Assembly (NCBI RefSeq): GCF_014855495.1
Contig: NZ_JACYFJ010000001.1
Span: 992,001-1,056,000, forward strand
DNA: 64,000 nt
DNA from: Euzebyella saccharophila
GTDB taxonomy: Bacteria; Bacteroidota; Bacteroidia; Flavobacteriales; Flavobacteriaceae
Reading direction: 5' to 3'
Of this stretch, positions 1-64,000 are shown one piece after another. The notes under the pieces were generated by a model, which saw only the letters and a program-made list of their open reading frames with translations, had not been told where the DNA came from and searched no databases. Position 1 is the stretch's first letter. Each line of letters opens with the position of its first letter. The translations under genes were made by a program, and so were the position numbers.

Positions 1-1073
1 CTTCCAACAATTTCATTGTTTTCTACTACTTGTAAATAATCATATTTTGCTACAGTAGGGCAGATGTGTTGGGGAATGGCATACACTATGTCACCAATTT
101 GGTACGCCTCGCTTTTATTCGTATTAATCACAAAATGTTCCTCACTTTGTCCCACTTGTTCAAAGCTGTCTTCATTTAAGAATTGCACCCGGGGGAAGCC
201 CATTTCAGGGGCCAACCATTTGTGCCCTAGGTCCAAACAAAGAATGTCTTCTTTGGGCTTGCTTAAAACTCGGGTGGCAAGAACAGCCGCCATTTTAAAT
301 TTCATCTCAGGAAAAGAGTTTCCGTAGCCAGCATCCCATAAAAGAGTGGTACCTGGGCTCGTCTCTACACCTTCCCGCAAACAGTGAAAGGGAAAGGTTG
401 GAGAACCTCCAGCAACTATTGAGGGTACCGCTAACCCTTCTTTTTCAAGACTGTTTTTAAAGTCCATAACCGACTGAAAAGCTCGGTCGCAGTCCTTTTT
501 CCGCTGTTCAAAATCCGTGTTTCTGAGGTGTCCGTCATAGACATGCAGGCCCATTACCGCAATACGAGAACTAGCGGTCATGGATTTGTACAATTTGAAG
601 GCATGGTTGTTAGGAGAAATTCCCGTACGGTTCATTCCATTGTTGATATCGAGCCATAAAGAGACGCTCATTTTTTCCTTGTCTGCAGTGTCCGATATCT
701 TTTTCAAGATGGATGGGTGGTCAACAAGGGTCGAAAATTCCGTTTGTGGACACGTTTTCATCAGCCTTAGGAATCGGTCTATATTGGCACCTACCGGCTG
801 CATGGCCAATAAAACGTCTTTAGCTTTATTTTGGGCCAAAAGCTCGGCTTCAGCAATGGTTGCGCATTTAAACTTCTGGATACCACTTTCCAATTGCATG
901 TTGATGATTTCCGCAGTTTTATGGGTTTTAATATGAGGGCGGAGATTTTTAACGCTCCCCGCCATTTCGATCATCAAATCAATATTGCGCCGGATGGCTT
1001 TGGGGGATACCAAAAGTGCGGGTGTAATGGTTTCTTCGGGATTATGAAGGCAGTACCAATCCTTTAGTATCAT
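1..1073 (-). CDS. D-threonine aldolase/D-serine dehydratase-like PLP enzyme (3' end outside window)
   Basis: This reading frame begins with ATG at 1073 and runs off the left edge of the window, so the C-terminus is missing. The N-terminal alanine-racemase-like barrel has the motif RPHIKTHK at about residues 45-52, which holds the PLP lysine in D-threonine aldolases and D-serine dehydratases (fold III). Near the visible end is PQHICPT, matching the His/Cys metal-binding region of that family. It likely cleaves or deaminates a beta-hydroxy D-amino acid in the cytoplasm. It lies 2 nt downstream of a ridA-like gene and a GntP permease, forming one operon. The exact substrate cannot be told from the sequence. 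Confidence 0.85.
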   Translation of the reverse strand, partial: MILKDWYCLHNPEETITPALLVSPKAIRRNIDLMIEMAGSVKNLRPHIKTHKTAEIINMQLESGIQKFKCATIAEAELLAQNKAKDVLLAMQPVGANIDRFLRLMKTCPQTEFSTLVDHPSILKKISDTADKEKMSVSLWLDINNGMNRTGISPNNHAFKLYKSMTASSRIAVMGLHVYDGHLRNTDFEQRKKDCDRAFQSVMDFKNSLEKEGLAVPSIVAGGSPTFPFHCLREGVETSPGTTLLWDAGYGNSFPEMKFKMAAVLATRVLSKPKEDILCLDLGHKWLAPEMGFPRVQFLNEDSFEQVGQSEEHFVINTNKSEAYQIGDIVYAIPQHICPTVAKYDYLQVVENNEIVG

Positions 1074-1075
1074 CG

Positions 1076-1543
1076 TTACTTATGTAGTTCAAACATCGCC
1101 TCTATTTCTACCGAAATTCCTCCGGGAAGTATCATACCCACGGCACTTCGCACGCCAACACCGTTTTCTGGGCCGAAAACCTCGGACATAAGTTCGCTAA
1201 ATCCGTTGATGACCAAAGGTTGGTCTCCAAAATCTGGATGGGAGTTGACCATGCCCAAGGTTTTTACAATACGTTTGATGCGGTCAATATCTCCAAAATG
1301 GGTTTGAATGGTTGAAAGCATGGTAAGCCCTACTTGTCTGGCTCCCTTTTTTGCTTCTTCCAAACCAGTATCGTGCCCCGCCCGTCCTTTCATCAGGCTT
1401 CCATCCGGTAGCATAGGGCCTTGACCGGAAACGTATAGAAAATTGTCTACTACCAAAACCGGTTTGTAAAGGCCCGCAGGTGGAGGTGCGGGAGGCAAAA
1501 CTAATTCTAATGTTCTGATTCTTTTTGAAGGAGATTCGCTCAT
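1076..1543 (-). CDS. RidA/YjgF/UK114 family enamine-imine deaminase
   Basis: The 155-residue protein has the RidA fold signature: a VDNFLYVSGQGP strand near residue 35, and VRSAVGMILPGGISVEIEAMFE near the end with the arginine used in substrate binding. RidA proteins hydrolyse reactive 2-aminoacrylate and related enamines released by PLP dehydratases. It sits between a fold-III PLP enzyme and a GntP permease with 2-4 nt gaps. I infer that it detoxifies the enamine made by the neighbouring enzyme. It is slightly longer than E. coli RidA (about 128 residues), owing to a proline-rich N-terminal stretch. Confidence 0.88.
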   Translation of the reverse strand: MSESPSKRIRTLELVLPPAPPPAGLYKPVLVVDNFLYVSGQGPMLPDGSLMKGRAGHDTGLEEAKKGARQVGLTMLSTIQTHFGDIDRIKRIVKTLGMVNSHPDFGDQPLVINGFSELMSEVFGPENGVGVRSAVGMILPGGISVEIEAMFELHK

Positions 1544-1547
1544 ATTC

Positions 1548-2864
1548 TTAAATAAATGTGTTCAAGATTAATACCCCGATCAATCCCATAACACCCACTG
1601 TGGTTTCCATTACGGTCCAAGTTTTAAGGGTGTCCTTTATGGATAAGTTAAAATATTCTTTATACAGCCAAAAACCGCCATCGTTCACGTGGGAAAGCAT
1701 TAAACTTCCGGAGCCAATGGCCAAAACCATTAATTCGGCACTTGTTCCGGAGTTTTCAATCAACGGTAGCGCAATACCTGCAGCTGTAAGTCCGGCTACC
1801 GTAGCAGACCCCACGCATACCCTAATAACCGTTGCAATAAGCCATGCCAAGATAAGTGGCGAAATACTGGAACCTTTGAGCATTTCACCTATGTATTCAC
1901 TTACCCCGCTGTCTATCAAAACTTGTTTTAGCCCTCCGGCACCGGCAATGATTAAAAGTACCATAGTAATGCCCGAAACGGCATTGGAAACGGAATCCAT
2001 GATTTCTTTCATCTTTTTGCCTCTTGCCAGCCCCAAGGTATAAATGGCAACTAGTACGGAAATGAGCATGGCAATTACAGGGTCCCCTAAAATATCCGTT
2101 ATTTTTCTCAGGATATTTTCCTCTGGAAGAAATAAAGCCACCAGTGACGCCAAACCAATTAAAATTACCGGTAGTAAGGCTGTAATAATACTCACCGCGG
2201 TATTGGGCATTTCTTCATCCTTTAAAACAACAGGGTTTAAAAATTCCTTAAGCGGCGTAGCCTCTACATTTTTTATAGTTCTGGAAAACAAAGGGCCGGC
2301 GACAATAATTGCGGGAATGGCCACAATAATACCGTATAATAAGGTTTTGCCAATATCTGCATTAAACATGATTGCAATACCCGTTGGTGCAGGATGTGGT
2401 GGTAAATATCCATGGGTAACGGATAGGGATGCCAACATGGGAAGTCCCACATAGATGAGAGGTAGACCGGTAGCGGCGGCAACCGTGAAAACCAAGGGGA
2501 TTAAAATAACAAATCCAACTGTATAGAACATGGGTATACCCACTATAAAACCGGTAAGTACTACGGCCCACTGAATATTTTTTTTGCCAAATTTGTTCAC
2601 CAATTGTGTGGTAATCCTTTGAGCTGCACCACTATCGGCCACAAGTTTGCCTAACATGGCTCCCAAGCCTAAAATTAATATGAGGTACCCCAAGGTACTG
2701 CCAATTCCCTTTTGTATGGATTCAGATACGGTAATGAAATCCATACCTTCAGCAACTCCCACTAATAAGGAAACAATGATAAAAGCAATGAAAGCGTTGA
2801 GTCTAAAACGTGCAATTAGTATAAATAGGAGAATAATCCCGGCAATTACAATGGCAAGTGGCAT
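1548..2864 (-). CDS. GntP family proton symporter (sugar acid or D-amino acid permease)
   Basis: This is a 438-residue, strongly hydrophobic protein with about 12 membrane segments and GntP features: GLGAMLGKLVADSGAAQRI at about 66-84 and LPPHPAPTGIA at about 153-163. Its length matches the GntP/DsdX family. Family members move gluconate, other sugar acids or D-serine with protons. The next two genes are RidA and a D-threonine aldolase/D-serine dehydratase-like enzyme, so a DsdX-like D-amino acid uptake role is plausible. That substrate is an inference from context only. It is the first gene of the operon. Confidence 0.9.
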   Translation of the reverse strand: MPLAIVIAGIILLFILIARFRLNAFIAFIIVSLLVGVAEGMDFITVSESIQKGIGSTLGYLILILGLGAMLGKLVADSGAAQRITTQLVNKFGKKNIQWAVVLTGFIVGIPMFYTVGFVILIPLVFTVAAATGLPLIYVGLPMLASLSVTHGYLPPHPAPTGIAIMFNADIGKTLLYGIIVAIPAIIVAGPLFSRTIKNVEATPLKEFLNPVVLKDEEMPNTAVSIITALLPVILIGLASLVALFLPEENILRKITDILGDPVIAMLISVLVAIYTLGLARGKKMKEIMDSVSNAVSGITMVLLIIAGAGGLKQVLIDSGVSEYIGEMLKGSSISPLILAWLIATVIRVCVGSATVAGLTAAGIALPLIENSGTSAELMVLAIGSGSLMLSHVNDGGFWLYKEYFNLSIKDTLKTWTVMETTVGVMGLIGVLILNTFI

Positions 2865-2936
2865 AGGTTGAATTTATGAGTCGGTTAAATATACAATTTT
2901 GAAAAATCTCTAAGGATTTTTGAGAATTTATATGTT

Positions 2937-3773
2937 CTAATTGACTTTAATTTTGGATTGTCTGCTTAAATAGCCCAATGACTGTAAAAATTTATCGGTT
3001 TCAAAAACAGTTTCTTTGTACATGTCCTTGAATTGCGGATTAAAAAAACCATGGATTTTATCTTTATAAATGTGTAATTCGCATCTTCCTCCCGTTTTCT
3101 CCATTACAGTCTGATAATAGGCGGCAGTCTCTACGGGAATGTACCGGTCTTTGGTACCTAAAAAGAAAATGGTGGGCGGCGGGTCTTTTTGTATGTTATG
3201 AAGAGGAGAGAAATCCTTATAGGCACTTCCAATACGTTCATAACCGTAACCGGCCGGGCCATTGTCAATTACGGGGTTAAACAAAATCAGGGCGTTTGGT
3301 TTGCAATCAACAGAAATATCATCATTGGGGTCGTTATATTTTTGGATAAATGCAGTGGCAGCTGCTAGATGACCTCCTGCAGACCCACCATAGGCTGTAA
3401 TTCTGTTGGGATCGATTCCTAAATCATCAGCGTTTGAACGAACATACCTCATAGCGGTTTTGGCATCTTCAAGAGCTATGAAAGGAGAAGTACCGTGTTT
3501 GGATTCCGTACGGTAATCTGCCAAAATACAGACCATGTTACGTTTGCTGAAGTATTTTGCTTGCTCTAGGAAATGATGACGGTCCCCATTGCGCCATCCT
3601 CCTCCAAAAAAGAATACGATGGCCGGAAGCGGTTTTCTGATTTCCTTTTTTTCAGGTCGGTAGATTTCCAAATACAGATTAACGGTGTCAATTTGTTTAT
3701 ATCTAATAGTTTCCTGTCCACATAAAGTTGTGAAAACAAGAGAAAAAATAACTGGTAAAAGGTTTTTAATCAT
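2937..3773 (-). CDS. Secreted alpha/beta-hydrolase (BD-FAE/esterase-lipase type)
   Basis: The start at 3773 gives an N-terminal signal peptide (MIKNLLPVIFSLVFTTLCGQ). An upstream in-frame ATG at 3809 would instead put a polar tail in front and overlap the preceding gene more. The oxyanion-hole strand reads FFFGGGW (a variant of HGGG) at about residue 54, and the nucleophile elbow is GGSAGGHLAA. Asp in GTKDRY and His in KIHGFF complete a likely triad. Such enzymes remove acyl groups from plant or algal polysaccharides, which would fit the neighbouring sulfatase. The ATG overlaps the stop of the small upstream gene by 8 nt. Confidence 0.85.
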   Translation of the reverse strand: MIKNLLPVIFSLVFTTLCGQETIRYKQIDTVNLYLEIYRPEKKEIRKPLPAIVFFFGGGWRNGDRHHFLEQAKYFSKRNMVCILADYRTESKHGTSPFIALEDAKTAMRYVRSNADDLGIDPNRITAYGGSAGGHLAAATAFIQKYNDPNDDISVDCKPNALILFNPVIDNGPAGYGYERIGSAYKDFSPLHNIQKDPPPTIFFLGTKDRYIPVETAAYYQTVMEKTGGRCELHIYKDKIHGFFNPQFKDMYKETVFETDKFLQSLGYLSRQSKIKVN

Positions 3774-4005
3774 TATTGGGTAAAGATGTAAATTCTTTTC
3801 TTTTTTCATTGAACCATGTTTGCATTTTTTCCGGATTCTGCATTAGCCCCTGCATTTTATTCATTGCTTCTAAATGGTCTTTATCGCCTTTTTGAAACAT
3901 TTCCATTCCGTGTTTTTTGCTTAGTTCGGCCATTTCTTCAAAAGTTTCTGCATGGAACTCTTGGTTGCAGGCACCTCTTAGTTGCTTACAGGTCATTGTT
4001 TTCAT
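3766..4005 (-). CDS. DUF1059-like small protein
   Basis: This is a 79-residue acidic, methionine-rich cytoplasmic protein that begins MKTMTCKQLRGACNQEFHA. The spaced cysteines and the phrase ETFEEMAELSKKHGMEMF recall the DUF1059 group of small proteins, whose function is unknown. It directly precedes the secreted esterase and overlaps it by 8 nt, so the two are probably co-transcribed. No catalytic motif is visible. Confidence 0.7.
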   Translation of the reverse strand: MKTMTCKQLRGACNQEFHAETFEEMAELSKKHGMEMFQKGDKDHLEAMNKMQGLMQNPEKMQTWFNEKRKEFTSLPNND

Positions 4006-4107
4006 AAGTTGAGATTTTTATTTAGTTGTTGAGCCATCTTTTTGACTAATCCTTAGAAAGTTACAAAAACCCGTGAATTATGATTTAAATGACCTGAAAG
4101 CTGAGTC

Positions 4108-5739
4108 TTATGGCTGTATACTTGGATTGGGAAATTTGCGCATTGGAGAGTAGCGAATATACGTGTCAAAAATCTCTTTGTCCGGACCTACAACTCTTGG
4201 GTCGTTGGTTTCTTTTAGTACTGTAACCATTGCCTCTCTCATTTCGTCCTCTATCATTTGATGGCTTTCGCTACCGGCAAGGTTGTTAATGCAATCAGGG
4301 TCTTCTTTAATATTAAAAAGTTCGTACTCAGGTCTTTTGCCAACTGCAAGCTCAAAATAAGGTGCTATTTTGGGCTGATGCTGATTTTCAATAAGAAAGG
4401 TCTTAGTGGGGCAGTCATCAATATCCATAAATGCTGTATCCGGAATAAATTTTCCGTCCTCATCCAAGCCATACATAGGCATAAGTTCCGTGGAATCTTT
4501 GGGGTGGTACTTTTGAGGGGCACCAGCAGGCCAAAGATTTGGGTTCATATTCCAGATATATAAATAGTCTCCACCTTTAATAATTCTTTGTGGATACCCC
4601 TTGTTTAAATACCTGCTAGATGAATGTCTTTCTCTTCCTGCCAAGGTGTATTTTCTAGTGGGGTCAACAATTCCCGACTCCTTGGACTTTAGAATATGGG
4701 AGAAGCTTTTGCCGGAAATGGGCATCATTCCATCTGTAGAAGTTTCTGTAAGTTCAAGTAGTGTAGGAGCGAGGTCTACAAACCCCAGAGCATCCTCCAC
4801 CATTCTGCCTCCTGGAAATTCCTTTGGGAATTTAATGGCCATAGGAACGTGAACGCCATGATCATAGCCATTGGCTTTAGCTCTGGGAAATGGCATTCCG
4901 TTATCTGCTGTGACAATGACAATGGTATTGTCCAATTCCCCAGTTTCTTTTAGATATTCCAACATTCGCTGTAAATGCAGATCAAACCATTCTATTTCCA
5001 CAGCATAATCAAGCAGGTCTCCCCTGATTATATCATTGTCCGGTAAAAAATCGGGCACTTGGGCATCCGCCAATTTCTTGCCCCTTCGCATCCAAGAGTC
5101 CTGTTCATATTTTCTATGAGGTTCTGTACCGCCATACCAGAAAAAGAAAGGTTCGTCCTTTCTGGTTTGCTCCATGAAATGTTTAAAGTTTTCAAAATAA
5201 TTGGTAGTGTTGATACCACTAGCAAAGCGTTCATCATTATCTTCGGTATATCTAATTTCACTGTGCTCCACTCCCGCGGCATTCGCCCTTCTGAAAAGGG
5301 AACCCTGTGCATCGGAGGCGTATTTGAAAGGGCCCACGCCTTTACCGGTCCTTCCTGTTTTGTAACCGTTCTTTTCCAAAAGGTCTATGAACGAAACATG
5401 TTTTTTAAGCCATGAAGAGGCATGTTGTCCAGATTGTTCATTTTGCCAGTGGTACCTGCCCGTAACAATGGAACTACGGGAAGGGGCGCATCCGGGAGAT
5501 CCGGCATAAAAATTTTTAAAATAAATTCCCTCTTTGGCAATTTGATCAAAAGCGGGGGTGTTGATATAGGTGCTACCACCAAAACTGGTGTGGCCAAAAG
5601 ACTGATCGTCACTTATGGCAAATAGAATATTGGGCCGTTTGGATTTTGGGTTTTGTTCACGCGGAGTTTCCTTGCAATTCCAGAGCGTTAGTGCGAATAA
5701 CAGCGTAAGGAACTGCACAGATACATTTTTCTTGTGCAT
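4108..5739 (-). CDS. Type I sulfatase lipoprotein (formylglycine-dependent)
   Basis: This 543-residue sulfatase has a lipoprotein signal ending in LWNC (Cys22). It has Asp44-Asp45 for calcium binding and the C-x-P-S-R active-site motif GCAPSRSSIVTGR, in which Cys84 would be converted to formylglycine. VTADNGMPFPR and DHGVHVPMAIKFP are further S1-family signatures. It would desulfate glycans in the periplasm or at the cell surface and needs an anaerobic or aerobic maturase encoded elsewhere. The esterase nearby suggests polysaccharide use, but no SusC/SusD pair is present here. The exact sulfated substrate cannot be assigned. Confidence 0.92.
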   Translation of the reverse strand: MHKKNVSVQFLTLLFALTLWNCKETPREQNPKSKRPNILFAISDDQSFGHTSFGGSTYINTPAFDQIAKEGIYFKNFYAGSPGCAPSRSSIVTGRYHWQNEQSGQHASSWLKKHVSFIDLLEKNGYKTGRTGKGVGPFKYASDAQGSLFRRANAAGVEHSEIRYTEDNDERFASGINTTNYFENFKHFMEQTRKDEPFFFWYGGTEPHRKYEQDSWMRRGKKLADAQVPDFLPDNDIIRGDLLDYAVEIEWFDLHLQRMLEYLKETGELDNTIVIVTADNGMPFPRAKANGYDHGVHVPMAIKFPKEFPGGRMVEDALGFVDLAPTLLELTETSTDGMMPISGKSFSHILKSKESGIVDPTRKYTLAGRERHSSSRYLNKGYPQRIIKGGDYLYIWNMNPNLWPAGAPQKYHPKDSTELMPMYGLDEDGKFIPDTAFMDIDDCPTKTFLIENQHQPKIAPYFELAVGKRPEYELFNIKEDPDCINNLAGSESHQMIEDEMREAMVTVLKETNDPRVVGPDKEIFDTYIRYSPMRKFPNPSIQP

Positions 5740-5847
5740 TTTTATCTAGAGTGTTTATTGTTAAGAGATAAAAATAAGAAATTAGAGCTAGCTATTCGAT
5801 TTTATTAGGGGATAGTCCGCTTTTTAACGGAAAAAGTGAAGACAAAA

Positions 5848-6744
5848 TTACCCCAAGCGGTAATCTGCCAATTTTTGCGGTCCTTCCAATAAAAGTCTCA
5901 CTACCCTTAAAAAGCCATCCTCTGTGGTGGCAATTTGCCATTTGATGAGTGAAATTTCACCATTTACTATTTCAATACCCGTAATACTCCTTGGGTGAAC
6001 GCAACTCCCATCATTAAAAAAAGGAATGTCTCCCGGTTCTGGAAACCGTGGTCTGTGCGTATGGCCTACTATGGTAAGAAGTAACTTTTTGTTTACTATC
6101 CACTTTTTAATCCTTCTTTCTATTTTAATGAGTTCTGTATAGTTTTTCGCCGGACTAGTGGGGTCTGCAATGCCCCAAACCTGTAGGGGTTTCCATAATG
6201 CTCTCACCAAAAATCTACTCCAGCGCCAAAATGTATAGTTCCACCAATCTGCTTGATGGCCATGTGCAAGGAAAATCTCTTGGCCTGTATGCGAATGCTG
6301 TAGGATAACCGCTTCATTATAGCTAATGCCCTCAAATAATTCCTTGTCTTCGCCATCTATGGGTTCAAAATAACTGCTGAGATGTTTTTTTACATAGGTG
6401 GGGTCCTTATAAACCATATCATGGTTTCCCCAAATCATATGAAGACGTTTTTCCAAGTGAAATTTCCTAAGAAGCTGATAGACGTTTTTGTGCGCCTCAA
6501 AAATGGATTCAAAGCTTATATTTTCCCAAAGTTCATCGCCATCACCCAGTTCGCAATATTGAAATCCTTCTTTGTAATAGAAGTTGAGGGCGTGGAAGTA
6601 GATATTTCTGTTGTTGGCAAAATCATCGGCAAAACTATTATCACCCCTGTGGCAATCGCTAAAGAGAATAAATTTTGATCCGTCATCAAAAGATACTCTT
6701 TTGGCATTCTCATAGGCTTTGGATAATCGTTTAAATGAAGACAT
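5848..6744 (-). CDS. Metallophosphoesterase
   Basis: The frame shows the ordered calcineurin-like motifs: SDCHRGD, GDGDELWE, WGNHDMVY, AHGHQADWW and VGHTHRPRFP. Together they supply the two-metal site. A frame opens at 6804, but MSSFKRLSKAYENAKRV at 6744 is the more natural start, since the extra residues have no family look. The spacing resembles UDP-2,3-diacylglucosamine hydrolase-like phosphoesterases, yet the protein (298 residues) is longer than LpxH. The substrate is unknown. It is a single gene, read away from the GAF-protein gene. Confidence 0.83.
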   Translation of the reverse strand: MSSFKRLSKAYENAKRVSFDDGSKFILFSDCHRGDNSFADDFANNRNIYFHALNFYYKEGFQYCELGDGDELWENISFESIFEAHKNVYQLLRKFHLEKRLHMIWGNHDMVYKDPTYVKKHLSSYFEPIDGEDKELFEGISYNEAVILQHSHTGQEIFLAHGHQADWWNYTFWRWSRFLVRALWKPLQVWGIADPTSPAKNYTELIKIERRIKKWIVNKKLLLTIVGHTHRPRFPEPGDIPFFNDGSCVHPRSITGIEIVNGEISLIKWQIATTEDGFLRVVRLLLEGPQKLADYRLG

Positions 6745-6904
6745 TGAAACTCTCAAGTTATATGCGGTTACTAATTTAAGCAGTAAATCAAGACTTAAAA
6801 GCAAAGAGTTGATAATCCATAGAACTTTTTAATACAGCAATACACCGGATTCCGATGTGGTGTTATTAGTTAAAAAGCTTATAAGGTGGGTTGTGAGGTG
6901 TCTA

Positions 6905-6941
6905 TTGGTGGTATTAGCTACCTAATAATTTTGTAATTTTG
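6905..6941 (+). promoter_or_regulatory. Bacteroidetes-type promoter with tandem -7 boxes
   Basis: TAATTTTG occurs twice in a row at 6926-6933 and 6934-6941, each fitting TAnnTTTG. A TTG lies at 6905-6907, 18 nt before the first box. A transcript from here would begin near 6940, which argues for starting the following gene at the ATG at 6963 or 6969 rather than at 6939. Confidence 0.55.
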
Positions 6942-6962
6942 CAATTAGTTTTACGACTTACT

Positions 6963-9347
6963 ATGGGTATGGCAAATCTTAATCATAAGGAGTTACCGCT
7001 AAAGCAGCTTATAAGTTTCAACAAACTGTTGCAACGGTATGAGGTCATGGCTCAAAGTGACAATGAATATTTGGCAAAAAAAGCAAGACGTATTCTGGAG
7101 GCCCAAGAACCTTATCCAGAATTAAGAGAGGGCTTTACAGATGTTAAGTTGCTGGAGAAGCATAAGGATTTGATTCATTTGCTTTTGCAGGACCTGTTTT
7201 CTGAAGTGCTAACGGAAAATGAAATAAAAACTGCTTCCCTCCCCTATGATAATACCATTTTCAACTCCTCAAAGAGGTTTCAAAAGATTATAGAGGAAGC
7301 AGGACAAGGCAGCGACTTTGTGCCTGAAATGCGTAACATGCCAGATGACCAAATGTATGTGATGGCATGTACCGTAATTCTAACTTTTTATTACGGACTA
7401 CCGTTGGATTTTAAACGTCCTTTCTTTTATGATATTCCGGATGCCAATGGGGTTATGAGACATTATCGCATTCTTTACAATGCGGATTTTATTGAGCTTT
7501 TGCCTACGGAAAAAGCAAAGAAACTTTCCCAGACTGATGTTGAGGAATTGCTGGATAACTTTGACAATATAGAGCTGTGGAAGGAAAAAATTCCGCCAAA
7601 CAGTTTTGTTTCCAAGGGATTTGTTATTTCCAATATGTTCGATGTTACCGTTGAACATTCCATTTCAGAATTGAAATCCAGCTTAATAGCTAGTGATAAG
7701 CGTGATAGTGAGGGGTTTGTAGATAATTTGCAGGCAACTTTTCAGTCGTTCTTTAACAAAGCCAGTATCCGTTCCGGTTTTATGACTTTTAATGCAAAGA
7801 CAGATAGTTTTGAGCCAGTATATGGCGCGGGAATGGATAGCTTTGTACTTGGTAATATGGATGTGAAGAACTGTAATGAGATACTTTGCCCAGAATCCTA
7901 CAAAAAACTTTTAAAGGACAATACCTTCTTTGCTATTTCTGATGTGGATAGGTATGCGGAGCAATCCGAAGCTCCGCTTTATAAAAATTTACAGCAGCAA
8001 GGTATTAAGAGTGCCGTTTTTGCACCTATTGCGGATAAGGATAATTTATTGGGGGTATTGGAATTGGTGTCTACCGATAAGAATGCGCTTAACAGTGTAA
8101 ACGCCAACAAGCTTCAAGATGTAATGCCTTTTATAGTTTCGGCTGTTCTGAGGTCCAAAGGAGAAGAAGAAAACTTAATAGATGCGGTAATTCAACATGA
8201 ATGCACTTCTGTTCATGAAGCCGTATATTGGCGCTTTCAAGAAGAGGCCAAAAGGTTCATTAAGGAAGATTTGGAAGGTGCCCAACCTACTTTCAGGGAA
8301 ATCGTTTTCAAAGATGTACATCCGCTTTACGGTCAGATAGATATAAAAAATTCCTCGGACGCAAGAAATGTTGCTATCCAAAGAGATTTAATGATTCAAC
8401 TTTCCACGGTAAACAAAGTGCTGGAGGCGGCATGGGTAAAGAATAAATTACCCATTTACGAGGAGTTGATGTTTCGTGCAAATGATCACATGGATAGCAT
8501 TAAGGAAAGCTTGAATACCAATAGTGAACAGGCTATTTTTAATTTTGTGGCAGATGAGATTCATCCGGTATTTTCGCATCTAAAAAAATCGGATTCGGAA
8601 ATAGCCAATTTAATTTCTTCGTATGAGTCATCCATAGATATGGGAACGGATTCTTATTATGATCATAGGAGAAACTACGATGAAAGTGTGATGCTGATCA
8701 ATAAGAAATTAGCGGCACTGATCGATAAAAAGCAACAAAATGCACAAGCCATGTTCCCTCATTATTTTGAGCGGTACAAAACAGATGGTGTAGAGCATAA
8801 TATTTATATAGGCGATTCTATTTCAGGTGATTTGCCGTATGACCCCATTTATCTTAATAATTTAAGATTGTGGCAATTACAGGTTATGTGCGAAATGGAA
8901 AACGCACATTACAAATTAAAACCTGAACTACCCGTTCCTTTAGATGTAGCTTCTTTAGTTTTGGTATATAACACATCCTTATCAATTAGATTTAGAATGG
9001 ATGAAAAGAGGTTTGATGTGGACGGAACCTATAATGCCAGGTATGAAGTTATCAAAAAACGTATAGACAAGTCCTATATCAAGGGCACCAATGAGCGTCT
9101 AACCCAGCCTGGAAAGATGGTTATAGTATATTCCCAGAAGAAGGATGAATTGGAATACTTACGCTACGTCAAGTTTCTTAAGTCCAAAGGTTATTTTAGC
9201 GGTAAGGTAGAAATCGTTGAACTAGAAGGATTGCAAGGTGTGTCTGGATTAAAGGCAATAAGGGCCGATATTCTTTACAAAACCGCCGATAAAGCGAACA
9301 AGGATACCTATACGTACGAAGACCTTATGGAGGAATTGAAATCCTAA
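6963..9347 (+). CDS. Large GAF-domain cytoplasmic protein of unknown function
   Basis: This is a protein of about 794 residues without a signal peptide or membrane span. A GAF domain lies at about residues 245-410, with the typical core AVFAPIADKDNLLGVLELVS. The N-terminal 230 residues and the C-terminal half, which includes an acidic helical region and then EHNIYIGDSISGDLPYDP, match nothing I can name. It lacks kinase, cyclase or HTH motifs, so it is not an ordinary one- or two-component regulator. The start at 6963 was chosen because promoter boxes cover the region just before it. Another ATG at 6969 is equally possible. Confidence 0.75.
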   Translation: MGMANLNHKELPLKQLISFNKLLQRYEVMAQSDNEYLAKKARRILEAQEPYPELREGFTDVKLLEKHKDLIHLLLQDLFSEVLTENEIKTASLPYDNTIFNSSKRFQKIIEEAGQGSDFVPEMRNMPDDQMYVMACTVILTFYYGLPLDFKRPFFYDIPDANGVMRHYRILYNADFIELLPTEKAKKLSQTDVEELLDNFDNIELWKEKIPPNSFVSKGFVISNMFDVTVEHSISELKSSLIASDKRDSEGFVDNLQATFQSFFNKASIRSGFMTFNAKTDSFEPVYGAGMDSFVLGNMDVKNCNEILCPESYKKLLKDNTFFAISDVDRYAEQSEAPLYKNLQQQGIKSAVFAPIADKDNLLGVLELVSTDKNALNSVNANKLQDVMPFIVSAVLRSKGEEENLIDAVIQHECTSVHEAVYWRFQEEAKRFIKEDLEGAQPTFREIVFKDVHPLYGQIDIKNSSDARNVAIQRDLMIQLSTVNKVLEAAWVKNKLPIYEELMFRANDHMDSIKESLNTNSEQAIFNFVADEIHPVFSHLKKSDSEIANLISSYESSIDMGTDSYYDHRRNYDESVMLINKKLAALIDKKQQNAQAMFPHYFERYKTDGVEHNIYIGDSISGDLPYDPIYLNNLRLWQLQVMCEMENAHYKLKPELPVPLDVASLVLVYNTSLSIRFRMDEKRFDVDGTYNARYEVIKKRIDKSYIKGTNERLTQPGKMVIVYSQKKDELEYLRYVKFLKSKGYFSGKVEIVELEGLQGVSGLKAIRADILYKTADKANKDTYTYEDLMEELKS

Positions 9348-9404
9348 GGAGTCCCTTTCCGTTTTACGTGATATTTTAAAGTTCACAATCTGTATCTTAG
9401 TCAT

Positions 9405-10334
9405 ATGAATTTACAGAACGAGCTTCATAATGCTTCTTTGTTCCAAAATTTAGAACTTTTGGCGCAACAAGTAGTGGAAGGTTTTATAAGCGGTATGCAC
9501 AAAAGTCCCTTTCACGGATTTTCTGCTGAATTTGCAGAGCATAAAATTTACAACGCCGGGGAAAGTACCAAGCATATAGATTGGAAGTTATATGCTAAAA
9601 CGGATAAGTTGTATACCAAAAAATATGAAGAGGAGACCAATTTACGGTGTCATATGATTTTAGACAACTCCTCCTCCATGCACTATCCTCACACGGGAAA
9701 TTTGTCCATTTCCAACTTAAATAAAATAGGTTTTGGAGCTTTGGCCATAGCTGCCTTAATGAATGTTCTAAAGAGACAGAGAGACGCAGTGGGCCTCAGT
9801 ATATTTTCAGATGAATATGATTACTATGCTCCAGAAAAAGGCAGTGAGAGGCACCATCAAATGTTGTTGTCAAAACTAGGGGAGGTTAGTGAAGAAACAA
9901 ATCCAGCTAAGAATACCAGAACCTATACTTTTTTACATCTGATTGCCGAAAAAATTAAAAGGCGAAGCCTTATCTTTTTGTTTACGGATATGTTTCAAAC
10001 GGAAACAGATGACGAAAAACTATTTGAAGCCCTAAGGCATTTAAAGTATAATAAGCATGAAGTGGTGTTATTTCATCTGATGGACAAGGCCACGGAACTC
10101 AATTTTAATTTTGACAATGTGCCTAAACGTTTCGTAGATGTTGAGACGGGGGAACATATAGATTTGTATAGCGAAGGAGTTAAAGGGGATTATGAGAAAC
10201 GCTTAAAAGCTTATTTTGAAGCACTTAAATTGAAGTGCGCACAATACCGAATCAAGTATGTGGAAGTTGATATTAAGGCCGATTTCTCAAGGGTCTTAAA
10301 TACATATTTGGTGGAGCGAAGAAATTTTTTGTAG
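9405..10334 (+). CDS. DUF58 domain protein (MoxR-associated, vWA-like)
   Basis: The 309-residue protein has the DUF58 signature GESTKHIDWKLYAKTDKLYTK, followed by a von Willebrand A-like fold whose MIDAS motif reads LDNSSSMHY at about residue 86. DUF58 proteins usually partner MoxR AAA+ ATPases in chaperone-like metal insertion or envelope functions. No moxR lies beside it here, which is unusual. It is the last chromosomal gene before tRNA-Asp and the island. Confidence 0.88.
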   Translation: MNLQNELHNASLFQNLELLAQQVVEGFISGMHKSPFHGFSAEFAEHKIYNAGESTKHIDWKLYAKTDKLYTKKYEEETNLRCHMILDNSSSMHYPHTGNLSISNLNKIGFGALAIAALMNVLKRQRDAVGLSIFSDEYDYYAPEKGSERHHQMLLSKLGEVSEETNPAKNTRTYTFLHLIAEKIKRRSLIFLFTDMFQTETDDEKLFEALRHLKYNKHEVVLFHLMDKATELNFNFDNVPKRFVDVETGEHIDLYSEGVKGDYEKRLKAYFEALKLKCAQYRIKYVEVDIKADFSRVLNTYLVERRNFL

Positions 10335-10359
10335 AAAGGAGATTTTTTTAATTAAATAG

Positions 10360-10390
10360 TTTGTACAATTAAGAAAGGGGTGTATATTTG
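10360..10390 (+). promoter_or_regulatory. Consensus promoter of tRNA-Asp
   Basis: TTTG at 10360-10363, then exactly 19 nt, then TATATTTG at 10383-10390: this matches the full Bacteroidetes -33 TTTG / -7 TAnnTTTG consensus. Transcription would begin about 70 nt before the tRNA-Asp gene. Confidence 0.75.
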
Positions 10391-10468
10391 CACTCGCTTT
10401 ACTGAAGTAGTAACAAGGTTTGAATTTCGCTGTTGCGAAAGTCCTAATTCAATAAGGGTAAAATCATT

Positions 10469-10542
10469 GGTCTGGTAGTTCAGTTGGTTAGAATACCTGC
10501 CTGTCACGCAGGGGGTCGCGGGTTCGAGTCCCGTCCAGACCG
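10469..10542 (+). tRNA. tRNA-Asp (anticodon GTC)
   Basis: A complete 74-nt cloverleaf: acceptor stem GGTCTGG pairs with CCAGACC, the anticodon arm is CCTGC-CTGTCAC-GCAGG with GTC in the loop, and the T-arm contains GGTTCGAGTCC. CCA is not encoded. The 3' part is the integration target of the island: it is repeated exactly at 39198-39244. Confidence 0.98.
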
Positions 10543-10543
10543 C
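10497..10543 (+). repeat. attL: 47 bp direct repeat inside tRNA-Asp
   Basis: The sequence from the 3' side of the D-arm/anticodon stem (CTGCCTGTCACGC...) to one base past the tRNA is identical to 39198-39244. It is the left core attachment site and keeps the tRNA intact. Confidence 0.92.
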
Positions 10544-10553
10544 TAGTAAAATC

Positions 10554-10581
10554 AAGCCCTCACAGATGTGAGGGCTTTTTT
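10554..10581 (+). terminator. Rho-independent terminator supplied by the island behind tRNA-Asp
   Basis: The stem AAGCCCTCACA pairs perfectly with TGTGAGGGCTT around a tiny GA centre and is followed by a T-run. It begins 11 nt inside the island, so the element provides a new terminator for the tRNA it displaced from its own (39247-39276). The stretch 10582-10864 beyond it has no gene; it holds the paired TTGCACG motifs and AT-rich sequence. Confidence 0.8.
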
Positions 10582-10592
10582 GTTTCACTCCA

Positions 10593-10613
10593 TTGCACGT
10601 AGATTGCACGCAG
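10593..10613 (+). repeat. Left-end TTGCACG pair (candidate integrase arm sites)
   Basis: TTGCACG at 10593-10599 and again at 10604-10610, 11 bp apart. The second copy extends to TTGCACGCAG, identical to a copy at the right end of the island (39076-39085). The same motif with the same period at both ends fits arm-type binding by the integrase. Confidence 0.5.
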
Positions 10614-10864
10614 GTAGAGGGGTATATTTTGCATCTATCTAATTTGGCAAATTAGTAATAATCAATTGATGGAGAGACAATTGCATTTCAACTAAGCTTA
10701 AGTAGTCTATTAGTGGTTACTGAAATTCTTTAATTATGAAAAATTCACTTCAGGAGCATATTTTTATCACAAGCAGCCTTACATTTCAGCTACACTAACT
10801 TCTGCGACAATAGACACAACCATAAATTATAGCTAGTTTTGTATTAACAAAACTTCAATACAAA

Positions 10865-12355
10865 GTGCTGCTAGAACGGCTAAAACATATTATTGAGCAG
10901 GGCGAAGGTACTAGAACCGAATTCAAAGAATCTCGGTCAAAGCTGCCTAAAAACTTATTTGAGTCTATCTGCGCCATGCTCAATAGAGACGGCGGGGATA
11001 TTCTTTTGGGCGTAAATGATAGCGGTGTTGTTACTGGAGTGGATAAAAAGAATGTGGAAGAACTCAAAAGTAATTTGATTACACTCTCCAACAATGCCAA
11101 TAAATTGGATCCTCCATTTATTCTTTTCCCCCAGGAATATGAAATTGGGGATGAAACAGTAATTCATATCCAGGTGCCAGCAAGTTCCCAAATGCACAAA
11201 AGCGCAGGCCATATTTTTGATAGAAGCAGTGATGGGGATTTTAAGGTGGGCGAGCCGCAATTAATAGCGGATATCTATAATAGAAAACGCAACCATTATT
11301 CTGAGGGTACGATTTATCCATTTGTAAAGCTATCTGATTTTAATTCGAAGTTGTTCACGCGAGCAAGGAAATTGATTCGGGGAAATAGTCAAAACCATCC
11401 ATGGTTATTACTCTCCGACGAACAATTGTTGCAAAAGGCAGGGCTCTGGAAAAAGGACTATGCCACTGGTAAGGAAGGGTACACTTTGGCAGCCATTTTG
11501 CTATTTGGTAAAGACGAAACCATACAGCAAATTTTACCACACTATAAAATCGATGCTTTGGTACGCAAAGATAATGTTGAGCGTTATGACGATCGGTTAT
11601 ACTGTACCACCAATCTAATTGATGCGTATGACGAATTGATGGGTTTCGTTGAAAAACATCTTTCGGATCCTTTCTTTTTAGAAGGTACACAACGAAGAAG
11701 TTTGCGAGGAATTATTTTCAGGGAAATTATCGTGAATATGATCGTGCATCGCGAATATACCAATGCTCAGCCGGCCACTTTCATTATTTATAGGGATAGG
11801 GTCGAAACCGAGAATGCGAACAATCAGCATGGAGAAGGGGTTATCTCACCGATTGATTTTTCGCCTTTTCCCAAAAACCCGTCCATCGCGAAGTTTTTTA
11901 TGCAATTGGGCAGGTTCGACGAATTAGGGTCTGGTATTTTAAATGTTAATAAGTACATCAAAGCATATTCGGGAAAGGATAACCCTCAATTTATTGAAGG
12001 AGCTACTTTTAAAACTATAATTCCTGTTCCTATTCGTGGAGCAGGTGACCTAAAAACTAGTGGAGCTAATGAGGGTGTAATTGAAGGAACAATTGAAGGA
12101 ACAATTGAAGGAGCAATTGAGGGATTAACTGGGGGAGTAAAAAACCGTTTGATTACGCTTGTTGCCAAAACCTATAGTAACCCCGGCATTAAATCGACTG
12201 AGCTACAAGAAGTACTTAATGTATCCGAAAGAACGATAACATCTGATATTAATAGACTCGGAGATTTTATTGAATACAGGGGCAGTAAAAAGACTGGAGG
12301 GTATTTTCTAAAGGATACTATTAAACAAATCTTGGACAGTACGAATACTGAATAA
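10865..12355 (+). CDS. Schlafen/AlbA_2 (AAA_4) ATP-binding putative transcriptional regulator
   Basis: The protein has 496 residues with a probable GTG start. The N-terminus carries the AlbA_2 domain (TEFKESRSKLPKN at about 19-31, GGDILLGVNDSG at about 42-53). A RecG-like ATP-binding region follows, with IFREIIVNMIVHREY and GSGILNVNKYI. The C-terminus is a winged helix (ELQEVLNVSERTITSDINRL). Between them is a run of four IEGT/IEGA units encoded by a 12 bp tandem repeat. Such proteins are frequent on Bacteroidetes mobile elements and near defence genes, but their role is not settled. It is the first island gene and a single transcription unit. Confidence 0.8.
   Translation: MLLERLKHIIEQGEGTRTEFKESRSKLPKNLFESICAMLNRDGGDILLGVNDSGVVTGVDKKNVEELKSNLITLSNNANKLDPPFILFPQEYEIGDETVIHIQVPASSQMHKSAGHIFDRSSDGDFKVGEPQLIADIYNRKRNHYSEGTIYPFVKLSDFNSKLFTRARKLIRGNSQNHPWLLLSDEQLLQKAGLWKKDYATGKEGYTLAAILLFGKDETIQQILPHYKIDALVRKDNVERYDDRLYCTTNLIDAYDELMGFVEKHLSDPFFLEGTQRRSLRGIIFREIIVNMIVHREYTNAQPATFIIYRDRVETENANNQHGEGVISPIDFSPFPKNPSIAKFFMQLGRFDELGSGILNVNKYIKAYSGKDNPQFIEGATFKTIIPVPIRGAGDLKTSGANEGVIEGTIEGTIEGAIEGLTGGVKNRLITLVAKTYSNPGIKSTELQEVLNVSERTITSDINRLGDFIEYRGSKKTGGYFLKDTIKQILDSTNTE
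12080..12127 (+). repeat. 12 bp tandem repeat in the Schlafen-like gene
   Basis: Four copies of ATTGAAGGAACA, the last two degenerate, encode an (IEGT)n linker. The unit is a multiple of three, so gain or loss of copies would keep the frame and change only linker length. Confidence 0.75.
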
Positions 12356-12358
12356 AGT

Positions 12359-12406
12359 TGCGGGATAACCTGCGGATTAAATTGCGGATTAAATTGCAGG
12401 ATAAAT
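12359..12406 (+). repeat. 12 bp tandem repeat just past the Schlafen-like stop codon
   Basis: Four units of the type TGCGGATTAAAT begin 3 nt after the TAA at 12353. The middle two are exact and the outer two differ by a few bases. They lie in the same frame as the gene before and the gene fragment after. Confidence 0.65.
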
Positions 12407-12613
12407 TTTAGGTTCTCTATTTCTGATAAAAATCTCCACCTAAAGAATCAAGACAATAATTATTTGGCCATTCATAGTTTTAAAAATGAGGTGGTTAAAC
12501 AAACCATTTCAGACCTTGGAATACATCAAACAATTGATAAACGAGCTTCACAACGAATTATTGAACGACTGGTCGAAATGGAAGTTCCCAAAACAAGAAA
12601 TACGGTAACTTAA
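12407..12613 (+). pseudogene. Gene fragment without start codon
   Basis: An open frame ends with TAA at 12611-12613 and encodes a coding-like tail (LGIHQTIDKRASQRIIERLV near the end). It has no start codon. Its frame is the same as that of the Schlafen-like gene, separated from it by that gene's TAA and the 12 bp repeats. It is probably the remnant of another ORF or of a longer version of that protein. I do not recognise the family. Confidence 0.4.
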
Positions 12614-12639
12614 AAAATCAATTTTCTTTTCAAGAACCT

Positions 12640-12909
12640 ATGCAAGTCGTCTGTCTACAAGAGGAAGCCTTTTATGCCCTGTTCACTAAGGTCATCGAAC
12701 ATGTAGAATCGAAAAGACAGGATACGCTTGACAGATGGATCGATGGTGAAAAGGCCATGTCCATTTTACGGATCAAGTCGACCACGACACTCCAAAAGCT
12801 GAGGGACGAGGGGAAGATTAGGTTCTCCCAGCCCCAAAAGAAAATCATACTTTACGATAGGGAATCGATTATGGAATATATCGAAAAACACGCCCGAGAA
12901 ACTTTTTGA
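12640..12909 (+). CDS. Excisionase/MerR-like helix-turn-helix protein of a mobile element
   Basis: The 89-residue protein has DRWIDGEKAMSILRIKSTTT followed by LQKLRDEGKIRF and IILYDRESIMEYI. This is the layout of the helix_turn_helix_17/excisionase-like proteins that Bacteroidetes mobile elements encode near their mobilization genes. It may act in excision or in control of the mob genes. It reads ATG at 12640 and ends 2 nt before the next ATG. Confidence 0.8.
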   Translation: MQVVCLQEEAFYALFTKVIEHVESKRQDTLDRWIDGEKAMSILRIKSTTTLQKLRDEGKIRFSQPQKKIILYDRESIMEYIEKHARETF

Positions 12910-12911
12910 CC

Positions 12912-13157
12912 ATGGAAGAAGATATCAAAGTAGATGAAGCGTTTAAAAAATCCTTTAACTTGGGCTGCCGAGTTGCAGCCGAACTAAATCTCAAAGTTCC
13001 CTTGCTTCACAACCAAGAAAAAATAATACCCGAAAACCCTATGCATTTGGGTATGCAACAGTTTATTGAGGAAACCAAACTGTCAAAAACAAATAGACAG
13101 CAAAATTCAGTAGAAAAAAATGAAAAAGGTAGAAAGGGCAAAGGTTTAGGACTTTGA
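12912..13157 (+). CDS. Small hypothetical protein next to the HTH gene
   Basis: This 81-residue protein has an acidic N-terminus and a lysine-rich C-terminus (EKNEKGRKGKGLGL). The ATG at 12912 is used because an in-frame TTG at 12906 overlaps the previous stop. No domain is recognised. Its position between the excisionase-like gene and mobC suggests an accessory of the element, for example a relaxosome or replication helper; this is only context. Confidence 0.55.
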   Translation: MEEDIKVDEAFKKSFNLGCRVAAELNLKVPLLHNQEKIIPENPMHLGMQQFIEETKLSKTNRQQNSVEKNEKGRKGKGLGL

Positions 13158-13341
13158 ATCTATAATCCAATTTAATAGACCTTGCTTCTTTAAGAATTAG
13201 TTACTAAAAAAGAAGCCAACTTTCCCAATTTTAAATCTTCGTATGGCCAAATGATGAAATGAGCATATGATTATAGTAATATAGCTATAAAGCTATAGTA
13301 GAACATTCAAAGTTTCTATGTTATCAAGTTAGTCTTCTTAT

Positions 13342-13360
13342 ACTTCCGCCCTGCGGAAGT
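13342..13360. other. 8 bp perfect stem-loop in the mob control region
   Basis: ACTTCCGC and GCGGAAGT flank a 3-nt loop. It lies in the 596 bp gene-free stretch 13158-13753, which also holds a GC-rich tract, the terminator-like hairpin at 13471-13498 and four tandem hairpins next to mobC. This stretch is the best candidate for oriT. Confidence 0.5.
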
Positions 13361-13470
13361 CGCACAAACCTTCAACTCCAATCCTTCCCGTTCGGACTCG
13401 CTTCGCCGGTCCGACCATGAAGTCTTTCCGTTCCAGTTTTGCACGATACCCTTGCGGCCGCGCAAAAGAA

Positions 13471-13498
13471 AAAGCGGCGGAAAAGCCGCTTTACCTTT
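13471..13498 (+). terminator. Terminator-like hairpin upstream of mobC
   Basis: AAAGCGGC pairs with GCCGCTTT around a 6-nt loop, followed by ACC and a T-run. It could end transcription from the small genes before it or be part of oriT. Confidence 0.5.
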
Positions 13499-13672
13499 TT
13501 TCTCCCTACCCACAAAACCGTCATCGAAGGATATTTATAAGACTTTCAATTTCCATATTGGACCATATAAAAGTTCGACCTGTATCCATTTATATTGATA
13601 TGGTTCTATATGATAATATGCGTTAAATAATTGATTATAAGCTATTTAAAATCATAATTGATTGGCTATATT

Positions 13673-13754
13673 TATCCGTGAAACGGATAGCGAGGTACAT
13701 TCTAAGTTACTTAGAATTGTCTACTTCTGGCGAAGTGTTTTGCTTAAAAAGCAA
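13673..13754. other. Array of four tandem stem-loops directly upstream of mobC
   Basis: Four perfect inverted repeats with 3-4 nt loops follow one another: TATCCGT/ACGGATA (13673-13689), ATTCTAAG/CTTAGAAT (13699-13717), ACTTC/GAAGT (13723-13736) and TTGCTT/AAGCAA (13740-13754). The last reaches the first base of the mobC ATG. Such spacing suggests an oriT/relaxosome binding region or translation control of mobC. Confidence 0.55.
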
Positions 13755-14146
13755 TGAAAATGAAACAACGAAAAAGGGGCCGGAAACGATTGGGAAAAAA
13801 GAAGCGATACCATAATGTTATGCTCAGGTTCAACGATACAGAATATGACAAATTGAGGTTGATTTGCGAATCGTATCATCTGGATATTTCTGAAAGGGGC
13901 GTTATAAGTCCACTCCTGAGGAGATTAGTTTTGCAGCAGGAGGCCGAAGAAAAAGATAGACTACCCAACACCTCTAACCTTGCCTACCAAATCAACAAAA
14001 TCGGAAACAACATCAACCAACTAGTAAAGATTGCGCACCACAAGAATCTGAGAAGTCTGAACAGTGGTTTACAGAACGAGATTCAAAAAACGAACGAATT
14101 ACTTTACGCACTTTTGAAAATTACGATGGAAGAAATATCGGCATGA
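13754..14146 (+). CDS. mobC: MobC-type relaxosome accessory protein
   Basis: The 130-residue protein starts with a very basic segment (MKMKQRKRGRKRLGKKKRYH). It continues with a ribbon-helix-helix-like region (VMLRFNDTEYDKLRLICES) and the MobC core NLAYQINKIGNNINQLVKIAH. MobC binds oriT beside the relaxase and helps open the DNA strands. The stop overlaps the relaxase ATG by 4 nt, so they are translated together. An alternative ATG lies at 13760, outside the last upstream hairpin. Confidence 0.85.
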   Translation: MKMKQRKRGRKRLGKKKRYHNVMLRFNDTEYDKLRLICESYHLDISERGVISPLLRRLVLQQEAEEKDRLPNTSNLAYQINKIGNNINQLVKIAHHKNLRSLNSGLQNEIQKTNELLYALLKITMEEISA

Positions 14147-16448
14147 TAGCAAAGATTATTTACGGCCAAACCTGTACCGGAACATTGAACTATGTCCTCG
14201 GAAAGGAAGGTATGCAAGTACTTGGTTACGGCAACACCTTTTCCCAAAGCATATCGCCAAAATTCTTCAGGAGCGTGCTGTATTTTCAGGGACAGCGCAA
14301 CGCCACCAAAAACCGGTATGCCCATATAAGTTTGAACCTTCCCCATGGTGAACATTTGGACGATAGAACCTTCTATAAGATCTCCAAAGAGTATATGGAA
14401 AATATGGGATTTGGAAATCAACCTTATGTAGTGGTGCGCCACCACGATACCAAGCACGAGCATGTTCATATTGTAACCACCACAGTAAAGGAAGACGGAA
14501 AAGTACTCGAAATTTCCATAGCCATAAAAGGAGTAAGGCGATACGGCAACACCTCGAAAAAAAGTACGGACTTACACCTGCGCCAACTACGAAACAGCAA
14601 AGCCAGTTGCCAATATACCGATTGCCCGAAAAACAGTTTGGGATGGAAGCGGAAAATGGAACGAAGTACTATCTACAGGATGTCCTGAACAGCATCAACC
14701 AAAAATACAAGGTGCGCAGTTTCGATGAACTTGCAGGTTTGGTAAAACGGTATCATATAGAAATAAGGACCACAAAGAACAGAACGGGAAGGATAGGGGT
14801 CTCATAAGGGCTGAATAACCAAAATGGGGATAAAACCCGATTTATTAACGGCTCCGAAGTGCATAGAGGGTTGAGCGGCCCAAGACTTCAAAAGGTATTC
14901 GATATCCATTCCAAATCGAAGCTGTTGCCGATTTACCGAAAACGGCTTTTGAGGCAAATAGAGACCACTTATGACCTTTTCCAGACCATCTGTCCGCATG
15001 ACCTGGAAGCCGTGCTAAAGGAATATCAGGACATCGACATCAAGCTGAACATTAAGGAAGATGTTATCGAGGGATATACCATCTTCGATAAATCACGATA
15101 TGTATTCAAGGAAAGGGAGCTTAACAAAAATATACGGATGCAGAACCGTTTGGAAATCTTTGGTAAGGGCGATGTCTTTACACAAATCGACACCGAGAGC
15201 AAGCAGTTCAAATTGGAAGTCCAAAAAATAATAAAAGAGGCATTGACGACATCTTATCTGAAATTACCGAAGCAGAAAGGGTTGCTATCGGAACATATCG
15301 GGAATATGCAGTTCAAGGATATCATTCCGAACCTGCTGGCCTCGGAAAGGCATCAATTCTTGGAACGTTATATCCCATCAAACCAAAAGAAGGAATTCAG
15401 GAAAGCCATGGAAAATGAATTCCCCATGGTCAGAAAAATGATGTACGAACAGGAGACCAAAAAGGAGAAAGCCCTATTGGATGACAAGTTCAAACTGATA
15501 GGAAGCATATTGGAAAAACGGATTTTCAATGTCGGCACGGAACAGGGAAGTATCCGTCTTTTGTTTCAAGCTTTGGGCGTAAAGTATCATGACAACCAAT
15601 TGTCATTTGCCAATTCAGACAGGCATACCTTACCCGTAAAATTGGGCCATCTACCTTTTCCGAAGGAAATGGAAAAATATGTATCCTCAGGTTTTCTCCG
15701 CCAGAACCATTTGATGTTGGAAATGTTGACGGAGCAGTCTTCCGTAAATAGTCCTAAGCTGACGGCAGCTGCCATGTTCTTGCCGATGATTTTTCCTCAA
15801 CTGTATGATAGAATGAATCCCGATTATAAAAAGCAATACGGGAGTGTCGCGTTGGGTGCTTATTTACAGCATGCCGAACGTATGCATGTGCCTTTCGAGA
15901 AATCGGCAAAGGATTATATTGCCCTGTTCAATGCCAAAGGGTTCTATTTCGTAAGGGGATAAAAAGGGTTCGAGGTCAAATCAATTTATACGGACAACAA
16001 AACGAGTTGCACCTTGCCTAAAAGGACGAGCCAGTATCTGGGCTCGATTCCCGATTTGTCTACAGCACTAAAGCAACAATACCCAGTCATGAACAAACTT
16101 GTTGAAGAGGGCAGGAACAATCTCGAAAACCTATGGGCGGGACATCTTATAGAAAGGGGCCTTTACGACAAGGCCACCTTCATAATAACGGCGGAAAATG
16201 TACGACCGAACCTACACCGGGAAATGGTACAACATCACATGGACAACGGGCTTCGAAAGTATATGAACCAGGTAATCGAACGAAAAACAAGTATCCAACA
16301 AAACCGTTTGCTTAAAGAAGGTGTTTTCGCAATTAATTCGCTATTGGGCGGTAGCAGCAAGAAAAATAAAGAAACATACAACGGGTTTAAAGACGAACTT
16401 ACAGATTGGTCAAAATACAAGGGTCAAGGTGTAAGGCTATTCATATAG
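14143..16448 (+). pseudogene. MobA/VirD2-type relaxase, inactivated (one frameshift, two stop codons)
   Basis: The N-terminus (MIAKIIYGQTCTGTLNYVLG) and the metal triad RHHDTKHEHVHIV identify a relaxase/mobilization nuclease of the Bacteroidetes type. At 14518-14520 the frame breaks: GAAATTTCCATAGCC lacks one A compared with a continuous EISNSHKRS reading. The following frame (SHKRSKAIRQHLEKKYGL...) runs to 16448 but has TAA at 14805-14807 (in GVS-stop-GLNNQNG) and TAA at 15960-15962. With these repaired, the protein would be about 767 residues. The fragments seen are 14143-14688, up to 14807, 14808-15962 and 15963-16448. Confidence 0.85.
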
Positions 16449-16559
16449 ATTTAAACAAAATGTTTCAAAGAGAAATATGTTTTTTAATAATTAAATATAC
16501 TTGAGCTAAAAGGAAGAGTCTATGCGCAATCGGCCCTATCTTTTGATTAATAATTGACA

Positions 16560-17771
16560 TTATGGATTCTTATCGACCTTGGCGCTTCTAAATTTCCAGA
16601 GCATTATCATAATACTTAACGCGATGACCAAACTTGCCACCGCTAAGAACAAAATATGAAAATCAAAGCCGGGAAGACCTAACCATCCTGAAATACCCTT
16701 ATAGAAAATCAATACCTCCAATGTAACAAATCCTGTAAAGAAGGCAATGAAAGTACTTTTATCAATTTTCAACAATCGGAAATAATCCAAAAGAAAAAAT
16801 ATAGCTACGGTAATTACGCCTAAAAAAGTCCAATGTAGATACCCAATCGTAAAGTCGAGATACGTTGCCGCTAAATTTGCAAAGTAAGGAAACGCCGTCA
16901 CGAGTTGAAGCAACATTTTTATTGAAAAAAGCAAAAGGACTATCCTAAGTAGTAGCCATTGAAACGGGGATAGAAATTTTTGGATGAAATGGTTCATGTT
17001 GATATCGACCAATACCAAAATGCCACCTATCTGAAGTAATGCTCCTAAACCTCCCAGTATGTAAAAGAAAGTGGGGGGCATTATCCACAAAACGGAAAGA
17101 AAATAGGTAAGTACAATTCCTGCATTGAGGCCCCAGAAAAAGAATCCGATTTTCCTTTTAGGAATTATCAGTTTATTTTGCTCTAGCACGTATACAAAAA
17201 GTCCAACCAAGGATAAAACCATCCATCCATTATACTGAAAATGCAAATAGAAATAAATGGCTAGGCGATACCATATGGATTGGACGCCAAGAGTGGTCAT
17301 AATTCCGCCCAAGGCCCAAGGTCCCAAGCTTGAAAGGGCCATGTACCAAAGTGCCCACCTTAAACATTTAAAGGATAGTCCGTGTTCATTATCAATTTTG
17401 GCGTATTTTTCAAAAAGAAATAGAAATCGATAAGAGGCGAATAGAAAAAGTGTGGAAAACAATATGGAGAAAAGAGCATATCCCTGAAAAGGAAAAGTAA
17501 GTAACATCCCTATAATTGTCACTTGGGTAAACCCGAAAAGCCGTCTATACTTCTTTGTTATTTGCCTCTTTTCCAAAAACAGTTTATAAATAATTGTGGT
17601 CAAGGCAATATAAACCCATCCCAATAAGGCAATATGCGAGTGGGCATGTACAACATACCTATAATCGAATTCAAAACTTGCCAAAGAAAAGAATCGTAAA
17701 AGTACACCAAGTATCGCTGCCGCCAAAAAATAGGTCAAAGCTATCCGGATATGTTTTTGGAGATGTATCAC
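16560..17771 (-). CDS. Twelve-TM heme-copper-oxidase-I/NnrS-like membrane protein of the nos operon
   Basis: This 403-residue protein has about 12 membrane helices. After the first helix comes YVVHAHSHIALLGWVYIA, a multi-histidine motif of the kind seen at heme or metal sites in NnrS and heme-copper oxidase subunit I relatives. Further membrane histidines or polar residues occur in YLHFQYNGWM and GYLHWTFLG. It lacks the full set of heme-copper oxidase ligands, so a terminal-oxidase role is not supported. It ends the nos operon, 27 nt behind nosY. I infer a role in electron supply to NosZ or in nitric oxide tolerance. The start codon is GTG. Confidence 0.65.
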   Translation of the reverse strand: MIHLQKHIRIALTYFLAAAILGVLLRFFSLASFEFDYRYVVHAHSHIALLGWVYIALTTIIYKLFLEKRQITKKYRRLFGFTQVTIIGMLLTFPFQGYALFSILFSTLFLFASYRFLFLFEKYAKIDNEHGLSFKCLRWALWYMALSSLGPWALGGIMTTLGVQSIWYRLAIYFYLHFQYNGWMVLSLVGLFVYVLEQNKLIIPKRKIGFFFWGLNAGIVLTYFLSVLWIMPPTFFYILGGLGALLQIGGILVLVDINMNHFIQKFLSPFQWLLLRIVLLLFSIKMLLQLVTAFPYFANLAATYLDFTIGYLHWTFLGVITVAIFFLLDYFRLLKIDKSTFIAFFTGFVTLEVLIFYKGISGWLGLPGFDFHILFLAVASLVIALSIMIMLWKFRSAKVDKNP

Positions 17772-17798
17772 ACGTAGGGTACTGACCAGTCCATCGTA

Positions 17799-18581
17799 TT
17801 AAAAATCCTTTCTCTTTGCTTTGTAAGTTAACCACCATAAAGGGATAGCCGTCCAAATCACCAACATTACAATAGAAATTATCAAACCCGTTTGTGTACC
17901 AAAGAATTTTTTGAACACTGCTCCCGTATATCCTAATAACGCAGAAATATCCAGTTCCAATAAAATTAAAATTCTTGAAAGGTCGATCGGGTTGAACATG
18001 GTGGCGGCCAGAGAAAATGTATCCAAGGGATATTCTTTAAAGATAATGAGGGACATTAAAAACAGCCCATCGTATATCACTGCCAAGAACAACCATAGGA
18101 GTACCGCATAGCCGAAGCCCTTGATTTTATTTTCATTGGAAAGGGCTATGTTAAAGGAAAGTGCTGTAAATATAAGGGTCAAAAATGCCCCTGTGACCAA
18201 AAGCAAGGAAAAATCGAATATGGCATCACTTTTAAAAAGGCCATACATAACAAAGGGGATACCCAAACCAAGGACAAGGCTCATGGTCTGGGAACCTGCA
18301 ACCCCAAAATACTGCCCCAAAAATATGGACGACCTCCTGATGGGCTGGGCCAAAAGAAGCTCCGTAAATTCCTTGGAATTGTAATAATACATGACCCCAA
18401 AAATGGTTCCTATCAAGGGAACCAGTACAATTATGATGTTCATTAAGGTTATGACAGCTTTGGACACATCATTATTGAGAAACAATAGTACAAAACCCAA
18501 TAAAAGATAGAATAGGAAATATACATAACTCCAGCGGCTCCTAATCAGGTCAAAAAAACTGTATTTTAATATTTTAAGCAT
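17799..18581 (-). CDS. nosY: NosY, membrane subunit of the NosFY ABC transporter
   Basis: The 260-residue protein has six predicted membrane helices and an ABC-2 permease layout, including YYNSKEFTELLLAQPIRRSSIFLGQ, a family-typical coupling region. With NosF and NosD it matures the tetranuclear CuZ site of N2O reductase, probably by moving a sulfur species across the membrane. It overlaps nosF by 8 nt. Confidence 0.9.
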   Translation of the reverse strand: MLKILKYSFFDLIRSRWSYVYFLFYLLLGFVLLFLNNDVSKAVITLMNIIIVLVPLIGTIFGVMYYYNSKEFTELLLAQPIRRSSIFLGQYFGVAGSQTMSLVLGLGIPFVMYGLFKSDAIFDFSLLLVTGAFLTLIFTALSFNIALSNENKIKGFGYAVLLWLFLAVIYDGLFLMSLIIFKEYPLDTFSLAATMFNPIDLSRILILLELDISALLGYTGAVFKKFFGTQTGLIISIVMLVIWTAIPLWWLTYKAKRKDF

Positions 18582-19284
18582 GGTTCTTTGCGTTTGCTAT
18601 GGCCGCAATGGCGTGTTCTAAATCGTTCTGTCGGGTCTGTTCCTTTAATTCCGGTATACTTCCCTTAAAATAGATTTTCCCCTCTAAAATATATACAATG
18701 GTATTGGCTACCTCTGCAACAAATTGCATAATATGTGAGGTAATTAAAATAGTTTTTCCTTTTTCCTTTTCCTCACGAATCAATCCCTTAAGATGAATAA
18801 GTGAGGCAGGATCTAGTCCTGTGGTGGGTTCGTCAAGTACGATTAGGGGACAATCGAACATAAAGGTCAATACAATATTCACCTTTTGTTTGGTTCCACC
18901 GGACAAGGTGGACAATCTTTTGTCCATGAAGGGTTCCAATTGAAAGAGTGTTATTAATCGTTGCTCCTCACTGGGTTTGCGGCGTAGATCTTGGATCATA
19001 CGAATAAGTTCCCGTACTTTTAAATTACCGGGGAAATTCGCAATTTGTGGCAGATAATCAATTTGTTCACGGTACTTCCAGTTCTTTTTGATCGGGCCGC
19101 CGTTTACGGTTATAGTACCTTTTTGGGGTAACACCATCCCCAGGATACTTTTGATAAGGGTCGTCTTTCCAGAACCATTGGGGCCCAAAACCGCGAAGAT
19201 TCCGTTGGTTTCAATGTCAAGATTTATACCCGATAGAACTTTATTTTTTCCAAAGGACTTGTGTAGTTCCTTAATGTGTATCAT
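18574..19284 (-). CDS. nosF: NosF, ATPase of the NosFY transporter
   Basis: This 236-residue ABC ATPase has Walker A GPNGSGKTTL (about 34-43), signature LSGGTKQK (about 128-135), Walker B PLIVLDEPTTGLDP and the switch histidine in ITSH. It sits between nosD and nosY with overlaps of 14 and 8 nt, the standard nosDFY order. It would power the NosY channel during CuZ maturation. Confidence 0.93.
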   Translation of the reverse strand: MIHIKELHKSFGKNKVLSGINLDIETNGIFAVLGPNGSGKTTLIKSILGMVLPQKGTITVNGGPIKKNWKYREQIDYLPQIANFPGNLKVRELIRMIQDLRRKPSEEQRLITLFQLEPFMDKRLSTLSGGTKQKVNIVLTFMFDCPLIVLDEPTTGLDPASLIHLKGLIREEKEKGKTILITSHIMQFVAEVANTIVYILEGKIYFKGSIPELKEQTRQNDLEHAIAAIANAKNHA

Positions 19285-20524
19285 GTGATCTTTGTATTAG
19301 GGGGTTGGCGTCCATAAGGTTGTCTGGAGTAAAAACGGGCGATACTTTTTCCGAGAAGTCAATAATATCCATGAACAGGCTTCGTAAAAGAACGATTGTT
19401 TCTGGGGTCCTGTTCACGATATACGAAAACAGTTTGACCGGCCTATAGGGAATATCGCCTATACCGTCCTTGTCCAGGTCATACCCAGTGTAATCGCTCC
19501 AGTAGTTTTGGTCGAATTTGTTATCGTTCATTTTACTATTGTACGAAATATCAAAAGAGTTGTAAAGAAAATTATTCCTTGTAAACGTATTGGCGTAGCA
19601 AGCACCCAATACCTTTATGGCCCATCCGTTTGCAACAAAATCATTGTTGTCGTAAGTAATACGGTTGGATCCCTCTATATTGATTCCTATTGTATTTTCC
19701 TCAAAAACATTATTTACGATTTCGGCATCGTTTATTTCTTTTAGGAGCATTCCGTAAGAAGCCGTTCCCCAATTGTTCCTAAAGGTGTTCTTTATCATTT
19801 TGATGCGTTTTGAAAACATGACCGCCACTCCGGCACCATTCTCTTCAAAGGTATTACCCGTGTAAACATCGTCATTGGAGAACATAAAGTGAAGGCCATA
19901 CCTAAGATTTTTCGTACTGGTGTTACCTTTAATCGTCACGTTATCGGAAAACTCCAAATAGATTCCGTCTCGTACGCCCTGTACAATGTTCCGTTCAACC
20001 TCAACATTGTGGGAATACCAAAGTTGTATACCATTGCCCGAATTGTACTCGTCCACAGCATCACCAATAATTTTGTTGTGAAAAATCTTGCCATGATTTG
20101 ATTTTTCCAAATAAATGCCAAAAAACAACCTTTCCAAAACTACGTTCTGTATAAGGAAATGTTCGCTTTTAACCACGCGGATGGCTGCGTAATCCGTCGT
20201 ATAGCTTGTGCCCACATTTATAATGAACAGTCCGTCTATGGTAACATGGTCTGAAACTATACGGATAATCTCCCCTTTTTCCTCTCCGTCCACAATGGGA
20301 TATCCCTGTCCCAAAAGAGTCAATGGCTTATCAATAAGAATATTAAATTCTTTATAGGTTCCCTTCTTTATCAAAAGTGTATCGTGATCCATAGCTGTGG
20401 CGACCCCTTCCGATATAGTGCGAATCTCGCAGTCCGGACAGATAGGAACCGTTCTTCCAAAAGCCCGTTCCCCTAAAAGGGAGAACATGGACATGATCGT
20501 TATATAAATAAGATATGTTCTCAT
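19271..20524 (-). CDS. nosD: NosD, periplasmic beta-helix CuZ-maturation protein
   Basis: The 417-residue protein has an N-terminal signal peptide (MRTYLIYITIMSMFSLLGERAFG). Many short parallel beta-helix turns follow, such as the NVTIKGNTSTKNLRYGLH and NDAEIVNNVFEENTIGINI types, ending in GYDLDKDGIGDIPYRP, which is typical of NosD. It delivers copper or sulfur to NosZ in the periplasm together with NosFY and NosL. It follows the cupin gene after a 99-nt gap and overlaps nosF. Confidence 0.93.
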   Translation of the reverse strand: MRTYLIYITIMSMFSLLGERAFGRTVPICPDCEIRTISEGVATAMDHDTLLIKKGTYKEFNILIDKPLTLLGQGYPIVDGEEKGEIIRIVSDHVTIDGLFIINVGTSYTTDYAAIRVVKSEHFLIQNVVLERLFFGIYLEKSNHGKIFHNKIIGDAVDEYNSGNGIQLWYSHNVEVERNIVQGVRDGIYLEFSDNVTIKGNTSTKNLRYGLHFMFSNDDVYTGNTFEENGAGVAVMFSKRIKMIKNTFRNNWGTASYGMLLKEINDAEIVNNVFEENTIGINIEGSNRITYDNNDFVANGWAIKVLGACYANTFTRNNFLYNSFDISYNSKMNDNKFDQNYWSDYTGYDLDKDGIGDIPYRPVKLFSYIVNRTPETIVLLRSLFMDIIDFSEKVSPVFTPDNLMDANPLIQRSHDTH

Positions 20525-20623
20525 AATTTTACACTGTCATGGACATCTATGGCCCATAACTTTTACCGTCTATTTAAAAATTACAGAAAGGCTGTACGAG
20601 GTTAAACCCTTAAAAATGCCCAG

Positions 20624-20941
20624 TCAAGAAGGCCTTATTATCAAAAATTTGGAATTCTCAATTGCCTTTACCCAGTGTTTTTCTTCTTTTGGAAACCTAA
20701 TGGACTCCTGCCTTTCCAAAGTATATTCCAGACCTTCTATATGTAAGATAATGGAGCCTTCCAGCACTATTAGCTGGGCGTCCGTATGTGAGGTATGCTC
20801 TGGGAAAACTGTATTCTTCTCTAGGCTGATACTCAATATTTCTATGGAATTTGAATCCTTAAAACGTTTTACCTGCAAACCATTGAAAGACTGTTCTTTA
20901 ATCATATTATCTTTGGTGAGCTTTTTGGTCTCTGTATTCAT
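20624..20941 (-). CDS. Cupin-domain protein embedded in the nos operon
   Basis: The 105-residue cupin has the metal-site strand FPEHTSHTDAQLIVLEGS and a second motif RFPKEEKHWVKA that ends the barrel. It has no signal peptide. Cupins of this size usually bind a metal or small molecule. Its place between the flavin-binding protein and nosD suggests a role in N2O or NO metabolism, perhaps sensing or protection. No function can be proved from the sequence. Confidence 0.75.
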   Translation of the reverse strand: MNTETKKLTKDNMIKEQSFNGLQVKRFKDSNSIEILSISLEKNTVFPEHTSHTDAQLIVLEGSIILHIEGLEYTLERQESIRFPKEEKHWVKAIENSKFLIIRPS

Positions 20942-20947
20942 ATCCTA

Positions 20948-21418
20948 CTATTTATGAGGTTCCGTTACGGCCTTTCCCGTTATTTTGGTCAATGTGATGC
21001 TATAAACTACAGGCATATCCGTTTCTTGTAATTTGCTTGAAAATAGGCTTAAAAAATGAGGACGTTCCAGATTTTTATGTTCTATGGTATTCTGTACGCC
21101 GTCAACAAAAAGTTTTAGGCCATTTTTGGCCCGTTCTCCTGCTAGCTCCTCAAAAATACCGTGTACCTGTACCGATTTCCAACTGCGAAAAGACTCGACA
21201 TGATCTACTTGAAAAGAAACTCGGTTATATTGCCTTAACGCATGTATTCTATGTCCGTTGGATGCAAAACACAATAAACGTTTGTTGTTCTTATCGAAAA
21301 AATACGTTGAAGGCACCACATGTGGCTCATTCTCATATATGTATGCAAGACGACCCACATAGTTCTCCTCCAAGAGACCAGTACACTTTATATGCTCCAA
21401 ATCTGATATCATTCCCAT
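20948..21418 (-). CDS. Pyridoxamine 5'-phosphate oxidase-like flavin/FMN-binding protein
   Basis: The protein (about 156 residues) has a split-barrel flavin-binding layout: NYVGRLAYIYENEPHVVPSTY, then CFASNGHRIHALRQYNRVSFQVD and SVQVHGIFEEL. These are features of PNPOx_2-type proteins. It lies 3 nt downstream of the nosL stop, so it is part of the nos operon. A role in reducing a reactive nitrogen or heme species is possible but unproved. ATG at 21418 is preferred to a GTG at 21424. Confidence 0.75.
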   Translation of the reverse strand: MGMISDLEHIKCTGLLEENYVGRLAYIYENEPHVVPSTYFFDKNNKRLLCFASNGHRIHALRQYNRVSFQVDHVESFRSWKSVQVHGIFEELAGERAKNGLKLFVDGVQNTIEHKNLERPHFLSLFSSKLQETDMPVVYSITLTKITGKAVTEPHK

Positions 21419-21420
21419 AA

Positions 21421-21855
21421 TCACTGATTAAACCGTGTATTAATTTCCGTCCAGCTGAAAAGTTCCCCGCCGTGTTCGACTTGCACCTTCTTGGCGGCTT
21501 CCTCCGTGGCAAAGGCACTCAGATATTCCCCCATAGGACTTGGAATGTTCCTACTTATCAAAAAAGTAGCCTTGGTAGCATCTATCATGTTGCCTGGGTC
21601 GTTATAGTCGTTTACCAAAAAAAGGTCTACCGTTTCTGGATATATTTCCTTTAAATGGTTCAACATACATTCAGTAGCGTCAAAGGCGTAGGTTCTTCCC
21701 TTTTTGGTCATAAATTGAGAGGCATGTTGTTTGTCCACAATGGTCATTTTACAGTAATGACATCCCTCAGACCCATATTCCAGTGATTTTGGAGTTCTAG
21801 AACACCCCAAAATTATACCAAAAAAGAAAATGGAGGTTATAATGTTCTTTTTCAT
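21421..21855 (-). CDS. nosL: NosL, copper chaperone lipoprotein for N2O reductase
   Basis: From ATG at 21855 the protein has a lipoprotein signal (lipobox ILGC, Cys18). It contains GCHYCKMTIVDKQHASQF, with Cys32, Cys35 and Met37 as likely Cu(I) ligands. Its Cys-rich N-terminus and DATECMLNHL region match NosL. It supplies Cu(I) to apo-NosZ. The ATG overlaps the previous stop as ATGA (4 nt), indicating coupled translation. Confidence 0.92.
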   Translation of the reverse strand: MKKNIITSIFFFGIILGCSRTPKSLEYGSEGCHYCKMTIVDKQHASQFMTKKGRTYAFDATECMLNHLKEIYPETVDLFLVNDYNDPGNMIDATKATFLISRNIPSPMGEYLSAFATEEAAKKVQVEHGGELFSWTEINTRFNQ

Positions 21856-22496
21856 TGAGTTGCGTACTTTTTCGTTAGTGAAGTGTCGCTTTTCGGAGCC
21901 TTTTTCCAGCCAATGTAAAAGGCTGCCAGGGTAAGGCACATACCTATAAACATGGCCCAAGCACCTGCGGCTGGAAGTGAGGTAACATCAAAGTTCAACA
22001 TCTTAGCATGTCCAAAAAGTGGGGGTTTGTAGCTCATGGGCGTACCGTCTGGATTGGCCAATTTCATAATGGCATTTGGGTCCAAATTTGTACCGTAATC
22101 CACCATCCAGGCATTAAAGTCGTACATTCCCATAACACCCAATATGCTCATCAGGACAAACCAGCCCAGAAACCATATGTAGCTTATTTTTCCGGCAAAC
22201 CCTAAAATCCCGATCAACACACCTAAGCCTACCATAATACCTATGACTATAGGGAAGGTGCCAAATTCCCACATTTCCTCTGGTTTTGGTAGCTTTCGCA
22301 TGCCTATATAATGGTTCAGGCCATCAATATTCTGTATATCGAACTCGTTCGCTCCCTTAATACCATCAATATAGATGTCCATACCCAAGGGTTCTGGATA
22401 TTGGGGCGCACCCAACATAATATTCCAAAGAGGGAAAAAATAAAGCCCCAATAGGAATAATGGTCCTATAATCATTAGTATACTTGCTCTTTTCAT
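21852..22496 (-). CDS. nosZ-adjacent membrane protein (possible NosB counterpart)
   Basis: A 214-residue protein with an N-terminal signal/TM helix, a periplasmic loop (QYPEPLGMDIYIDGIKGA), and at least three further helices. It sits between nosZ and nosL, the position at which clade II nos clusters carry nosB, a membrane protein of unknown role. I infer this correspondence from position and topology, not from recognised motifs. Electron transfer to NosZ or assembly are possible roles. The gene is downstream of a strong hairpin that may limit its transcription relative to nosZ. Confidence 0.6.
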   Translation of the reverse strand: MKRASILMIIGPLFLLGLYFFPLWNIMLGAPQYPEPLGMDIYIDGIKGANEFDIQNIDGLNHYIGMRKLPKPEEMWEFGTFPIVIGIMVGLGVLIGILGFAGKISYIWFLGWFVLMSILGVMGMYDFNAWMVDYGTNLDPNAIMKLANPDGTPMSYKPPLFGHAKMLNFDVTSLPAAGAWAMFIGMCLTLAAFYIGWKKAPKSDTSLTKKYATQ

Positions 22497-22541
22497 CGTA
22501 TGTCTTAATTAATTTAAATCCGTTCCCTAAAATTGGAATAA

Positions 22542-22582
22542 AAGATAGCGGGCGGATAGGTCTATGCACGGCCCGCTATCTT
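22542..22582 (-). other. 12 bp perfect hairpin between nosZ and the downstream nos genes
   Basis: On the minus strand AAGATAGCGGGC pairs with GCCCGCTATCTT around a 17-nt loop and is followed by TTTATT. It lies 20 nt behind the nosZ stop and 46 nt before the next start. It may attenuate transcription or protect the 3' end of a nosZ mRNA, so that NosZ is made in excess over its maturation factors. Confidence 0.6.
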
Positions 22583-22602
22583 AACCAACCAACTAAATAA
22601 GG

Positions 22603-24564
22603 TTACTCTCCCAGAGTATAAGTCAAGGGAACATCAGAATCTGCAGGGGAAACCCTAACATATCCTTGCATTTCTTGGTGAAGGGCAGAACAGAAATCCG
22701 TACAATAGAACGGCCATACGCCTACCTTTTTGGGTTCCCAGAGCGATGTTTTGGTCTGTCCGGGCATAATAAGCAGTTCAGAGGTATTCTGCCCGATCAT
22801 GGCAAATCCATGGGGCACATCGAAATCCTGCTCGTGATTGGTGATATGGAAGTATACCTTATCACCCACTTTTATACCTTCTATATTGTCTGGGGTAAAG
22901 TGACTTCTAATGGTGGACATATACACATGTACCTCTTTGCCCTCGCGAACCACTTTGGCCTGATCCGGACTGGTAACCGCAAACGGGTGCTTATTGTCAT
23001 CAAGTCTATATATTTTTTTGGATTTTGGAGCCAATAGCTCTGCAGGAATACCGGCAGCGTAATGTGGTTCTCCATGCGTAGGAAAATCATAGATCAGCTC
23101 CATCTTATCGCCAGAAATATCATATAATTGCGCCGAGTGTTCCATCTCCGGACCAGTAGGTAGGTATCTGTCCTTGGTAATCTTGTTCATGGCAACAACA
23201 TACTTGCCAAAAGGCTTTCTTGAGTTGCCCCCAGGAATCATTAAATGACCCACCGAATAGAAGGTAGGCTGCCTGTCCAAAACTTCCCAAGTCCCCAGTT
23301 TCCATTTTACTACTTCAGAGGAGATAAAAAAGGTAGTATATGCATTTCCTTTGTCATCAAACTCCGTATGTAAGGGCCCTAGTCCACCGCTTTTTACGGT
23401 CCCCGCCAATACATCCTCAAACTTAAGGATAGGTATTCCATAAGCTTCCCCATCAAATTTTTTGCCTTCAATGGCCGCAATCATCTTATCGAACGAATGT
23501 ATGGTAAGGTCCGCGGACAATTTTCCGTTTCCAATAATGTACTGTCCGGATGGATCTACGTCACAACCATGGGGAGACTTGGGGGTGGGCAGGAAGAAGA
23601 CGGCCCCGGGTACTTTTGTAGGGTCTACGGTAATTACTTCCTTCTTCATTGTGGAAGTAGCACTGTGTGTATGTTCATCGTATACGTTGTGGGCATATTC
23701 GGTGGCCATTTTGGTTCCTCCACCATTCTTAACGTATTCCGCTATCATCTTCCAATTGACCGCAGCGATGAAATCCTTATCGTTTTGGGATGAGTTTACC
23801 TCCATAAGTGAATTGGCCTCCTCTGTATTATAGGTAGTAAAAAAGAACCAACCGTGCGATTTGCCCCGTCCTGGGTGGGAAAGGTCATAGTTGAACCCTG
23901 GCATCATCATTTGAAAATCTAAATTCAGCCTACCTGTATCGGGTGCTATACTTATAAAGGAAAGTGCACCCTTGAAGTTGCCCTTGTACTCGTTAATGGG
24001 CATATCGCGCTGGGGAACGGGAACCGAAAAACGTGTTCCAGCAACCACATACTCCGTATTCTCCGTAATGAAAGAAGAACTATGGTTCCCTGCACTATTG
24101 GGCAATTCTATAATTTCCTCGGTCTCAAAGGTCGAAAGGCTTACCCTGGCTATTCTTGGTGTGTTGTTACCGTTGATGAAAATCCATCTTCCGTCCAACT
24201 CACCGTTGGTCTGGGAAATGTCAGGGTGGTGGGCATCGTCCCAAGGTACAAAGCCAAAGGAAGTGTTCAACATTGGTTTTGTTTCTTCGGAGTATCCGTA
24301 CCCTGATGTTGGGAATTGTGAAAATACTGGTATTTCCTTGAAAAGCCGGCCCGATGGTAATCCATATACCGTAATGTTACCGCTATATCCACCGGACATA
24401 AACGCATAAAACTCATCTTGCTCACCGGGAGCAACATATACCTTTTCGGCATTATTGGACGCAAGGGCACTATTGGAACCGCCATTTCCGTTCTGATTGC
24501 CGCAACTGGTCAACAGCAACGCCGATACCATTAATGCGGATATAAAATAATTGTACTTTTTCAT
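22603..24564 (-). CDS. nosZ: NosZ, clade II (Sec-type) nitrous oxide reductase
   Basis: The 653-residue protein reduces N2O to N2. It has a Sec/lipoprotein signal (lipobox LLTSC, Cys21) rather than a twin-arginine signal, a mark of clade II. By family alignment from memory, the seven CuZ histidines are His112, His113 (DDAHHPD), His161, His332, His399 (GPLHTEF), His476 and His501. The CuA site in the cupredoxin domain comprises His585 (FDVPHGF), Cys621, Cys625, His629 and Met632 (CTDFCSALHQEM). All catalytic ligands are present, so the enzyme should work. It follows the cytochrome and fasciclin genes and leads the maturation genes. Confidence 0.96.
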   Translation of the reverse strand: MKKYNYFISALMVSALLLTSCGNQNGNGGSNSALASNNAEKVYVAPGEQDEFYAFMSGGYSGNITVYGLPSGRLFKEIPVFSQFPTSGYGYSEETKPMLNTSFGFVPWDDAHHPDISQTNGELDGRWIFINGNNTPRIARVSLSTFETEEIIELPNSAGNHSSSFITENTEYVVAGTRFSVPVPQRDMPINEYKGNFKGALSFISIAPDTGRLNLDFQMMMPGFNYDLSHPGRGKSHGWFFFTTYNTEEANSLMEVNSSQNDKDFIAAVNWKMIAEYVKNGGGTKMATEYAHNVYDEHTHSATSTMKKEVITVDPTKVPGAVFFLPTPKSPHGCDVDPSGQYIIGNGKLSADLTIHSFDKMIAAIEGKKFDGEAYGIPILKFEDVLAGTVKSGGLGPLHTEFDDKGNAYTTFFISSEVVKWKLGTWEVLDRQPTFYSVGHLMIPGGNSRKPFGKYVVAMNKITKDRYLPTGPEMEHSAQLYDISGDKMELIYDFPTHGEPHYAAGIPAELLAPKSKKIYRLDDNKHPFAVTSPDQAKVVREGKEVHVYMSTIRSHFTPDNIEGIKVGDKVYFHITNHEQDFDVPHGFAMIGQNTSELLIMPGQTKTSLWEPKKVGVWPFYCTDFCSALHQEMQGYVRVSPADSDVPLTYTLGE

Positions 24565-24598
24565 TTGACTTTCTATTTTAATTGTTTGTTCTAATTGT

Positions 24599-25183
24599 TT
24601 ATTGGTTTGGGGGAAGAATTACTTTATCCACTACATGAACTATCCCATTTCCGGCTGGAATACTCGCAATAATCTTGGCACCTCCAACGTAGACGTCATC
24701 GCCTCTTACCTCAACTGTAGTATTTTGATCGTTTGCTTGGCCTAGTTTCTTGAATTTTTTAAGAAACCCTTTATCATAGTTTCCAGCGGTCACATGGTGT
24801 TTTAGAATATTGGCCAAAGCGTCTTTATTCTCAGGTTTCAACAATTCTTCTACGGTACCTGCCGGTAAGGCGTCAAAAGCGGCATTGGTGGGTGCAAAGA
24901 CCATTAACGGCCCTGCATTGACCAATGCGTTCTCCAAGCTTGCTGCTTGAACCGCGGCAACCAAGGTTGTATGATCCGATGAACCAATGGCAATCTGTAA
25001 TACATTAGGCTTTGATACATCATCTTCGATAAAGGCCTGCCCTTGTTTTTCGGTATTAGTAACTTCACTTGTTGCAGCGGGTGTATTACTTTTTTCTGGT
25101 TTGGCCTCATTTTTACAACTGCAAATCAAAAACAGCATTAAAAACGAGCCGACAACTAGTTTAAAATTGGTGGTTGTTCTCAT
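24599..25183 (-). CDS. Fasciclin-domain lipoprotein in the nos operon
   Basis: The 194-residue protein has a lipoprotein signal (lipobox LICSC, Cys23), a short charged linker and one fasciclin (FAS1) domain with the two hallmark motifs FAPTNAAF and GIVHVVDKVIL. It sits 12 nt after the cytochrome c gene and before nosZ. FAS1 lipoproteins occur in flavobacterial nos clusters; their role there is not established. It could act as an outer-surface or periplasmic scaffold. Confidence 0.9.
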   Translation of the reverse strand: MRTTTNFKLVVGSFLMLFLICSCKNEAKPEKSNTPAATSEVTNTEKQGQAFIEDDVSKPNVLQIAIGSSDHTTLVAAVQAASLENALVNAGPLMVFAPTNAAFDALPAGTVEELLKPENKDALANILKHHVTAGNYDKGFLKKFKKLGQANDQNTTVEVRGDDVYVGGAKIIASIPAGNGIVHVVDKVILPPNQ

Positions 25184-25195
25184 AATTATTTGAAT

Positions 25196-25699
25196 TTATA
25201 ATGTTCTAAAATATTCAAGGATCGACCGGGTCTCCTCCACGGTCAAATTCTGGTTGGCCATAGCCGCACCGTTAAATTCTATCAACAAATCTTTGGCACA
25301 GCGATCTTGTTCGGTCATCAACTTAGGGTCCAATATCATGTTCATGATCCATTCAGGGCTTCTACGCTCTAGGATTCCTTTTGGAGAGGGCCCTATAAAA
25401 CGTTTGTCCAACTTATGGCAGGCCGTACAGTTGGTCTTAAAGATTGCTTCTCCTGCTGCTGCCATTTCCATATTGATGACAGGGTCTAGTGTAATTTCTT
25501 TGATCTGCCCTACACCTTTATCTTCAAGCGTAATACGTTGTGAAGCGGGCACCTCGTTGTTAGGTTCTGGTGTTTCTGCTATCGTTTCTGTAGACTTTTT
25601 TCGATCCACATTAAAAGTCTCTTTCTTTTCCTCTTTACCTCCACAAGACAGTAATAGAAAGGAAATCACTAATCCGGTTACAAATGTTTTTGTATTCAT
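25196..25699 (-). CDS. Monoheme cytochrome c lipoprotein, likely electron donor to NosZ
   Basis: The 167-residue protein has a lipoprotein signal (Cys19), a charged linker and one class I cytochrome c domain with CTACH at 91-95. It ends with FRTL helices typical of the fold; Met121, Met128 or Met147 could be the axial ligand. As the first gene of the nos operon it is the likely direct donor of electrons to the CuA site of NosZ. Confidence 0.9.
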   Translation of the reverse strand: MNTKTFVTGLVISFLLLSCGGKEEKKETFNVDRKKSTETIAETPEPNNEVPASQRITLEDKGVGQIKEITLDPVINMEMAAAGEAIFKTNCTACHKLDKRFIGPSPKGILERRSPEWIMNMILDPKLMTEQDRCAKDLLIEFNGAAMANQNLTVEETRSILEYFRTL

Positions 25700-25819
25700 A
25701 TTTCAAAATTTAGGTTGTTGTCTTGAAAGTTCCCGTTAGGTGTCTTTAATGGCGAAAAAGAATGTATTTGTTTACCCATTTAATTTCCGTTTCAGGTACT
25801 TTATTATTGTTTTATGACT

Positions 25820-25827
25820 CAAAATTA
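25820..25827 (-). promoter_or_regulatory. -7 box for the nos operon
   Basis: CAAAATTA on the plus strand is TAATTTTG on the minus strand, matching TAnnTTTG. Transcription would start near 25816, giving a leader of about 115 nt before the cytochrome gene. No clear -33 TTTG is present 19 nt upstream, which fits an activator-dependent promoter. Confidence 0.5.
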
Positions 25828-25849
25828 GTGGTAAGGCCAGCCATTAAAC

Positions 25850-25863
25850 ATGATATTTATCAT
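25850..25863. promoter_or_regulatory. Fnr/Crp-like palindrome between the nos operon and the Rrf2 gene
   Basis: ATGATATTTATCAT has perfect 6-bp arms and a TT centre. It contains the Fnr-type core TGAT-N4-ATCA. Its centre lies about 40-42 bp upstream of the predicted nos start near 25816, the usual place for a class II activator. It also lies upstream of the -7 box of the Rrf2 gene, so one protein could act on both. An Rrf2 operator is the alternative. Confidence 0.45.
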
Positions 25864-25891
25864 AAAGAGGATAAAAAAGTCTTTTAATCTT

Positions 25892-25899
25892 TATATTTG
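25892..25899 (+). promoter_or_regulatory. -7 box for the Rrf2 regulator
   Basis: TATATTTG matches TAnnTTTG. The implied start near 25905 leaves a very short leader before ATG at 25916. Confidence 0.5.
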
Positions 25900-25915
25900 T
25901 AAAAAACGAATAAAT

Positions 25916-26347
25916 ATGCTTTCCAACTCTTCCAAATACGCTTTGACCGCAGTACTTTATCTGGCTGTAAATTCTTCTTTTGAACATAAAATCCTGGCCA
26001 AGGATATCAGTAAGGAAACCCAAATACCACAAGCGTATCTTTCAAAGTTGATGCAGGAACTTACCAGACACAATTTAATTTCCTCGGTACGGGGACCTAA
26101 CGGCGGATTTTATTTGAACGAAGAAAACAGGGAGGTCTCCCTTCTGGAAATAGTGAACATTATTGATGGCGATAATAGGTTAACCTCCTGCATGCTGGGT
26201 TTACACTCCTGTAATAGCGACCATCCCTGCCCGGTTCACCATTTGGTTGGAGATACCAAGACAAAATTTGTTGAAAATCTTAAAAAAACTACCGTACAGG
26301 ATTTGGTGGCGGATATAAAAATGGGGAAAAGTTTTTTAGGCATTTGA
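25916..26347 (+). CDS. Rrf2/NsrR-like Fe-S transcriptional regulator, divergent from nos
   Basis: From ATG at 25916 this is a 143-residue Rrf2 winged-helix protein. The recognition helix region is DISKETQIPQAYLSKLMQEL, and the wing is SVRGPNGGFYL. Three cysteines, 92, 99 and 105 (CMLGLHSCNSDHPC), have the spacing that binds an Fe-S cluster in IscR and NsrR. It is transcribed away from the nos operon across 216 bp. NO or redox sensing that controls nos is a reasonable inference. A longer frame opens at 25850 but covers the promoter, so it was not used. Confidence 0.85.
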   Translation: MLSNSSKYALTAVLYLAVNSSFEHKILAKDISKETQIPQAYLSKLMQELTRHNLISSVRGPNGGFYLNEENREVSLLEIVNIIDGDNRLTSCMLGLHSCNSDHPCPVHHLVGDTKTKFVENLKKTTVQDLVADIKMGKSFLGI

Positions 26348-26413
26348 TCAATATTTTTTTTGAATAGATACTGCAACGGTCCTAGAAATACAACTCTCTT
26401 ATAAGGTATAAAA

Positions 26414-26451
26414 TAGGGCGGATTCCTATCCTAAAATAGAAATCCGCCCTA
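26414..26451. terminator. Bidirectional terminator between the Rrf2 and lipoprotein genes
   Basis: TAGGGCGGATT pairs perfectly with AATCCGCCCTA around a 16-nt loop. It lies between two converging genes (Rrf2 ending at 26347, lipoprotein gene ending at 26474). T-runs are weak on both sides, so termination strength is uncertain. Confidence 0.55.
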
Positions 26452-26473
26452 CCTACAAATGATTCAATGTTAA

Positions 26474-27328
26474 TTAAAACTCTAGCTCAAAATATAGGGA
26501 ACTGGCTTCGTTTTCATCGGTTACCGGTTCACCCTTTAGTACATCGCCTTGCTTATTGAATAGTTGTAGGTTTATCTTCCAGTAACCGGTCATGGTAAGT
26601 GAAAGTTTTCCATTATATTTTCCTGTGGAAGAATCAAAAGTCAGATTTTCGTTGTTTGGGGAACTATGGTTGCCCATACTTGGCATTCTGGGATCTATGC
26701 CCAAGGTATAACCTTCCACTATTGGAAAATTCATCATATTCTCCATTTGAAAGACCATGGCGGAAAACGCGTTAACCTTCACTTCAGGTTCAAAGGGTAT
26801 CATGGCTACAATATATCTTTTATCATCGGCCCCAATAAAGCTCTGAACACGTTTAAAACCATCTTCAGGCATTCCTACATCTATCCGTTCTGAAATAGCA
26901 TAGGTTTCCCCATCCAAGGTGTATTCCATATTCAGTTCCCAATACTCATCAGCATTACCTGGCATTTGAAACACGGCATATCCCATATATATCGTATCGT
27001 CTTCCATTTTGGAAATGGCGGATTTTGGACAGGAATGGGTCATAGAGGTCATGTGCATCAAAGGATTAACAGTAATTTGGGCATTGGAGAGATAGGTATC
27101 GGTACTTTCGTCCTTTATCCTATAATAGAACATGTTATAACCCACAGTAAAATCAGTATTCTCCGAATACAACTCGATTGTATGGTTATTGGCGGAGAGG
27201 GTCGTAAGTCGGTTCATTTCAGATAGTGGGTTTTCTTGCACGATAACGGGGTCGTCATTATCATCTGAACAGGAATTGAATAAGATGGCCACAGCCAAGG
27301 TTACAAGAAGAAATTTTATGGTTTTCAT
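26474..27328 (-). CDS. Met/His-rich lipoprotein, likely copper handling
   Basis: The 284-residue protein has a lipoprotein signal (LFNSC, Cys20). It contains MHMTSMTHSC near residue 91 and PRMPSMGNHSS near 215, clusters of Met and His like those of periplasmic Cu(I)-binding FixH/YtkA-like proteins. It follows a TonB receptor gene by about 45 nt. I infer that it takes over copper from the receptor. Nothing else identifies it. Confidence 0.6.
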   Translation of the reverse strand: MKTIKFLLVTLAVAILFNSCSDDNDDPVIVQENPLSEMNRLTTLSANNHTIELYSENTDFTVGYNMFYYRIKDESTDTYLSNAQITVNPLMHMTSMTHSCPKSAISKMEDDTIYMGYAVFQMPGNADEYWELNMEYTLDGETYAISERIDVGMPEDGFKRVQSFIGADDKRYIVAMIPFEPEVKVNAFSAMVFQMENMMNFPIVEGYTLGIDPRMPSMGNHSSPNNENLTFDSSTGKYNGKLSLTMTGYWKINLQLFNKQGDVLKGEPVTDENEASSLYFELEF

Positions 27329-27373
27329 AGTATTTGATATTTAAAATGTGATTTAAAAAAAGTATACAATAAT

Positions 27374-29440
27374 TTAATTAATGGCATATGAAAGGGTCAG
27401 ATAGATATTGCGGCCCATTCTTGGAATATTGTTCCAGTCCGTATAGGTGGAATAATAGGTGTCAAATAAATTTTCTACGCCTACCTGTGCATCTAATCGG
27501 TCATCACTGATAAAAAAGGTTTTGGCCACGGAAAGGGATACCACGTTGTAGGCGGAAGTACTATCTTCGCCAAATTCTGAATTAAAATTCACTTGGTCCG
27601 CCGCACCTCGTAAACTTAGTGAAGCAGAGAACTTGGGCAAGGAATATCGAAAGCTGGTGGAGTAGGTAAGCGGACTTATAAAAGGTAGGTTCCTACTGTC
27701 TTGGTCAACACCCCGGTGGTAACTTACCAAGCCATTATATTTAAGGTTCTTGCTCATATCCCAGACTCCATTTATGCTTACGTTGAACAAGTTAGCGTAC
27801 TCCAGGTTCCTATAGATTTTTACCCCGTCAGCCCCTATAGTCATGGTGCTGAGGGTGGGGTCTATTTCCCCAAGAATATAGTTTTGTGTATGAAAAAAGT
27901 TGCCCTCTGCCCCAATTTTTCCATTTTTGAAAGGAAGTGAGATTTTGGATTTCAGCTCCAAAGCGCCTTCATTTTTAAGGTTAGGGTCGCCAATATAATC
28001 GTGATTGTCAAAACTGTTGAACAGATAGAAACCAAATGCCTCCGAGACCGAAGGTGCCCTATCGCCATAGGAAACGCCATTCACAAGCTCAACATTTTTA
28101 AAAGTATACCGATATTCAGTGGACAGACTTTTTAGAAAACGGGCCTGTGTTTGTTCCATAGAGTGATAAAAAATGCGTAAGCTGTTTCGACCAAACTCAT
28201 TGGCAACATTAGTACCCTGTGCGGAAATTCTCCCGGCAATAATTAATACACTATTTTCAAAGGCCATGGTGTTTTCTGCAAATAGTCCGGTGTTGAGCGT
28301 TCGAACATCGGGCCATGTAAGCATAAACATGGAGGCCTCGTTGGGATTATTGGGATACATCGTCATTTCGGCCAAGGACTTGTTGTAAAATCCGTCCCAC
28401 TTAAAAAGCCATTTGTGCCCACCGCTCTGTAACCTTGCCTGCGAATAAAAACCATAGGTGTCGCTCCATCCAGGCATATCCATACGGATGGGAACATCTG
28501 GTCGTTGGCTGTCATCCATAATATGGGTAATGGAATTGGCGTATATTTTTGTTTCCCACTCATACAAATCACCTAAAAACGTATCCTGCACCCAACTTAA
28601 GGAACCAATAAAGGCCCTAGCCAAGGAGACATCCATGGGTAAGGCGGGGTATCCTACGTCCTTGGCCTCATCAAAAATAAAACTTGCGAGGAGTTTTTGG
28701 CTCTCGGAGAATTTTACCCCAGTGTTCAAGGAGACATTGTATTTGGTAAACTGGGAATAGGCCACCTCTTCCCCGTCGCCCGAAATGTAATTGTCCGCAT
28801 CCCTATAAATGATATCCGAATCAACATAGAAACTATCCGAAGCATAATTAAGTTCGTATCCATAGATACGTGCATTGTTATTGCTTTCAAAACCGGTCTC
28901 AACGGCACTTTTCCAATCCGTTTGAACAAATCCACTTTTTTCCAGGCGCATATCCAGTGCCCCACCAATGGCGTTGCCCATCTTGGCACCTTGTTGGCCA
29001 CTGGCAACATGTACATTTGATAGGTTTGAAACATCCACATACGAGGTAACGGGATCCATACGATCGGTACAGGCCCCAAAAATTCGCATACCGTCTATGG
29101 TGACAGACAAACGTTCCGAAGCCATATCATTGATCATGGGTTCCCAGGCATAGGCCCCTCTTTTTATCATGGAAACTTTTTGGGAAGACTCCAAATATCC
29201 ATCAAGGGTAGCAAGAGGTTTTTGGTATGAACGATGTTCCATATCTTTATAAATGGGTGCGATTACAATAACCTCCGCGAGGTTGATCGGTAAGATGGAA
29301 TCTTGATCTAAAGGAACGGGAACTTCCTGTCCAATACCTTTTCCATGAAAACTTAGGCAACAAAGTGCCAATAAGGCCATGTTGATGGTTTTTGGGCCTT
29401 TGAATACCCAAAATACCGGCCTTTTAAAGAAATAATACAT
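27374..29440 (-). CDS. TonB-dependent outer-membrane receptor, probably for copper (NosA/OprC-like)
   Basis: The frame gives about 688 residues from ATG at 29440, with an N-terminal signal, a plug domain (VTIDGMRIFGACTDRMDPVTSYVD and MGNAIGGALDM) and a C-terminal beta-barrel ending in YLTLSYAIN. Cys and Met residues in the plug (GACTDRMDPV) recall the copper receptors NosA/OprC, which feed NosZ maturation in other bacteria. It sits 1.1 kb from the head of the nos operon and between two other probable copper proteins. The assignment to copper is an inference from context and the plug motif. Confidence 0.75.
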   Translation of the reverse strand: MYYFFKRPVFWVFKGPKTINMALLALCCLSFHGKGIGQEVPVPLDQDSILPINLAEVIVIAPIYKDMEHRSYQKPLATLDGYLESSQKVSMIKRGAYAWEPMINDMASERLSVTIDGMRIFGACTDRMDPVTSYVDVSNLSNVHVASGQQGAKMGNAIGGALDMRLEKSGFVQTDWKSAVETGFESNNNARIYGYELNYASDSFYVDSDIIYRDADNYISGDGEEVAYSQFTKYNVSLNTGVKFSESQKLLASFIFDEAKDVGYPALPMDVSLARAFIGSLSWVQDTFLGDLYEWETKIYANSITHIMDDSQRPDVPIRMDMPGWSDTYGFYSQARLQSGGHKWLFKWDGFYNKSLAEMTMYPNNPNEASMFMLTWPDVRTLNTGLFAENTMAFENSVLIIAGRISAQGTNVANEFGRNSLRIFYHSMEQTQARFLKSLSTEYRYTFKNVELVNGVSYGDRAPSVSEAFGFYLFNSFDNHDYIGDPNLKNEGALELKSKISLPFKNGKIGAEGNFFHTQNYILGEIDPTLSTMTIGADGVKIYRNLEYANLFNVSINGVWDMSKNLKYNGLVSYHRGVDQDSRNLPFISPLTYSTSFRYSLPKFSASLSLRGAADQVNFNSEFGEDSTSAYNVVSLSVAKTFFISDDRLDAQVGVENLFDTYYSTYTDWNNIPRMGRNIYLTLSYAIN

Positions 29441-29529
29441 AGTAATGTTTTTAAGATGACCCATACAGGGGGTGCTTTACGAATCCACATGACCGTGGAC
29501 GCAAACACAATAATCAAATGGATACTGTA

Positions 29530-29907
29530 TTAGAACAGTTCCGGGGGTTTCCCGAAATCGGAAAAAAGAAGTGAAGAAATTAACCCAGAAACCCCTGGGA
29601 AGTTGTTCCTTTTTTTATCAAAAACCGTTAGAGTGAAATCTATTGGGGCCAGGACTTCAAAAAAGACCAAGTGTATACTCTCCAACTTGGAGCGCTTTTC
29701 CCCAAAGGGATTATCCTCGCTATTCTTGGTCTCCTTGGCCAACTGTTTGGCTAAGTAACACTTTCCGTCGCACTGTAACTCTGGACGATCTTTGTTTTCG
29801 CACAGAACGTTTACGATATAGTCGTAATTTACAATGTACTCCACTATGGGCCATAGGGGCTTGACCAACATGGCCAGGGAGACACAAAGTATAACGACTT
29901 GTTTCAT
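29530..29907 (-). CDS. Small membrane-anchored protein with CDGKC motif
   Basis: The 125-residue protein starts with a hydrophobic segment (VILCVSLAMLVKPLWPIVEYI) and contains VLCENKDRPELQCDGKCYLAKQL. The three cysteines suit a metal or redox site in the periplasm. It is the first gene of the operon with the TonB receptor and the Met/His lipoprotein. Homologous small CxxxC proteins often stand upstream of copper TonB receptors in Bacteroidetes. The function is not proven. Confidence 0.65.
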   Translation of the reverse strand: MKQVVILCVSLAMLVKPLWPIVEYIVNYDYIVNVLCENKDRPELQCDGKCYLAKQLAKETKNSEDNPFGEKRSKLESIHLVFFEVLAPIDFTLTVFDKKRNNFPGVSGLISSLLFSDFGKPPELF

Positions 29908-29923
29908 TATCTAATTCGATTTG

Positions 29924-29931
29924 CAAAAGTA
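29924..29931 (-). promoter_or_regulatory. -7 box for the copper-uptake operon
   Basis: CAAAAGTA on the plus strand is TACTTTTG on the minus strand, matching TAnnTTTG. It lies 17 nt upstream of the ATG at 29907. Confidence 0.45.
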
Positions 29932-30020
29932 GCTGGTATATCCCATAAAAAATGGAGATTACCGTTTAATAAGTACAAATCTATGAAGGCGTCTCCCTAA
30001 AGAATATGACAAATATCAGC

Positions 30021-30046
30021 AATAAAGGATAAAAATATCCTTTATT
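30021..30046. promoter_or_regulatory. Perfect 11-4-11 inverted repeat in the divergent region
   Basis: AATAAAGGATA and its reverse complement flank AAAA. It lies within the 392 bp gene-free stretch 29908-30299 between the copper-uptake operon and the TetR gene. No converging genes exist here, so an operator is likelier than a terminator. Confidence 0.5.
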
Positions 30047-30241
30047 ACTTCTCAACACTTGGGGAGCAATTTATGTTTAAGGTAAATACAAGCTAAGTTA
30101 CATACAGCCCTTCTTAATAGAACCTCTGAAAGATTAAAATGTGGAATGAAAGCGTACATACGAATTGTTATATTTTTATGTTTCATGGCCCCATGTATTG
30201 TATTTAGCAAAACTTTTTCAATGAGATTCTATCAATAAAAA

Positions 30242-30249
30242 TATTTTTG
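30242..30249 (+). promoter_or_regulatory. -7 box for the TetR/exporter operon
   Basis: TATTTTTG matches TAnnTTTG; the implied start near 30255 lies immediately before the operator palindrome. Confidence 0.45.
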
Positions 30250-30257
30250 TACGTTTG

Positions 30258-30273
30258 TTAACCAATTGGTTAA
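30258..30273. promoter_or_regulatory. TetR operator candidate
   Basis: TTAACCAATTGGTTAA is a perfect 16 bp palindrome covering the predicted transcription start, 27 nt before the tetR-family ATG. This is the classical place for autorepression by the TetR-like protein encoded next. Confidence 0.6.
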
Positions 30274-30299
30274 ACTATTTAGTTAATAAATAATCTAAA

Positions 30300-30911
30300 A
30301 TGACAAAGCATAAGGACAATCAAACCGAGGAGAAGATATTGATCGCGGCACAACAGGTTTTTCAGGCTAAAGGAATGGATGGCGCCCGTATGCAGGAAAT
30401 TGCTGATGAGGCAAGTATAAACAAGGCAATGTTACATTATTACTACAGAAGCAAACAGTTGCTTTTTGAAGCCGTATTCAATAAAGCCTTTGCCTTGTTG
30501 GCACCACAACTCAATGCCATACTCAATGACGACTCTCCTTTGGAGCAGAAAATAAGAAGCTTCACACATAATTATATCAGTTTTATGATGAAGTATCCCT
30601 ATTTACCAGGTTTCATCATACAAGAACTCCACAGAAATCCAAAATTCGTCGAAAACATTAAAAGCAATGTGGCGTTTCCCAACATTTCAAAATTCAAAAT
30701 CCAGGTAGAGGAGGAAATTGAAATAGGAACCATTGTTCCGGTGAATGCAGAGCAGTTGTTTATCAATATTTTGTCCTTAAACGTCTTTCCGTTTGTGGCT
30801 TCCCCGCTCATCAAAGCATTTACCAATGTAGATGACAAGGTTTACAAAGCGATGCTGGAAGACCGAAAAACGGCAGTTTCAGATTTTATAATCAATGCCA
30901 TAAAAAAATAA
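30300..30911 (+). CDS. TetR/AcrR family repressor of the exporter operon
   Basis: The 203-residue protein has the TetR DNA-binding head (AAQQVFQAKGMDGARMQEIADEASINKAMLHYYYRSKQLLFE at about 14-55) and a helical ligand domain. It starts a five-gene-plus operon of efflux functions and a perfect palindrome lies in front of it, so it likely represses its own operon until a drug-like ligand binds. Confidence 0.9.
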   Translation: MTKHKDNQTEEKILIAAQQVFQAKGMDGARMQEIADEASINKAMLHYYYRSKQLLFEAVFNKAFALLAPQLNAILNDDSPLEQKIRSFTHNYISFMMKYPYLPGFIIQELHRNPKFVENIKSNVAFPNISKFKIQVEEEIEIGTIVPVNAEQLFINILSLNVFPFVASPLIKAFTNVDDKVYKAMLEDRKTAVSDFIINAIKK

Positions 30912-30915
30912 GCAA

Positions 30916-32169
30916 ATGAGATTTTTATTGATAGTATTTCTCTTTTCAACAATTGTTGGCCATACCCAAAACAGCATCAGTTTAGACGCCTGCTATGAGG
31001 GTTTAAAAGCCAATTATCCGCTGGCAAAACAAGGAGCAATTTTAGCGCAGCAAAATACTGCTGAACTTTCGGCAATCACCTCAAAAACATTGCCTCAGTT
31101 CAACCTCGATGCGCAAGCGACCTATCAAAGTGAGGTTACCGAAGTGCCTATCCCCAATCTGGATATCAATTCGTTGAACAACGACCAATATCGCGCAACG
31201 CTTACTGCCAATCAGTTGCTATACAATGGCGGAAGAATTAAGGCGAGCCAAGAGTTGCAAAATAGCAGTACCCAAAGAAAACAACAAGAAGTTGAAGTCA
31301 ATTTGTACCAATTGAAACAACGGGTCAACCAACTCTATTTTTCCATTCTTTTAATCGACGACCAAATGCTCTTGCTAAACGCCAGAAAAGAACAATTAAA
31401 CAGCACGTTGAACGAGGTGAAATCGGGTGTGAAAAATGGGGTGCTCCTACCCACTTCAGATAAGGTTATTGAAGCCGAATTATTAAAGATTTCACAGCAA
31501 AATCAAGAAGCAGCCAATAATAAATCTAAAGTAATAGCTTCCTTATCCACCCTAATCGGCATTCCGCTTTCCGTAGAAACCCAATTTCAAAAACCCTTGC
31601 TTTCTGTTGTGGGTGCAAACGATTTAAACCGACCCGAATTATCCTTGTTCAACCTACAAAAACAAGAAATTGAACAACAACAAAATCTTTTGTCCAAAGC
31701 CATAGCACCCGCAGTAAATGCCTTTGCAACAGGCGGTTTGGGCAATCCAGGACTCAACTTTTTAGAAAACGATTTTTCGGCCTATTACATTGTTGGGTTG
31801 AAGCTCAACTGGAATGTGTTTGACTGGAACGGCAATAAAAAACAACGGCAAGCACTCAACTTTTCAAAAGAACTCATCAGCAATCAGGAAGATGTTTTTA
31901 GACTGAACACCAATACCTCCTTACATGAACAACAAAAAGAAATGGAAACGCTTGAAAGTAATATGGCAATCGACCAACAACTTATATCCATTCAGCAAGA
32001 AGTTGTCCGCACTTTTGATGCACAATTAAAAAATGGTGTCATTACCACATCTCAATACATTATTGAACTTACCAAGCTTTTCCAAGCTGAAAATCAATTC
32101 AACCAACATAAAACCCAACTGGAACTGGCTAAAGCCAATTACAACACCTTAAAGGGCGATTTAAACTAG
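30916..32169 (+). CDS. TolC family outer-membrane efflux channel
   Basis: The 417-residue protein has a signal peptide (MRFLLIVFLFSTIVGHTQ) and the paired outer-membrane efflux repeats; long helical hairpins include LYQLKQRVNQLYFSILLI and LHEQQKEMETLESNMAIDQQ. It starts 4 nt after the TetR gene and leads into the HlyD gene. It forms the exit duct of the exporter. Confidence 0.9.
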   Translation: MRFLLIVFLFSTIVGHTQNSISLDACYEGLKANYPLAKQGAILAQQNTAELSAITSKTLPQFNLDAQATYQSEVTEVPIPNLDINSLNNDQYRATLTANQLLYNGGRIKASQELQNSSTQRKQQEVEVNLYQLKQRVNQLYFSILLIDDQMLLLNARKEQLNSTLNEVKSGVKNGVLLPTSDKVIEAELLKISQQNQEAANNKSKVIASLSTLIGIPLSVETQFQKPLLSVVGANDLNRPELSLFNLQKQEIEQQQNLLSKAIAPAVNAFATGGLGNPGLNFLENDFSAYYIVGLKLNWNVFDWNGNKKQRQALNFSKELISNQEDVFRLNTNTSLHEQQKEMETLESNMAIDQQLISIQQEVVRTFDAQLKNGVITTSQYIIELTKLFQAENQFNQHKTQLELAKANYNTLKGDLN

Positions 32170-32176
32170 AAAAACC

Positions 32177-33073
32177 ATGAAAAATATACCAATAATACTA
32201 CTTATACCCACCGTTGTAACACTACTCATCGCGTGTAACGACAATGGAGACAAAGCAGATGGCTACGGAAACTTCGAAGCTACCGAAATAACCATTTCTG
32301 CCGAAAACACCGGAAAACTCATAGCTTTTAACATTGATGAAGGTACGGTCATTGAACAATATAAACGAATAGGGACTATAGATACCATTCCGCTTCACTT
32401 AAAAAAAGAGCAACTATTGGTACAAAAGGAGGTAATTGCCTCAAAGTCCAGAGGGGTTTTGTCTCAGATTGATGTGTTACAAGCAAAATTAAGAACAGCC
32501 AACACTAATAAGGTAAGAACTGAAAATCTCATTAAGGACAACGCCGGAACGCAAAAACAATTGGATGATGTTAATGGCGAAATCGCCGTTTTAAAAAACA
32601 GCATCCGTAGTGTTGAAATTCAAAACGCTCCGGTGGTAAACGAGCTTAAAGGTATCGATATACAACTGCTACAAATAGACGACCAAATTCAAAAAAGCAA
32701 GATCGTAAACCCTGTAAACGGAACAGTGTTGACCAAATATGCCGAGCCCAACGAAATTGTAAGTTTTGGCAAACCGCTCTATAAAATTGCCGATTTATCT
32801 ACAATGGATTTGCGGGTGTATGTGAGCGAAACCCAATTGGCATCTGTTGCTATTGGCCAAACCGTAACCGTAAAAATCGATGACCAAGAGGGAATGAAAT
32901 CCTATGATGGTATTGTTAGCTGGATAGCTTCGGAAGCGGAATTCACGCCAAAAATCATTCAAACCAAAGAAGAACGCGTTGCCCTTGTCTATGCCGTAAA
33001 AATACAGGTAAAAAATGACGGTAGCCTAAAAATAGGAATGCCTGCAGAAATGTGGTTAAACTCAAAAAACTAA
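32177..33073 (+). CDS. HlyD-type membrane fusion lipoprotein
   Basis: The 298-residue protein has a lipoprotein-like signal (LLIAC). Its barrel-sandwich halves are GNFEATEITISAENTGKL and VNPVNGTVLTKYAEPNEIV, with a long coiled coil between. It links the inner-membrane ABC transporter to the TolC channel. It is spaced 7 nt from the TolC gene. Confidence 0.9.
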   Translation: MKNIPIILLIPTVVTLLIACNDNGDKADGYGNFEATEITISAENTGKLIAFNIDEGTVIEQYKRIGTIDTIPLHLKKEQLLVQKEVIASKSRGVLSQIDVLQAKLRTANTNKVRTENLIKDNAGTQKQLDDVNGEIAVLKNSIRSVEIQNAPVVNELKGIDIQLLQIDDQIQKSKIVNPVNGTVLTKYAEPNEIVSFGKPLYKIADLSTMDLRVYVSETQLASVAIGQTVTVKIDDQEGMKSYDGIVSWIASEAEFTPKIIQTKEERVALVYAVKIQVKNDGSLKIGMPAEMWLNSKN

Positions 33074-33084
33074 ATATAGAATCC

Positions 33085-33447
33085 ATGAAAAAACTAGCAT
33101 TAATAACATTAACAATCGCCACTTTATGGAGTTGCGGTACCGTAAAAAATAGCCATACGATGAACTTGAAGACCTTGCACACCCAAGAAAAAGACGTACA
33201 AACCCAACTTTTGTTTGAACCTACGGACGAGAAAGTAATCTCGCTTCAAATTGAAAAAAACAAAAGCCTAGAAGAGCACGTTTCTAAAGTACCGGCATTC
33301 TTGGTATGCGTGAGCGGTAAAGCCGTTTATTCTGATGAAAAAGGCACTAAAGAAACTTTACAAGCAGGCGATTATGTCTTTATTGAAGCCAATGTAAAAC
33401 ACCAAGTTGATGCGCTTAAAAAGAGTCATTTTTTATTGATAAAATAA
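33085..33447 (+). CDS. Cupin lipoprotein inserted in the exporter operon
   Basis: From ATG at 33085, the protein of 120 residues has a lipoprotein signal (LWSC) and a single cupin barrel (EHVSKVPAFLVCVSGKAVYS, LQAGDYVFIEANVKHQVDA). It is unusual inside an ABC exporter operon. It may bind the exported compound or a metal. A longer frame from 33052 overlaps the HlyD gene and was not used. Confidence 0.75.
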   Translation: MKKLALITLTIATLWSCGTVKNSHTMNLKTLHTQEKDVQTQLLFEPTDEKVISLQIEKNKSLEEHVSKVPAFLVCVSGKAVYSDEKGTKETLQAGDYVFIEANVKHQVDALKKSHFLLIK

Positions 33448-34350
33448 ATGGGAATCCTTGTAAAGAACATATCAAAATCCTATGGTAAGGTAACGGCTTT
33501 GTCCAATATTTCATTGGATGTAAAACCGGGCGAACTCTATGGCTTAATCGGTCCCGATGGCGCCGGCAAAACCACCTTGTTCAGGATTTTAACCACACTG
33601 TTGATTGCCGATAAAGGACAAGCAACTGTTACAGGTTTTGATGTGTTGAGCGATTATAAATCCATTAGAAACAGTGTAGGCTATATGCCGGGACGTTTTT
33701 CGTTGTATCAAGATTTAACCGTTGAGGAAAACCTGAATTTTTTCGCCACCATTTTTGGCACTAGCATAGCGGAAAACTACGATTTAATTAAAGACATCTA
33801 TGTACAAATAGAACCTTTTAAAAACCGAAGAGCAGGCAAACTGTCGGGCGGAATGAAACAAAAGCTCGCCTTGAGCTGTGCCTTGATTCACAAACCCAAA
33901 GTCTTGTTTTTAGACGAACCAACAACCGGCGTTGACCCGGTTTCAAGAAAAGAATTTTGGGAAATGCTTAAACGCTTGCAGCAAAAAGGCATCACCATTT
34001 TGGTATCCACACCCTATATGGACGAAGCCGCTTTATGCGACCGTATCGCATTAATTCAAGGCGGTAAAATCCTTGAAATAGATATCCCAAAAGCTATTGT
34101 TGGCCACTTTCTAAAACCACTGTATAATATCAGTGCTTCTAATATGTACAGCTTAATTACGAGTTTAACCCATTATGAGCATACCTATAGTGTTTTCCCT
34201 TTCGGGGAATTTGTGCATTATACCGATAAGAGAGAAGCAATGAATGTTGAGGAAATAAAATCCTATTTAGTACAACAAGGACTTACCAATATTCATATTG
34301 AACTCACCCAACCCACCATAGAAGATACCTTTATGGAATTAGCCAAATGA
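33448..34350 (+). CDS. ABC transporter ATPase (first)
   Basis: The 300-residue ATPase has Walker A GPDGAGKTTL, signature LSGGMKQKLAL, Walker B VLFLDEPTTGVDP and a C-terminal regulatory part. The usual switch histidine is replaced (ILVSTPYMDEA). It begins directly after the cupin stop. With the next three genes it resembles the YbhFSR/CcmA-type drug exporters with two ATPases and two permeases. Confidence 0.92.
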   Translation: MGILVKNISKSYGKVTALSNISLDVKPGELYGLIGPDGAGKTTLFRILTTLLIADKGQATVTGFDVLSDYKSIRNSVGYMPGRFSLYQDLTVEENLNFFATIFGTSIAENYDLIKDIYVQIEPFKNRRAGKLSGGMKQKLALSCALIHKPKVLFLDEPTTGVDPVSRKEFWEMLKRLQQKGITILVSTPYMDEAALCDRIALIQGGKILEIDIPKAIVGHFLKPLYNISASNMYSLITSLTHYEHTYSVFPFGEFVHYTDKREAMNVEEIKSYLVQQGLTNIHIELTQPTIEDTFMELAK

Positions 34351-35078
34351 TGAAAGCACAAAACGTTATAGAAGTCGATAATCTATCCAAACTATTTGGT
34401 GATTTTGTAGCGGTAAACCAAATAAGTTTCCACGTAAAAGCTGGGGAGATTTTTGGATTTCTAGGTGCCAATGGTGCCGGAAAAACTACGGCAATGAAAA
34501 TGCTTATTGGCATTTCGTCCCCTTCTTCAGGCAAAGCCACAGTAGCTGGATTTGATGTTTACAAACAAGCCGAATCCATCAAAAAAAACATTGGCTATAT
34601 GAGTCAAAAGTTTGCTTTGTACGATGACCTTACCGTAAAAGAAAACATTACATTTTTTGGAGGAATTTATGGCTTGTCCAAAAAACAAATAGACCAAAAA
34701 CGTTGCGAACTGGTTGAAGAATTAGGACTTCAAGAAGTAACCAATAGTTTGGTGGCCTCCTTGCCCTTGGGCTGGAAACAGAAGCTGGCATTTTCGGTGT
34801 CCTTATTGCACGAACCCAAAATTGTGTTTTTAGATGAACCTACCGGTGGCGTTGACCCCATTACGAGACGACAATTTTGGGAACTCATTTACAAAGCTGC
34901 CCACAATGGCACTACCATATTCGTAACTACCCATTATATGGACGAAGCGGAATATTGCGACCGGGTATCTATAATGGTAAATGGAAAAATTGACGCACTG
35001 GACACACCCAAAAAGTTAAAAGAACAGTACAAAACAGATACAATGAACGATGTATTTCTAAAATTGGCAAGAGGATGA
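34347..35078 (+). CDS. ABC transporter ATPase (second)
   Basis: The 243-residue ATPase has Walker A GANGAGKTTAM, a changed signature (LPLGWKQKLAF in place of LSGG), Walker B IVFLDEPTGGVDP and the H-loop TTHYMDEAEYCDR. The altered signature suggests an asymmetric pair with the first ATPase. The stop of the first gene and this ATG overlap by 4 nt (ATGA). Confidence 0.9.
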   Translation: MMKAQNVIEVDNLSKLFGDFVAVNQISFHVKAGEIFGFLGANGAGKTTAMKMLIGISSPSSGKATVAGFDVYKQAESIKKNIGYMSQKFALYDDLTVKENITFFGGIYGLSKKQIDQKRCELVEELGLQEVTNSLVASLPLGWKQKLAFSVSLLHEPKIVFLDEPTGGVDPITRRQFWELIYKAAHNGTTIFVTTHYMDEAEYCDRVSIMVNGKIDALDTPKKLKEQYKTDTMNDVFLKLARG

Positions 35079-36181
35079 AACGATTTGTAGGTTCTGTTAG
35101 AAAAGAATTTTATCACATTTTCCGTGATAGGCGTTCGCTGTTTATTTTGTTCGGGATGCCTATTGTCCAAATCCTTTTGTTCGGTTTTGCCATTACCAAT
35201 GAAATTAACAATGTGGATATCGCCATTTTGGACCAGTCCAATGATGTTACTTCCAAAGAAATCATCAATAAAATTGCTGCTTCAAAGCATTTTAGCATTT
35301 TAGATATCATTCAACAAGAGTCGTCCATAGAATCCATATTCAAAAAAGGAAAGGTAAAAGCCGTACTTCAGTTTGAAAATAATTTTGGGCGTCACCTTAT
35401 TAAAGAAAAACAAGCAACCGTACAAATATTGACCGATGCCACCGACCCCAATATGGCAAATACCATCAGTAATTACATCTCGTCCATCCTTAAAAATTAC
35501 CAACAAGAATTAAACAACACGGTGTCCATAGATTACCAAATTGTACCACAAAGCCGAATGGTCTATAACGCTGAACTCAAAAGCGTATATATGTTTGTTC
35601 CCGGTGTAATGACGGTTATTTTGATGTTGGTGTCCGCAATGATGACCTCTATATCCATCACCCGCGAAAAGGAGCAAGGCACCATGGAAATTTTATTAGT
35701 GTCACCCTTAAAACCCTTTCAGGTGATTATTGGCAAAGTGTTTCCTTACATTTTTTTATCGGTTATCAATGCCATTGTCATAGTGCTGTTGAGTATATTT
35801 ATTTTTAATGTTCCCGTAAAGGGCAGTTTGTTTTTGTTAGGGTTTGAAAGCATCTTGTTCATAATTACATCATTGGCGTTGGGTATTTTAATTTCAACCA
35901 TTTCGTCAACCCAACAAACCGCGATGATGATTTCCCTCATGGGTTTAATGCTGCCCACCATATTGCTGTCCGGATTTATTTTCCCTATCAGCAGTATGCC
36001 CTTGCCATTACAAGGTATTAGCAACATTATTCCCGCCAAGTGGTTTATCATTATTGTTAAAGGTATTATGCTCAAAGGCGTTGGTATTGGCTTTCTATTA
36101 AAGGAAACCTTGATTTTATTTGCTATGACCTTAGTATTTATGGGCATCAGCGTTAAAAAATATAAAATTAGGCTCGAATGA
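35075..36181 (+). CDS. ABC-2 family permease (first)
   Basis: The 368-residue protein has one N-terminal helix (SLFILFGMPIVQILLFGFAI), a large extracytoplasmic domain, and five C-terminal helices with the ABC-2 motif TREKEQGTMEILLVSPLKPFQVIIGK. It overlaps the second ATPase gene by 4 nt. It forms the membrane channel of the exporter. Confidence 0.92.
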   Translation: MKRFVGSVRKEFYHIFRDRRSLFILFGMPIVQILLFGFAITNEINNVDIAILDQSNDVTSKEIINKIAASKHFSILDIIQQESSIESIFKKGKVKAVLQFENNFGRHLIKEKQATVQILTDATDPNMANTISNYISSILKNYQQELNNTVSIDYQIVPQSRMVYNAELKSVYMFVPGVMTVILMLVSAMMTSISITREKEQGTMEILLVSPLKPFQVIIGKVFPYIFLSVINAIVIVLLSIFIFNVPVKGSLFLLGFESILFIITSLALGILISTISSTQQTAMMISLMGLMLPTILLSGFIFPISSMPLPLQGISNIIPAKWFIIIVKGIMLKGVGIGFLLKETLILFAMTLVFMGISVKKYKIRLE

Positions 36182-36273
36182 AATGAAAGCCTAGAAAGGG
36201 CATTTTTAAAAAAATTTGTTGCTGATCAACATGAATAAGACCTAACCAAAAAGTCTAGCTAGTTTTTATATCG

Positions 36274-37395
36274 ATGAAAATTATCCTGTATATCATAAGA
36301 AAGGAATTCAAGCAAATCTCTAGAAATAAAGGAATGCTGCCCATCATTTTTATTTTACCAGTCCTACAATTGGTCATTCTGTCAAATGCAGCTACCTACG
36401 AAATAAAAAACATAACTTTTGGTTATGTGGATGCCGATAACAGCAGCACCTCCCGAGGATTAATCGAACGATTTGAGGCTTCAACGTATTTTAACGTATC
36501 AGAAAAATTTTCTTCTCAAAAAGATGCCTATACCGCAATGCAAGATGGCAGTGTGGATGTGTATCTCAGCATTCCAACAAATTTTGAAAGTGATTTACAG
36601 GAAAACCAGCACAACGAAATAGGTGTATTTATTGATGCCATTGACGGTTCGGCAGCAGGAGTCATTAATGTGTATGCAACCCAAATTATACGAAACTATA
36701 ATAATCATATTGCAACAGACTTGATACAGGTTTCAGATTCCGTTCAGCAACCCAGTAGTATAGACAGTACTCCGTTGTTTTGGTATAACGAAACCCTCAA
36801 CTACAAAACTTTTATGGTGCCAGGTATTTTGGTGCTACTCGTTACTATGATTACGCTGTTTTTATCAGGAATGAACATTGTAAGGGAAAAAGAAATAGGC
36901 ACGTTGGAACAAATTAATGTAACGCCCATAAAAAAATATCAATTTATCATTGGCAAACTCTTTCCGTTTTGGGTGTTGGGCATGGGACTCTTGACCGTTG
37001 GGTTAATGCTCGCCAAAGTTATTTTTAACGTGCCCATACTCGGGAACCTACTGCTTCTTTATGGCTATACTTCGGTGTATATACTGGTGATTTTAGGAAT
37101 GGGTTTGTTTATTTCAAACTTTACCGATACCCAACAGCAAGCCATGTTTATTGCTTGGTTCTTTATTGTGATATTTATTTTGATGAGTGGTTTGTTTACA
37201 CCCATAGAAAGTATGCCCAAATGGGCGCAGATACTGACAGAATTCAATCCCATTAAATATTTTGTAGAGATTATACGAATGGTAATGCTCAAAGGTTCCG
37301 GCTTTACCGATATTTTTCCATTAGCCATAAAAACATTGGCTTATGCCATTGTAATGAATGGTTTGGCCGTTTGGAGTTATAAAAAAACCACCTAA
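36274..37395 (+). CDS. ABC-2 family permease (second)
   Basis: The 373-residue protein has the same layout as the previous one (MLPIIFILPVLQLVIL helix, outer domain, and VREKEIGTLEQINVTPIKKYQFIIGK). The two permeases likely form a heterodimer. It follows after 92 nt without a visible terminator, and the operon ends here. Confidence 0.92.
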   Translation: MKIILYIIRKEFKQISRNKGMLPIIFILPVLQLVILSNAATYEIKNITFGYVDADNSSTSRGLIERFEASTYFNVSEKFSSQKDAYTAMQDGSVDVYLSIPTNFESDLQENQHNEIGVFIDAIDGSAAGVINVYATQIIRNYNNHIATDLIQVSDSVQQPSSIDSTPLFWYNETLNYKTFMVPGILVLLVTMITLFLSGMNIVREKEIGTLEQINVTPIKKYQFIIGKLFPFWVLGMGLLTVGLMLAKVIFNVPILGNLLLLYGYTSVYILVILGMGLFISNFTDTQQQAMFIAWFFIVIFILMSGLFTPIESMPKWAQILTEFNPIKYFVEIIRMVMLKGSGFTDIFPLAIKTLAYAIVMNGLAVWSYKKTT

Positions 37396-37581
37396 AGATG
37401 AGTCGTCCTTAAAAACATAAGAAAAAATTGGTTACCAATATATCTCAAATTAAAAGTAAACCGTACCACTTCGTTGATATTTTGTATATAGCAGGATTTT
37501 GACTTTAGCAGCAAGCTGCCCTTTTTTCATAAATCCTAAAGAACTCGTTCAGAAAGATGCTCCAGTTACTATTGGACATGT

Positions 37582-37770
37582 TTAACACTTTATGGTGATT
37601 TCTTCCGTTGGCATATACACGCACTGATAATAATTAGGGTCATCACAACGTCGAAGTTCGCCAAGGAAAGTTTCTTCTTTGTGTATTGTTGGATATTCAC
37701 TTTTTAGAATACGATGAATAAATTCAATTTCTAATTCCGAATTCAAAACAGTTTTTGGGATTTTTTGTTG
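37582..37770 (-). pseudogene. Short ORF remnant without ATG
   Basis: On the minus strand an open frame of about 63 codons ends with TAA at 37582-37584. It encodes a protein-like tail (LGELRRCDDPNYYQCVYMPT). There is no ATG; a TTG at 37746 is the only plausible start. It lies in the 428 bp gene-free stretch between the exporter operon and the integrase, and is probably what is left of a displaced gene. The rest of this stretch shows no further feature. Confidence 0.35.
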
Positions 37771-37823
37771 TTAGGGAAAAAGAAGTGAAAGTCCAATTAT
37801 CGATAAGCCGACTAAGGAACGGA

Positions 37824-39048
37824 CTATCCCGAGAGCTTGTCCATAATTTCGTCCTGGTATTCATCAATTTTGGATTTCCTAAGCCCTGCTAAGTATGCCT
37901 GTGTGGTACTGATGCATTTGTGCCCCAACATTTGGGAAATGGCCGTTAGCGGAATTCCCATGTCATTGGCACTCGAAGCAAATGAGTGGCGTGCGGCGTA
38001 ACTTGTTATATTTTCTTCTATTCCTGCAAGTTCAGCAAGCTTTTTCAAATTATCGTTAAACCTTTTTCTTGCCCAAACTATTTGATTGTAGCTTTCAATC
38101 GGATTTTCACTTTTGACAACATCCAATAGATACTCAGTTTTTTTCTTTCCCTCAGTAAAATATGATAACAACGGATTAAGTTGGTCATGTATTTTAATAT
38201 TGTAAGGTTCATCTGTTTTTTTACGGGAGTATTTGATGCGACCGTCAACAATATTAGACAACTTTAAATGAGCCATATCGACATAGGACATGCCGTTGAG
38301 CAGGAAGCTCATCATAAAAATATTCCTGTCCCTAAAAATAGCCGTGCCTTCTTCAAGATCAAGCGAAGCAATTTTGCGAATGGCATCGAAGGGCAAGGCG
38401 CGTTTTTCGGGTTTTCCGCTACGTATAACGTAATCGTCAAAGGCGTATCCTTCCTTGTCCGCAACCCCCCGCCTTTATAGCTTTCCGGTTAATGGCCCGG
38501 ATGGTTCTTAAATATACACTTAGACCACCCAGTTTATTGCCCTTGGCCAAATGGTGCTTTTCAAATCGGCTTAAGAATTCGAGATTCAGTTCATCAAATG
38601 TGAAATCCTTGTTATTCCTGAAATTCTTGACGGCTTTAAGTGCATGTTTGTAAGCCCTTGCATTTCCAATGCGGTTTGCTTTGATTAGATCTGCTATCTG
38701 CTTTTGGGCAAACTGGTAAAAAGTAACTTTTTTTGTAGTATGGGTAATATGGCTCCTTACCTCGGATACACTCATATATTTCAATTTGTCCCCCTCCTCC
38801 AATTTTGTAAGGATATTTACCATACGAGCCATTTTCTTTTGCAAAAGGTTATTCAAACGGGAAGGCGACTCCGTGCCTTTGAAGGATGGCCTGATTTTTT
38901 GCCTTTTATCGTCCCATTCGGAAACTGCTAATTTGTGTCCTGTACCTATACTTGTGGATTTTCGATTATGGGTCAATCGAAAAATTAATGGGAAGATTTT
39001 GATATCTTTCCTTCGTTTATCCAATGAGAGCTTTATGTATGTAGCCAT
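37824..39048 (-). pseudogene. Tyrosine-recombinase integrase, split by a one-base frameshift
   Basis: The N-terminal part (ATG at 39048) has the Bacteroidetes integrase arm/SAM-like domain (MATYIKLSLDKRRKDIKIFP to TIRAINRKAIKAG). The catalytic part follows in a different frame, with YAARHSFASSANDMGIPLTAI, QMLGHKCISTTQAYL (Arg, His, Gly-His, Tyr). Between them, at 38465-38470 on the plus strand, is a run of six C; removing one restores a continuous frame of about 408 residues. As in IntDOT, the first catalytic arginine position reads GMSYVDM. The gene probably encoded the enzyme that moved this island. It may now be dead, or only mis-sequenced, or shifted on a slippery run. Confidence 0.85.
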
Positions 39049-39063
39049 ATCAAATGTTAAAGT

Positions 39064-39095
39064 CTGCGTGCAAATTTGCACGCAGTTTGCACGCA
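39064..39095 (+). repeat. Right-end TTGCACG motifs (palindrome plus direct copy)
   Basis: CTGCGTGCAAA is followed by its exact reverse complement (22 bp palindrome, 39064-39085). A further TTTGCACGCA follows at 39086-39095. The two direct TTGCACG copies begin 11 bp apart (39076, 39087), the same period as at the left end. It sits just upstream of the integrase ATG, so the protein may also regulate its own gene here. The stretch 39049-39425 holds these motifs, attR, a terminator and AT-rich DNA, but no other gene. Confidence 0.5.
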
Positions 39096-39197
39096 AAAAG
39101 TGGTTTTTTATGGTCTTAAATGTACTTAAAGATACAATTAATCTCTGAAAACCCCCGTATTTATTGATTTTTTAATTCATATGAATTTAAATAAAAT

Positions 39198-39244
39198 CTG
39201 CCTGTCACGCAGGGGGTCGCGGGTTCGAGTCCCGTCCAGACCGC
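39198..39244 (+). repeat. attR: 47 bp copy of the tRNA-Asp 3' end
   Basis: Identical to 10497-10543. The upstream half of the tRNA is absent here, so this is the partial copy left by integration and not a second tRNA gene. Confidence 0.92.
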
Positions 39245-39246
39245 AA

Positions 39247-39276
39247 AAGCCTCAACGCAAGTTGGGGCTTTTTTGG
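39247..39276 (+). terminator. Original tRNA-Asp terminator, now at the far end of the island
   Basis: AAGCCTCAAC pairs with GTTGGGGCTT (one G-T pair) around a GCAA tetraloop, followed by a T-run. It stands 3 nt behind attR, where it would have followed the intact tRNA-Asp before integration. Confidence 0.75.
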
Positions 39277-39361
39277 TTTTTGTTAAATATCCTTTTCTCG
39301 CCTAAATATTCCATTTCATTGTAATGACCGTGTTCAACAATTAAATTCTAAACAAGAATCC

Positions 39362-39369
39362 TAAATTTG
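39362..39369 (+). promoter_or_regulatory. -7 box of the pseudouridine synthase gene
   Basis: TAAATTTG matches TAnnTTTG and lies about 57 nt before the assumed start codon. Confidence 0.4.
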
Positions 39370-39425
39370 CAGGAATAAGTCAGTCCGTTCAAGATTGGGA
39401 AATACAACCGGAAAATAGACTAAAA

Positions 39426-41090
39426 TTGACAGCCGAACCACATTCAAAGAAGCCAAAATTAGTTTATCTCGAAACAAAAAGTGACTTTCAACCTCCAGAA
39501 AGTTTCGAATACCCCCATTTCTATAGACCGACCCCGTTAGCGCAAGAGGCGGCACGCGACCTTCAAAAGAGATTAAAGATGGAATTGCCTGAGCTAGAGA
39601 GCCTACCGAAAGGTCGAATGCTTGGTGTTTTGGTAGTTAAAACAAAAGAGGGAGCATTAGGATATCTTTCAGCCTATTCCGGGGAGTTGCAAGCCGAATT
39701 GGAAATTATGCCTTTTGTACCTCCGGTTTATCAACTGCCAAAAGGGGAGAATTTTCCTGAAATGGTACAAATAAATTCCATAAGTACAGAGGTGCGTACC
39801 TTGGAGGAAAGTGAAGGGTACATTAGCACTAAAATTGAACTTCAACAAATTCTCAAAGAAACAGAGGTAAATATTCTCGAGGCTAAAAAAAAGGCCAAAA
39901 TAGCTAAGGAAAAACGGGATGAATTAAGAAAAAAAGCTGATGGTCTCCCGGAAAACGAGCGTAAATATCAACTTGACGAGCTAAACCGGCAAGGAGCACA
40001 TGATGGAATGGACCTAAGGAGGTACATCCGGTCTGAAAACCTTCGGCGAGAAAAAGCGAAAGAGGTTGTTCGTGAGATTGAAAATCGTATTGATGGGTTA
40101 AAGGTTCTTAGAAGGGAAAAATCCGGCAAGTTACAGGAAGCTATTTTTGAATCTTTTGTTTTCATGAATAATTTAGGGGAACGAAAAAATGCCCTGGAAG
40201 TATTCAATGATTTTGGAGTTGAGGTGCCGCCGGCAGGAGCGGGGGAGTGCGCTGCACCAAAATTGTTTCAATATGCATTTCAACATTTAATGACCCCTAT
40301 TGCCCTAGCGGAGTTTTGGTGGGGGCCTTCACCCAATTCTGAAATTAGGGAGCATGGTAAATTCTATCCTGCCTGTAAAGGAAAATGTCAACCCATCTTG
40401 GCTCACATGCTAAAAGGCATACAGGTAAAACCAAATCCTTTGTTAGAGAATTTTGGGGAAGATAAAGATTTGGAGATATTGTTTGAAGATGAGCACTTGG
40501 TAATTGTGAATAAGCCTTCGGGAATGTTGTCAGTCTCGGGCAGATATATCAAAGACTCGGTCCAGACTCGTGTGCAACAACTTTATCCAAAAGCTACTGG
40601 GCCAATGATTGTTCACAGATTAGATCAGGACACTTCCGGGATTATGATTGTGGCGCTCAATAAAGCTTCACATAAACGGTTGCAGCAGCAATTTTTAGAG
40701 CGAAGTATTCAAAAGACCTATATGGCAATTCTCGAAAAGCCAATTCATAAATCCTCGGGAGTAATTGAGCTTCCTCTTATTTTGGATATTAACAATCGCC
40801 CCATGCAAATGGTCAGTTATAAGCACGGAAAACCGGCTTTAACCCATTATGAGGTAGTTGAAGAAGCTGCTTTGCGCACTCTTATTAAATTAAGGCCAGT
40901 TACGGGCCGTTCCCATCAATTACGGGTGCATTGTGCCCATAAGTTAGGGCTTCATGCTCCTATCGTTGGCGATAATTTGTATGGTACTCCTGAAAAGCGA
41001 CTTTGTTTACATGCGCAACAGATAAAGTTCTCACATCCTGTTACGGGGGAAACTATACATATTAAAACGGATCTGCCTTTTTCCCTTTGA
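39426..41090 (+). CDS. RluA-family pseudouridine synthase with long N-terminal extension
   Basis: The catalytic domain lies in the C-terminal half: LEILFEDEHLVIVNKPSGMLSV, then HRLDQDTSGIMIV with the catalytic Asp, and LRPVTGRSHQLRVHC. It isomerizes uridines in rRNA or tRNA. The first 340 residues, with a coiled-coil region (LEESEGYISTKIELQQ...) and cysteine pair CKGKC, are typical of a long Bacteroidetes/Gammaproteobacterial RluA subgroup. The start is uncertain: TTG at 39426 is assumed, and the open frame extends further upstream without ATG. Confidence 0.85.
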   Translation: MTAEPHSKKPKLVYLETKSDFQPPESFEYPHFYRPTPLAQEAARDLQKRLKMELPELESLPKGRMLGVLVVKTKEGALGYLSAYSGELQAELEIMPFVPPVYQLPKGENFPEMVQINSISTEVRTLEESEGYISTKIELQQILKETEVNILEAKKKAKIAKEKRDELRKKADGLPENERKYQLDELNRQGAHDGMDLRRYIRSENLRREKAKEVVREIENRIDGLKVLRREKSGKLQEAIFESFVFMNNLGERKNALEVFNDFGVEVPPAGAGECAAPKLFQYAFQHLMTPIALAEFWWGPSPNSEIREHGKFYPACKGKCQPILAHMLKGIQVKPNPLLENFGEDKDLEILFEDEHLVIVNKPSGMLSVSGRYIKDSVQTRVQQLYPKATGPMIVHRLDQDTSGIMIVALNKASHKRLQQQFLERSIQKTYMAILEKPIHKSSGVIELPLILDINNRPMQMVSYKHGKPALTHYEVVEEAALRTLIKLRPVTGRSHQLRVHCAHKLGLHAPIVGDNLYGTPEKRLCLHAQQIKFSHPVTGETIHIKTDLPFSL

Positions 41091-41224
41091 GAAAGAACGG
41101 ACTGCAATAAAATTAATAATCAGTTATTCATTCAATAATCCTTGAATGTAGAGAATCTTAGTTTTTGGTAGGTCCAATAAAATAGTAAAGCAATATTTTT
41201 ATTTTAAGTGTAAAATAAACACAT

Positions 41225-41232
41225 TATATTTG
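41225..41232 (+). promoter_or_regulatory. -7 box in front of the GH43 gene
   Basis: TATATTTG matches TAnnTTTG and overlaps the first possible TTG codon (41230). If it works, translation starts further downstream. Confidence 0.4.
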
Positions 41233-43436
41233 GTTCCTTACTATAATCAGTTTATTAAGCGCTATTACTTCCTTCTGCCAAGCCAACTATGTGGAACTTT
41301 AACCAAGTCTATTCTTTGGTCATTTTTACTAGTGTTTCTTTTTAACGGTTGCAACTCTTCTTCAAATGAAGCGTATACCAACTATCTATTCACATATTTT
41401 GTGGGTAATGGAGAGGGAGAAGAAGCAGTGCATTATGCTATTAGTCCAGATGGTTATCATTATTATGCTCTAAATAATAACAGGCCTATCTTGGATAGTA
41501 AAAAAATTAGTGTGACCGGTGGTGTTAGGGATCCCCATATTTTACGAGGGGAGGATGGTACTTATTATATGGTTTTGACGAATTTGCTTTCTAAAAATGG
41601 GTGGACCAATACCGCCATGATTTTATTGACTTCAAAAGATTTGATTTCATGGACATCTACCGTAATTGATATACCTGAAGCGTACCCGGAAAAATTTGGG
41701 AATGTAAACAGGGTTTGGGCTCCCCAGACCATATATGACAAGGAGAAAGACAAGTATATGGTTTACTTTTCATTGTTGGAACCGGGGAGTTATGACAAAA
41801 TATATTATGCCTATGCCAATGCAGATTTTAATGGCTTGGAAGCTGCCCCCGAGCAGCTTTTCTACAGTCCAAATGAAAAGGCCAATATTGATGGTGATAT
41901 CATTTATAATAATGGAAAATATCATCTCTTTTATAAAACGGAGGTACCACGGATAAAGGTATAAAAGTGGCCATTTCAGACAGTTTGACCGGTGGGTATA
42001 AGGCGTTGGAGGGTAATGTTGATCAAACAGATCAGGCCGTTGAAGGGTCAGGGGTTTTCAAGTTAATTGATGGTAATGAGTATATTCTAATGTATGATAT
42101 GTACATGAGCGGTACCTATCAATTTACCAAAAGTACCGATCTTAAGAATTTTGAGGTGGTAGATGAAGATGTATATATGAATTTTCATCCACGTCATGGA
42201 ACGGTTCTTCCTATTACTCAAGAGGAAACAGAACGTTTATTGCAAAGTTTTCCGTCCACAGATTTACCGTCCATATTGTCGGTCCGGTCTCCAAAGGCCA
42301 AGCCTATCAATATGGAAATCAATAAAAAGGACAAAGAAATTTATATTCCTGTGGAAGAGGGTACCGACATTTCTAATTTTGACCCTCAATTTAAAATGTT
42401 TCCGGGTACGAAAATGCTACCTGCTGCAGCTCAAGATTTTAGTGAAGCTCCAGTTTCTTATGTGTTACATACCCTAAACGGAAAAGAAGAAAAATATAAG
42501 GTAACTGTCCAAGAAGCGAATAATCCGGTTTTAAAAGGTTACTACGCAGATCCGGAAATTATTTACTCAGAAAAAAACAAAAAATATTATATGTACCCTA
42601 CAAGTGACGGTTTTACTGGTTGGTCCGGTACCTACTTCAAAACGTTTAGCTCAGAGGATTTAGTCCACTGGGAAGATGAAGGAACTATCTTGGATTTAAA
42701 AAAGGACGTTTCTTGGGCCGATAGAAATGCTTGGGCCCCTACCATGGTAGAGGCAAAAATAGACGGAAACTATACATATTTTTATTACTTTACTGCAGCC
42801 CAGAAAATAGGGGTGGCATACAGCAATGAACCTACAGGGCCCTTTAAGGATTCTGGCGCGGCCTTAATAGATTTTAAGCCTGACGGGGTTACCGGAGGTC
42901 AAGAAATTGACCCGGATGTTTTTATCGACCCCCAGACTGGTACGCCTTATCTTTATTGGGGAAATGGTTATCTGGCCGTGGCCGAATTGAATCCTGATAT
43001 GCTTTCCATCAAAAAAGAAACCGTAAAGGTCTTAACTCCAGATGATACCTTTAGGGAGGGAGCAGAAATTACCTACAGAAATGGCACCTATTATTTTCTC
43101 TGGTCACAGGATGATACCAGAAGTCCTGATTATAGGGTTCGGTATGCAAAGGCAAAATCACCCTTAGGACCATTGGAAATACCCGAAGATAATTTAGTAA
43201 TTAAACGGGATGATAACCTAGGTATCTATGGTACGGGACATAATTCCATAATTCAAGTTCCGGGTAATGATGAATGGTATTTGGTATATCATAGGTTTAA
43301 TAGGCCCAAGGGTATTACCATGGGAGACGCTGCAGGCTATAACAGGGAAGTTTGTATAGATAAGTTGACTTTTGATTCCAATGGGAATATAAATGAAACC
43401 CAACCCACCCTTGAGGGTATAGACCCGCTTAGGTAA
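41230..43436 (+). pseudogene. Tandem GH43 glycosidase lipoprotein, split by a one-base frameshift
   Basis: The first reading frame (to 41964) has a lipoprotein signal (LVFLFNGC) and a GH43 propeller with VTGGVRDPHILRG and NVNRVWAPQTIYD. The second (41967-43436) continues it and adds a second GH43 propeller with GYYADPEIIYS (catalytic Asp) and FREGAEITYRNGTYYFLWS (catalytic Glu). At 41941-41946 the sequence reads GGAGGTACCACG; one added G would join the frames (KTEGTTDKGIKVAISD), giving about 735 residues. Likely an arabinan or xylan side-chain glycosidase. No ATG start is visible; TTG at 41230 is tentative. Gene loss and sequencing error both fit. Confidence 0.75.
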
Positions 43437-43628
43437 AAAGTCTTTAAAGACCAAATGGTGGTCTAATATGACCCGTACGGGTAAAAAGTATCCGCTTCCC
43501 AATTTTTTTGGGTGTTGTATTTTACTGGTTTTCAGTAAGGTATGAGGTGTATCTCTCTGTTTAAATTCAAGGCACGGCCCTTGCATTCCTTTCTACAGTA
43601 CTTCAAGACAAAGATTTAGAAAGGTCTT

Positions 43629-44705
43629 ATGAATATTACCCAAGAGGCATTAAAAGAGAGAATTAAGGAGCTTACCTGTTTATATGAGGTTTCCTCTTTT
43701 ATAGTAAATGCTTCGCAAGAGAATTTAGATGAGGTGTTAAGAGCCATTGCTTTTAGTGTAAAACGAGGCTTTCATCACCCAAATGAAACTCAGGTCGCTA
43801 TAAATGTTTCCGGAATGAAAATTGTTACCGGTAAAAGTACCGGGGACTGTAGTTTAAGATCTAATATTCAAGTTTTTAATAAGAAGGAGGGGCATATAAA
43901 GGTAACTGTTCAAAACTTTGAATTAGGTTTTCTTAATGAGGAACAGGCCTTGCTAGATAGTGTAGCCCTAAAATTGGGCAACCTTCTTGAAAAATTGCAA
44001 ATACAGGAAAATGAACGTTCCCTTAGGAGGCAAATGGAACGGGCAGGTAGGTTGGCTATTTTAGGGGAAATTACTGCAGGAATAGCGCATGAATTAAATA
44101 CTCCTTTGGCCAATATTTTAGGGTACGCAGAACTTTTAAAGTCAGATTTGGAAGACTGTAGTATGGGTACCCAAGACGTTGATAGAATTATCCAAAGCTC
44201 CATTTTTACACGTGAAGTAGTAAAAAAACTAATGTTCTTTGCCTGCGAAATGCCTCAGGAAATGAAAGAGATGGATATTGTTCCTCACATTAAAGGGGCA
44301 ATGGACCTCTTGGACAATTCCTTTAAAAAAGAGGAAGTCAAGTATAAGTTGGTAATAGCTAAGGAGAAAATTTGTTTAAAAGTAGATATTATACAGCTTA
44401 CCCAAATCATTTTTAACCTGATGATCAATGCGCTCTATTTTTCGCCAAAAGGAGGCTTGGTCCTATTGGAAGTCTTGGATGAGAACAACGGGGTAACGAT
44501 AAGAGTAGCTGATGAAGGACCGGGGTTAACGGAGAAAGCATTGGACAAAGTTTTTGAACCCTTTTTTACGACAAAACCTATTGGTGAAGGTTCAGGGTTG
44601 GGGCTTAGCGTGGTTCATGGTATTGTCGCTAGCCATAAAGGAACTATTGAGGCCGGTAACGGAAAGAAAAGAGGAGCGATTTTCACGGTAAAAATACCTA
44701 GGTAA
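43629..44705 (+). CDS. Sensor histidine kinase (NtrB/AtoS type)
   Basis: The 358-residue soluble kinase has an N-terminal sensory part of about 130 residues (GAF-like, unrecognised), a HisKA helix EITAGIAHELNTPLANIL with phospho-acceptor His154, and a HATPase domain (DEGPGLTEKALDKVFEPF, GEGSGLGLSVVHGIV). No membrane segment is visible, so it senses a cytoplasmic signal. It abuts the response-regulator gene, sharing a base in the stop/start. Confidence 0.92.
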   Translation: MNITQEALKERIKELTCLYEVSSFIVNASQENLDEVLRAIAFSVKRGFHHPNETQVAINVSGMKIVTGKSTGDCSLRSNIQVFNKKEGHIKVTVQNFELGFLNEEQALLDSVALKLGNLLEKLQIQENERSLRRQMERAGRLAILGEITAGIAHELNTPLANILGYAELLKSDLEDCSMGTQDVDRIIQSSIFTREVVKKLMFFACEMPQEMKEMDIVPHIKGAMDLLDNSFKKEEVKYKLVIAKEKICLKVDIIQLTQIIFNLMINALYFSPKGGLVLLEVLDENNGVTIRVADEGPGLTEKALDKVFEPFFTTKPIGEGSGLGLSVVHGIVASHKGTIEAGNGKKRGAIFTVKIPR

Positions 44706-46045
44706 TGGAATTACGAAAAGAGAATGTACTTATAGTTGATGATGATATTGGCATATTAGAATTGTTGCAAAGGCATTTGCTGTCATGGAACCTCCATTGT
44801 TACAAGGCTATTTCCGTTAAGGAAGCGGTGGCTATTCTGCGTGATGCAAAAATTGATCTACTAATTACAGATTTGAAAATGCCACATGTTGATGGTTTTG
44901 AACTGATCAAATTTGTATCTGAACATTATCCTCAAATACCAAAATTGGTCATTACGGGGTATCCCTCTGTTCAGGGTTCCCTCCAATCCATTAAATCCGG
45001 GGTGGCAGACTATCTAACCAAACCTTTTACCAAACAGGAGTTAGCGCAGGCTATAGAAAAATCAATTGGTGGTTTGGAAGCAAACGTTCAACAAAATAAA
45101 AAGGTAGCCTTACCAAAGATTAAAAATCAACCTAAACCCTATAAGGAAATTGTTGGAAAATCCGATGCGATAAAAAAGGTTTTTCAGCTTATGGATCGTG
45201 TTAAGGATAATAAGGCAACGGTTTTAATTAATGGGGAAAGTGGAACAGGAAAAGAACTGGTGGCTCAAGGAATACATTTTGGGGGAAAGTTTTCTAGGGC
45301 CCCGTTCATTCCTGTCAATTGTGGGGCCATAGCAGAAAATTTATTGGAATCAGAACTTTTTGGTTATGTCAAAGGAGCCTACACAGGAGCGGATTCTACT
45401 AGAGATGGTTATTTTCAGGCAGCCAATGGAGGTACGCTCTTTTTAGATGAAATAGGGAGTGCTTCCTTGGCAGTACAGACCAGATTGTTACGCGTTTTAC
45501 AGGAAAGGGAAGTTGTTAAAGTAGGCTCTAGAAAACCAGAAAAGATTGAGGTTCGGGTCATAGCTGCCACCAATGAAAAACTCACCAAGTTAATTGAAGC
45601 AAAAAGATTTAGGGAGGACCTGTACTACAGGTTGACCGTTGTGGAAATTGAAATGCCACCTTTAAGAAAAAGGATAGGGGATATACCCCTTTTAGTGGAG
45701 CGTTTTTTATTTAAATATGGATTGGAATACCGTAACGGTTATGTGAAAATAGATGATGAAGCTCTGGGAGTGCTTAAAAGATACAGCTGGCCGGGAAACG
45801 TACGGGAACTGGAAAACGTGGTGCAAAGAGCGGTAATTATGGGCAATGGTAGCTTGGGACTCGAGCATTTGCCGGACACTATTAAGTATCAAATAGATTT
45901 TCCTGATGATGATTTAATGCCCTTAAAGGAAGTGGAAAGGCGATACATTCAAAAAGTGCTGAACCGTATGGAAAATAACAAGACCAAGGCAGCTGAAATT
46001 TTGGGTATCACTAGAAAAACCCTGAGAAAGAAGTTGGTAAATTAA
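44705..46045 (+). CDS. Sigma-54-dependent response regulator (NtrC/ZraR type)
   Basis: The 446-residue protein has a receiver domain with Asp56 (LLITDLKMPHVDGFE), an AAA+ domain with Walker A GESGTGKE at 177-184 and the sigma-54 loop GAYTGA at 224-229 (a variant of GAFTGA), and a Fis-type helix-turn-helix at the C-terminus (NNKTKAAEILGITRKTLRKK). It should activate sigma-54 promoters when phosphorylated by the preceding kinase. The GreA/Rnk-like and stress-protein genes follow and may be targets. Confidence 0.94.
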   Translation: MELRKENVLIVDDDIGILELLQRHLLSWNLHCYKAISVKEAVAILRDAKIDLLITDLKMPHVDGFELIKFVSEHYPQIPKLVITGYPSVQGSLQSIKSGVADYLTKPFTKQELAQAIEKSIGGLEANVQQNKKVALPKIKNQPKPYKEIVGKSDAIKKVFQLMDRVKDNKATVLINGESGTGKELVAQGIHFGGKFSRAPFIPVNCGAIAENLLESELFGYVKGAYTGADSTRDGYFQAANGGTLFLDEIGSASLAVQTRLLRVLQEREVVKVGSRKPEKIEVRVIAATNEKLTKLIEAKRFREDLYYRLTVVEIEMPPLRKRIGDIPLLVERFLFKYGLEYRNGYVKIDDEALGVLKRYSWPGNVRELENVVQRAVIMGNGSLGLEHLPDTIKYQIDFPDDDLMPLKEVERRYIQKVLNRMENNKTKAAEILGITRKTLRKKLVN

Positions 46046-46302
46046 TTTCTAAAGAGGTAATCTTTTCTGTTTTAGTGGTTACCATTATTTAAATGAGATA
46101 CAAAATACCCAACTGGGTTATTAGGTTCCACTCTCAATATTTTCTTTTTATTCATAAAGTATTTGCAAGATTCTGGTAGTTAGATGTTTACGGTTGGTTT
46201 AGGTGAGTGCTTGTATTACTGGCATAGCTATTGTCTTTTAGTAGGCACCATCATTTTCAAAGAGTTAAAAATAATCTTTTTGGAGCCATAACAATACGGA
46301 AT

Positions 46303-46722
46303 ATGAAATACGAAAGACTGATTATAGAGAAGAAAGAATATGTTTTGCTTAAACGTCTTTTGAATGTTTCTGGACATACCGGAGATGAAAGCATAAAAAC
46401 TTCCATTATTAAATTAAGTGCTGAGTTAACAGATGCCAAAATTGTTGACAACCATGAGATACCTACAGATGTAGTTAGGTTTAATAGTAATGTTACTATC
46501 TCCTCTTCTGAGGGGTGGGAGCGAACCATTCAATTGGTAATGCCCTCTGAAAGAAATTTTAAAGAGGGAAAAATATCGGTTCTTACCCCTATGGGAGCGG
46601 CCCTATTTGGTTATGCTTCAGGAGATGAGGTAGAATGGCAATTTCCGTCTGGATTTAAAAAAATAAAAATTAGGCAGGTAGAGCAAGAGCCGTTTTATAA
46701 AAGCATGGATGTGCCCATATAA
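46303..46722 (+). CDS. GreA/Rnk-like transcript-factor homologue
   Basis: From ATG at 46303 the protein has 139 residues with the GreA/GreB C-terminal fold (TIQLVMPSERNFKEGKISVLTPMGAALFGYASGDEVEWQFPSG). It lacks the long N-terminal coiled coil of GreA. This fits Rnk-like proteins that bind RNA polymerase. The upstream frame from 46231 was ignored as it lacks a family match. Confidence 0.8.
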   Translation: MKYERLIIEKKEYVLLKRLLNVSGHTGDESIKTSIIKLSAELTDAKIVDNHEIPTDVVRFNSNVTISSSEGWERTIQLVMPSERNFKEGKISVLTPMGAALFGYASGDEVEWQFPSGFKKIKIRQVEQEPFYKSMDVPI

Positions 46723-46732
46723 TTTTAAAGGT

Positions 46733-47140
46733 ATGAAAAATGAATATTTGGAAATATATCATCATGATAGCGATAGAACAGTGACCCACAAGTTAAATTC
46801 TTTAGAATTACGAGGCTGGATAACTACTTTAAAATATGTGCAAAAAGAAATAGGAAGTCTAGTGGACATCTGTTCAAATGAAATAAGAAGTAAGCTAAAG
46901 GATAGTGACCTTTTTGTAAAGTTTGACAAGAAAAAGGAGGAGAACGCAAGAATTTTGGAAATACTTACCCGTTACTCTCATTCAAGGTCATCTATAATGG
47001 AGTGCGATGAAATGGAATGTGATATGGCTTACATTAAAGAACATGAAATGTATAGAAAAAGTTATCACTACCATTTAGATAAATATAGAATGCTAAAGGA
47101 AGAGTTTTTTGCAAAAATGAGGAAGAAGCTGGTGAGCTAA
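46733..47140 (+). CDS. Hypothetical protein of 135 residues
   Basis: The ATG at 46733 lies 10 nt after the GreA/Rnk-like gene. The protein is helical and charged (LEIYHHDSDRTVTHKLNSLE, EEFFAKMRKKLVS), without signal peptide or membrane span, and rich in His/Met/Cys in the middle (MECDEMECDMAYIK). I do not recognise the family. It is probably co-transcribed with the preceding and perhaps the next gene. Confidence 0.6.
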   Translation: MKNEYLEIYHHDSDRTVTHKLNSLELRGWITTLKYVQKEIGSLVDICSNEIRSKLKDSDLFVKFDKKKEENARILEILTRYSHSRSSIMECDEMECDMAYIKEHEMYRKSYHYHLDKYRMLKEEFFAKMRKKLVS

Positions 47141-47199
47141 CCGATTGTAACTAGCGGTATGGATCAAGTCAATTATTAACTAACATAAAAAGTGAACTT

Positions 47200-48045
47200 A
47201 TGAGTAAGAAGATTTTAGTACCCGTTCATCATTTAAAGGAATCTGTAAAGGCGTTGGAATACCTTTCAAACCTTTTTGCCAGGCAGGAGTGTACGTTCTA
47301 CTTGCTTCACACCTATAGTTATAAAATGACCGGCCTGGATTCGTTACAACTATTACATGAAGATGAAGCATTCTTCGCGAAACCCAAAGAGGCCTCCGAA
47401 AAACTTATTTTAAGTATTAAAGCAAAGTTTGTAAGTGCCCACCTGAATAATAGGCACACTTTTAAGGAGGTGTCTGAATGTTCCAATTTGGTGTCTTCTA
47501 TTAACAGGAACGTTTCAAAATTTCAAATAGATATTGTTGCGGTTTCTATGCAAGCTATTCAAAAAGGGCTATATAGCTTTTATAATTCCAAAACAACAAA
47601 TATTCTGGAAAAAGTTCGTAGTTGCCCTGTAATGGTGTTGCCATCTACGGTAGTGCCCTCCAATAGGAGTAAGATAGTATTTGCCTCTAATTTTATAGAA
47701 CCTATGGGGCAGGGGGAGTTGGCGCAACTGATCAATATTTTTGGGAATACCAATATAGATTTTAAAATTGTTCAAGTAGGAGATGAAAGTTTTCTGTCTG
47801 ATGCGCAAATAGAGAATAGGGGTACTTTTCGGGTAAGTCTTTCCGGTATTTCAAAATCTCCTGTAAAGGAAGCATTTGTAAATTCTCTTGATAGCCTTAA
47901 AGGTTATGGTCATGAACATACCAAAAGTATTATATGTCTTTTAGACGGTAAGCCTTCATTTTTACGAAGATTAGGCTTTGCCAAATCTCCTATCACAACC
48001 TTGGGTCCCATCAGCAAAATTCCATTGATAGCATTGCATGTATGA
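47200..48045 (+). CDS. Universal stress protein (UspA domain)
   Basis: The 281-residue protein has the UspA pattern: MSKKILVPVHHLKESVKALEYLSNLFARQE at the start and FQIDIVAVSMQ...ILEKVRSCPVMVLP in the first domain. The second half looks like a degenerate second domain. The usual G-x2-G-x9-G(S/T) ATP motif is not seen, so nucleotide binding is uncertain. The stop codon overlaps the ATG of a tiny membrane-protein gene. Confidence 0.85.
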   Translation: MSKKILVPVHHLKESVKALEYLSNLFARQECTFYLLHTYSYKMTGLDSLQLLHEDEAFFAKPKEASEKLILSIKAKFVSAHLNNRHTFKEVSECSNLVSSINRNVSKFQIDIVAVSMQAIQKGLYSFYNSKTTNILEKVRSCPVMVLPSTVVPSNRSKIVFASNFIEPMGQGELAQLINIFGNTNIDFKIVQVGDESFLSDAQIENRGTFRVSLSGISKSPVKEAFVNSLDSLKGYGHEHTKSIICLLDGKPSFLRRLGFAKSPITTLGPISKIPLIALHV

Positions 48046-48155
48046 GACATAATAAGAAAAAGGATTTTACATTTAAACTTACGCTTATTGTTATTGGTAT
48101 TATAATTGCCGTGGTACTATGTTTATTGGTGCCAGCTCCCATTTTTGTGGATTAA
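48042..48155 (+). CDS. 37-residue single-pass membrane peptide
   Basis: An ATG overlapping the stop of the stress-protein gene by 4 nt (ATGA) opens a 37-codon frame ending with TAA at 48153. It has a basic N-terminus (MRHNKKKDF) followed by one hydrophobic helix (TLIVIGIIIAVVLCLLVP). Translational coupling and the clean TM design support a real gene. It is too short for the usual ORF limits. Confidence 0.55.
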   Translation: MRHNKKKDFTFKLTLIVIGIIIAVVLCLLVPAPIFVD

Positions 48156-48184
48156 TAACTGCTGGAATAGGTTGTTCTTTTATT

Positions 48185-48547
48185 TTATCGCACCTCTAAC
48201 TCGGTTTCAATTCTTGCCTTTAGTTGATTTAGTTTGGCCTTGTTTTCCCGGTGTATGGACACTTCATGAAACAGCTCTATGGCCAACGCCTTTTTTGCTG
48301 GTTGTTCAAAGCGTTCTGGTTTGCACCTCTTGATCAGTGATGTATAGGTCTTTTGAGCTTCATGAGAGTCCGGTGTATCTTCAGTTGTAACAACTAATTT
48401 CCATTTTTTGATCTCATTGTATTTTTTCTTATCCTTTCTAAAATTTCTTTGAACGCCTATTAAAACACCTGTCATAATAAGTATGACCAATACTTCTATT
48501 AAAATTGTGGCCTGCCACCAATTTATTTCTGCCAGTGCGTTTAACAT
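48185..48547 (-). CDS. Small membrane-anchored hypothetical protein
   Basis: The 120-residue protein has an N-terminal helix (WWQATILIEVLVILIMTGVLIGV) and a long charged, helical C-terminus. It reads toward the stress-protein operon. I do not recognise it. Confidence 0.6.
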   Translation of the reverse strand: MLNALAEINWWQATILIEVLVILIMTGVLIGVQRNFRKDKKKYNEIKKWKLVVTTEDTPDSHEAQKTYTSLIKRCKPERFEQPAKKALAIELFHEVSIHRENKAKLNQLKARIETELEVR

Positions 48548-48781
48548 GAATTATTTTATGCGATATCTTATTTATTAGGAAAGACCAAGTCCACCATTGT
48601 AAGGGATCCCCCAATCCTCTTAGTGGCAGACCGGTCTTATATTGTTCTTGCACTACGTTCTATGGCAATGCTACATTTTGTTAACCTCTAATGTTTTCGG
48701 TTTGTTGGGTAAACCTACGGAGATAAGAATTCTAAACTTTACGGATTTCCGTAAGGCGGTAAAAAATCTTTGAAGAGAAAA

Positions 48782-49447
48782 TTATATTTTACCTAATTTC
48801 ACCAGTTTGGCAATTAGGTGGTGGGTGTTCTTTGCACCAAACTTATCAAAAAGTCGGCCTACCTTTTTGTCTATGGTACTCTCGCTGCTGGGGCTTATTT
48901 TTTCTTCTTTCAATTTCTGTGAAATTTCCTTTTTGGTAAGGCCTTCAGAAAGGTTTTGAAGAATAAAAAGGTCATAGGAATCCAGTTCTAGAACTTGGTT
49001 AGAAGTATTAAGATTGATTTGAGGAGATACATAGGTTCTGTTCTGCAAGGTTTCCTGTATGGCCATGACCAGCTCATTTAAACTATTGCGCCCTTTGCAG
49101 ACGTACCCGTTAATTTTATAGTCCTTGAACAGGGAGTTTATTTCCATTGGATTGTCAACCATGCTGTTTACAATAATTTTTATGTTGGAATCCAACTTTC
49201 TAATAGCTCCGATCAAATCTTTGCCAGACTTCAACCTTCTTTCTACCGGGCCTTCTTGAAAGGATAGATCTGTTACCAAAAGGTCAAATGGTTCCCCATC
49301 ATTGTGGGCCACCTTTATTCTGTTAAAAGCATTATCACAATAAAGTTCTTCCTGTATATGTTCTGCTTGTAGCTTGTTTTCCAAAGTATTGGCAATGCCC
49401 TTGTTAGTATCTTGAAAATCTTCGGCAATGAGTATTTTTTTAAACAT
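48782..49447 (-). CDS. NarL/LuxR-type response regulator
   Basis: The 221-residue protein has a receiver domain (acidic Asp10, phospho-acceptor Asp60 in LLVTDLSF) and a C-terminal LuxR-like helix-turn-helix (ILQNLSEGLTKKEISQKLKEEKISPSSESTIDKKVGRLFDKFGAKN). ATG at 49447 starts it; a longer frame to 49606 overlaps the kinase gene and has no receiver features. It is the partner of the TPR kinase just upstream. Confidence 0.88.
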   Translation of the reverse strand: MFKKILIAEDFQDTNKGIANTLENKLQAEHIQEELYCDNAFNRIKVAHNDGEPFDLLVTDLSFQEGPVERRLKSGKDLIGAIRKLDSNIKIIVNSMVDNPMEINSLFKDYKINGYVCKGRNSLNELVMAIQETLQNRTYVSPQINLNTSNQVLELDSYDLFILQNLSEGLTKKEISQKLKEEKISPSSESTIDKKVGRLFDKFGAKNTHHLIAKLVKLGKI

Positions 49448-49457
49448 ATGGAAGCTG

Positions 49458-51389
49458 TTATCGCGGAATTTCAATGAGAGCTTTAAAGCCCTCTCCCTTG
49501 TTGGACTCAAAAGTAATGCTTCCTCCAATGGAAAGAATACGCTTTTCCGTAATGAGGAGTCCGTTTTTTTTAAGTAGGTCTTTTTTTGAGGCACCAACGC
49601 CATCATCTATATACTCAATAAGTAGGTTTTTGTTTTTGATTTTAAATTGCAAACCCACTAATGAAGCGTTACTGTGCTTTTGCATATTGATCATCAATTC
49701 TTGAAGTACTTTATAAATGGTTCTTTTAGTTAATTCAGACAGGGAGTTCCATTCAATTTCCTTACTTCCGGTAACCAACAATTGGGCATCTTGGCAATAG
49801 GTGCCCATCATACCAAAAAGGCTCTCTTTAAAATTTGGGCCTGTATCTACGTCATTAATTTTTCTGGAGAATTTTCTACTCTGGTCATATAAACCACCAA
49901 TTACGTCTAACACGTCATTGGATTGATGGTTGTTTTGCAGCATAATCATTGCGTGGTTGAGTTTGGAGCCAAAATCATCATGCATTTTCTTTGAAAGGGA
50001 AGCCTCCGTTTCATAAATTGCCCGTAATTGGGCATTTTTGCTTTCTTGCTTTAGGCGTTTGTTCCGCTGGATGATAAAATAGGATGCAAACATAGAAAAC
50101 ACCAAAAGTACAATTAAGGTAGCTACCGCTATGATACGTTGATTTTTAAACTTTATAGTCTGCAATTCTTGCTCAGCGTGGGCTTTTTCTAATCTTAAAA
50201 TGGATCCTTGCTTCTGTTTATCGTCATAGATGTATTTGGCAAATTGTGTCTTAACCTTTAATTCCTGCGCATAGATACTGTCCTGTAATTGGATATACCT
50301 ATTTTTTAAGGCGATGTTAGTGGGTTCTAAATCCAATAACATTTGAAGGGCATCAATTTCTGCTCTTGGAATCCTTAAACGTTTTGATAGGTGAATGACA
50401 CTGTCTAAATAGATTTTTGTCTGTGAAGGATTTTGTTTTTTAAAAAATTCCGCTAAATGGGTATAGCTGGCAATTTGTCCTCGGTAGTCTTTTAGATTCC
50501 TTCTTATCTTTAGAGGGGTAACAAAGTTTTCCTTTTTTACTTTTTCCCCGTTCAGCCATTGTGTGTAAGCGAGGTTGTCCAATACTCGGGCATATTGTCG
50601 TTTATTTGTTCTGAGGAGACTGTCATCTACAATGCTTTCTAATAGCTGATAGGCCTTTTTGAAATTAGAAATGTCAATATAGGTCGTTGCCAAATTATTG
50701 GTAAAGACCAATTTGTCCATTTTGCTATTGGAAATTGTTACCGCCTGTAGGTAGGACTCAATGGCCTCCTCATAATTGAGTAGTTTTCTATGGTTGGTGC
50801 CTAAGCTATTATAGCATTGGGCAATCATCGTGGAATCCTTCATATACCTTAAACCCTCTACCAAGGTCTCTTTGCTGCCAAAGAAGTCATTTTGGTCTTT
50901 TTGAATAACACCAATGTTCAAAAGGGTTTGCGCCACTTGGGTACTGTCCTTTAACTTTAAGTGATAGTTTTTGGCCTTGGTATAGTGTAAAACGGCCTCA
51001 GGAAAATTATGGTTGTTTTGAGACTGATAATAGCCTAAGAGGTAGTGGTATTTTGCAAGAGCTTTGTTGTTTTCAATCTTTGGCTCTTTTGCTTCCAACA
51101 ATTTTCCGTAATGTAATAAGCTATCAAATTCCCGAAGTTGAAAATGAAGAAATGACTTATAGGAAAGCACTTCGCCTAAGACAGAGTCGTTCTCATGGGT
51201 GAATTGTTTTTGGTAGGCTTTATTAATGGATTCCTTCCTCTGCTTCAGGGTATATTCTTTATTATATGCGCGTTCAATTTGGGAAGCATCGCTGTTATCA
51301 TCACGTGTATTTAGATTGTTTTCAATCGTGCTTTTTTGGGAACAGGAACCCCATAGTACGATAATTAGGAATGGGAGAATTGTTCTCAG
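49458..51389 (-). CDS. TPR-repeat sensor histidine kinase (HisKA_3), non-ATG start
   Basis: The protein has TPR repeats (HYTKAKNYHLKLKDSTQVAQ; GTNHRKLLNYEEAIESYLQA), one membrane helix (IIAVATLIVLLVFSMFASYFI), a HisKA_3 part (KKMHDDFGSKLNHAM) and a degenerate HATPase (YIDDGVGASKKDL). A GTG at 51170 would skip a clear lipoprotein signal. Reading on to CTG at 51389 gives MRTILPFLIIVLWGSC, about 643 residues. No ATG is in frame, so a CTG or other rare start, or a base error, is needed. It pairs with the regulator gene 10 nt downstream. Confidence 0.8.
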   Translation of the reverse strand: MRTILPFLIIVLWGSCSQKSTIENNLNTRDDNSDASQIERAYNKEYTLKQRKESINKAYQKQFTHENDSVLGEVLSYKSFLHFQLREFDSLLHYGKLLEAKEPKIENNKALAKYHYLLGYYQSQNNHNFPEAVLHYTKAKNYHLKLKDSTQVAQTLLNIGVIQKDQNDFFGSKETLVEGLRYMKDSTMIAQCYNSLGTNHRKLLNYEEAIESYLQAVTISNSKMDKLVFTNNLATTYIDISNFKKAYQLLESIVDDSLLRTNKRQYARVLDNLAYTQWLNGEKVKKENFVTPLKIRRNLKDYRGQIASYTHLAEFFKKQNPSQTKIYLDSVIHLSKRLRIPRAEIDALQMLLDLEPTNIALKNRYIQLQDSIYAQELKVKTQFAKYIYDDKQKQGSILRLEKAHAEQELQTIKFKNQRIIAVATLIVLLVFSMFASYFIIQRNKRLKQESKNAQLRAIYETEASLSKKMHDDFGSKLNHAMIMLQNNHQSNDVLDVIGGLYDQSRKFSRKINDVDTGPNFKESLFGMMGTYCQDAQLLVTGSKEIEWNSLSELTKRTIYKVLQELMINMQKHSNASLVGLQFKIKNKNLLIEYIDDGVGASKKDLLKKNGLLITEKRILSIGGSITFESNKGEGFKALIEIPR

Positions 51390-51611
51390 TTTGGTCTGGT
51401 TAATAGGTTGCGAATGATGCTTAGGTGAACCAAATTAAGCAAAAAAATGGACATAAAATTTTGGTGAAAGATAGTTTGTTATGTGTTTATTAATAAAACC
51501 TGAAGTTTTATGTTATTTTTAAAAAAGTTGAAAATAAATATATTAATAGTTTTTAAACGTTTACAAATGAAAGTAATTGTTTTATAACCGAGTGTAGTTT
51601 GAATCCCGTTT

Positions 51612-51619
51612 TATGTTTG
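51612..51619 (+). promoter_or_regulatory. -7 box of ssb
   Basis: TATGTTTG matches TAnnTTTG, about 58 nt before the ssb start. Confidence 0.4.
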
Positions 51620-51676
51620 CAGTGTCGGTGGTTAAGAATGCCGATAGTATTAACTGTTTAACGTAAAACTTATATT

Positions 51677-52009
51677 ATGAACGCCTTAAAAAACAAAGTA
51701 CAGTTGATTGGAAACTTGGGTCAAGACCCAGAAATTGTAACCCTGGAAAATGGAAGTAAACTTGCCAAATTTTCCATAGCCACTAGCGAGAGCTATAAGA
51801 ATGCGCAGGGAGTAAAAGTAGAAGATGTACAATGGCATAATGTGGTAGCTTGGGGAAAAACTGCGGACATCGTTGAAAACTATTTGGAAAAGGGAAAGCA
51901 GGTTGCCGTAGAAGGTAAGCTTACCCATAGGTCCTATGAAACTAAAGAGGGAGAGAAGCGGTACATTACCGAGGTAAGATGTAATGAACTGTTGATGCTC
52001 GGAAAGTAA
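51677..52009 (+). CDS. ssb: Single-stranded DNA-binding protein
   Basis: The 110-residue protein is an OB-fold SSB: VQLIGNLGQDPEIVTLENGSKLAKFSIATSES and VQWHNVVAWGKTADIVENYLEKGKQVAVEGKL. The acidic C-terminal tail of housekeeping SSB is absent, so it is probably a second, short SSB, for example used in competence, repair or a special replication step. It is a single gene with its own terminator. Confidence 0.94.
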   Translation: MNALKNKVQLIGNLGQDPEIVTLENGSKLAKFSIATSESYKNAQGVKVEDVQWHNVVAWGKTADIVENYLEKGKQVAVEGKLTHRSYETKEGEKRYITEVRCNELLMLGK

Positions 52010-52027
52010 TTGATGAATTTGACTTGT

Positions 52028-52055
52028 AAAGGGCGGTGAAAACCGTCCTTTTTTA
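52028..52055 (+). terminator. Rho-independent terminator behind ssb
   Basis: AAAGGGCGGT pairs with ACCGTCCTTT (one G-T pair) around a GAAA tetraloop and is followed by a T-run. It may also stop transcription of the opposite operon. Confidence 0.8.
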
Positions 52056-52075
52056 TTTTAGATAATTACAAGGGA

Positions 52076-53734
52076 TTACCTTACGGAACGTTCTAACTTT
52101 TTTATCCGTTTTTGAATATTTTCCAAATCGGGAACGGTTGTAACTTCCTTTTGCCTCGCTTTTTTAAATGACTCTAAAGCTAAACGTAGGTAACCTTTTT
52201 CTTGATAGTAACGACCCACGGTGTAATGAGATTCCCAAAAATTAGGATTAAGAGCAATGAGATTTCTCAGTTGTCCATGTTCTATATCTTTTTTTTCCGC
52301 AATAGCTTGGGAGATTTCGGTCTTTAATTTCCTATAGCGTTGGTAATGTTTAAAAGCCAAGCTATTTTCAAAGGGATCAGCCGCAATGGTCTTTTCAGCA
52401 TTGTTGAGGGTAGCGGGTGTGGCTGCTCGGTTTTCTTTGGAAAACACTTCATTTAAATCATAGCTTACAAATTCTCCCAATTGAAAAGGATTGCTTGATA
52501 CCCACACTTTTAATTCTTCCGGTTGAAAAACAATTCCGTGATGGGCCAATAGTTGGTTCAAAGCCTTTTCATTACCGTAGCCAATAAGCTCATCATCCAA
52601 TCCCTCTCGGTTCCTTAGAATATCAACTGCGCTATCAGGTGTAACCTTTGGTGTTTGGGCCAATAGCTCTTCCATACGTTCATAACGGTATTGCGAGTGA
52701 CTTTCAAAAATATGTTTTTGATTCTTTTTGTCATCGGCATAGGTACCGGACTGAAAATGGTTGGAACATATGAGCTGGTTTCCATTGTCAACCTCATAAA
52801 CTCCAAATTTCTGCGGAGAGACTTCTATTAATACGGCTTTATCATCTTTGGCGCTTCCTACAAAAATTGATTCGGACACAAATACTTCTCTTTTTTTGGC
52901 AATCGCAATGGCCTCCTCAATGTTAGAGGCATATTGTAAAATTTCTCTGGTAACTAGAGAAATTGGGGTTTTTGCCACCAAGGGGAATTGAGATTTGCCG
53001 GCATTGATGGTTACCGTTAATCCTTGGTCGTTCATGCCGCTAACAACGCCGATCATTCCTCCCCAAGTAACGGACATAAATTTGTGACCTTCATCCGGGG
53101 CCACAAAGGCAATAATCTTATTCTTGGCAAAATCATCGCCTGCATAAAAATCAAAGTTTCGGGCAATGATAAGATTTCCGTCTGCAGAATGGTTTCCCCA
53201 AGCGGCAAAGGAAGAGCAGCCAACCAAAGCCAAATCCTGCAGGGCATGGCCAATATCATGTGCCCCATGAAAGTACATCACCCTTTGATAGGGTTCTGCA
53301 ATATGGTTGTAATCAGATGAGGCATATTTGCTAATACCATAAAGTTCAGCTTTTAGGCGTTCATCCACATGCAAATACATTTTTCTATTGAACCATGCCA
53401 AAAATTTCCTTAGCCATTTTTGTTTTCCTTTGGAAGGTACCAATTCGTCTATCTTTTTTACGAACACATGCTCCTGTTCATTAAAAAGTTCTTTGGTGAG
53501 TTTTCCATTTTTAAGGCCAAGTTCATAGGCATTACCACTTATGTAGAGCTCCCAAAGGGCGTGTTGGTTTTTAATTAGAAAATTATCGTCTAGATGAAAT
53601 GTAGTATCGTTTACTTTTACCCTTTCCGGTACATCCACTTCATAGGAGCTTAATTGGGGCTGGTCCTCTAAGGATTGGGAAACTCCACAGGAAACCAAAA
53701 GGAGTACGATGAAAATGTAGGTGAAAAATTTCAA
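52076..53734 (-). CDS. C45-family autoproteolytic acyltransferase/amidohydrolase lipoprotein
   Basis: The 552-residue protein has a lipoprotein signal (LLLVSCG). The Ntn-hydrolase core follows (GLKNGKLTKELF, LVGCSSFAAWGNHSADGNLIIARNFDF with nucleophile Cys in VGC-SSF, and LTVTINAGK). It ends with a TPR-like helical tail. The family includes acyl-CoA:6-aminopenicillanate acyltransferase and amidases. In this operon it may hydrolyse or transfer an acyl group on a lipid pigment. It is the last gene of the cluster operon here. Confidence 0.8.
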   Translation of the reverse strand: MKFFTYIFIVLLLVSCGVSQSLEDQPQLSSYEVDVPERVKVNDTTFHLDDNFLIKNQHALWELYISGNAYELGLKNGKLTKELFNEQEHVFVKKIDELVPSKGKQKWLRKFLAWFNRKMYLHVDERLKAELYGISKYASSDYNHIAEPYQRVMYFHGAHDIGHALQDLALVGCSSFAAWGNHSADGNLIIARNFDFYAGDDFAKNKIIAFVAPDEGHKFMSVTWGGMIGVVSGMNDQGLTVTINAGKSQFPLVAKTPISLVTREILQYASNIEEAIAIAKKREVFVSESIFVGSAKDDKAVLIEVSPQKFGVYEVDNGNQLICSNHFQSGTYADDKKNQKHIFESHSQYRYERMEELLAQTPKVTPDSAVDILRNREGLDDELIGYGNEKALNQLLAHHGIVFQPEELKVWVSSNPFQLGEFVSYDLNEVFSKENRAATPATLNNAEKTIAADPFENSLAFKHYQRYRKLKTEISQAIAEKKDIEHGQLRNLIALNPNFWESHYTVGRYYQEKGYLRLALESFKKARQKEVTTVPDLENIQKRIKKLERSVR

Positions 53735-53750
53735 GACGAGGCAATGTTTT

Positions 53751-54632
53751 TTAAATAAGGTTTTGGGCCTTTAAATTTCGTTCTGTACGTTTAATGGCCC
53801 ATCGATCTTTATAATCCAACCACTTTTGTCCTGCGTATTTTCGCGTAATGTTATCAATATGCCTCATGATCATTACATTATATAGCATGTTGGCAAATCT
53901 AGATGGTTTTCTAGGTAAAGCCCTTAGGGTCATTGAAAATCCGCCGTTAAGGTATCTGATAGAGTGCCAGTACCCACTTGGCATATAGAGGGCATCTCCG
54001 TGTTTCATTTCTGCCCGTATGCCTTCTGCATATTTGAGTGCAGGATATTTATCAAAATCAGGCTTATCCATATCAATATCCTCTATATTATGAATGGAAA
54101 AAGGCACTTTGTAAAGGTATTGGGTTTGTTCTGGCGAAAAGAGGGTTACTTCTTTGTTTCCGTCAAAATGAAAGTGCATGGCATCTGGTAAATCAATATC
54201 ATAATGCATAAAAACCTTGGATTTTCCTCCACCGAAGAAGAGGGCCGGAAGTTTTTTAAAGAACTTGAGACCTAGGTCTGGATACTCAAAATCCTGCAAA
54301 AGTTCTGGCATCTCTTTTAGAATATTATAAAAGAAAATTCTTAGGTCCGTTGGTTCCGTTTTAAGAAGTTCTACATAATCATACAACTTCATTTTTTTTA
54401 CCGGCTCATAAACACTTTGCTTGTCCTTGGCAGGTTCATTATTGTATAAAGGAACTATCTGATCGCCCGCCTTTTCTTGAACATACGATAGTTTCCATTT
54501 TTCAAAAGCAGGCCAGTCCTTGGTCAAACCGGTGATTAACACGGGTTTTTGTGGTTTATAGTGGTGTTTGATAAAATCTTCTTTGGAAATATGCTCCACT
54601 GTAGTGACCGGACTTACCTTGAATGTTTTCAT
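53751..54632 (-). CDS. JmjC/cupin-8-like oxygenase
   Basis: The 293-residue protein has the JmjC-like start KPVLITGLTKDWPAFEKW and an iron site read as HYD (FMHYDIDLPDAMHFHF) plus His in GYWHSI. These are 2-oxoglutarate/Fe hydroxylase features. Its target is unknown. It lies 17 nt behind the oxidoreductase gene, within the lipid/pigment cluster, so it may hydroxylate a lipid, lipid-linked peptide or polyene. Confidence 0.8.
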   Translation of the reverse strand: MKTFKVSPVTTVEHISKEDFIKHHYKPQKPVLITGLTKDWPAFEKWKLSYVQEKAGDQIVPLYNNEPAKDKQSVYEPVKKMKLYDYVELLKTEPTDLRIFFYNILKEMPELLQDFEYPDLGLKFFKKLPALFFGGGKSKVFMHYDIDLPDAMHFHFDGNKEVTLFSPEQTQYLYKVPFSIHNIEDIDMDKPDFDKYPALKYAEGIRAEMKHGDALYMPSGYWHSIRYLNGGFSMTLRALPRKPSRFANMLYNVMIMRHIDNITRKYAGQKWLDYKDRWAIKRTERNLKAQNLI

Positions 54633-56179
54633 TCTACGCTTATTTTAGTGTCTTTCTCAGAATTGCAATGCGTTATTTTATGGAGGAGATATTCACTGCC
54701 CAATATTTCAGAACAAGTAACCACACCGCTAATGGTTACCCCCAAAATACCGTGCATATTAAGGCTTTGTCCCGTTAAGAATAGGTTTTCAACCTTAGTG
54801 CGTGTAGAAATGAAGGAACGTAGCGGGTTTTCAACATCCTTAACGTATCCGTACATAGAGCCTCGGTTGCAACCAATATAATCTCTATAGGAAAGGGGGC
54901 TGGAGGTGTAAACGGATTGTATACAATCTCGAAGGTTGGGGAATTTTTTAGCGACCTGATCGATGAGGATTTCTGCCTTTTCCGCCTTGAACTCCTCATA
55001 AGTCTGTCCCCTGTCGTTTTTTGCCGCAACGGTGTTAAAGGTACCGGCCCACGGCTCCACTTCATCAAACCTCATATAGGTAATAGCCGTAAGTTGGTCT
55101 GCCCATTCATCTTGATTTTTTCGGGTACCCATGGAAATCATATAAGTCTCCGGCCAACTTTTTTGGGTGTATTCAGCTCCTGTCCAAACCTTACTGGGGT
55201 CTTTAAAGTGGTAATAATTATGGTTAAGGTATTTAAAGGATTCTGGCTTTAGTACTATGTGCACGCTAAAGGCGGAAATGGTACTTTCCATATTCGCAAC
55301 ACGCCTATTAAACGGTTTTTTAAAGTTATGTTCGCCAGCAAGTTTTATCGTGGTTTTGGGTTCAATATTAGAGATAAATATATCACCTTTAATGATATGC
55401 CCTTTTGCGGTACGGGCAGCGGTAATTTTACCATCTTGGCTGTTAAAACCTATAACCTCTTGATGTTTAAAGGCCTCTCCGCCATACTCCTTCAGTTTTC
55501 TTATGAGTATTTTGGTTATCTGACTTCCGCCATCGGCACATCTATAGGCACTTTCTATAAACGAATTAACTGAAAGGGCATGTACATAAAAGGGTGTCTT
55601 TTCAGGGTCGCCTGCGTAAAGCAGGTTGGATCCGGCCAAAACTGCTTGAAGTTTCTCGTTCTTGGTTAGGGAATCGATAAATCCCTTCGCTGGAATTTTA
55701 AAAAGGTCGGAATCTTTATGATAGGGCTTGCCCAGTTCTAGCTTGTATAACGGGAACCGATTGCATATTTCCTGTAACTTTTTACAATACGTACGAATGG
55801 CTTGCTCTTCTTCTGGAAAGAGTTTTGTAAGTTTCTCTATAAAGTTTTCATATCCTTGGGCATGAGGATATTCTTGCGCGTCATTGTCAAAGGTTACAAT
55901 ATCAAAACCATCTATATCCAGTTTTTTAAGGTCAAGCCCCTCTAAAAGGCCCAAGTAATCAAAATATCTGTATAGGTTTTGGCCCTCATCCAAGCCGCCA
56001 ACATAATGTACGCCCGTATCAAAAATAGTGCGTTCCCTTACAAAGGTTTGTAGATTACCCCCAAACTGATTGTTTTTTTCCAGGACGCAAACAGATTTGC
56101 CCTCACGGGCCAAGATATTGGCGGTAACCAAACCTCCCATACCGCTTCCAACAATGACTACATCGTAGAATTCCTTCAC
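54629..56179 (-). CDS. FAD-dependent oxidoreductase, phytoene-desaturase/CrtI-like
   Basis: The 516-residue flavoprotein has a GG dinucleotide-binding motif (DVVIVGSGMGGLVTANILAREGKSVCVLEKNNQFGG) near the N-terminus and NLFLTGQSLNMHGILGVTISGV near the C-terminus. The family saturates or desaturates polyenes. In flexirubin/aryl-polyene clusters a similar enzyme is common. Its ATG overlaps the stop of the MMPL gene by 4 nt. Confidence 0.85.
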   Translation of the reverse strand: MKEFYDVVIVGSGMGGLVTANILAREGKSVCVLEKNNQFGGNLQTFVRERTIFDTGVHYVGGLDEGQNLYRYFDYLGLLEGLDLKKLDIDGFDIVTFDNDAQEYPHAQGYENFIEKLTKLFPEEEQAIRTYCKKLQEICNRFPLYKLELGKPYHKDSDLFKIPAKGFIDSLTKNEKLQAVLAGSNLLYAGDPEKTPFYVHALSVNSFIESAYRCADGGSQITKILIRKLKEYGGEAFKHQEVIGFNSQDGKITAARTAKGHIIKGDIFISNIEPKTTIKLAGEHNFKKPFNRRVANMESTISAFSVHIVLKPESFKYLNHNYYHFKDPSKVWTGAEYTQKSWPETYMISMGTRKNQDEWADQLTAITYMRFDEVEPWAGTFNTVAAKNDRGQTYEEFKAEKAEILIDQVAKKFPNLRDCIQSVYTSSPLSYRDYIGCNRGSMYGYVKDVENPLRSFISTRTKVENLFLTGQSLNMHGILGVTISGVVTCSEILGSEYLLHKITHCNSEKDTKISVE

Positions 56180-59100
56180 TGGATATCTTTTTTGAGCATT
56201 ATAAAGGTATCATTTTGAAGTAAAACTTTGAAACCTAAGGGTACTTGGTGAGTCCTTTCTTGTGAAAATTGTACGATGGTCTCAATATTAGAGAGTAATT
56301 CTTTGGGAAAATTGGACAGGGCAAAACGTTCCTTTTCAACAATTATGGTTGTCCCCCTGTTTTCTAAAGTTGATTCCAAATTGTCTTCCACCGTTATTTT
56401 ACTGTACCGATGTGTCAAATAATGATGGGCTAAAATAGACCGTTCATGTTCATGCTCTATATATGCAAAAAATTTACGGTCAATGGAGTCCAATGAAAGT
56501 AATAGTGGAAGGTGAATATTTCTATCAGTAATATACATTGTTTGATCCTTCTCTTCCAGCTCGTAAATTAGCTGGTGGTATGCAGATTGTCTTTTTTTCA
56601 AATCTTCCCGCACATATTTAAAGAGTGCATCCCCTTTATATCTAAAGTTTTCCAAAATGGTTTTATGCCAGTAGACAGGAGATTCCAGTTCCTTGCGCCA
56701 AGCCCTGAATTCACTTCTAAAATAGGCGCCAACCTGTTTTGCCCTTTGTGTATATGTTTCACCAAACCGTAAATCTTTAGGCGAAATTCTATCTAAGTAT
56801 TTGGCTGTTATACTGCCATCCCTAATAACAAAACTGCCTTTGGGCGACACTTCGGATGCGCCATGAATCATTACGGGAACGATATCCAAATTCAGCTTTT
56901 CCGCTAAATAAAAAGCTCCTTTGTGAAATCTCCCAATTTTATTTGAATTGGACCTAGATCCTTCTGGAAAGGCAATGATGCTGAATCCCTGCTTTAATTT
57001 TTCTCGTAAATGGGCTTCACCTCCATCAATTCCCCCGGATACGGGGTATGCCCCTGAAAGTCTGGCGGCACTACCTATTATTTTAGAATTATACACATGG
57101 TCCTTTACCAAATAAATGGTTTTTGGGTGTAACATTCCCATAACCAGAATATCAAGAAAACTACTGTGATTGGCTATCAATAATGCGGGTTGGTCAAATT
57201 TTTCCCTTTCTAGATGAATCAGCTTCTTTTTTACAAAAGGATTGGTGTACAAAACCGATTTCATAAAACTGGAGGTTAACCGGTGAAGTCCCATATTTTT
57301 ATTCTTCGCCGCTTTAGGATTTAACTTTAAATAACCCCAGGAGTAAAGACTTAGAAAGAGACCGCCCAGATCAAAATAGGCGAAGGATAATAGCGAATGG
57401 ATGAGCACTCTTGGTGTAATAGGTCTTTTGTTACGATTACCAATAAAAAGTTGAAACAATAAAGGTTGCACTATAAAAGCGGTAAATGCTGCACAAAAGA
57501 TTCCAATAAGGGAAACCGAAGAAATAGTATAGAGAACCGGATGCTTGGCAAAAATTAGGACGCCCACACCCGCTATTGTTGTGATTACAGATAGAATAAT
57601 GGAAGTTTTATGGGTGGATAAGGCACGCTCTCCTGTCCGGTATTCCGTAAGTAGTCCGTTCGTAATGAAAATACTATAATCTACCCCCAGGCCAAAAATG
57701 AAACTGCAGATAATTATATTGAATATGTTGAATTCCAAGCCTAATAACCCCATAATGCCAACGGTAAGAAACCAAGTAAGAAATATGGGAATAGCGGTAA
57801 TCAACGTTAAGACCAAACGCCTATAGAAAAGAAATAAAATTAAGATTACTGCAATTAGGGAATAGCTCAAAAGTTCGTTAAAATCGTCTTTAAGACTACC
57901 TAAAAATGACTCGTTTACCTGCTGCCGGTCTATAAGAAGGGTGTTCTCCATGTTGGAGAACTTCTGGCGAACTTCAGTTAGGTACTCAGTATTTATTTTG
58001 GCTAAAGAAGTGACCGTAGTTGTTTCCCCTTCCTTTACCAAATAATCTTCAACCGGAAAGGCCTTAATGCTTTTAACTTCTTCAATACTTAAATTGCCAA
58101 AATCCTTCTTTAAAAAGGAATAAAATTGATTAAAGGTGGTTTCCTTAAAACCTAATTTGTTCCCGCTTTCTACTAGATTATCAGTGAGATTTTTAATTCT
58201 TTCCGGAGACCAAAATTGCTGCCAGGCGTTGGTTTTTTCATTTTGAATTTTGTTCGATTTGACCAACGAGCTGATCGAGCCAAAATTCAGTACTTTATTT
58301 TCAGCTTTTAATTCATCCAGCTGGTTGAATATATGGTCGTTCTGTTCTAAAACTTTCTGAAAATTGTCTCCATAAGTAGCCAAGTAAATGGACTTAGAGC
58401 CCATGTCCGTTAATTTTTCTAATCGCTCACGTGCTTCAATAAGGGCCTTGGTCTCATAATTTAACTTAGCAATGTCTTTATTGAATTGTACCCTTTGATA
58501 AGTAAAAACGCTGACCACCGTGATAATAAATAGCATTATAATAGCCCATTTGTTCCTATGTAGCGGATGTGCCGCCAATCTATCCAAAACAGTTGTCTTG
58601 GATATAATAGCCTTTTGGGGTTTATAGGCTAGGGGAATAAAAAGTAGTGCGAATACCGATGCACCTAATACGCTAACAGCTGCAAAAACACCTAAATCCT
58701 GCAAGGCTTGTGAGCTTAAAAACAATAGGCAGAGAAATGCGGATGCTGTTGTTAGACTGCTCATTAATACCGCTGGCGCTACCTCCTTATAAACCGAAGT
58801 AACCGTATTGCCTTCACGCAAATGGGTGAGTATGTGCAGTCCATAATCCAAAGTTACACCCAATAGAACGGAACCTATACCTAGGGAAATAGCGGAAATA
58901 TCCTCTCGTATCAAAACAAGGATGGCAATGGCTAAAAGTCCGCCAAAAAAGGCAGGAGCAAAAAGAATAAAAGGTAAGGTCCACTTACGATAAAAGATAA
59001 TGAGCAATAATATGAGCAACGTCATTGCAATGCTTACCGTAAATTGAATGTCATGCTTTATCTGTTTTGCGTTACTTACGGCGCTTAACGCCGCACCAAA

Positions 59101-59853
59101 GTATTCTACTTGAATCTTCTTGGAATATTTGCTGTTCAGATGTTCTTGAAGTTGGTATAGGGCTTCAGCAAAAGGAGCATTCTTATTGGTCTCGTTGGAG
59201 CCAAATGTTGGAGTGATAAAAAGTAGAATACTTTCCTCGTTAGCATCCACCAAAAAGCCGTTTTTTACCTTAAAACCTTCGCCAAAGCCTAATTTTTGTA
59301 ATTTTTTAAGTCCTATAAAAGACAGGCCTAAGGGATCCTTTACAATATTTTTTTTAGCAACGATGCCAGCTGGGGATATCAACGTACGGTAGTTGGCTTC
59401 CGTAATTTTTGCAATACTGTCCGTTGCTAGTTTGGCCTCTATGGTTTGATAATCTTCGGCATCCAGAAACAATGGAAGATTTTGGTTGACGAGGTCAAAA
59501 GAAGACTGGATAATATTGTCCTCTACTTTGCCCTGGATATTTTTTATGAACTCGCCTTGGGAAGCATTTAAACTGTCTAAAAATTCACTTGCGTAGGTAG
59601 TTAAGTCTTCCGTTGATCCTTCTTTTCCTTTTCGGATGTTGACAATAATCTTATCCGTAAAGGTGATGGATTTTAACAGCTTTTGAACCCGTTGCGTTTC
59701 CTCGTTAACAGGTATGAGGGCGCTGATATCATCATCAAATTGTATCTGGCGTATGATGGTTGCCAATACCGCCAAAAGCAGAAGAAATCCCGTTAAAGCT
59801 ATCCATTTTTTGGAGGCAATCCATTGGTATGTCCTTAAAAAAATATCACCCAT
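56176..59853 (-). CDS. MMPL-family exporter fused to a lysophospholipid-type acyltransferase
   Basis: The 1225-residue protein has two MMPL/RND halves (12 membrane helices; large loops after TM1 and TM7). It continues into a PlsC-like acyltransferase domain (NHSSFLDILVMGML with the HX4D motif; FPEGSRSNSNKIGRFHKGAF) and ends with about 150 residues of unknown fold, perhaps a methyltransferase remnant. It could move an acyl/aryl-polyene lipid across the membrane and acylate it. This fusion is known from flexirubin and aryl-polyene clusters. It overlaps both neighbours by 4-8 nt. Confidence 0.9.
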   Translation of the reverse strand: MGDIFLRTYQWIASKKWIALTGFLLLLAVLATIIRQIQFDDDISALIPVNEETQRVQKLLKSITFTDKIIVNIRKGKEGSTEDLTTYASEFLDSLNASQGEFIKNIQGKVEDNIIQSSFDLVNQNLPLFLDAEDYQTIEAKLATDSIAKITEANYRTLISPAGIVAKKNIVKDPLGLSFIGLKKLQKLGFGEGFKVKNGFLVDANEESILLFITPTFGSNETNKNAPFAEALYQLQEHLNSKYSKKIQVEYFGAALSAVSNAKQIKHDIQFTVSIAMTLLILLLIIFYRKWTLPFILFAPAFFGGLLAIAILVLIREDISAISLGIGSVLLGVTLDYGLHILTHLREGNTVTSVYKEVAPAVLMSSLTTASAFLCLLFLSSQALQDLGVFAAVSVLGASVFALLFIPLAYKPQKAIISKTTVLDRLAAHPLHRNKWAIIMLFIITVVSVFTYQRVQFNKDIAKLNYETKALIEARERLEKLTDMGSKSIYLATYGDNFQKVLEQNDHIFNQLDELKAENKVLNFGSISSLVKSNKIQNEKTNAWQQFWSPERIKNLTDNLVESGNKLGFKETTFNQFYSFLKKDFGNLSIEEVKSIKAFPVEDYLVKEGETTTVTSLAKINTEYLTEVRQKFSNMENTLLIDRQQVNESFLGSLKDDFNELLSYSLIAVILILFLFYRRLVLTLITAIPIFLTWFLTVGIMGLLGLEFNIFNIIICSFIFGLGVDYSIFITNGLLTEYRTGERALSTHKTSIILSVITTIAGVGVLIFAKHPVLYTISSVSLIGIFCAAFTAFIVQPLLFQLFIGNRNKRPITPRVLIHSLLSFAYFDLGGLFLSLYSWGYLKLNPKAAKNKNMGLHRLTSSFMKSVLYTNPFVKKKLIHLEREKFDQPALLIANHSSFLDILVMGMLHPKTIYLVKDHVYNSKIIGSAARLSGAYPVSGGIDGGEAHLREKLKQGFSIIAFPEGSRSNSNKIGRFHKGAFYLAEKLNLDIVPVMIHGASEVSPKGSFVIRDGSITAKYLDRISPKDLRFGETYTQRAKQVGAYFRSEFRAWRKELESPVYWHKTILENFRYKGDALFKYVREDLKKRQSAYHQLIYELEEKDQTMYITDRNIHLPLLLSLDSIDRKFFAYIEHEHERSILAHHYLTHRYSKITVEDNLESTLENRGTTIIVEKERFALSNFPKELLSNIETIVQFSQERTHQVPLGFKVLLQNDTFIMLKKDIQ

Positions 59854-61060
59854 TTCCTAGGCTCATTTTTTTGCGTTTGGCTATTTGATTAAGGCTAAAA
59901 TAACCAATGATACCACCCATAACGGAAACACCAACTGCCAAAACAAGGCTGCCAATGATGTAGGCCTTTACGCCCTTAAATGCCAATAAATTGTCTTTTA
60001 AATTTTCGAGGGATAAAAACTGTTCCTCGCCCAGAATCCATCCACCTACTTGTAAGCCTCCCAATAAAATAAAAGGTATAAATGGGGGGAGACTTATATT
60101 GCTAAAAGCAAAGGCAATGGGCTTGTTAAGCTTAAACAAAAAGGCACCACCAAGTACTAATAGGGTGTGTAGGCCCCAAAACGGACTTAAGCCAACGAAA
60201 AGACCTAATGCTATGGAAAGAGCTTTCTTTTTTGGGCTGTCCGTATGGCCTAGGACATCTTCAAGTAAAAATCTTTTAACCCCTTTTTTTTTAATTCTTC
60301 TAAAAAAATCCCGAGGTTTTATATACACCAAAGCAATAATAACCAAAACGGTGTTAAGCACGCTGATACGTGCAAAATCTGGAACTGTTCTAAAGTGCGA
60401 TACCCGTTCCTCTTCATTATAGGAAATTTTAACCGGGAGATTTTTTACCATTGTTCCGCTCCATGCGGCCCTTACGATGACCTCAATTTCAAATTCAAAT
60501 TTAGGGGTTCGGAATGTGAGGTTTTTTAGGGTGTGAAGTGGGTAAAGCCTAAACCCGCATTGGGTATCGTTTAATTTGATGCCTGTTTCAAACCAAAACC
60601 AGAAATTGGAAAATTTGTTACCAAAGCTACTTTTCCCGGGAACGTCAAGCTGGTTCATGTTTCTGGAACCTATGTAAAGCACATTTTTTGTTTCTTCATT
60701 TTTTAGGGCATCGAGAAATACAGGTATATCTTCAGGATAATGCTGCCCGTCAGAATCTATGGTAATGGCAAAATCATATCCCCTGGCCACGGCTTCTGCA
60801 AAACCTACTTTTAAGGCGTTGCCCTTCCCTTGGTTTTTGGACAGGTGCACTTGCGAAATCTGCGGAAAATCTTGAAGAATAGTTGAAGTGGTATCTGTAG
60901 CCCCATCATTGACCACAATGATATCCTTGGTGTACAAAAGAATTTCATTCAAAACCCGTTTTAAGGTTCTGTCATTATTGTAGGTAGGAACAAGGACGCA
61001 ACATTTAAGTAGCTCCATGTCTTTTTGAACAGTAGGGATATTCACTGGCAAATAGGTCAC
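59846..61060 (-). CDS. Glycosyltransferase family 2 fused to DUF2062
   Basis: The 404-residue protein has a GT2 domain (LVPTYNNDRTLKRVLNEILL, VNDGATDTTSTIL, TIDSDGQHYPEDI) and C-terminal DUF2062 with membrane helices (GLFVGLSPFWGLHTLLVLGG). It may act on a lipid carrier in the cluster. It overlaps the MMPL gene by 8 nt, and 132 nt lie between its start and the next cluster gene. Confidence 0.9.
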   Translation of the reverse strand: MTYLPVNIPTVQKDMELLKCCVLVPTYNNDRTLKRVLNEILLYTKDIIVVNDGATDTTSTILQDFPQISQVHLSKNQGKGNALKVGFAEAVARGYDFAITIDSDGQHYPEDIPVFLDALKNEETKNVLYIGSRNMNQLDVPGKSSFGNKFSNFWFWFETGIKLNDTQCGFRLYPLHTLKNLTFRTPKFEFEIEVIVRAAWSGTMVKNLPVKISYNEEERVSHFRTVPDFARISVLNTVLVIIALVYIKPRDFFRRIKKKGVKRFLLEDVLGHTDSPKKKALSIALGLFVGLSPFWGLHTLLVLGGAFLFKLNKPIAFAFSNISLPPFIPFILLGGLQVGGWILGEEQFLSLENLKDNLLAFKGVKAYIIGSLVLAVGVSVMGGIIGYFSLNQIAKRKKMSLGNG

Positions 61061-61192
61061 ATTTAGTTATCGGGGGTACATGAATAACTGCCATTCATAA
61101 GAATTAGTATCCTTCTTTAGAGGTTACATTCGTACGTTAAAGTTGTTGCGCCCCGTATGTTGGTTCCAATTCAAAGATAAGGATTAGGAAGT

Positions 61193-61687
61193 CTAAAACA
61201 ATTGCTTTTCCTCTTCCGAAAAACTTTCAGATTTTTTAATATATCCCTTTACAAAGTTTTTGGCGCCTTGGGATTTAAGCTCTTTATAATGCTTTAATAT
61301 GTAGTCTTTGTCTTCGTCAACGTTGCTGTGGTACCCTAGTATTTTAGGTAGATTTTCCTGAATGCTCAGTCTTAGGCAACGTATTTCAACATTTCTGGAA
61401 TCAGCTTCTATGGCATGTTCCAACAACTTTTTCCCATCTTTAAAGTATTCCTTTTTCGCCTTAAATCCATCGGCATATTGTGCCATCATTGTAGTGACAG
61501 CTCCTTTATAGGCTACTTTGGTAGGATCATCATTTTTAGCCACTGAGGTTAAGTCGCCGTAGAGCTCCTTTAAGGCCTTTTCACTTTGGGCAGCATCAAT
61601 ATAAGCTTCACGTATTTCATCAATGGAGCTGGCGCCAAAAAAGATAGCAAAGGCGAAGATGGAGACAAACAGAAATTTTAGGCCCAT
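61193..61687 (-). CDS. Secreted hypothetical protein of the pigment/lipid cluster
   Basis: The 164-residue protein has a signal peptide (MGLKFLFVSIFAFAIFFGA) and a helical body with charged repeats (DIKEAYIDAAQSEKA-like). It is the only member of the operon I cannot place. It sits 4 nt behind the FabZ-like gene. Confidence 0.65.
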   Translation of the reverse strand: MGLKFLFVSIFAFAIFFGASSIDEIREAYIDAAQSEKALKELYGDLTSVAKNDDPTKVAYKGAVTTMMAQYADGFKAKKEYFKDGKKLLEHAIEADSRNVEIRCLRLSIQENLPKILGYHSNVDEDKDYILKHYKELKSQGAKNFVKGYIKKSESFSEEEKQLF

Positions 61688-61691
61688 GTTA

Positions 61692-62057
61692 TTACAGTGT
61701 TTTAAAAGTGGCGTTCAATTTTAATGCCAGAGTGTCCTCAAAGTATACGGTGGTCTTAACCTTGTATTGATTTTCACTTTCTGTGATTTGTAATTGAAGC
61801 TGAATAACGTCATTTTTTTCAGGATTAATGATCGCCATGAACTTTACATTTGATGCTACCGACAAGAAAAGATCTTTTTCGGTCTTTTTCTCGGTTAGCT
61901 CTTTGATCATTTGAATCATACAGACACCGGGCATTACCGGATTGCCAGGAAAATGACCTTCAAAAACCTCATGGTCTTTGTTTAATTGTACCGATGCCTC
62001 TAGTTGATTTTCATCGGGTTTAAATTCTAAAATGGTATATAAGCCTTCAATTAACAT
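61692..62057 (-). CDS. FabZ-like 3-hydroxyacyl-ACP dehydratase
   Basis: The 121-residue hotdog protein has HFPGNPVMPGVCMIQMIKEL, the FabZ/FabA active-site region. It would dehydrate an acyl-ACP intermediate. Within this operon it fits the synthesis of an aryl polyene or dialkylresorcinol chain. It overlaps nothing and leaves 3 nt to the next gene. Confidence 0.85.
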   Translation of the reverse strand: MLIEGLYTILEFKPDENQLEASVQLNKDHEVFEGHFPGNPVMPGVCMIQMIKELTEKKTEKDLFLSVASNVKFMAIINPEKNDVIQLQLQITESENQYKVKTTVYFEDTLALKLNATFKTL

Positions 62058-62060
62058 GAA

Positions 62061-62639
62061 TTACAATTTAAATTTATAAGCAGCACCTATTTGAAAAACA
62101 CCGTTTAAATTACTCCCTGGTTCTTCATATAAATCATCACTTCCAAGGAAATCTACACTGATGGTTCCTTGTTTATATCGTGCCTCAAGGGCTAAGCCAA
62201 AAGGAAATTCGTAACCTATACCACCCATGATCGCTACATCTACTGGTGATATTTCTTCATCAATATTAAAATTGGTAAAGTTGATGAAGTTATTTTTTAA
62301 GTTAATGTCCAAGCTCAAGCCTACTATAAAATGAAAACCATTTGGCGGAGTAACATAAAATTTATTAGGGATTCCTATGGTGAGATAGTTAATGTTGACA
62401 TCTCCATAATCCAGAGAGTTGGATTCTCCCCCTTGGTTGGAGTATAAAATTTCTGGTTGAAGGGTGTAATAATCCGCGATAGGTATTTTTATAAATGCGC
62501 CAACATAAAGTCCTTTTTTATGCTCCAATGCCGTTTTGCTAATACTAGAGCTGTTCAACCCAAGCTTTATTCCAGGGCCCACTTGTGCGTACAGACACCC
62601 CGAAAATAATAAAAGAATAAGAAGTTTTAACTTTTGCAT
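62061..62639 (-). CDS. Outer-membrane beta-barrel protein (PorT-like)
   Basis: The 192-residue protein has a signal peptide (LKLLILLLFSGCLYAQ) and repeated amphipathic strands ending in GAAYKFKL, the pattern of outer-membrane barrel proteins of the PorT type in Bacteroidetes. In the cluster it might help to place a lipid pigment in the outer membrane. The start codon abuts the stop of the lipoprotein gene. Confidence 0.75.
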   Translation of the reverse strand: MQKLKLLILLLFSGCLYAQVGPGIKLGLNSSSISKTALEHKKGLYVGAFIKIPIADYYTLQPEILYSNQGGESNSLDYGDVNINYLTIGIPNKFYVTPPNGFHFIVGLSLDINLKNNFINFTNFNIDEEISPVDVAIMGGIGYEFPFGLALEARYKQGTISVDFLGSDDLYEEPGSNLNGVFQIGAAYKFKL

Positions 62640-63247
62640 TAAAGCGCTTTAAAAGTGAGCTGTAAAGGTAAATTGTTGTGGGTTATTCGAATGGATTTCG
62701 CCAAATTGCCCTCCACATCGCTAAAAATGTGAGCTACTTTTTCTTTGCCATTTTTAGTCCTGCTTATGCTCTTTAATTGGTTTTGTCGAAAGTAAAAATA
62801 ATGTTTTTTGTTTAGGAGCTGTGACTCATAAAGGGTTTGATGCCCTTTTTGGTAGCGCTGTGAGGTTTCTAATTTTTCGGTAACTAAGGCAGTTAGGTCT
62901 TGCTGTAGAATATTCAACAAAATTTTCCGGTCCATATCCTTTAGGATTTTATGAACCGTGAATCTTTGGTCTTTTATTGAAAAATCAAAAATAGTAGTGC
63001 CCATTTCCGTTGTAAAGACCATTCTATGACTTTTCTCTCCAATCTTTTTAACAATGAATAGACCGCCAAAGGAATTTCCAAATGCATCTATGTTCGCCTT
63101 GTAAACATAATCTTTTGAAGTGTCCGAAAAATAAGGGTTAATGATATTCTGCGTTGAGGCAGTAACCTGCGTGAACTGTTGTTTTTTAGGGTAGGAAGCA
63201 CAAGCGGTGAAGAGGATAAACAGAATACTACTGGCTAAAATCCGCAT
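62639..63247 (-). CDS. Cluster lipoprotein, DUF3261-like
   Basis: From ATG at 63247 the protein has a lipoprotein signal (LFTAC) and a body of beta strands (HRMVFTTEMGTTIFDFSIKDQRFTVHKI), which suits a LolB-like or DUF3261 fold. Such a gene accompanies LolA and MMPL in aryl-polyene clusters. It overlaps lolA by 20 nt; a longer frame to 63286 was not used. Confidence 0.7.
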   Translation of the reverse strand: MRILASSILFILFTACASYPKKQQFTQVTASTQNIINPYFSDTSKDYVYKANIDAFGNSFGGLFIVKKIGEKSHRMVFTTEMGTTIFDFSIKDQRFTVHKILKDMDRKILLNILQQDLTALVTEKLETSQRYQKGHQTLYESQLLNKKHYFYFRQNQLKSISRTKNGKEKVAHIFSDVEGNLAKSIRITHNNLPLQLTFKAL

Positions 63248-63884
63248 CTGATAAGGGTTGATTGGTAGTTCTATTAGAAAAGACAATTTGGGTATAATCC
63301 CCGGAGGGCTCTATCATTTTCACTTCTTGCACATTACCTTTTTTGCTAAACCAAATGTGAAAGGCATGAATGAATTCTGATAATTGGGGGTCTTTGGGTA
63401 GAAAGTGGACAAGGTCATTATCATCATCCTTAAAAAATTTCATATCAAATTCATTGGCATTGAACATATCACCTCTTATGCTACTGGCAATAAGGTTGTT
63501 GAGACGTTCAAACAATTTGTTCCCGCCTACATCCAAATTACTCTTGTTGCCATCATCATTAATATAAACGGTCTGGTTCTTGAAAATTATTGAATAAGTG
63601 TAGGGTTGTGTGTATTCCCATTTTACTTGGCCTGGTTCTTTAAATGTTAACTTTCCCTTGGATTCAATATCGTTGGCTAGAAAGTCTATATGCTTATATT
63701 GGGTAAAATCACTCTTTATGGTCTGAGTTTTCCCAGCCAAGGATTTTACCTTGTTCTTTAGATTATTGGCTTCTGTAACACTCATTGGGCTTTGGGTTAT
63801 TCCGTAAAAGGAAAAGCAAAGGCACAAATAGAAAAGGTAGCTTTTGATATTATTTACCGTATTGTTAGTCTTGAACATAGGCAT
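63228..63884 (-). CDS. lolA: LolA-like periplasmic lipid-carrier protein
   Basis: The 218-residue protein has a signal peptide (SYLFYLCLCFSFYGITQ) and the LolA beta-sheet core (SVTEANNLKNKVKSLAGKTQTIKSDFTQYKHIDFL, YTYSIIFKNQTVYINDDG). It would carry a lipid or lipoprotein across the periplasm. The cluster copy probably serves the exported pigment or lipid rather than general lipoproteins. An ATG at 63878 is an alternative start. Confidence 0.85.
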   Translation of the reverse strand: MPMFKTNNTVNNIKSYLFYLCLCFSFYGITQSPMSVTEANNLKNKVKSLAGKTQTIKSDFTQYKHIDFLANDIESKGKLTFKEPGQVKWEYTQPYTYSIIFKNQTVYINDDGNKSNLDVGGNKLFERLNNLIASSIRGDMFNANEFDMKFFKDDDNDLVHFLPKDPQLSEFIHAFHIWFSKKGNVQEVKMIEPSGDYTQIVFSNRTTNQPLSDADFSQ

Positions 63885-64000
63885 TGATTCCTAGCAATTG
63901 ATCCACAGGAACAGATTGCAGATTTTTCTGCTGTAAAAATACCAATAACCGTTCCAAAACAGCTACTGATTTATCGCTTGTATCATGGAGTAAAATTACA
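63865..64000 (-). CDS. Polysaccharide-deacetylase-like enzyme, C-terminal end only
   Basis: The window ends inside this gene; its stop is at 63865. The visible C-terminus reads VILLHDTSDKSVAVLERLL, the last motif of NodB-type deacetylases (the loop with a conserved His). It overlaps lolA by 20 nt, so it is the next member of the operon. Confidence 0.55.
   Translation of the reverse strand, partial: VILLHDTSDKSVAVLERLLVFLQQKNLQSVPVDQLLGINAYVQD

Follow-up and report, generated by a model that had tools for sequence, protein, structure and literature searches.

A putative two-input promoter of clade II nos genes in Flavobacteriaceae with adjacent FNR-type and Rrf2-type sites

The region between the nos operon and a divergent rrf2 gene of Euzebyella saccharophila (positions 25820-25899 of the window, the 64,000-nucleotide stretch of DNA that was analysed) is probably a two-input promoter, which would be switched on by low oxygen together with the nitric oxide (NO)-triggered release of an Rrf2 repressor. 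Its DNA architecture of two sites is well supported by comparison across the family. The arrangement suggests that these genes, with which marine flavobacteria destroy the greenhouse gas nitrous oxide (N2O), respond to low oxygen and in addition to another signal that is probably related to NO.

Layout and conservation of the nos promoter

The promoter region and the genes on both sides of it contain the following features:

25850-25863, minus strand: motif 1, a 14-bp FNR-type palindrome read out from the sequence, ATGATATTTATCAT (ATGATAAATATCAT in nos orientation)
25869-25882, minus strand: motif 2, a candidate Rrf2-type operator, AGACTTTTTTATCC, of the pattern RGAY-N6-RTCY, defined by its family footprint
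25820-25827, minus strand: nos -7 box, TAATTTTG, with exactly 22 nt between it and motif 1
25892-25899, plus strand: rrf2 -7 box, TATATTTG, 9 nt from motif 2
25916-26347, plus strand: rrf2 gene, 143 amino acids (PF02082, 111 bits)
25196-25699, minus strand: c-type cytochrome, gene 1 of the nos operon (PF00034)
24599-25183, minus strand: fasciclin-domain protein of the nos operon (PF02469)
22603-24564, minus strand: Sec-dependent clade II NosZ (TIGR04246, 929 bits versus a cut-off of 625)

Motif 1 is centred at 25856.5, about 40.5 bp (near -41) from the predicted nos start at 25816. The initial annotation had described this palindrome with its TGAT-N4-ATCA core, -7 boxes on both strands, a distance of about 41 bp to the nos start and the absence of a -33 box; all of these were confirmed, and no TTG is found at the -33 position on the nos side of the window. 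With a site near -41.5 of the predicted start that overlaps the missing -35/-33 element, the nos promoter is, as read from its sequence, of class II activator anatomy. Relative to the predicted starts, the centre of motif 2 is at about -60 for nos and about -28 for rrf2. A sigma-70 scan detected a single promoter-like site, below the mean of the shuffles; a terminator scan was negative. The predicted nos leader (25700-25816) is about 116 nt long in the window versus mostly 13-37 nt in relatives. Among the matches listed, the best named relatives of the NosZ, with 87-91% identity, come from Cellulophaga, Kriegella, Eudoraea, Muricauda and Maribacter-type genomes.

The palindrome by itself is near chance and unremarkable. 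Its bare core TGAT-N4-ATCA was found twice in the window versus 1.5 expected and is not enriched, and the pattern ATGAY-N4-RTCAT occurs once, with at least one occurrence also in 22 of 100 shuffles. Searching with the canonical FNR consensus TTGAT-N4-ATCAA and one mismatch allowed gave six sites in the window where 5.6 were expected, which is chance level. This closeness to the shuffle expectation is what speaks for an accidental palindrome and a nos operon transcribed from a constitutive promoter. We give that reading next to no credence, since the palindrome combined with a -7 box at 22 nt was reached in none of 200 dinucleotide shuffles and the same spacing is conserved across the family. 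It is because of the conservation across the nos loci of the family, the decisive evidence, that we judge the palindrome to be real.

A search for NosZ was positive in 120 of the 249 family genomes, including that of the window. Upstream stretches were obtained for the window and for 110 of the other 119 nosZ genomes, and one cut locus was dropped (n = 110). The same motif recurs before the other nos clusters of the family, a check named in the initial annotation: ATGAY-N4-RTCAT or a close variant stands upstream of nos in 105 of the 110 loci (TGAY in 104, TGAG in one); 94 of the 105 have a TAnnTTTG box that begins exactly 22 nt downstream. When the loci are lined up on motif 1, columns 36-43 read TAnnTTTG almost without variation; a TTG at -33 was found in none of the 92 nos loci tested. 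When the whole upstream stretch was scanned in the named-genome set, 75 of 80 loci had a class II site, with a spacer of 22 in 74 of the 75 and motif 2 in 70 of them; three of the five loci lacking a class II site are short contigs. Covariation between the half-sites of motif 1 is weak (p 0.50). The sites retain the TGA/TCA core of FNR sites, but their outer bases are A and T in nearly all loci, and TTGAT-N4-ATCAA as the consensus of the site had to be corrected to ATGAY-N4-RTCAT.

Beyond the family, loci from other families of the same order or class have an ATGAY- or CTGAY-type palindrome near the first gene in 11 of 21 cases; the box is exactly 22 nt away in two of the 11. None of 14 loci from outside the class has such a palindrome. 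Deep conservation of motif 1 was rejected on these counts. Within the family, the fixed spacing, the missing -33 box, other promoters built in the same way and a site upstream of an fnr-like gene (see below) together support the initial proposal that nos would be activated by an Fnr-type protein in class II fashion.

Candidate proteins for the two sites

A signal of the Rrf2 type had been proposed for this region from the outset. An Rrf2-type site does appear to exist, but as a separate operator adjacent to the palindrome, motif 2, which the initial annotation did not describe. Motif 2 is present in 78 of the 100 motif-1 nos loci whose genomes encode a homologue of the Rrf2 protein versus none of the five whose genomes do not (Fisher p 0.0008, uncorrected for relatedness). 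With at least seven of eight positions matching at the fixed place, it occurs in 46 of 59 motif-1 loci with a divergent rrf2 gene, in 32 of 41 with the homologue elsewhere and in 0 of 5 without one, against a background of 0.3%. The 78 perfect sites are offset from motif 1 by -19 in 69 cases, -20 in eight and -18 in one. Covariation of the half-sites is weak overall (outer pair p 0.007, inner pair p 0.25). Three nos loci (L119, L132 and L148) are without motif 1 and have a perfect motif 2 somewhere in their upstream region.

The site also appears away from nos. It stands 52-62 nt before the start of all 20 sister-group rrf2 genes that were fetched, and 18 of these 20 stretches (L217-L236) contain the NO-damage gene ric; the one ric protein searched passes the RIC model. 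In seven of 18 further Rrf2 loci, a perfect motif 2 was found no more than 200 nt upstream; of the 18, ric was found in two, a norB-like gene in two and nirK in one, and 13 have none of these genes in the stretch. Two other identities of motif 2 were rejected. It is not a general part of class II promoters, as it was not found within 40 nt upstream of any of the 26 class II sites examined away from nos. Nor does it look by inspection like a second Crp-type site, since the G-to-C distance of its half-sites is 11, versus 9 in the consensus of FNR and CRP. We consider motif 2 most likely an operator of the Rrf2 family.

Control of the rrf2 gene from the same palindrome, which the initial annotation also proposed, found weak support. 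In the window, about 47 bp separate motif 1 from the predicted rrf2 start. Its spacing to the closest rrf2-side box differs between relatives, with 22-23 nt in 15 of 59 loci, other values in 23 and no box found in 21. Such spacing is too variable for rrf2 to be driven from the nos palindrome. Among 55 loci with a perfect motif 2, an rrf2 -7 box was found in 39; the two are 2-9 nt apart in 26 of these, a proximity that suits autorepression. It thus seems more likely that rrf2 is controlled by motif 2 rather than by the palindrome.

The Rrf2 protein of the window has the Cys3-His cluster ligand pattern of IscR. The pattern C92-x6-C99-x5-C105-x2-H108 is present in 60/60, 20/20, 18/18 and 56/56 Rrf2 homologues (the named and unnamed sets overlap), and H108 aligns with a histidine of the IscR chain that we take to be a cluster ligand. 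The predicted structure (mean pLDDT 91) matches the folds of RsrR, IscR and CymR ahead of NsrR. Scores against the NCBIfam equivalog models stay below their cut-offs, at 42.5 bits for NsrR (cut-off 182) and 86.5 bits for IscR (cut-off 207.55). The Rrf2 sequence tree is poorly resolved. In four nos loci (L050, L051, L053 and L097) the divergent slot is held by an Rrf2 of the sister type, so the slot does not belong to one orthologous clade. The sign and the signal of the Rrf2 protein are deduced from gene neighbours, which make NO the likeliest signal.

For motif 1, the best candidate activator by sequence is an FNR-like protein of 229 amino acids encoded in the same genome (C2:2538-3227, L256). 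It has the Crp-family domains PF00027 and PF13545, and its best NCBIfam model is FNR (PRK11161) with 106.6 bits, below the cut-off of 228. Of 15 candidates scored in this genome it was the only match, in a search with E up to 1e-8 that more distant Crp proteins escape. Its gene adjoins a cbb3 oxidase cluster (metal-ATPase and FixO-bearing genes and a HemN-type radical-SAM gene) and is preceded by a class II site. Orthologous fnr-like genes have a motif-1-like site upstream in 27 of the 29 loci parsed (of 30), and the fnr-like gene is probably autoregulated. The site before these genes (L157-L186) mostly ends in TCAG instead of TCAT, as if autoregulation used a weaker half-site. FNR holds its cluster with four cysteines, three N-terminal and one central. 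Cysteines C5, C8, C54 and C107 of the FNR-like protein are invariant in 29 of 29 orthologues, and three of them align with FNR cysteines, but C54 does not; one N-terminal cysteine of the FNR set is missing. The recognition helix TATESCIR aligns with LTVETISR of FNR, with E and R kept and serine replaced by isoleucine.

Other promoters share this build. Starting with A or G, the class II pattern occurs at four places in the window's own genome, one of them before the fnr-like gene, and a site before a copper-receptor-like gene, which starts with C, is the fifth. It is present in 195 of the 249 family genomes, whereas the reversed control, read by eye, gave matches in about 17 genomes with at most two each. 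Of eight first genes searched downstream of other class II sites, hemN (twice), ccoS, ccoN and pckA score above the NCBIfam cut-offs, one that resembles pta stays just below (397 versus 418), and two encode Usp proteins. A small protein rich in cysteines follows the class II site at C12:256206 (L156), close to a gene whose start resembles a metal-binding sequence; by eye, this locus is perhaps copper-related.

For 30 of the 110 nos loci, the FNR-like protein is missing from the genome, which gave no match at E up to 1e-40. Motif 1 is kept in all 30, with the box at 22 nt in 23 of them, so its binder is not the same protein everywhere. All 22 of these genomes that were checked contain a frame of about 350-400 amino acids with a receiver-like start (one parsed from an inner start), and in six of six proteins searched a receiver, a cNMP and a Crp helix-turn-helix domain were found. 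Most fusions have ATES-L-IR as the core of the recognition helix, where the FNR-like protein has the similar ATES-C-IR. In all six loci inspected with Pfam, the fusion gene adjoins a histidine kinase, and usp-like genes are also nearby; the kinase sequences run off the end of the stretch, and a PAS domain was found in one of the six. The fusions are those of L410-L413, L415-L431 and L433-L437, of which L432 is not part as it is not a fusion. One genome, G094 (L436), encodes both proteins, while other fusion genomes mostly lack the FNR-like protein; that of the window has the FNR-like protein and no fusion. A response regulator-Crp fusion thus seems to replace the FNR-like protein in the genomes of these 30 nos loci, and we infer that both proteins would bind motif 1.

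Proposed mechanism, alternatives and known systems

In the mechanism that we propose, low oxygen would activate the FNR-like Crp-family protein, which would bind motif 1 and recruit RNA polymerase to nos. The Rrf2 protein from the divergent gene would carry an Fe-S cluster on C92, C99, C105 and H108 and occupy motif 2. There it would repress its own core promoter and also hold nos down, since at the usual site sizes it would reach into the zone of the activator or the alpha-CTD. Damage to the cluster by NO, or by a related signal, would release the Rrf2 protein. The outcome would be an AND gate, in which nos is expressed at low oxygen when there is also evidence of nitrogen oxides.

The near-fixed offset between the two motifs could equally mean cooperative activation. 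Rrf2 would then be a class I-like co-activator at about -60 that aids the FNR-like protein, and loss of its cluster would switch nos off. The offset of -19 in 69 of 78 sites is in line with this, as is the position around -60, which by arithmetic lies on nearly the same helix face. We nevertheless consider it unlikely, because the five nos loci in genomes without an Rrf2 match keep motif 1 with no motif 2 at its place, L119, L132 and L148 keep a perfect motif 2 without motif 1, and the motif 2 of rrf2 and of the sister rrf2 genes is situated within or close to the core promoter, a placement that fits repression. As each site is also found without the other, independent inputs are favoured. Even more doubtful, in our judgement, is that motif 1 is bound by another Crp-family protein, for example of the NO-sensing Dnr type, so that both inputs would report NO. 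Crp-family proteins recognise similar palindromes, and the 30 nos loci without the FNR-like protein that keep motif 1 are also in favour. Against it, the FNR-like protein was the sole match among the 15 candidates (distant Crp proteins being missed at E up to 1e-8), four of its cysteines are invariant, its gene has a motif 1 of its own, and the other class II sites precede genes of oxygen-regulon type (hemN, ccoS, ccoN and usp).

FNR, ANR and FixK2 activate nos and cbb3 oxidase genes of Proteobacteria in class II fashion. The system described here resembles theirs in the Crp-family palindrome near -41, the partner genes ccoN, ccoS, hemN and usp and an FNR-like candidate regulator. It differs in the site (ATGAY-N4-RTCAT instead of TTGAT-N4-ATCAA), in the Bacteroidota -7 box TAnnTTTG and, compared to FNR, in the missing N-terminal cysteine and the different fourth invariant cysteine C54. 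IscR and RsrR are Rrf2-family proteins with a 2Fe-2S cluster and are the best sequence and fold matches of the window Rrf2; unlike IscR, the latter scores below the IscR cut-off and has nos genes, not isc genes, as neighbours. NsrR is an NO-sensing Rrf2 repressor with the operator gATGyAT-N5-ATrCATc (Rodionov 2005, PMC1274295). Shared with NsrR are the Rrf2 family, three cysteines, a sister group linked to ric, probable autorepression and further relatives that in a few cases neighbour nirK or norB-like genes, whereas the operator RGAY-N6-RTCY, a score far below the NsrR cut-off and the spacing C-x6-C-x5-C-x2-H set the window Rrf2 apart.

Rrf2 genes beside nos on clade II scaffolds are already on record, and the gene neighbourhood found here is the same; the main text of that report has no mention of a motif, palindrome or binding site (PMC6264515). 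Published operators like motif 1 or motif 2 for clade II or flavobacterial nos genes were not found in the open-licence literature, and the main text of a Flavobacterium transcriptome paper mentions neither Fnr, Crp, a palindrome nor nosZ (PMC9723704). The relevant section of a metatranscriptome study of a nitritation-anammox community gives no evidence that Crp/Fnr regulates denitrification in Ignavibacteria and the others of that section, and places Flavobacteriales Crp proteins near MalR (PMC8510549). In two further studies, denitrification gene expression in isolates including Cloacibacterium was reported to be unaffected by the N2O level (PMC9239227) and strain CB-01 was studied during the switch from oxygen to N2O (PMC11168931). 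These results fit oxygen or NO, not N2O, as the signal.

Second composite module and putative copper genes

The window contains a second module of the same composition upstream of a putative copper-related operon:

29976-30042: second module, whole, with a spacer of 22
30006-30019, minus strand: motif 1 variant, CTGATATTTGTCAT
30027-30040, minus strand: motif 2, GGATATTTTTATCC, inside AAGGATATTTTTATCCTT (30025-30042)
29976-29983, minus strand: -7 box, TAGATTTG, 22 nt from the motif 1 variant
29530-29907, minus strand: small membrane-like protein under the second module
27374-29464, minus strand: TonB receptor most like the copper receptor family, under the second module
26474-27328, minus strand: YtkA-like protein under the second module

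For the TonB receptor, TIGR01778 (OprC/NosA) is the best family matched, with 125.8 bits below the cut-off of 472.45; receptors of three relatives likewise match it best at a sub-cut-off 118.7 to 135.3 bits. An extra composite site was fetched in five relatives, in four before a like small protein and receptor and in one before the copper nitrite reductase gene nirK (L387, G168:C1:2679900-2684500; 352.3 bits versus a cut-off of 296.3). The exact two-motif pattern is enriched, with matches in 93 of the 249 genomes, but as the reversed control matches in about 15, single two-motif sites away from nos can be due to chance. In the whole genome of the window the strict motif-2 pattern was found at two places, the second module and contig 11, with one match of the control; the nos motif 2 misses this strict pattern by one base. 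Since the same module stands before a copper-receptor-like operon, the nos enzyme and its copper supply may be switched together.

For a wider proposal we find the balance about even. Flavobacteriaceae would use one low-oxygen operator, ATGAY-N4-RTCAT, with two interchangeable sensors: the FNR-like protein with C5, C8, C54 and C107, or the fusion with its kinase, comparable to FixL/FixJ/FixK in two genes. At nos, at the copper-receptor genes and, in one genome, at nirK, this operator would be joined to an Rrf2 operator that is not NsrR-like, forming an AND gate for two gases.

A major greenhouse gas, N2O, has natural sinks in clade II reducers such as flavobacteria. With a defined two-site promoter, the timing at which N2O reduction is switched on becomes testable. 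If the second input is NO, strains that are unable to make NO would rely on NO leaking from their neighbours, and such reliance, if true, would affect their use as N2O-mitigating inoculants.
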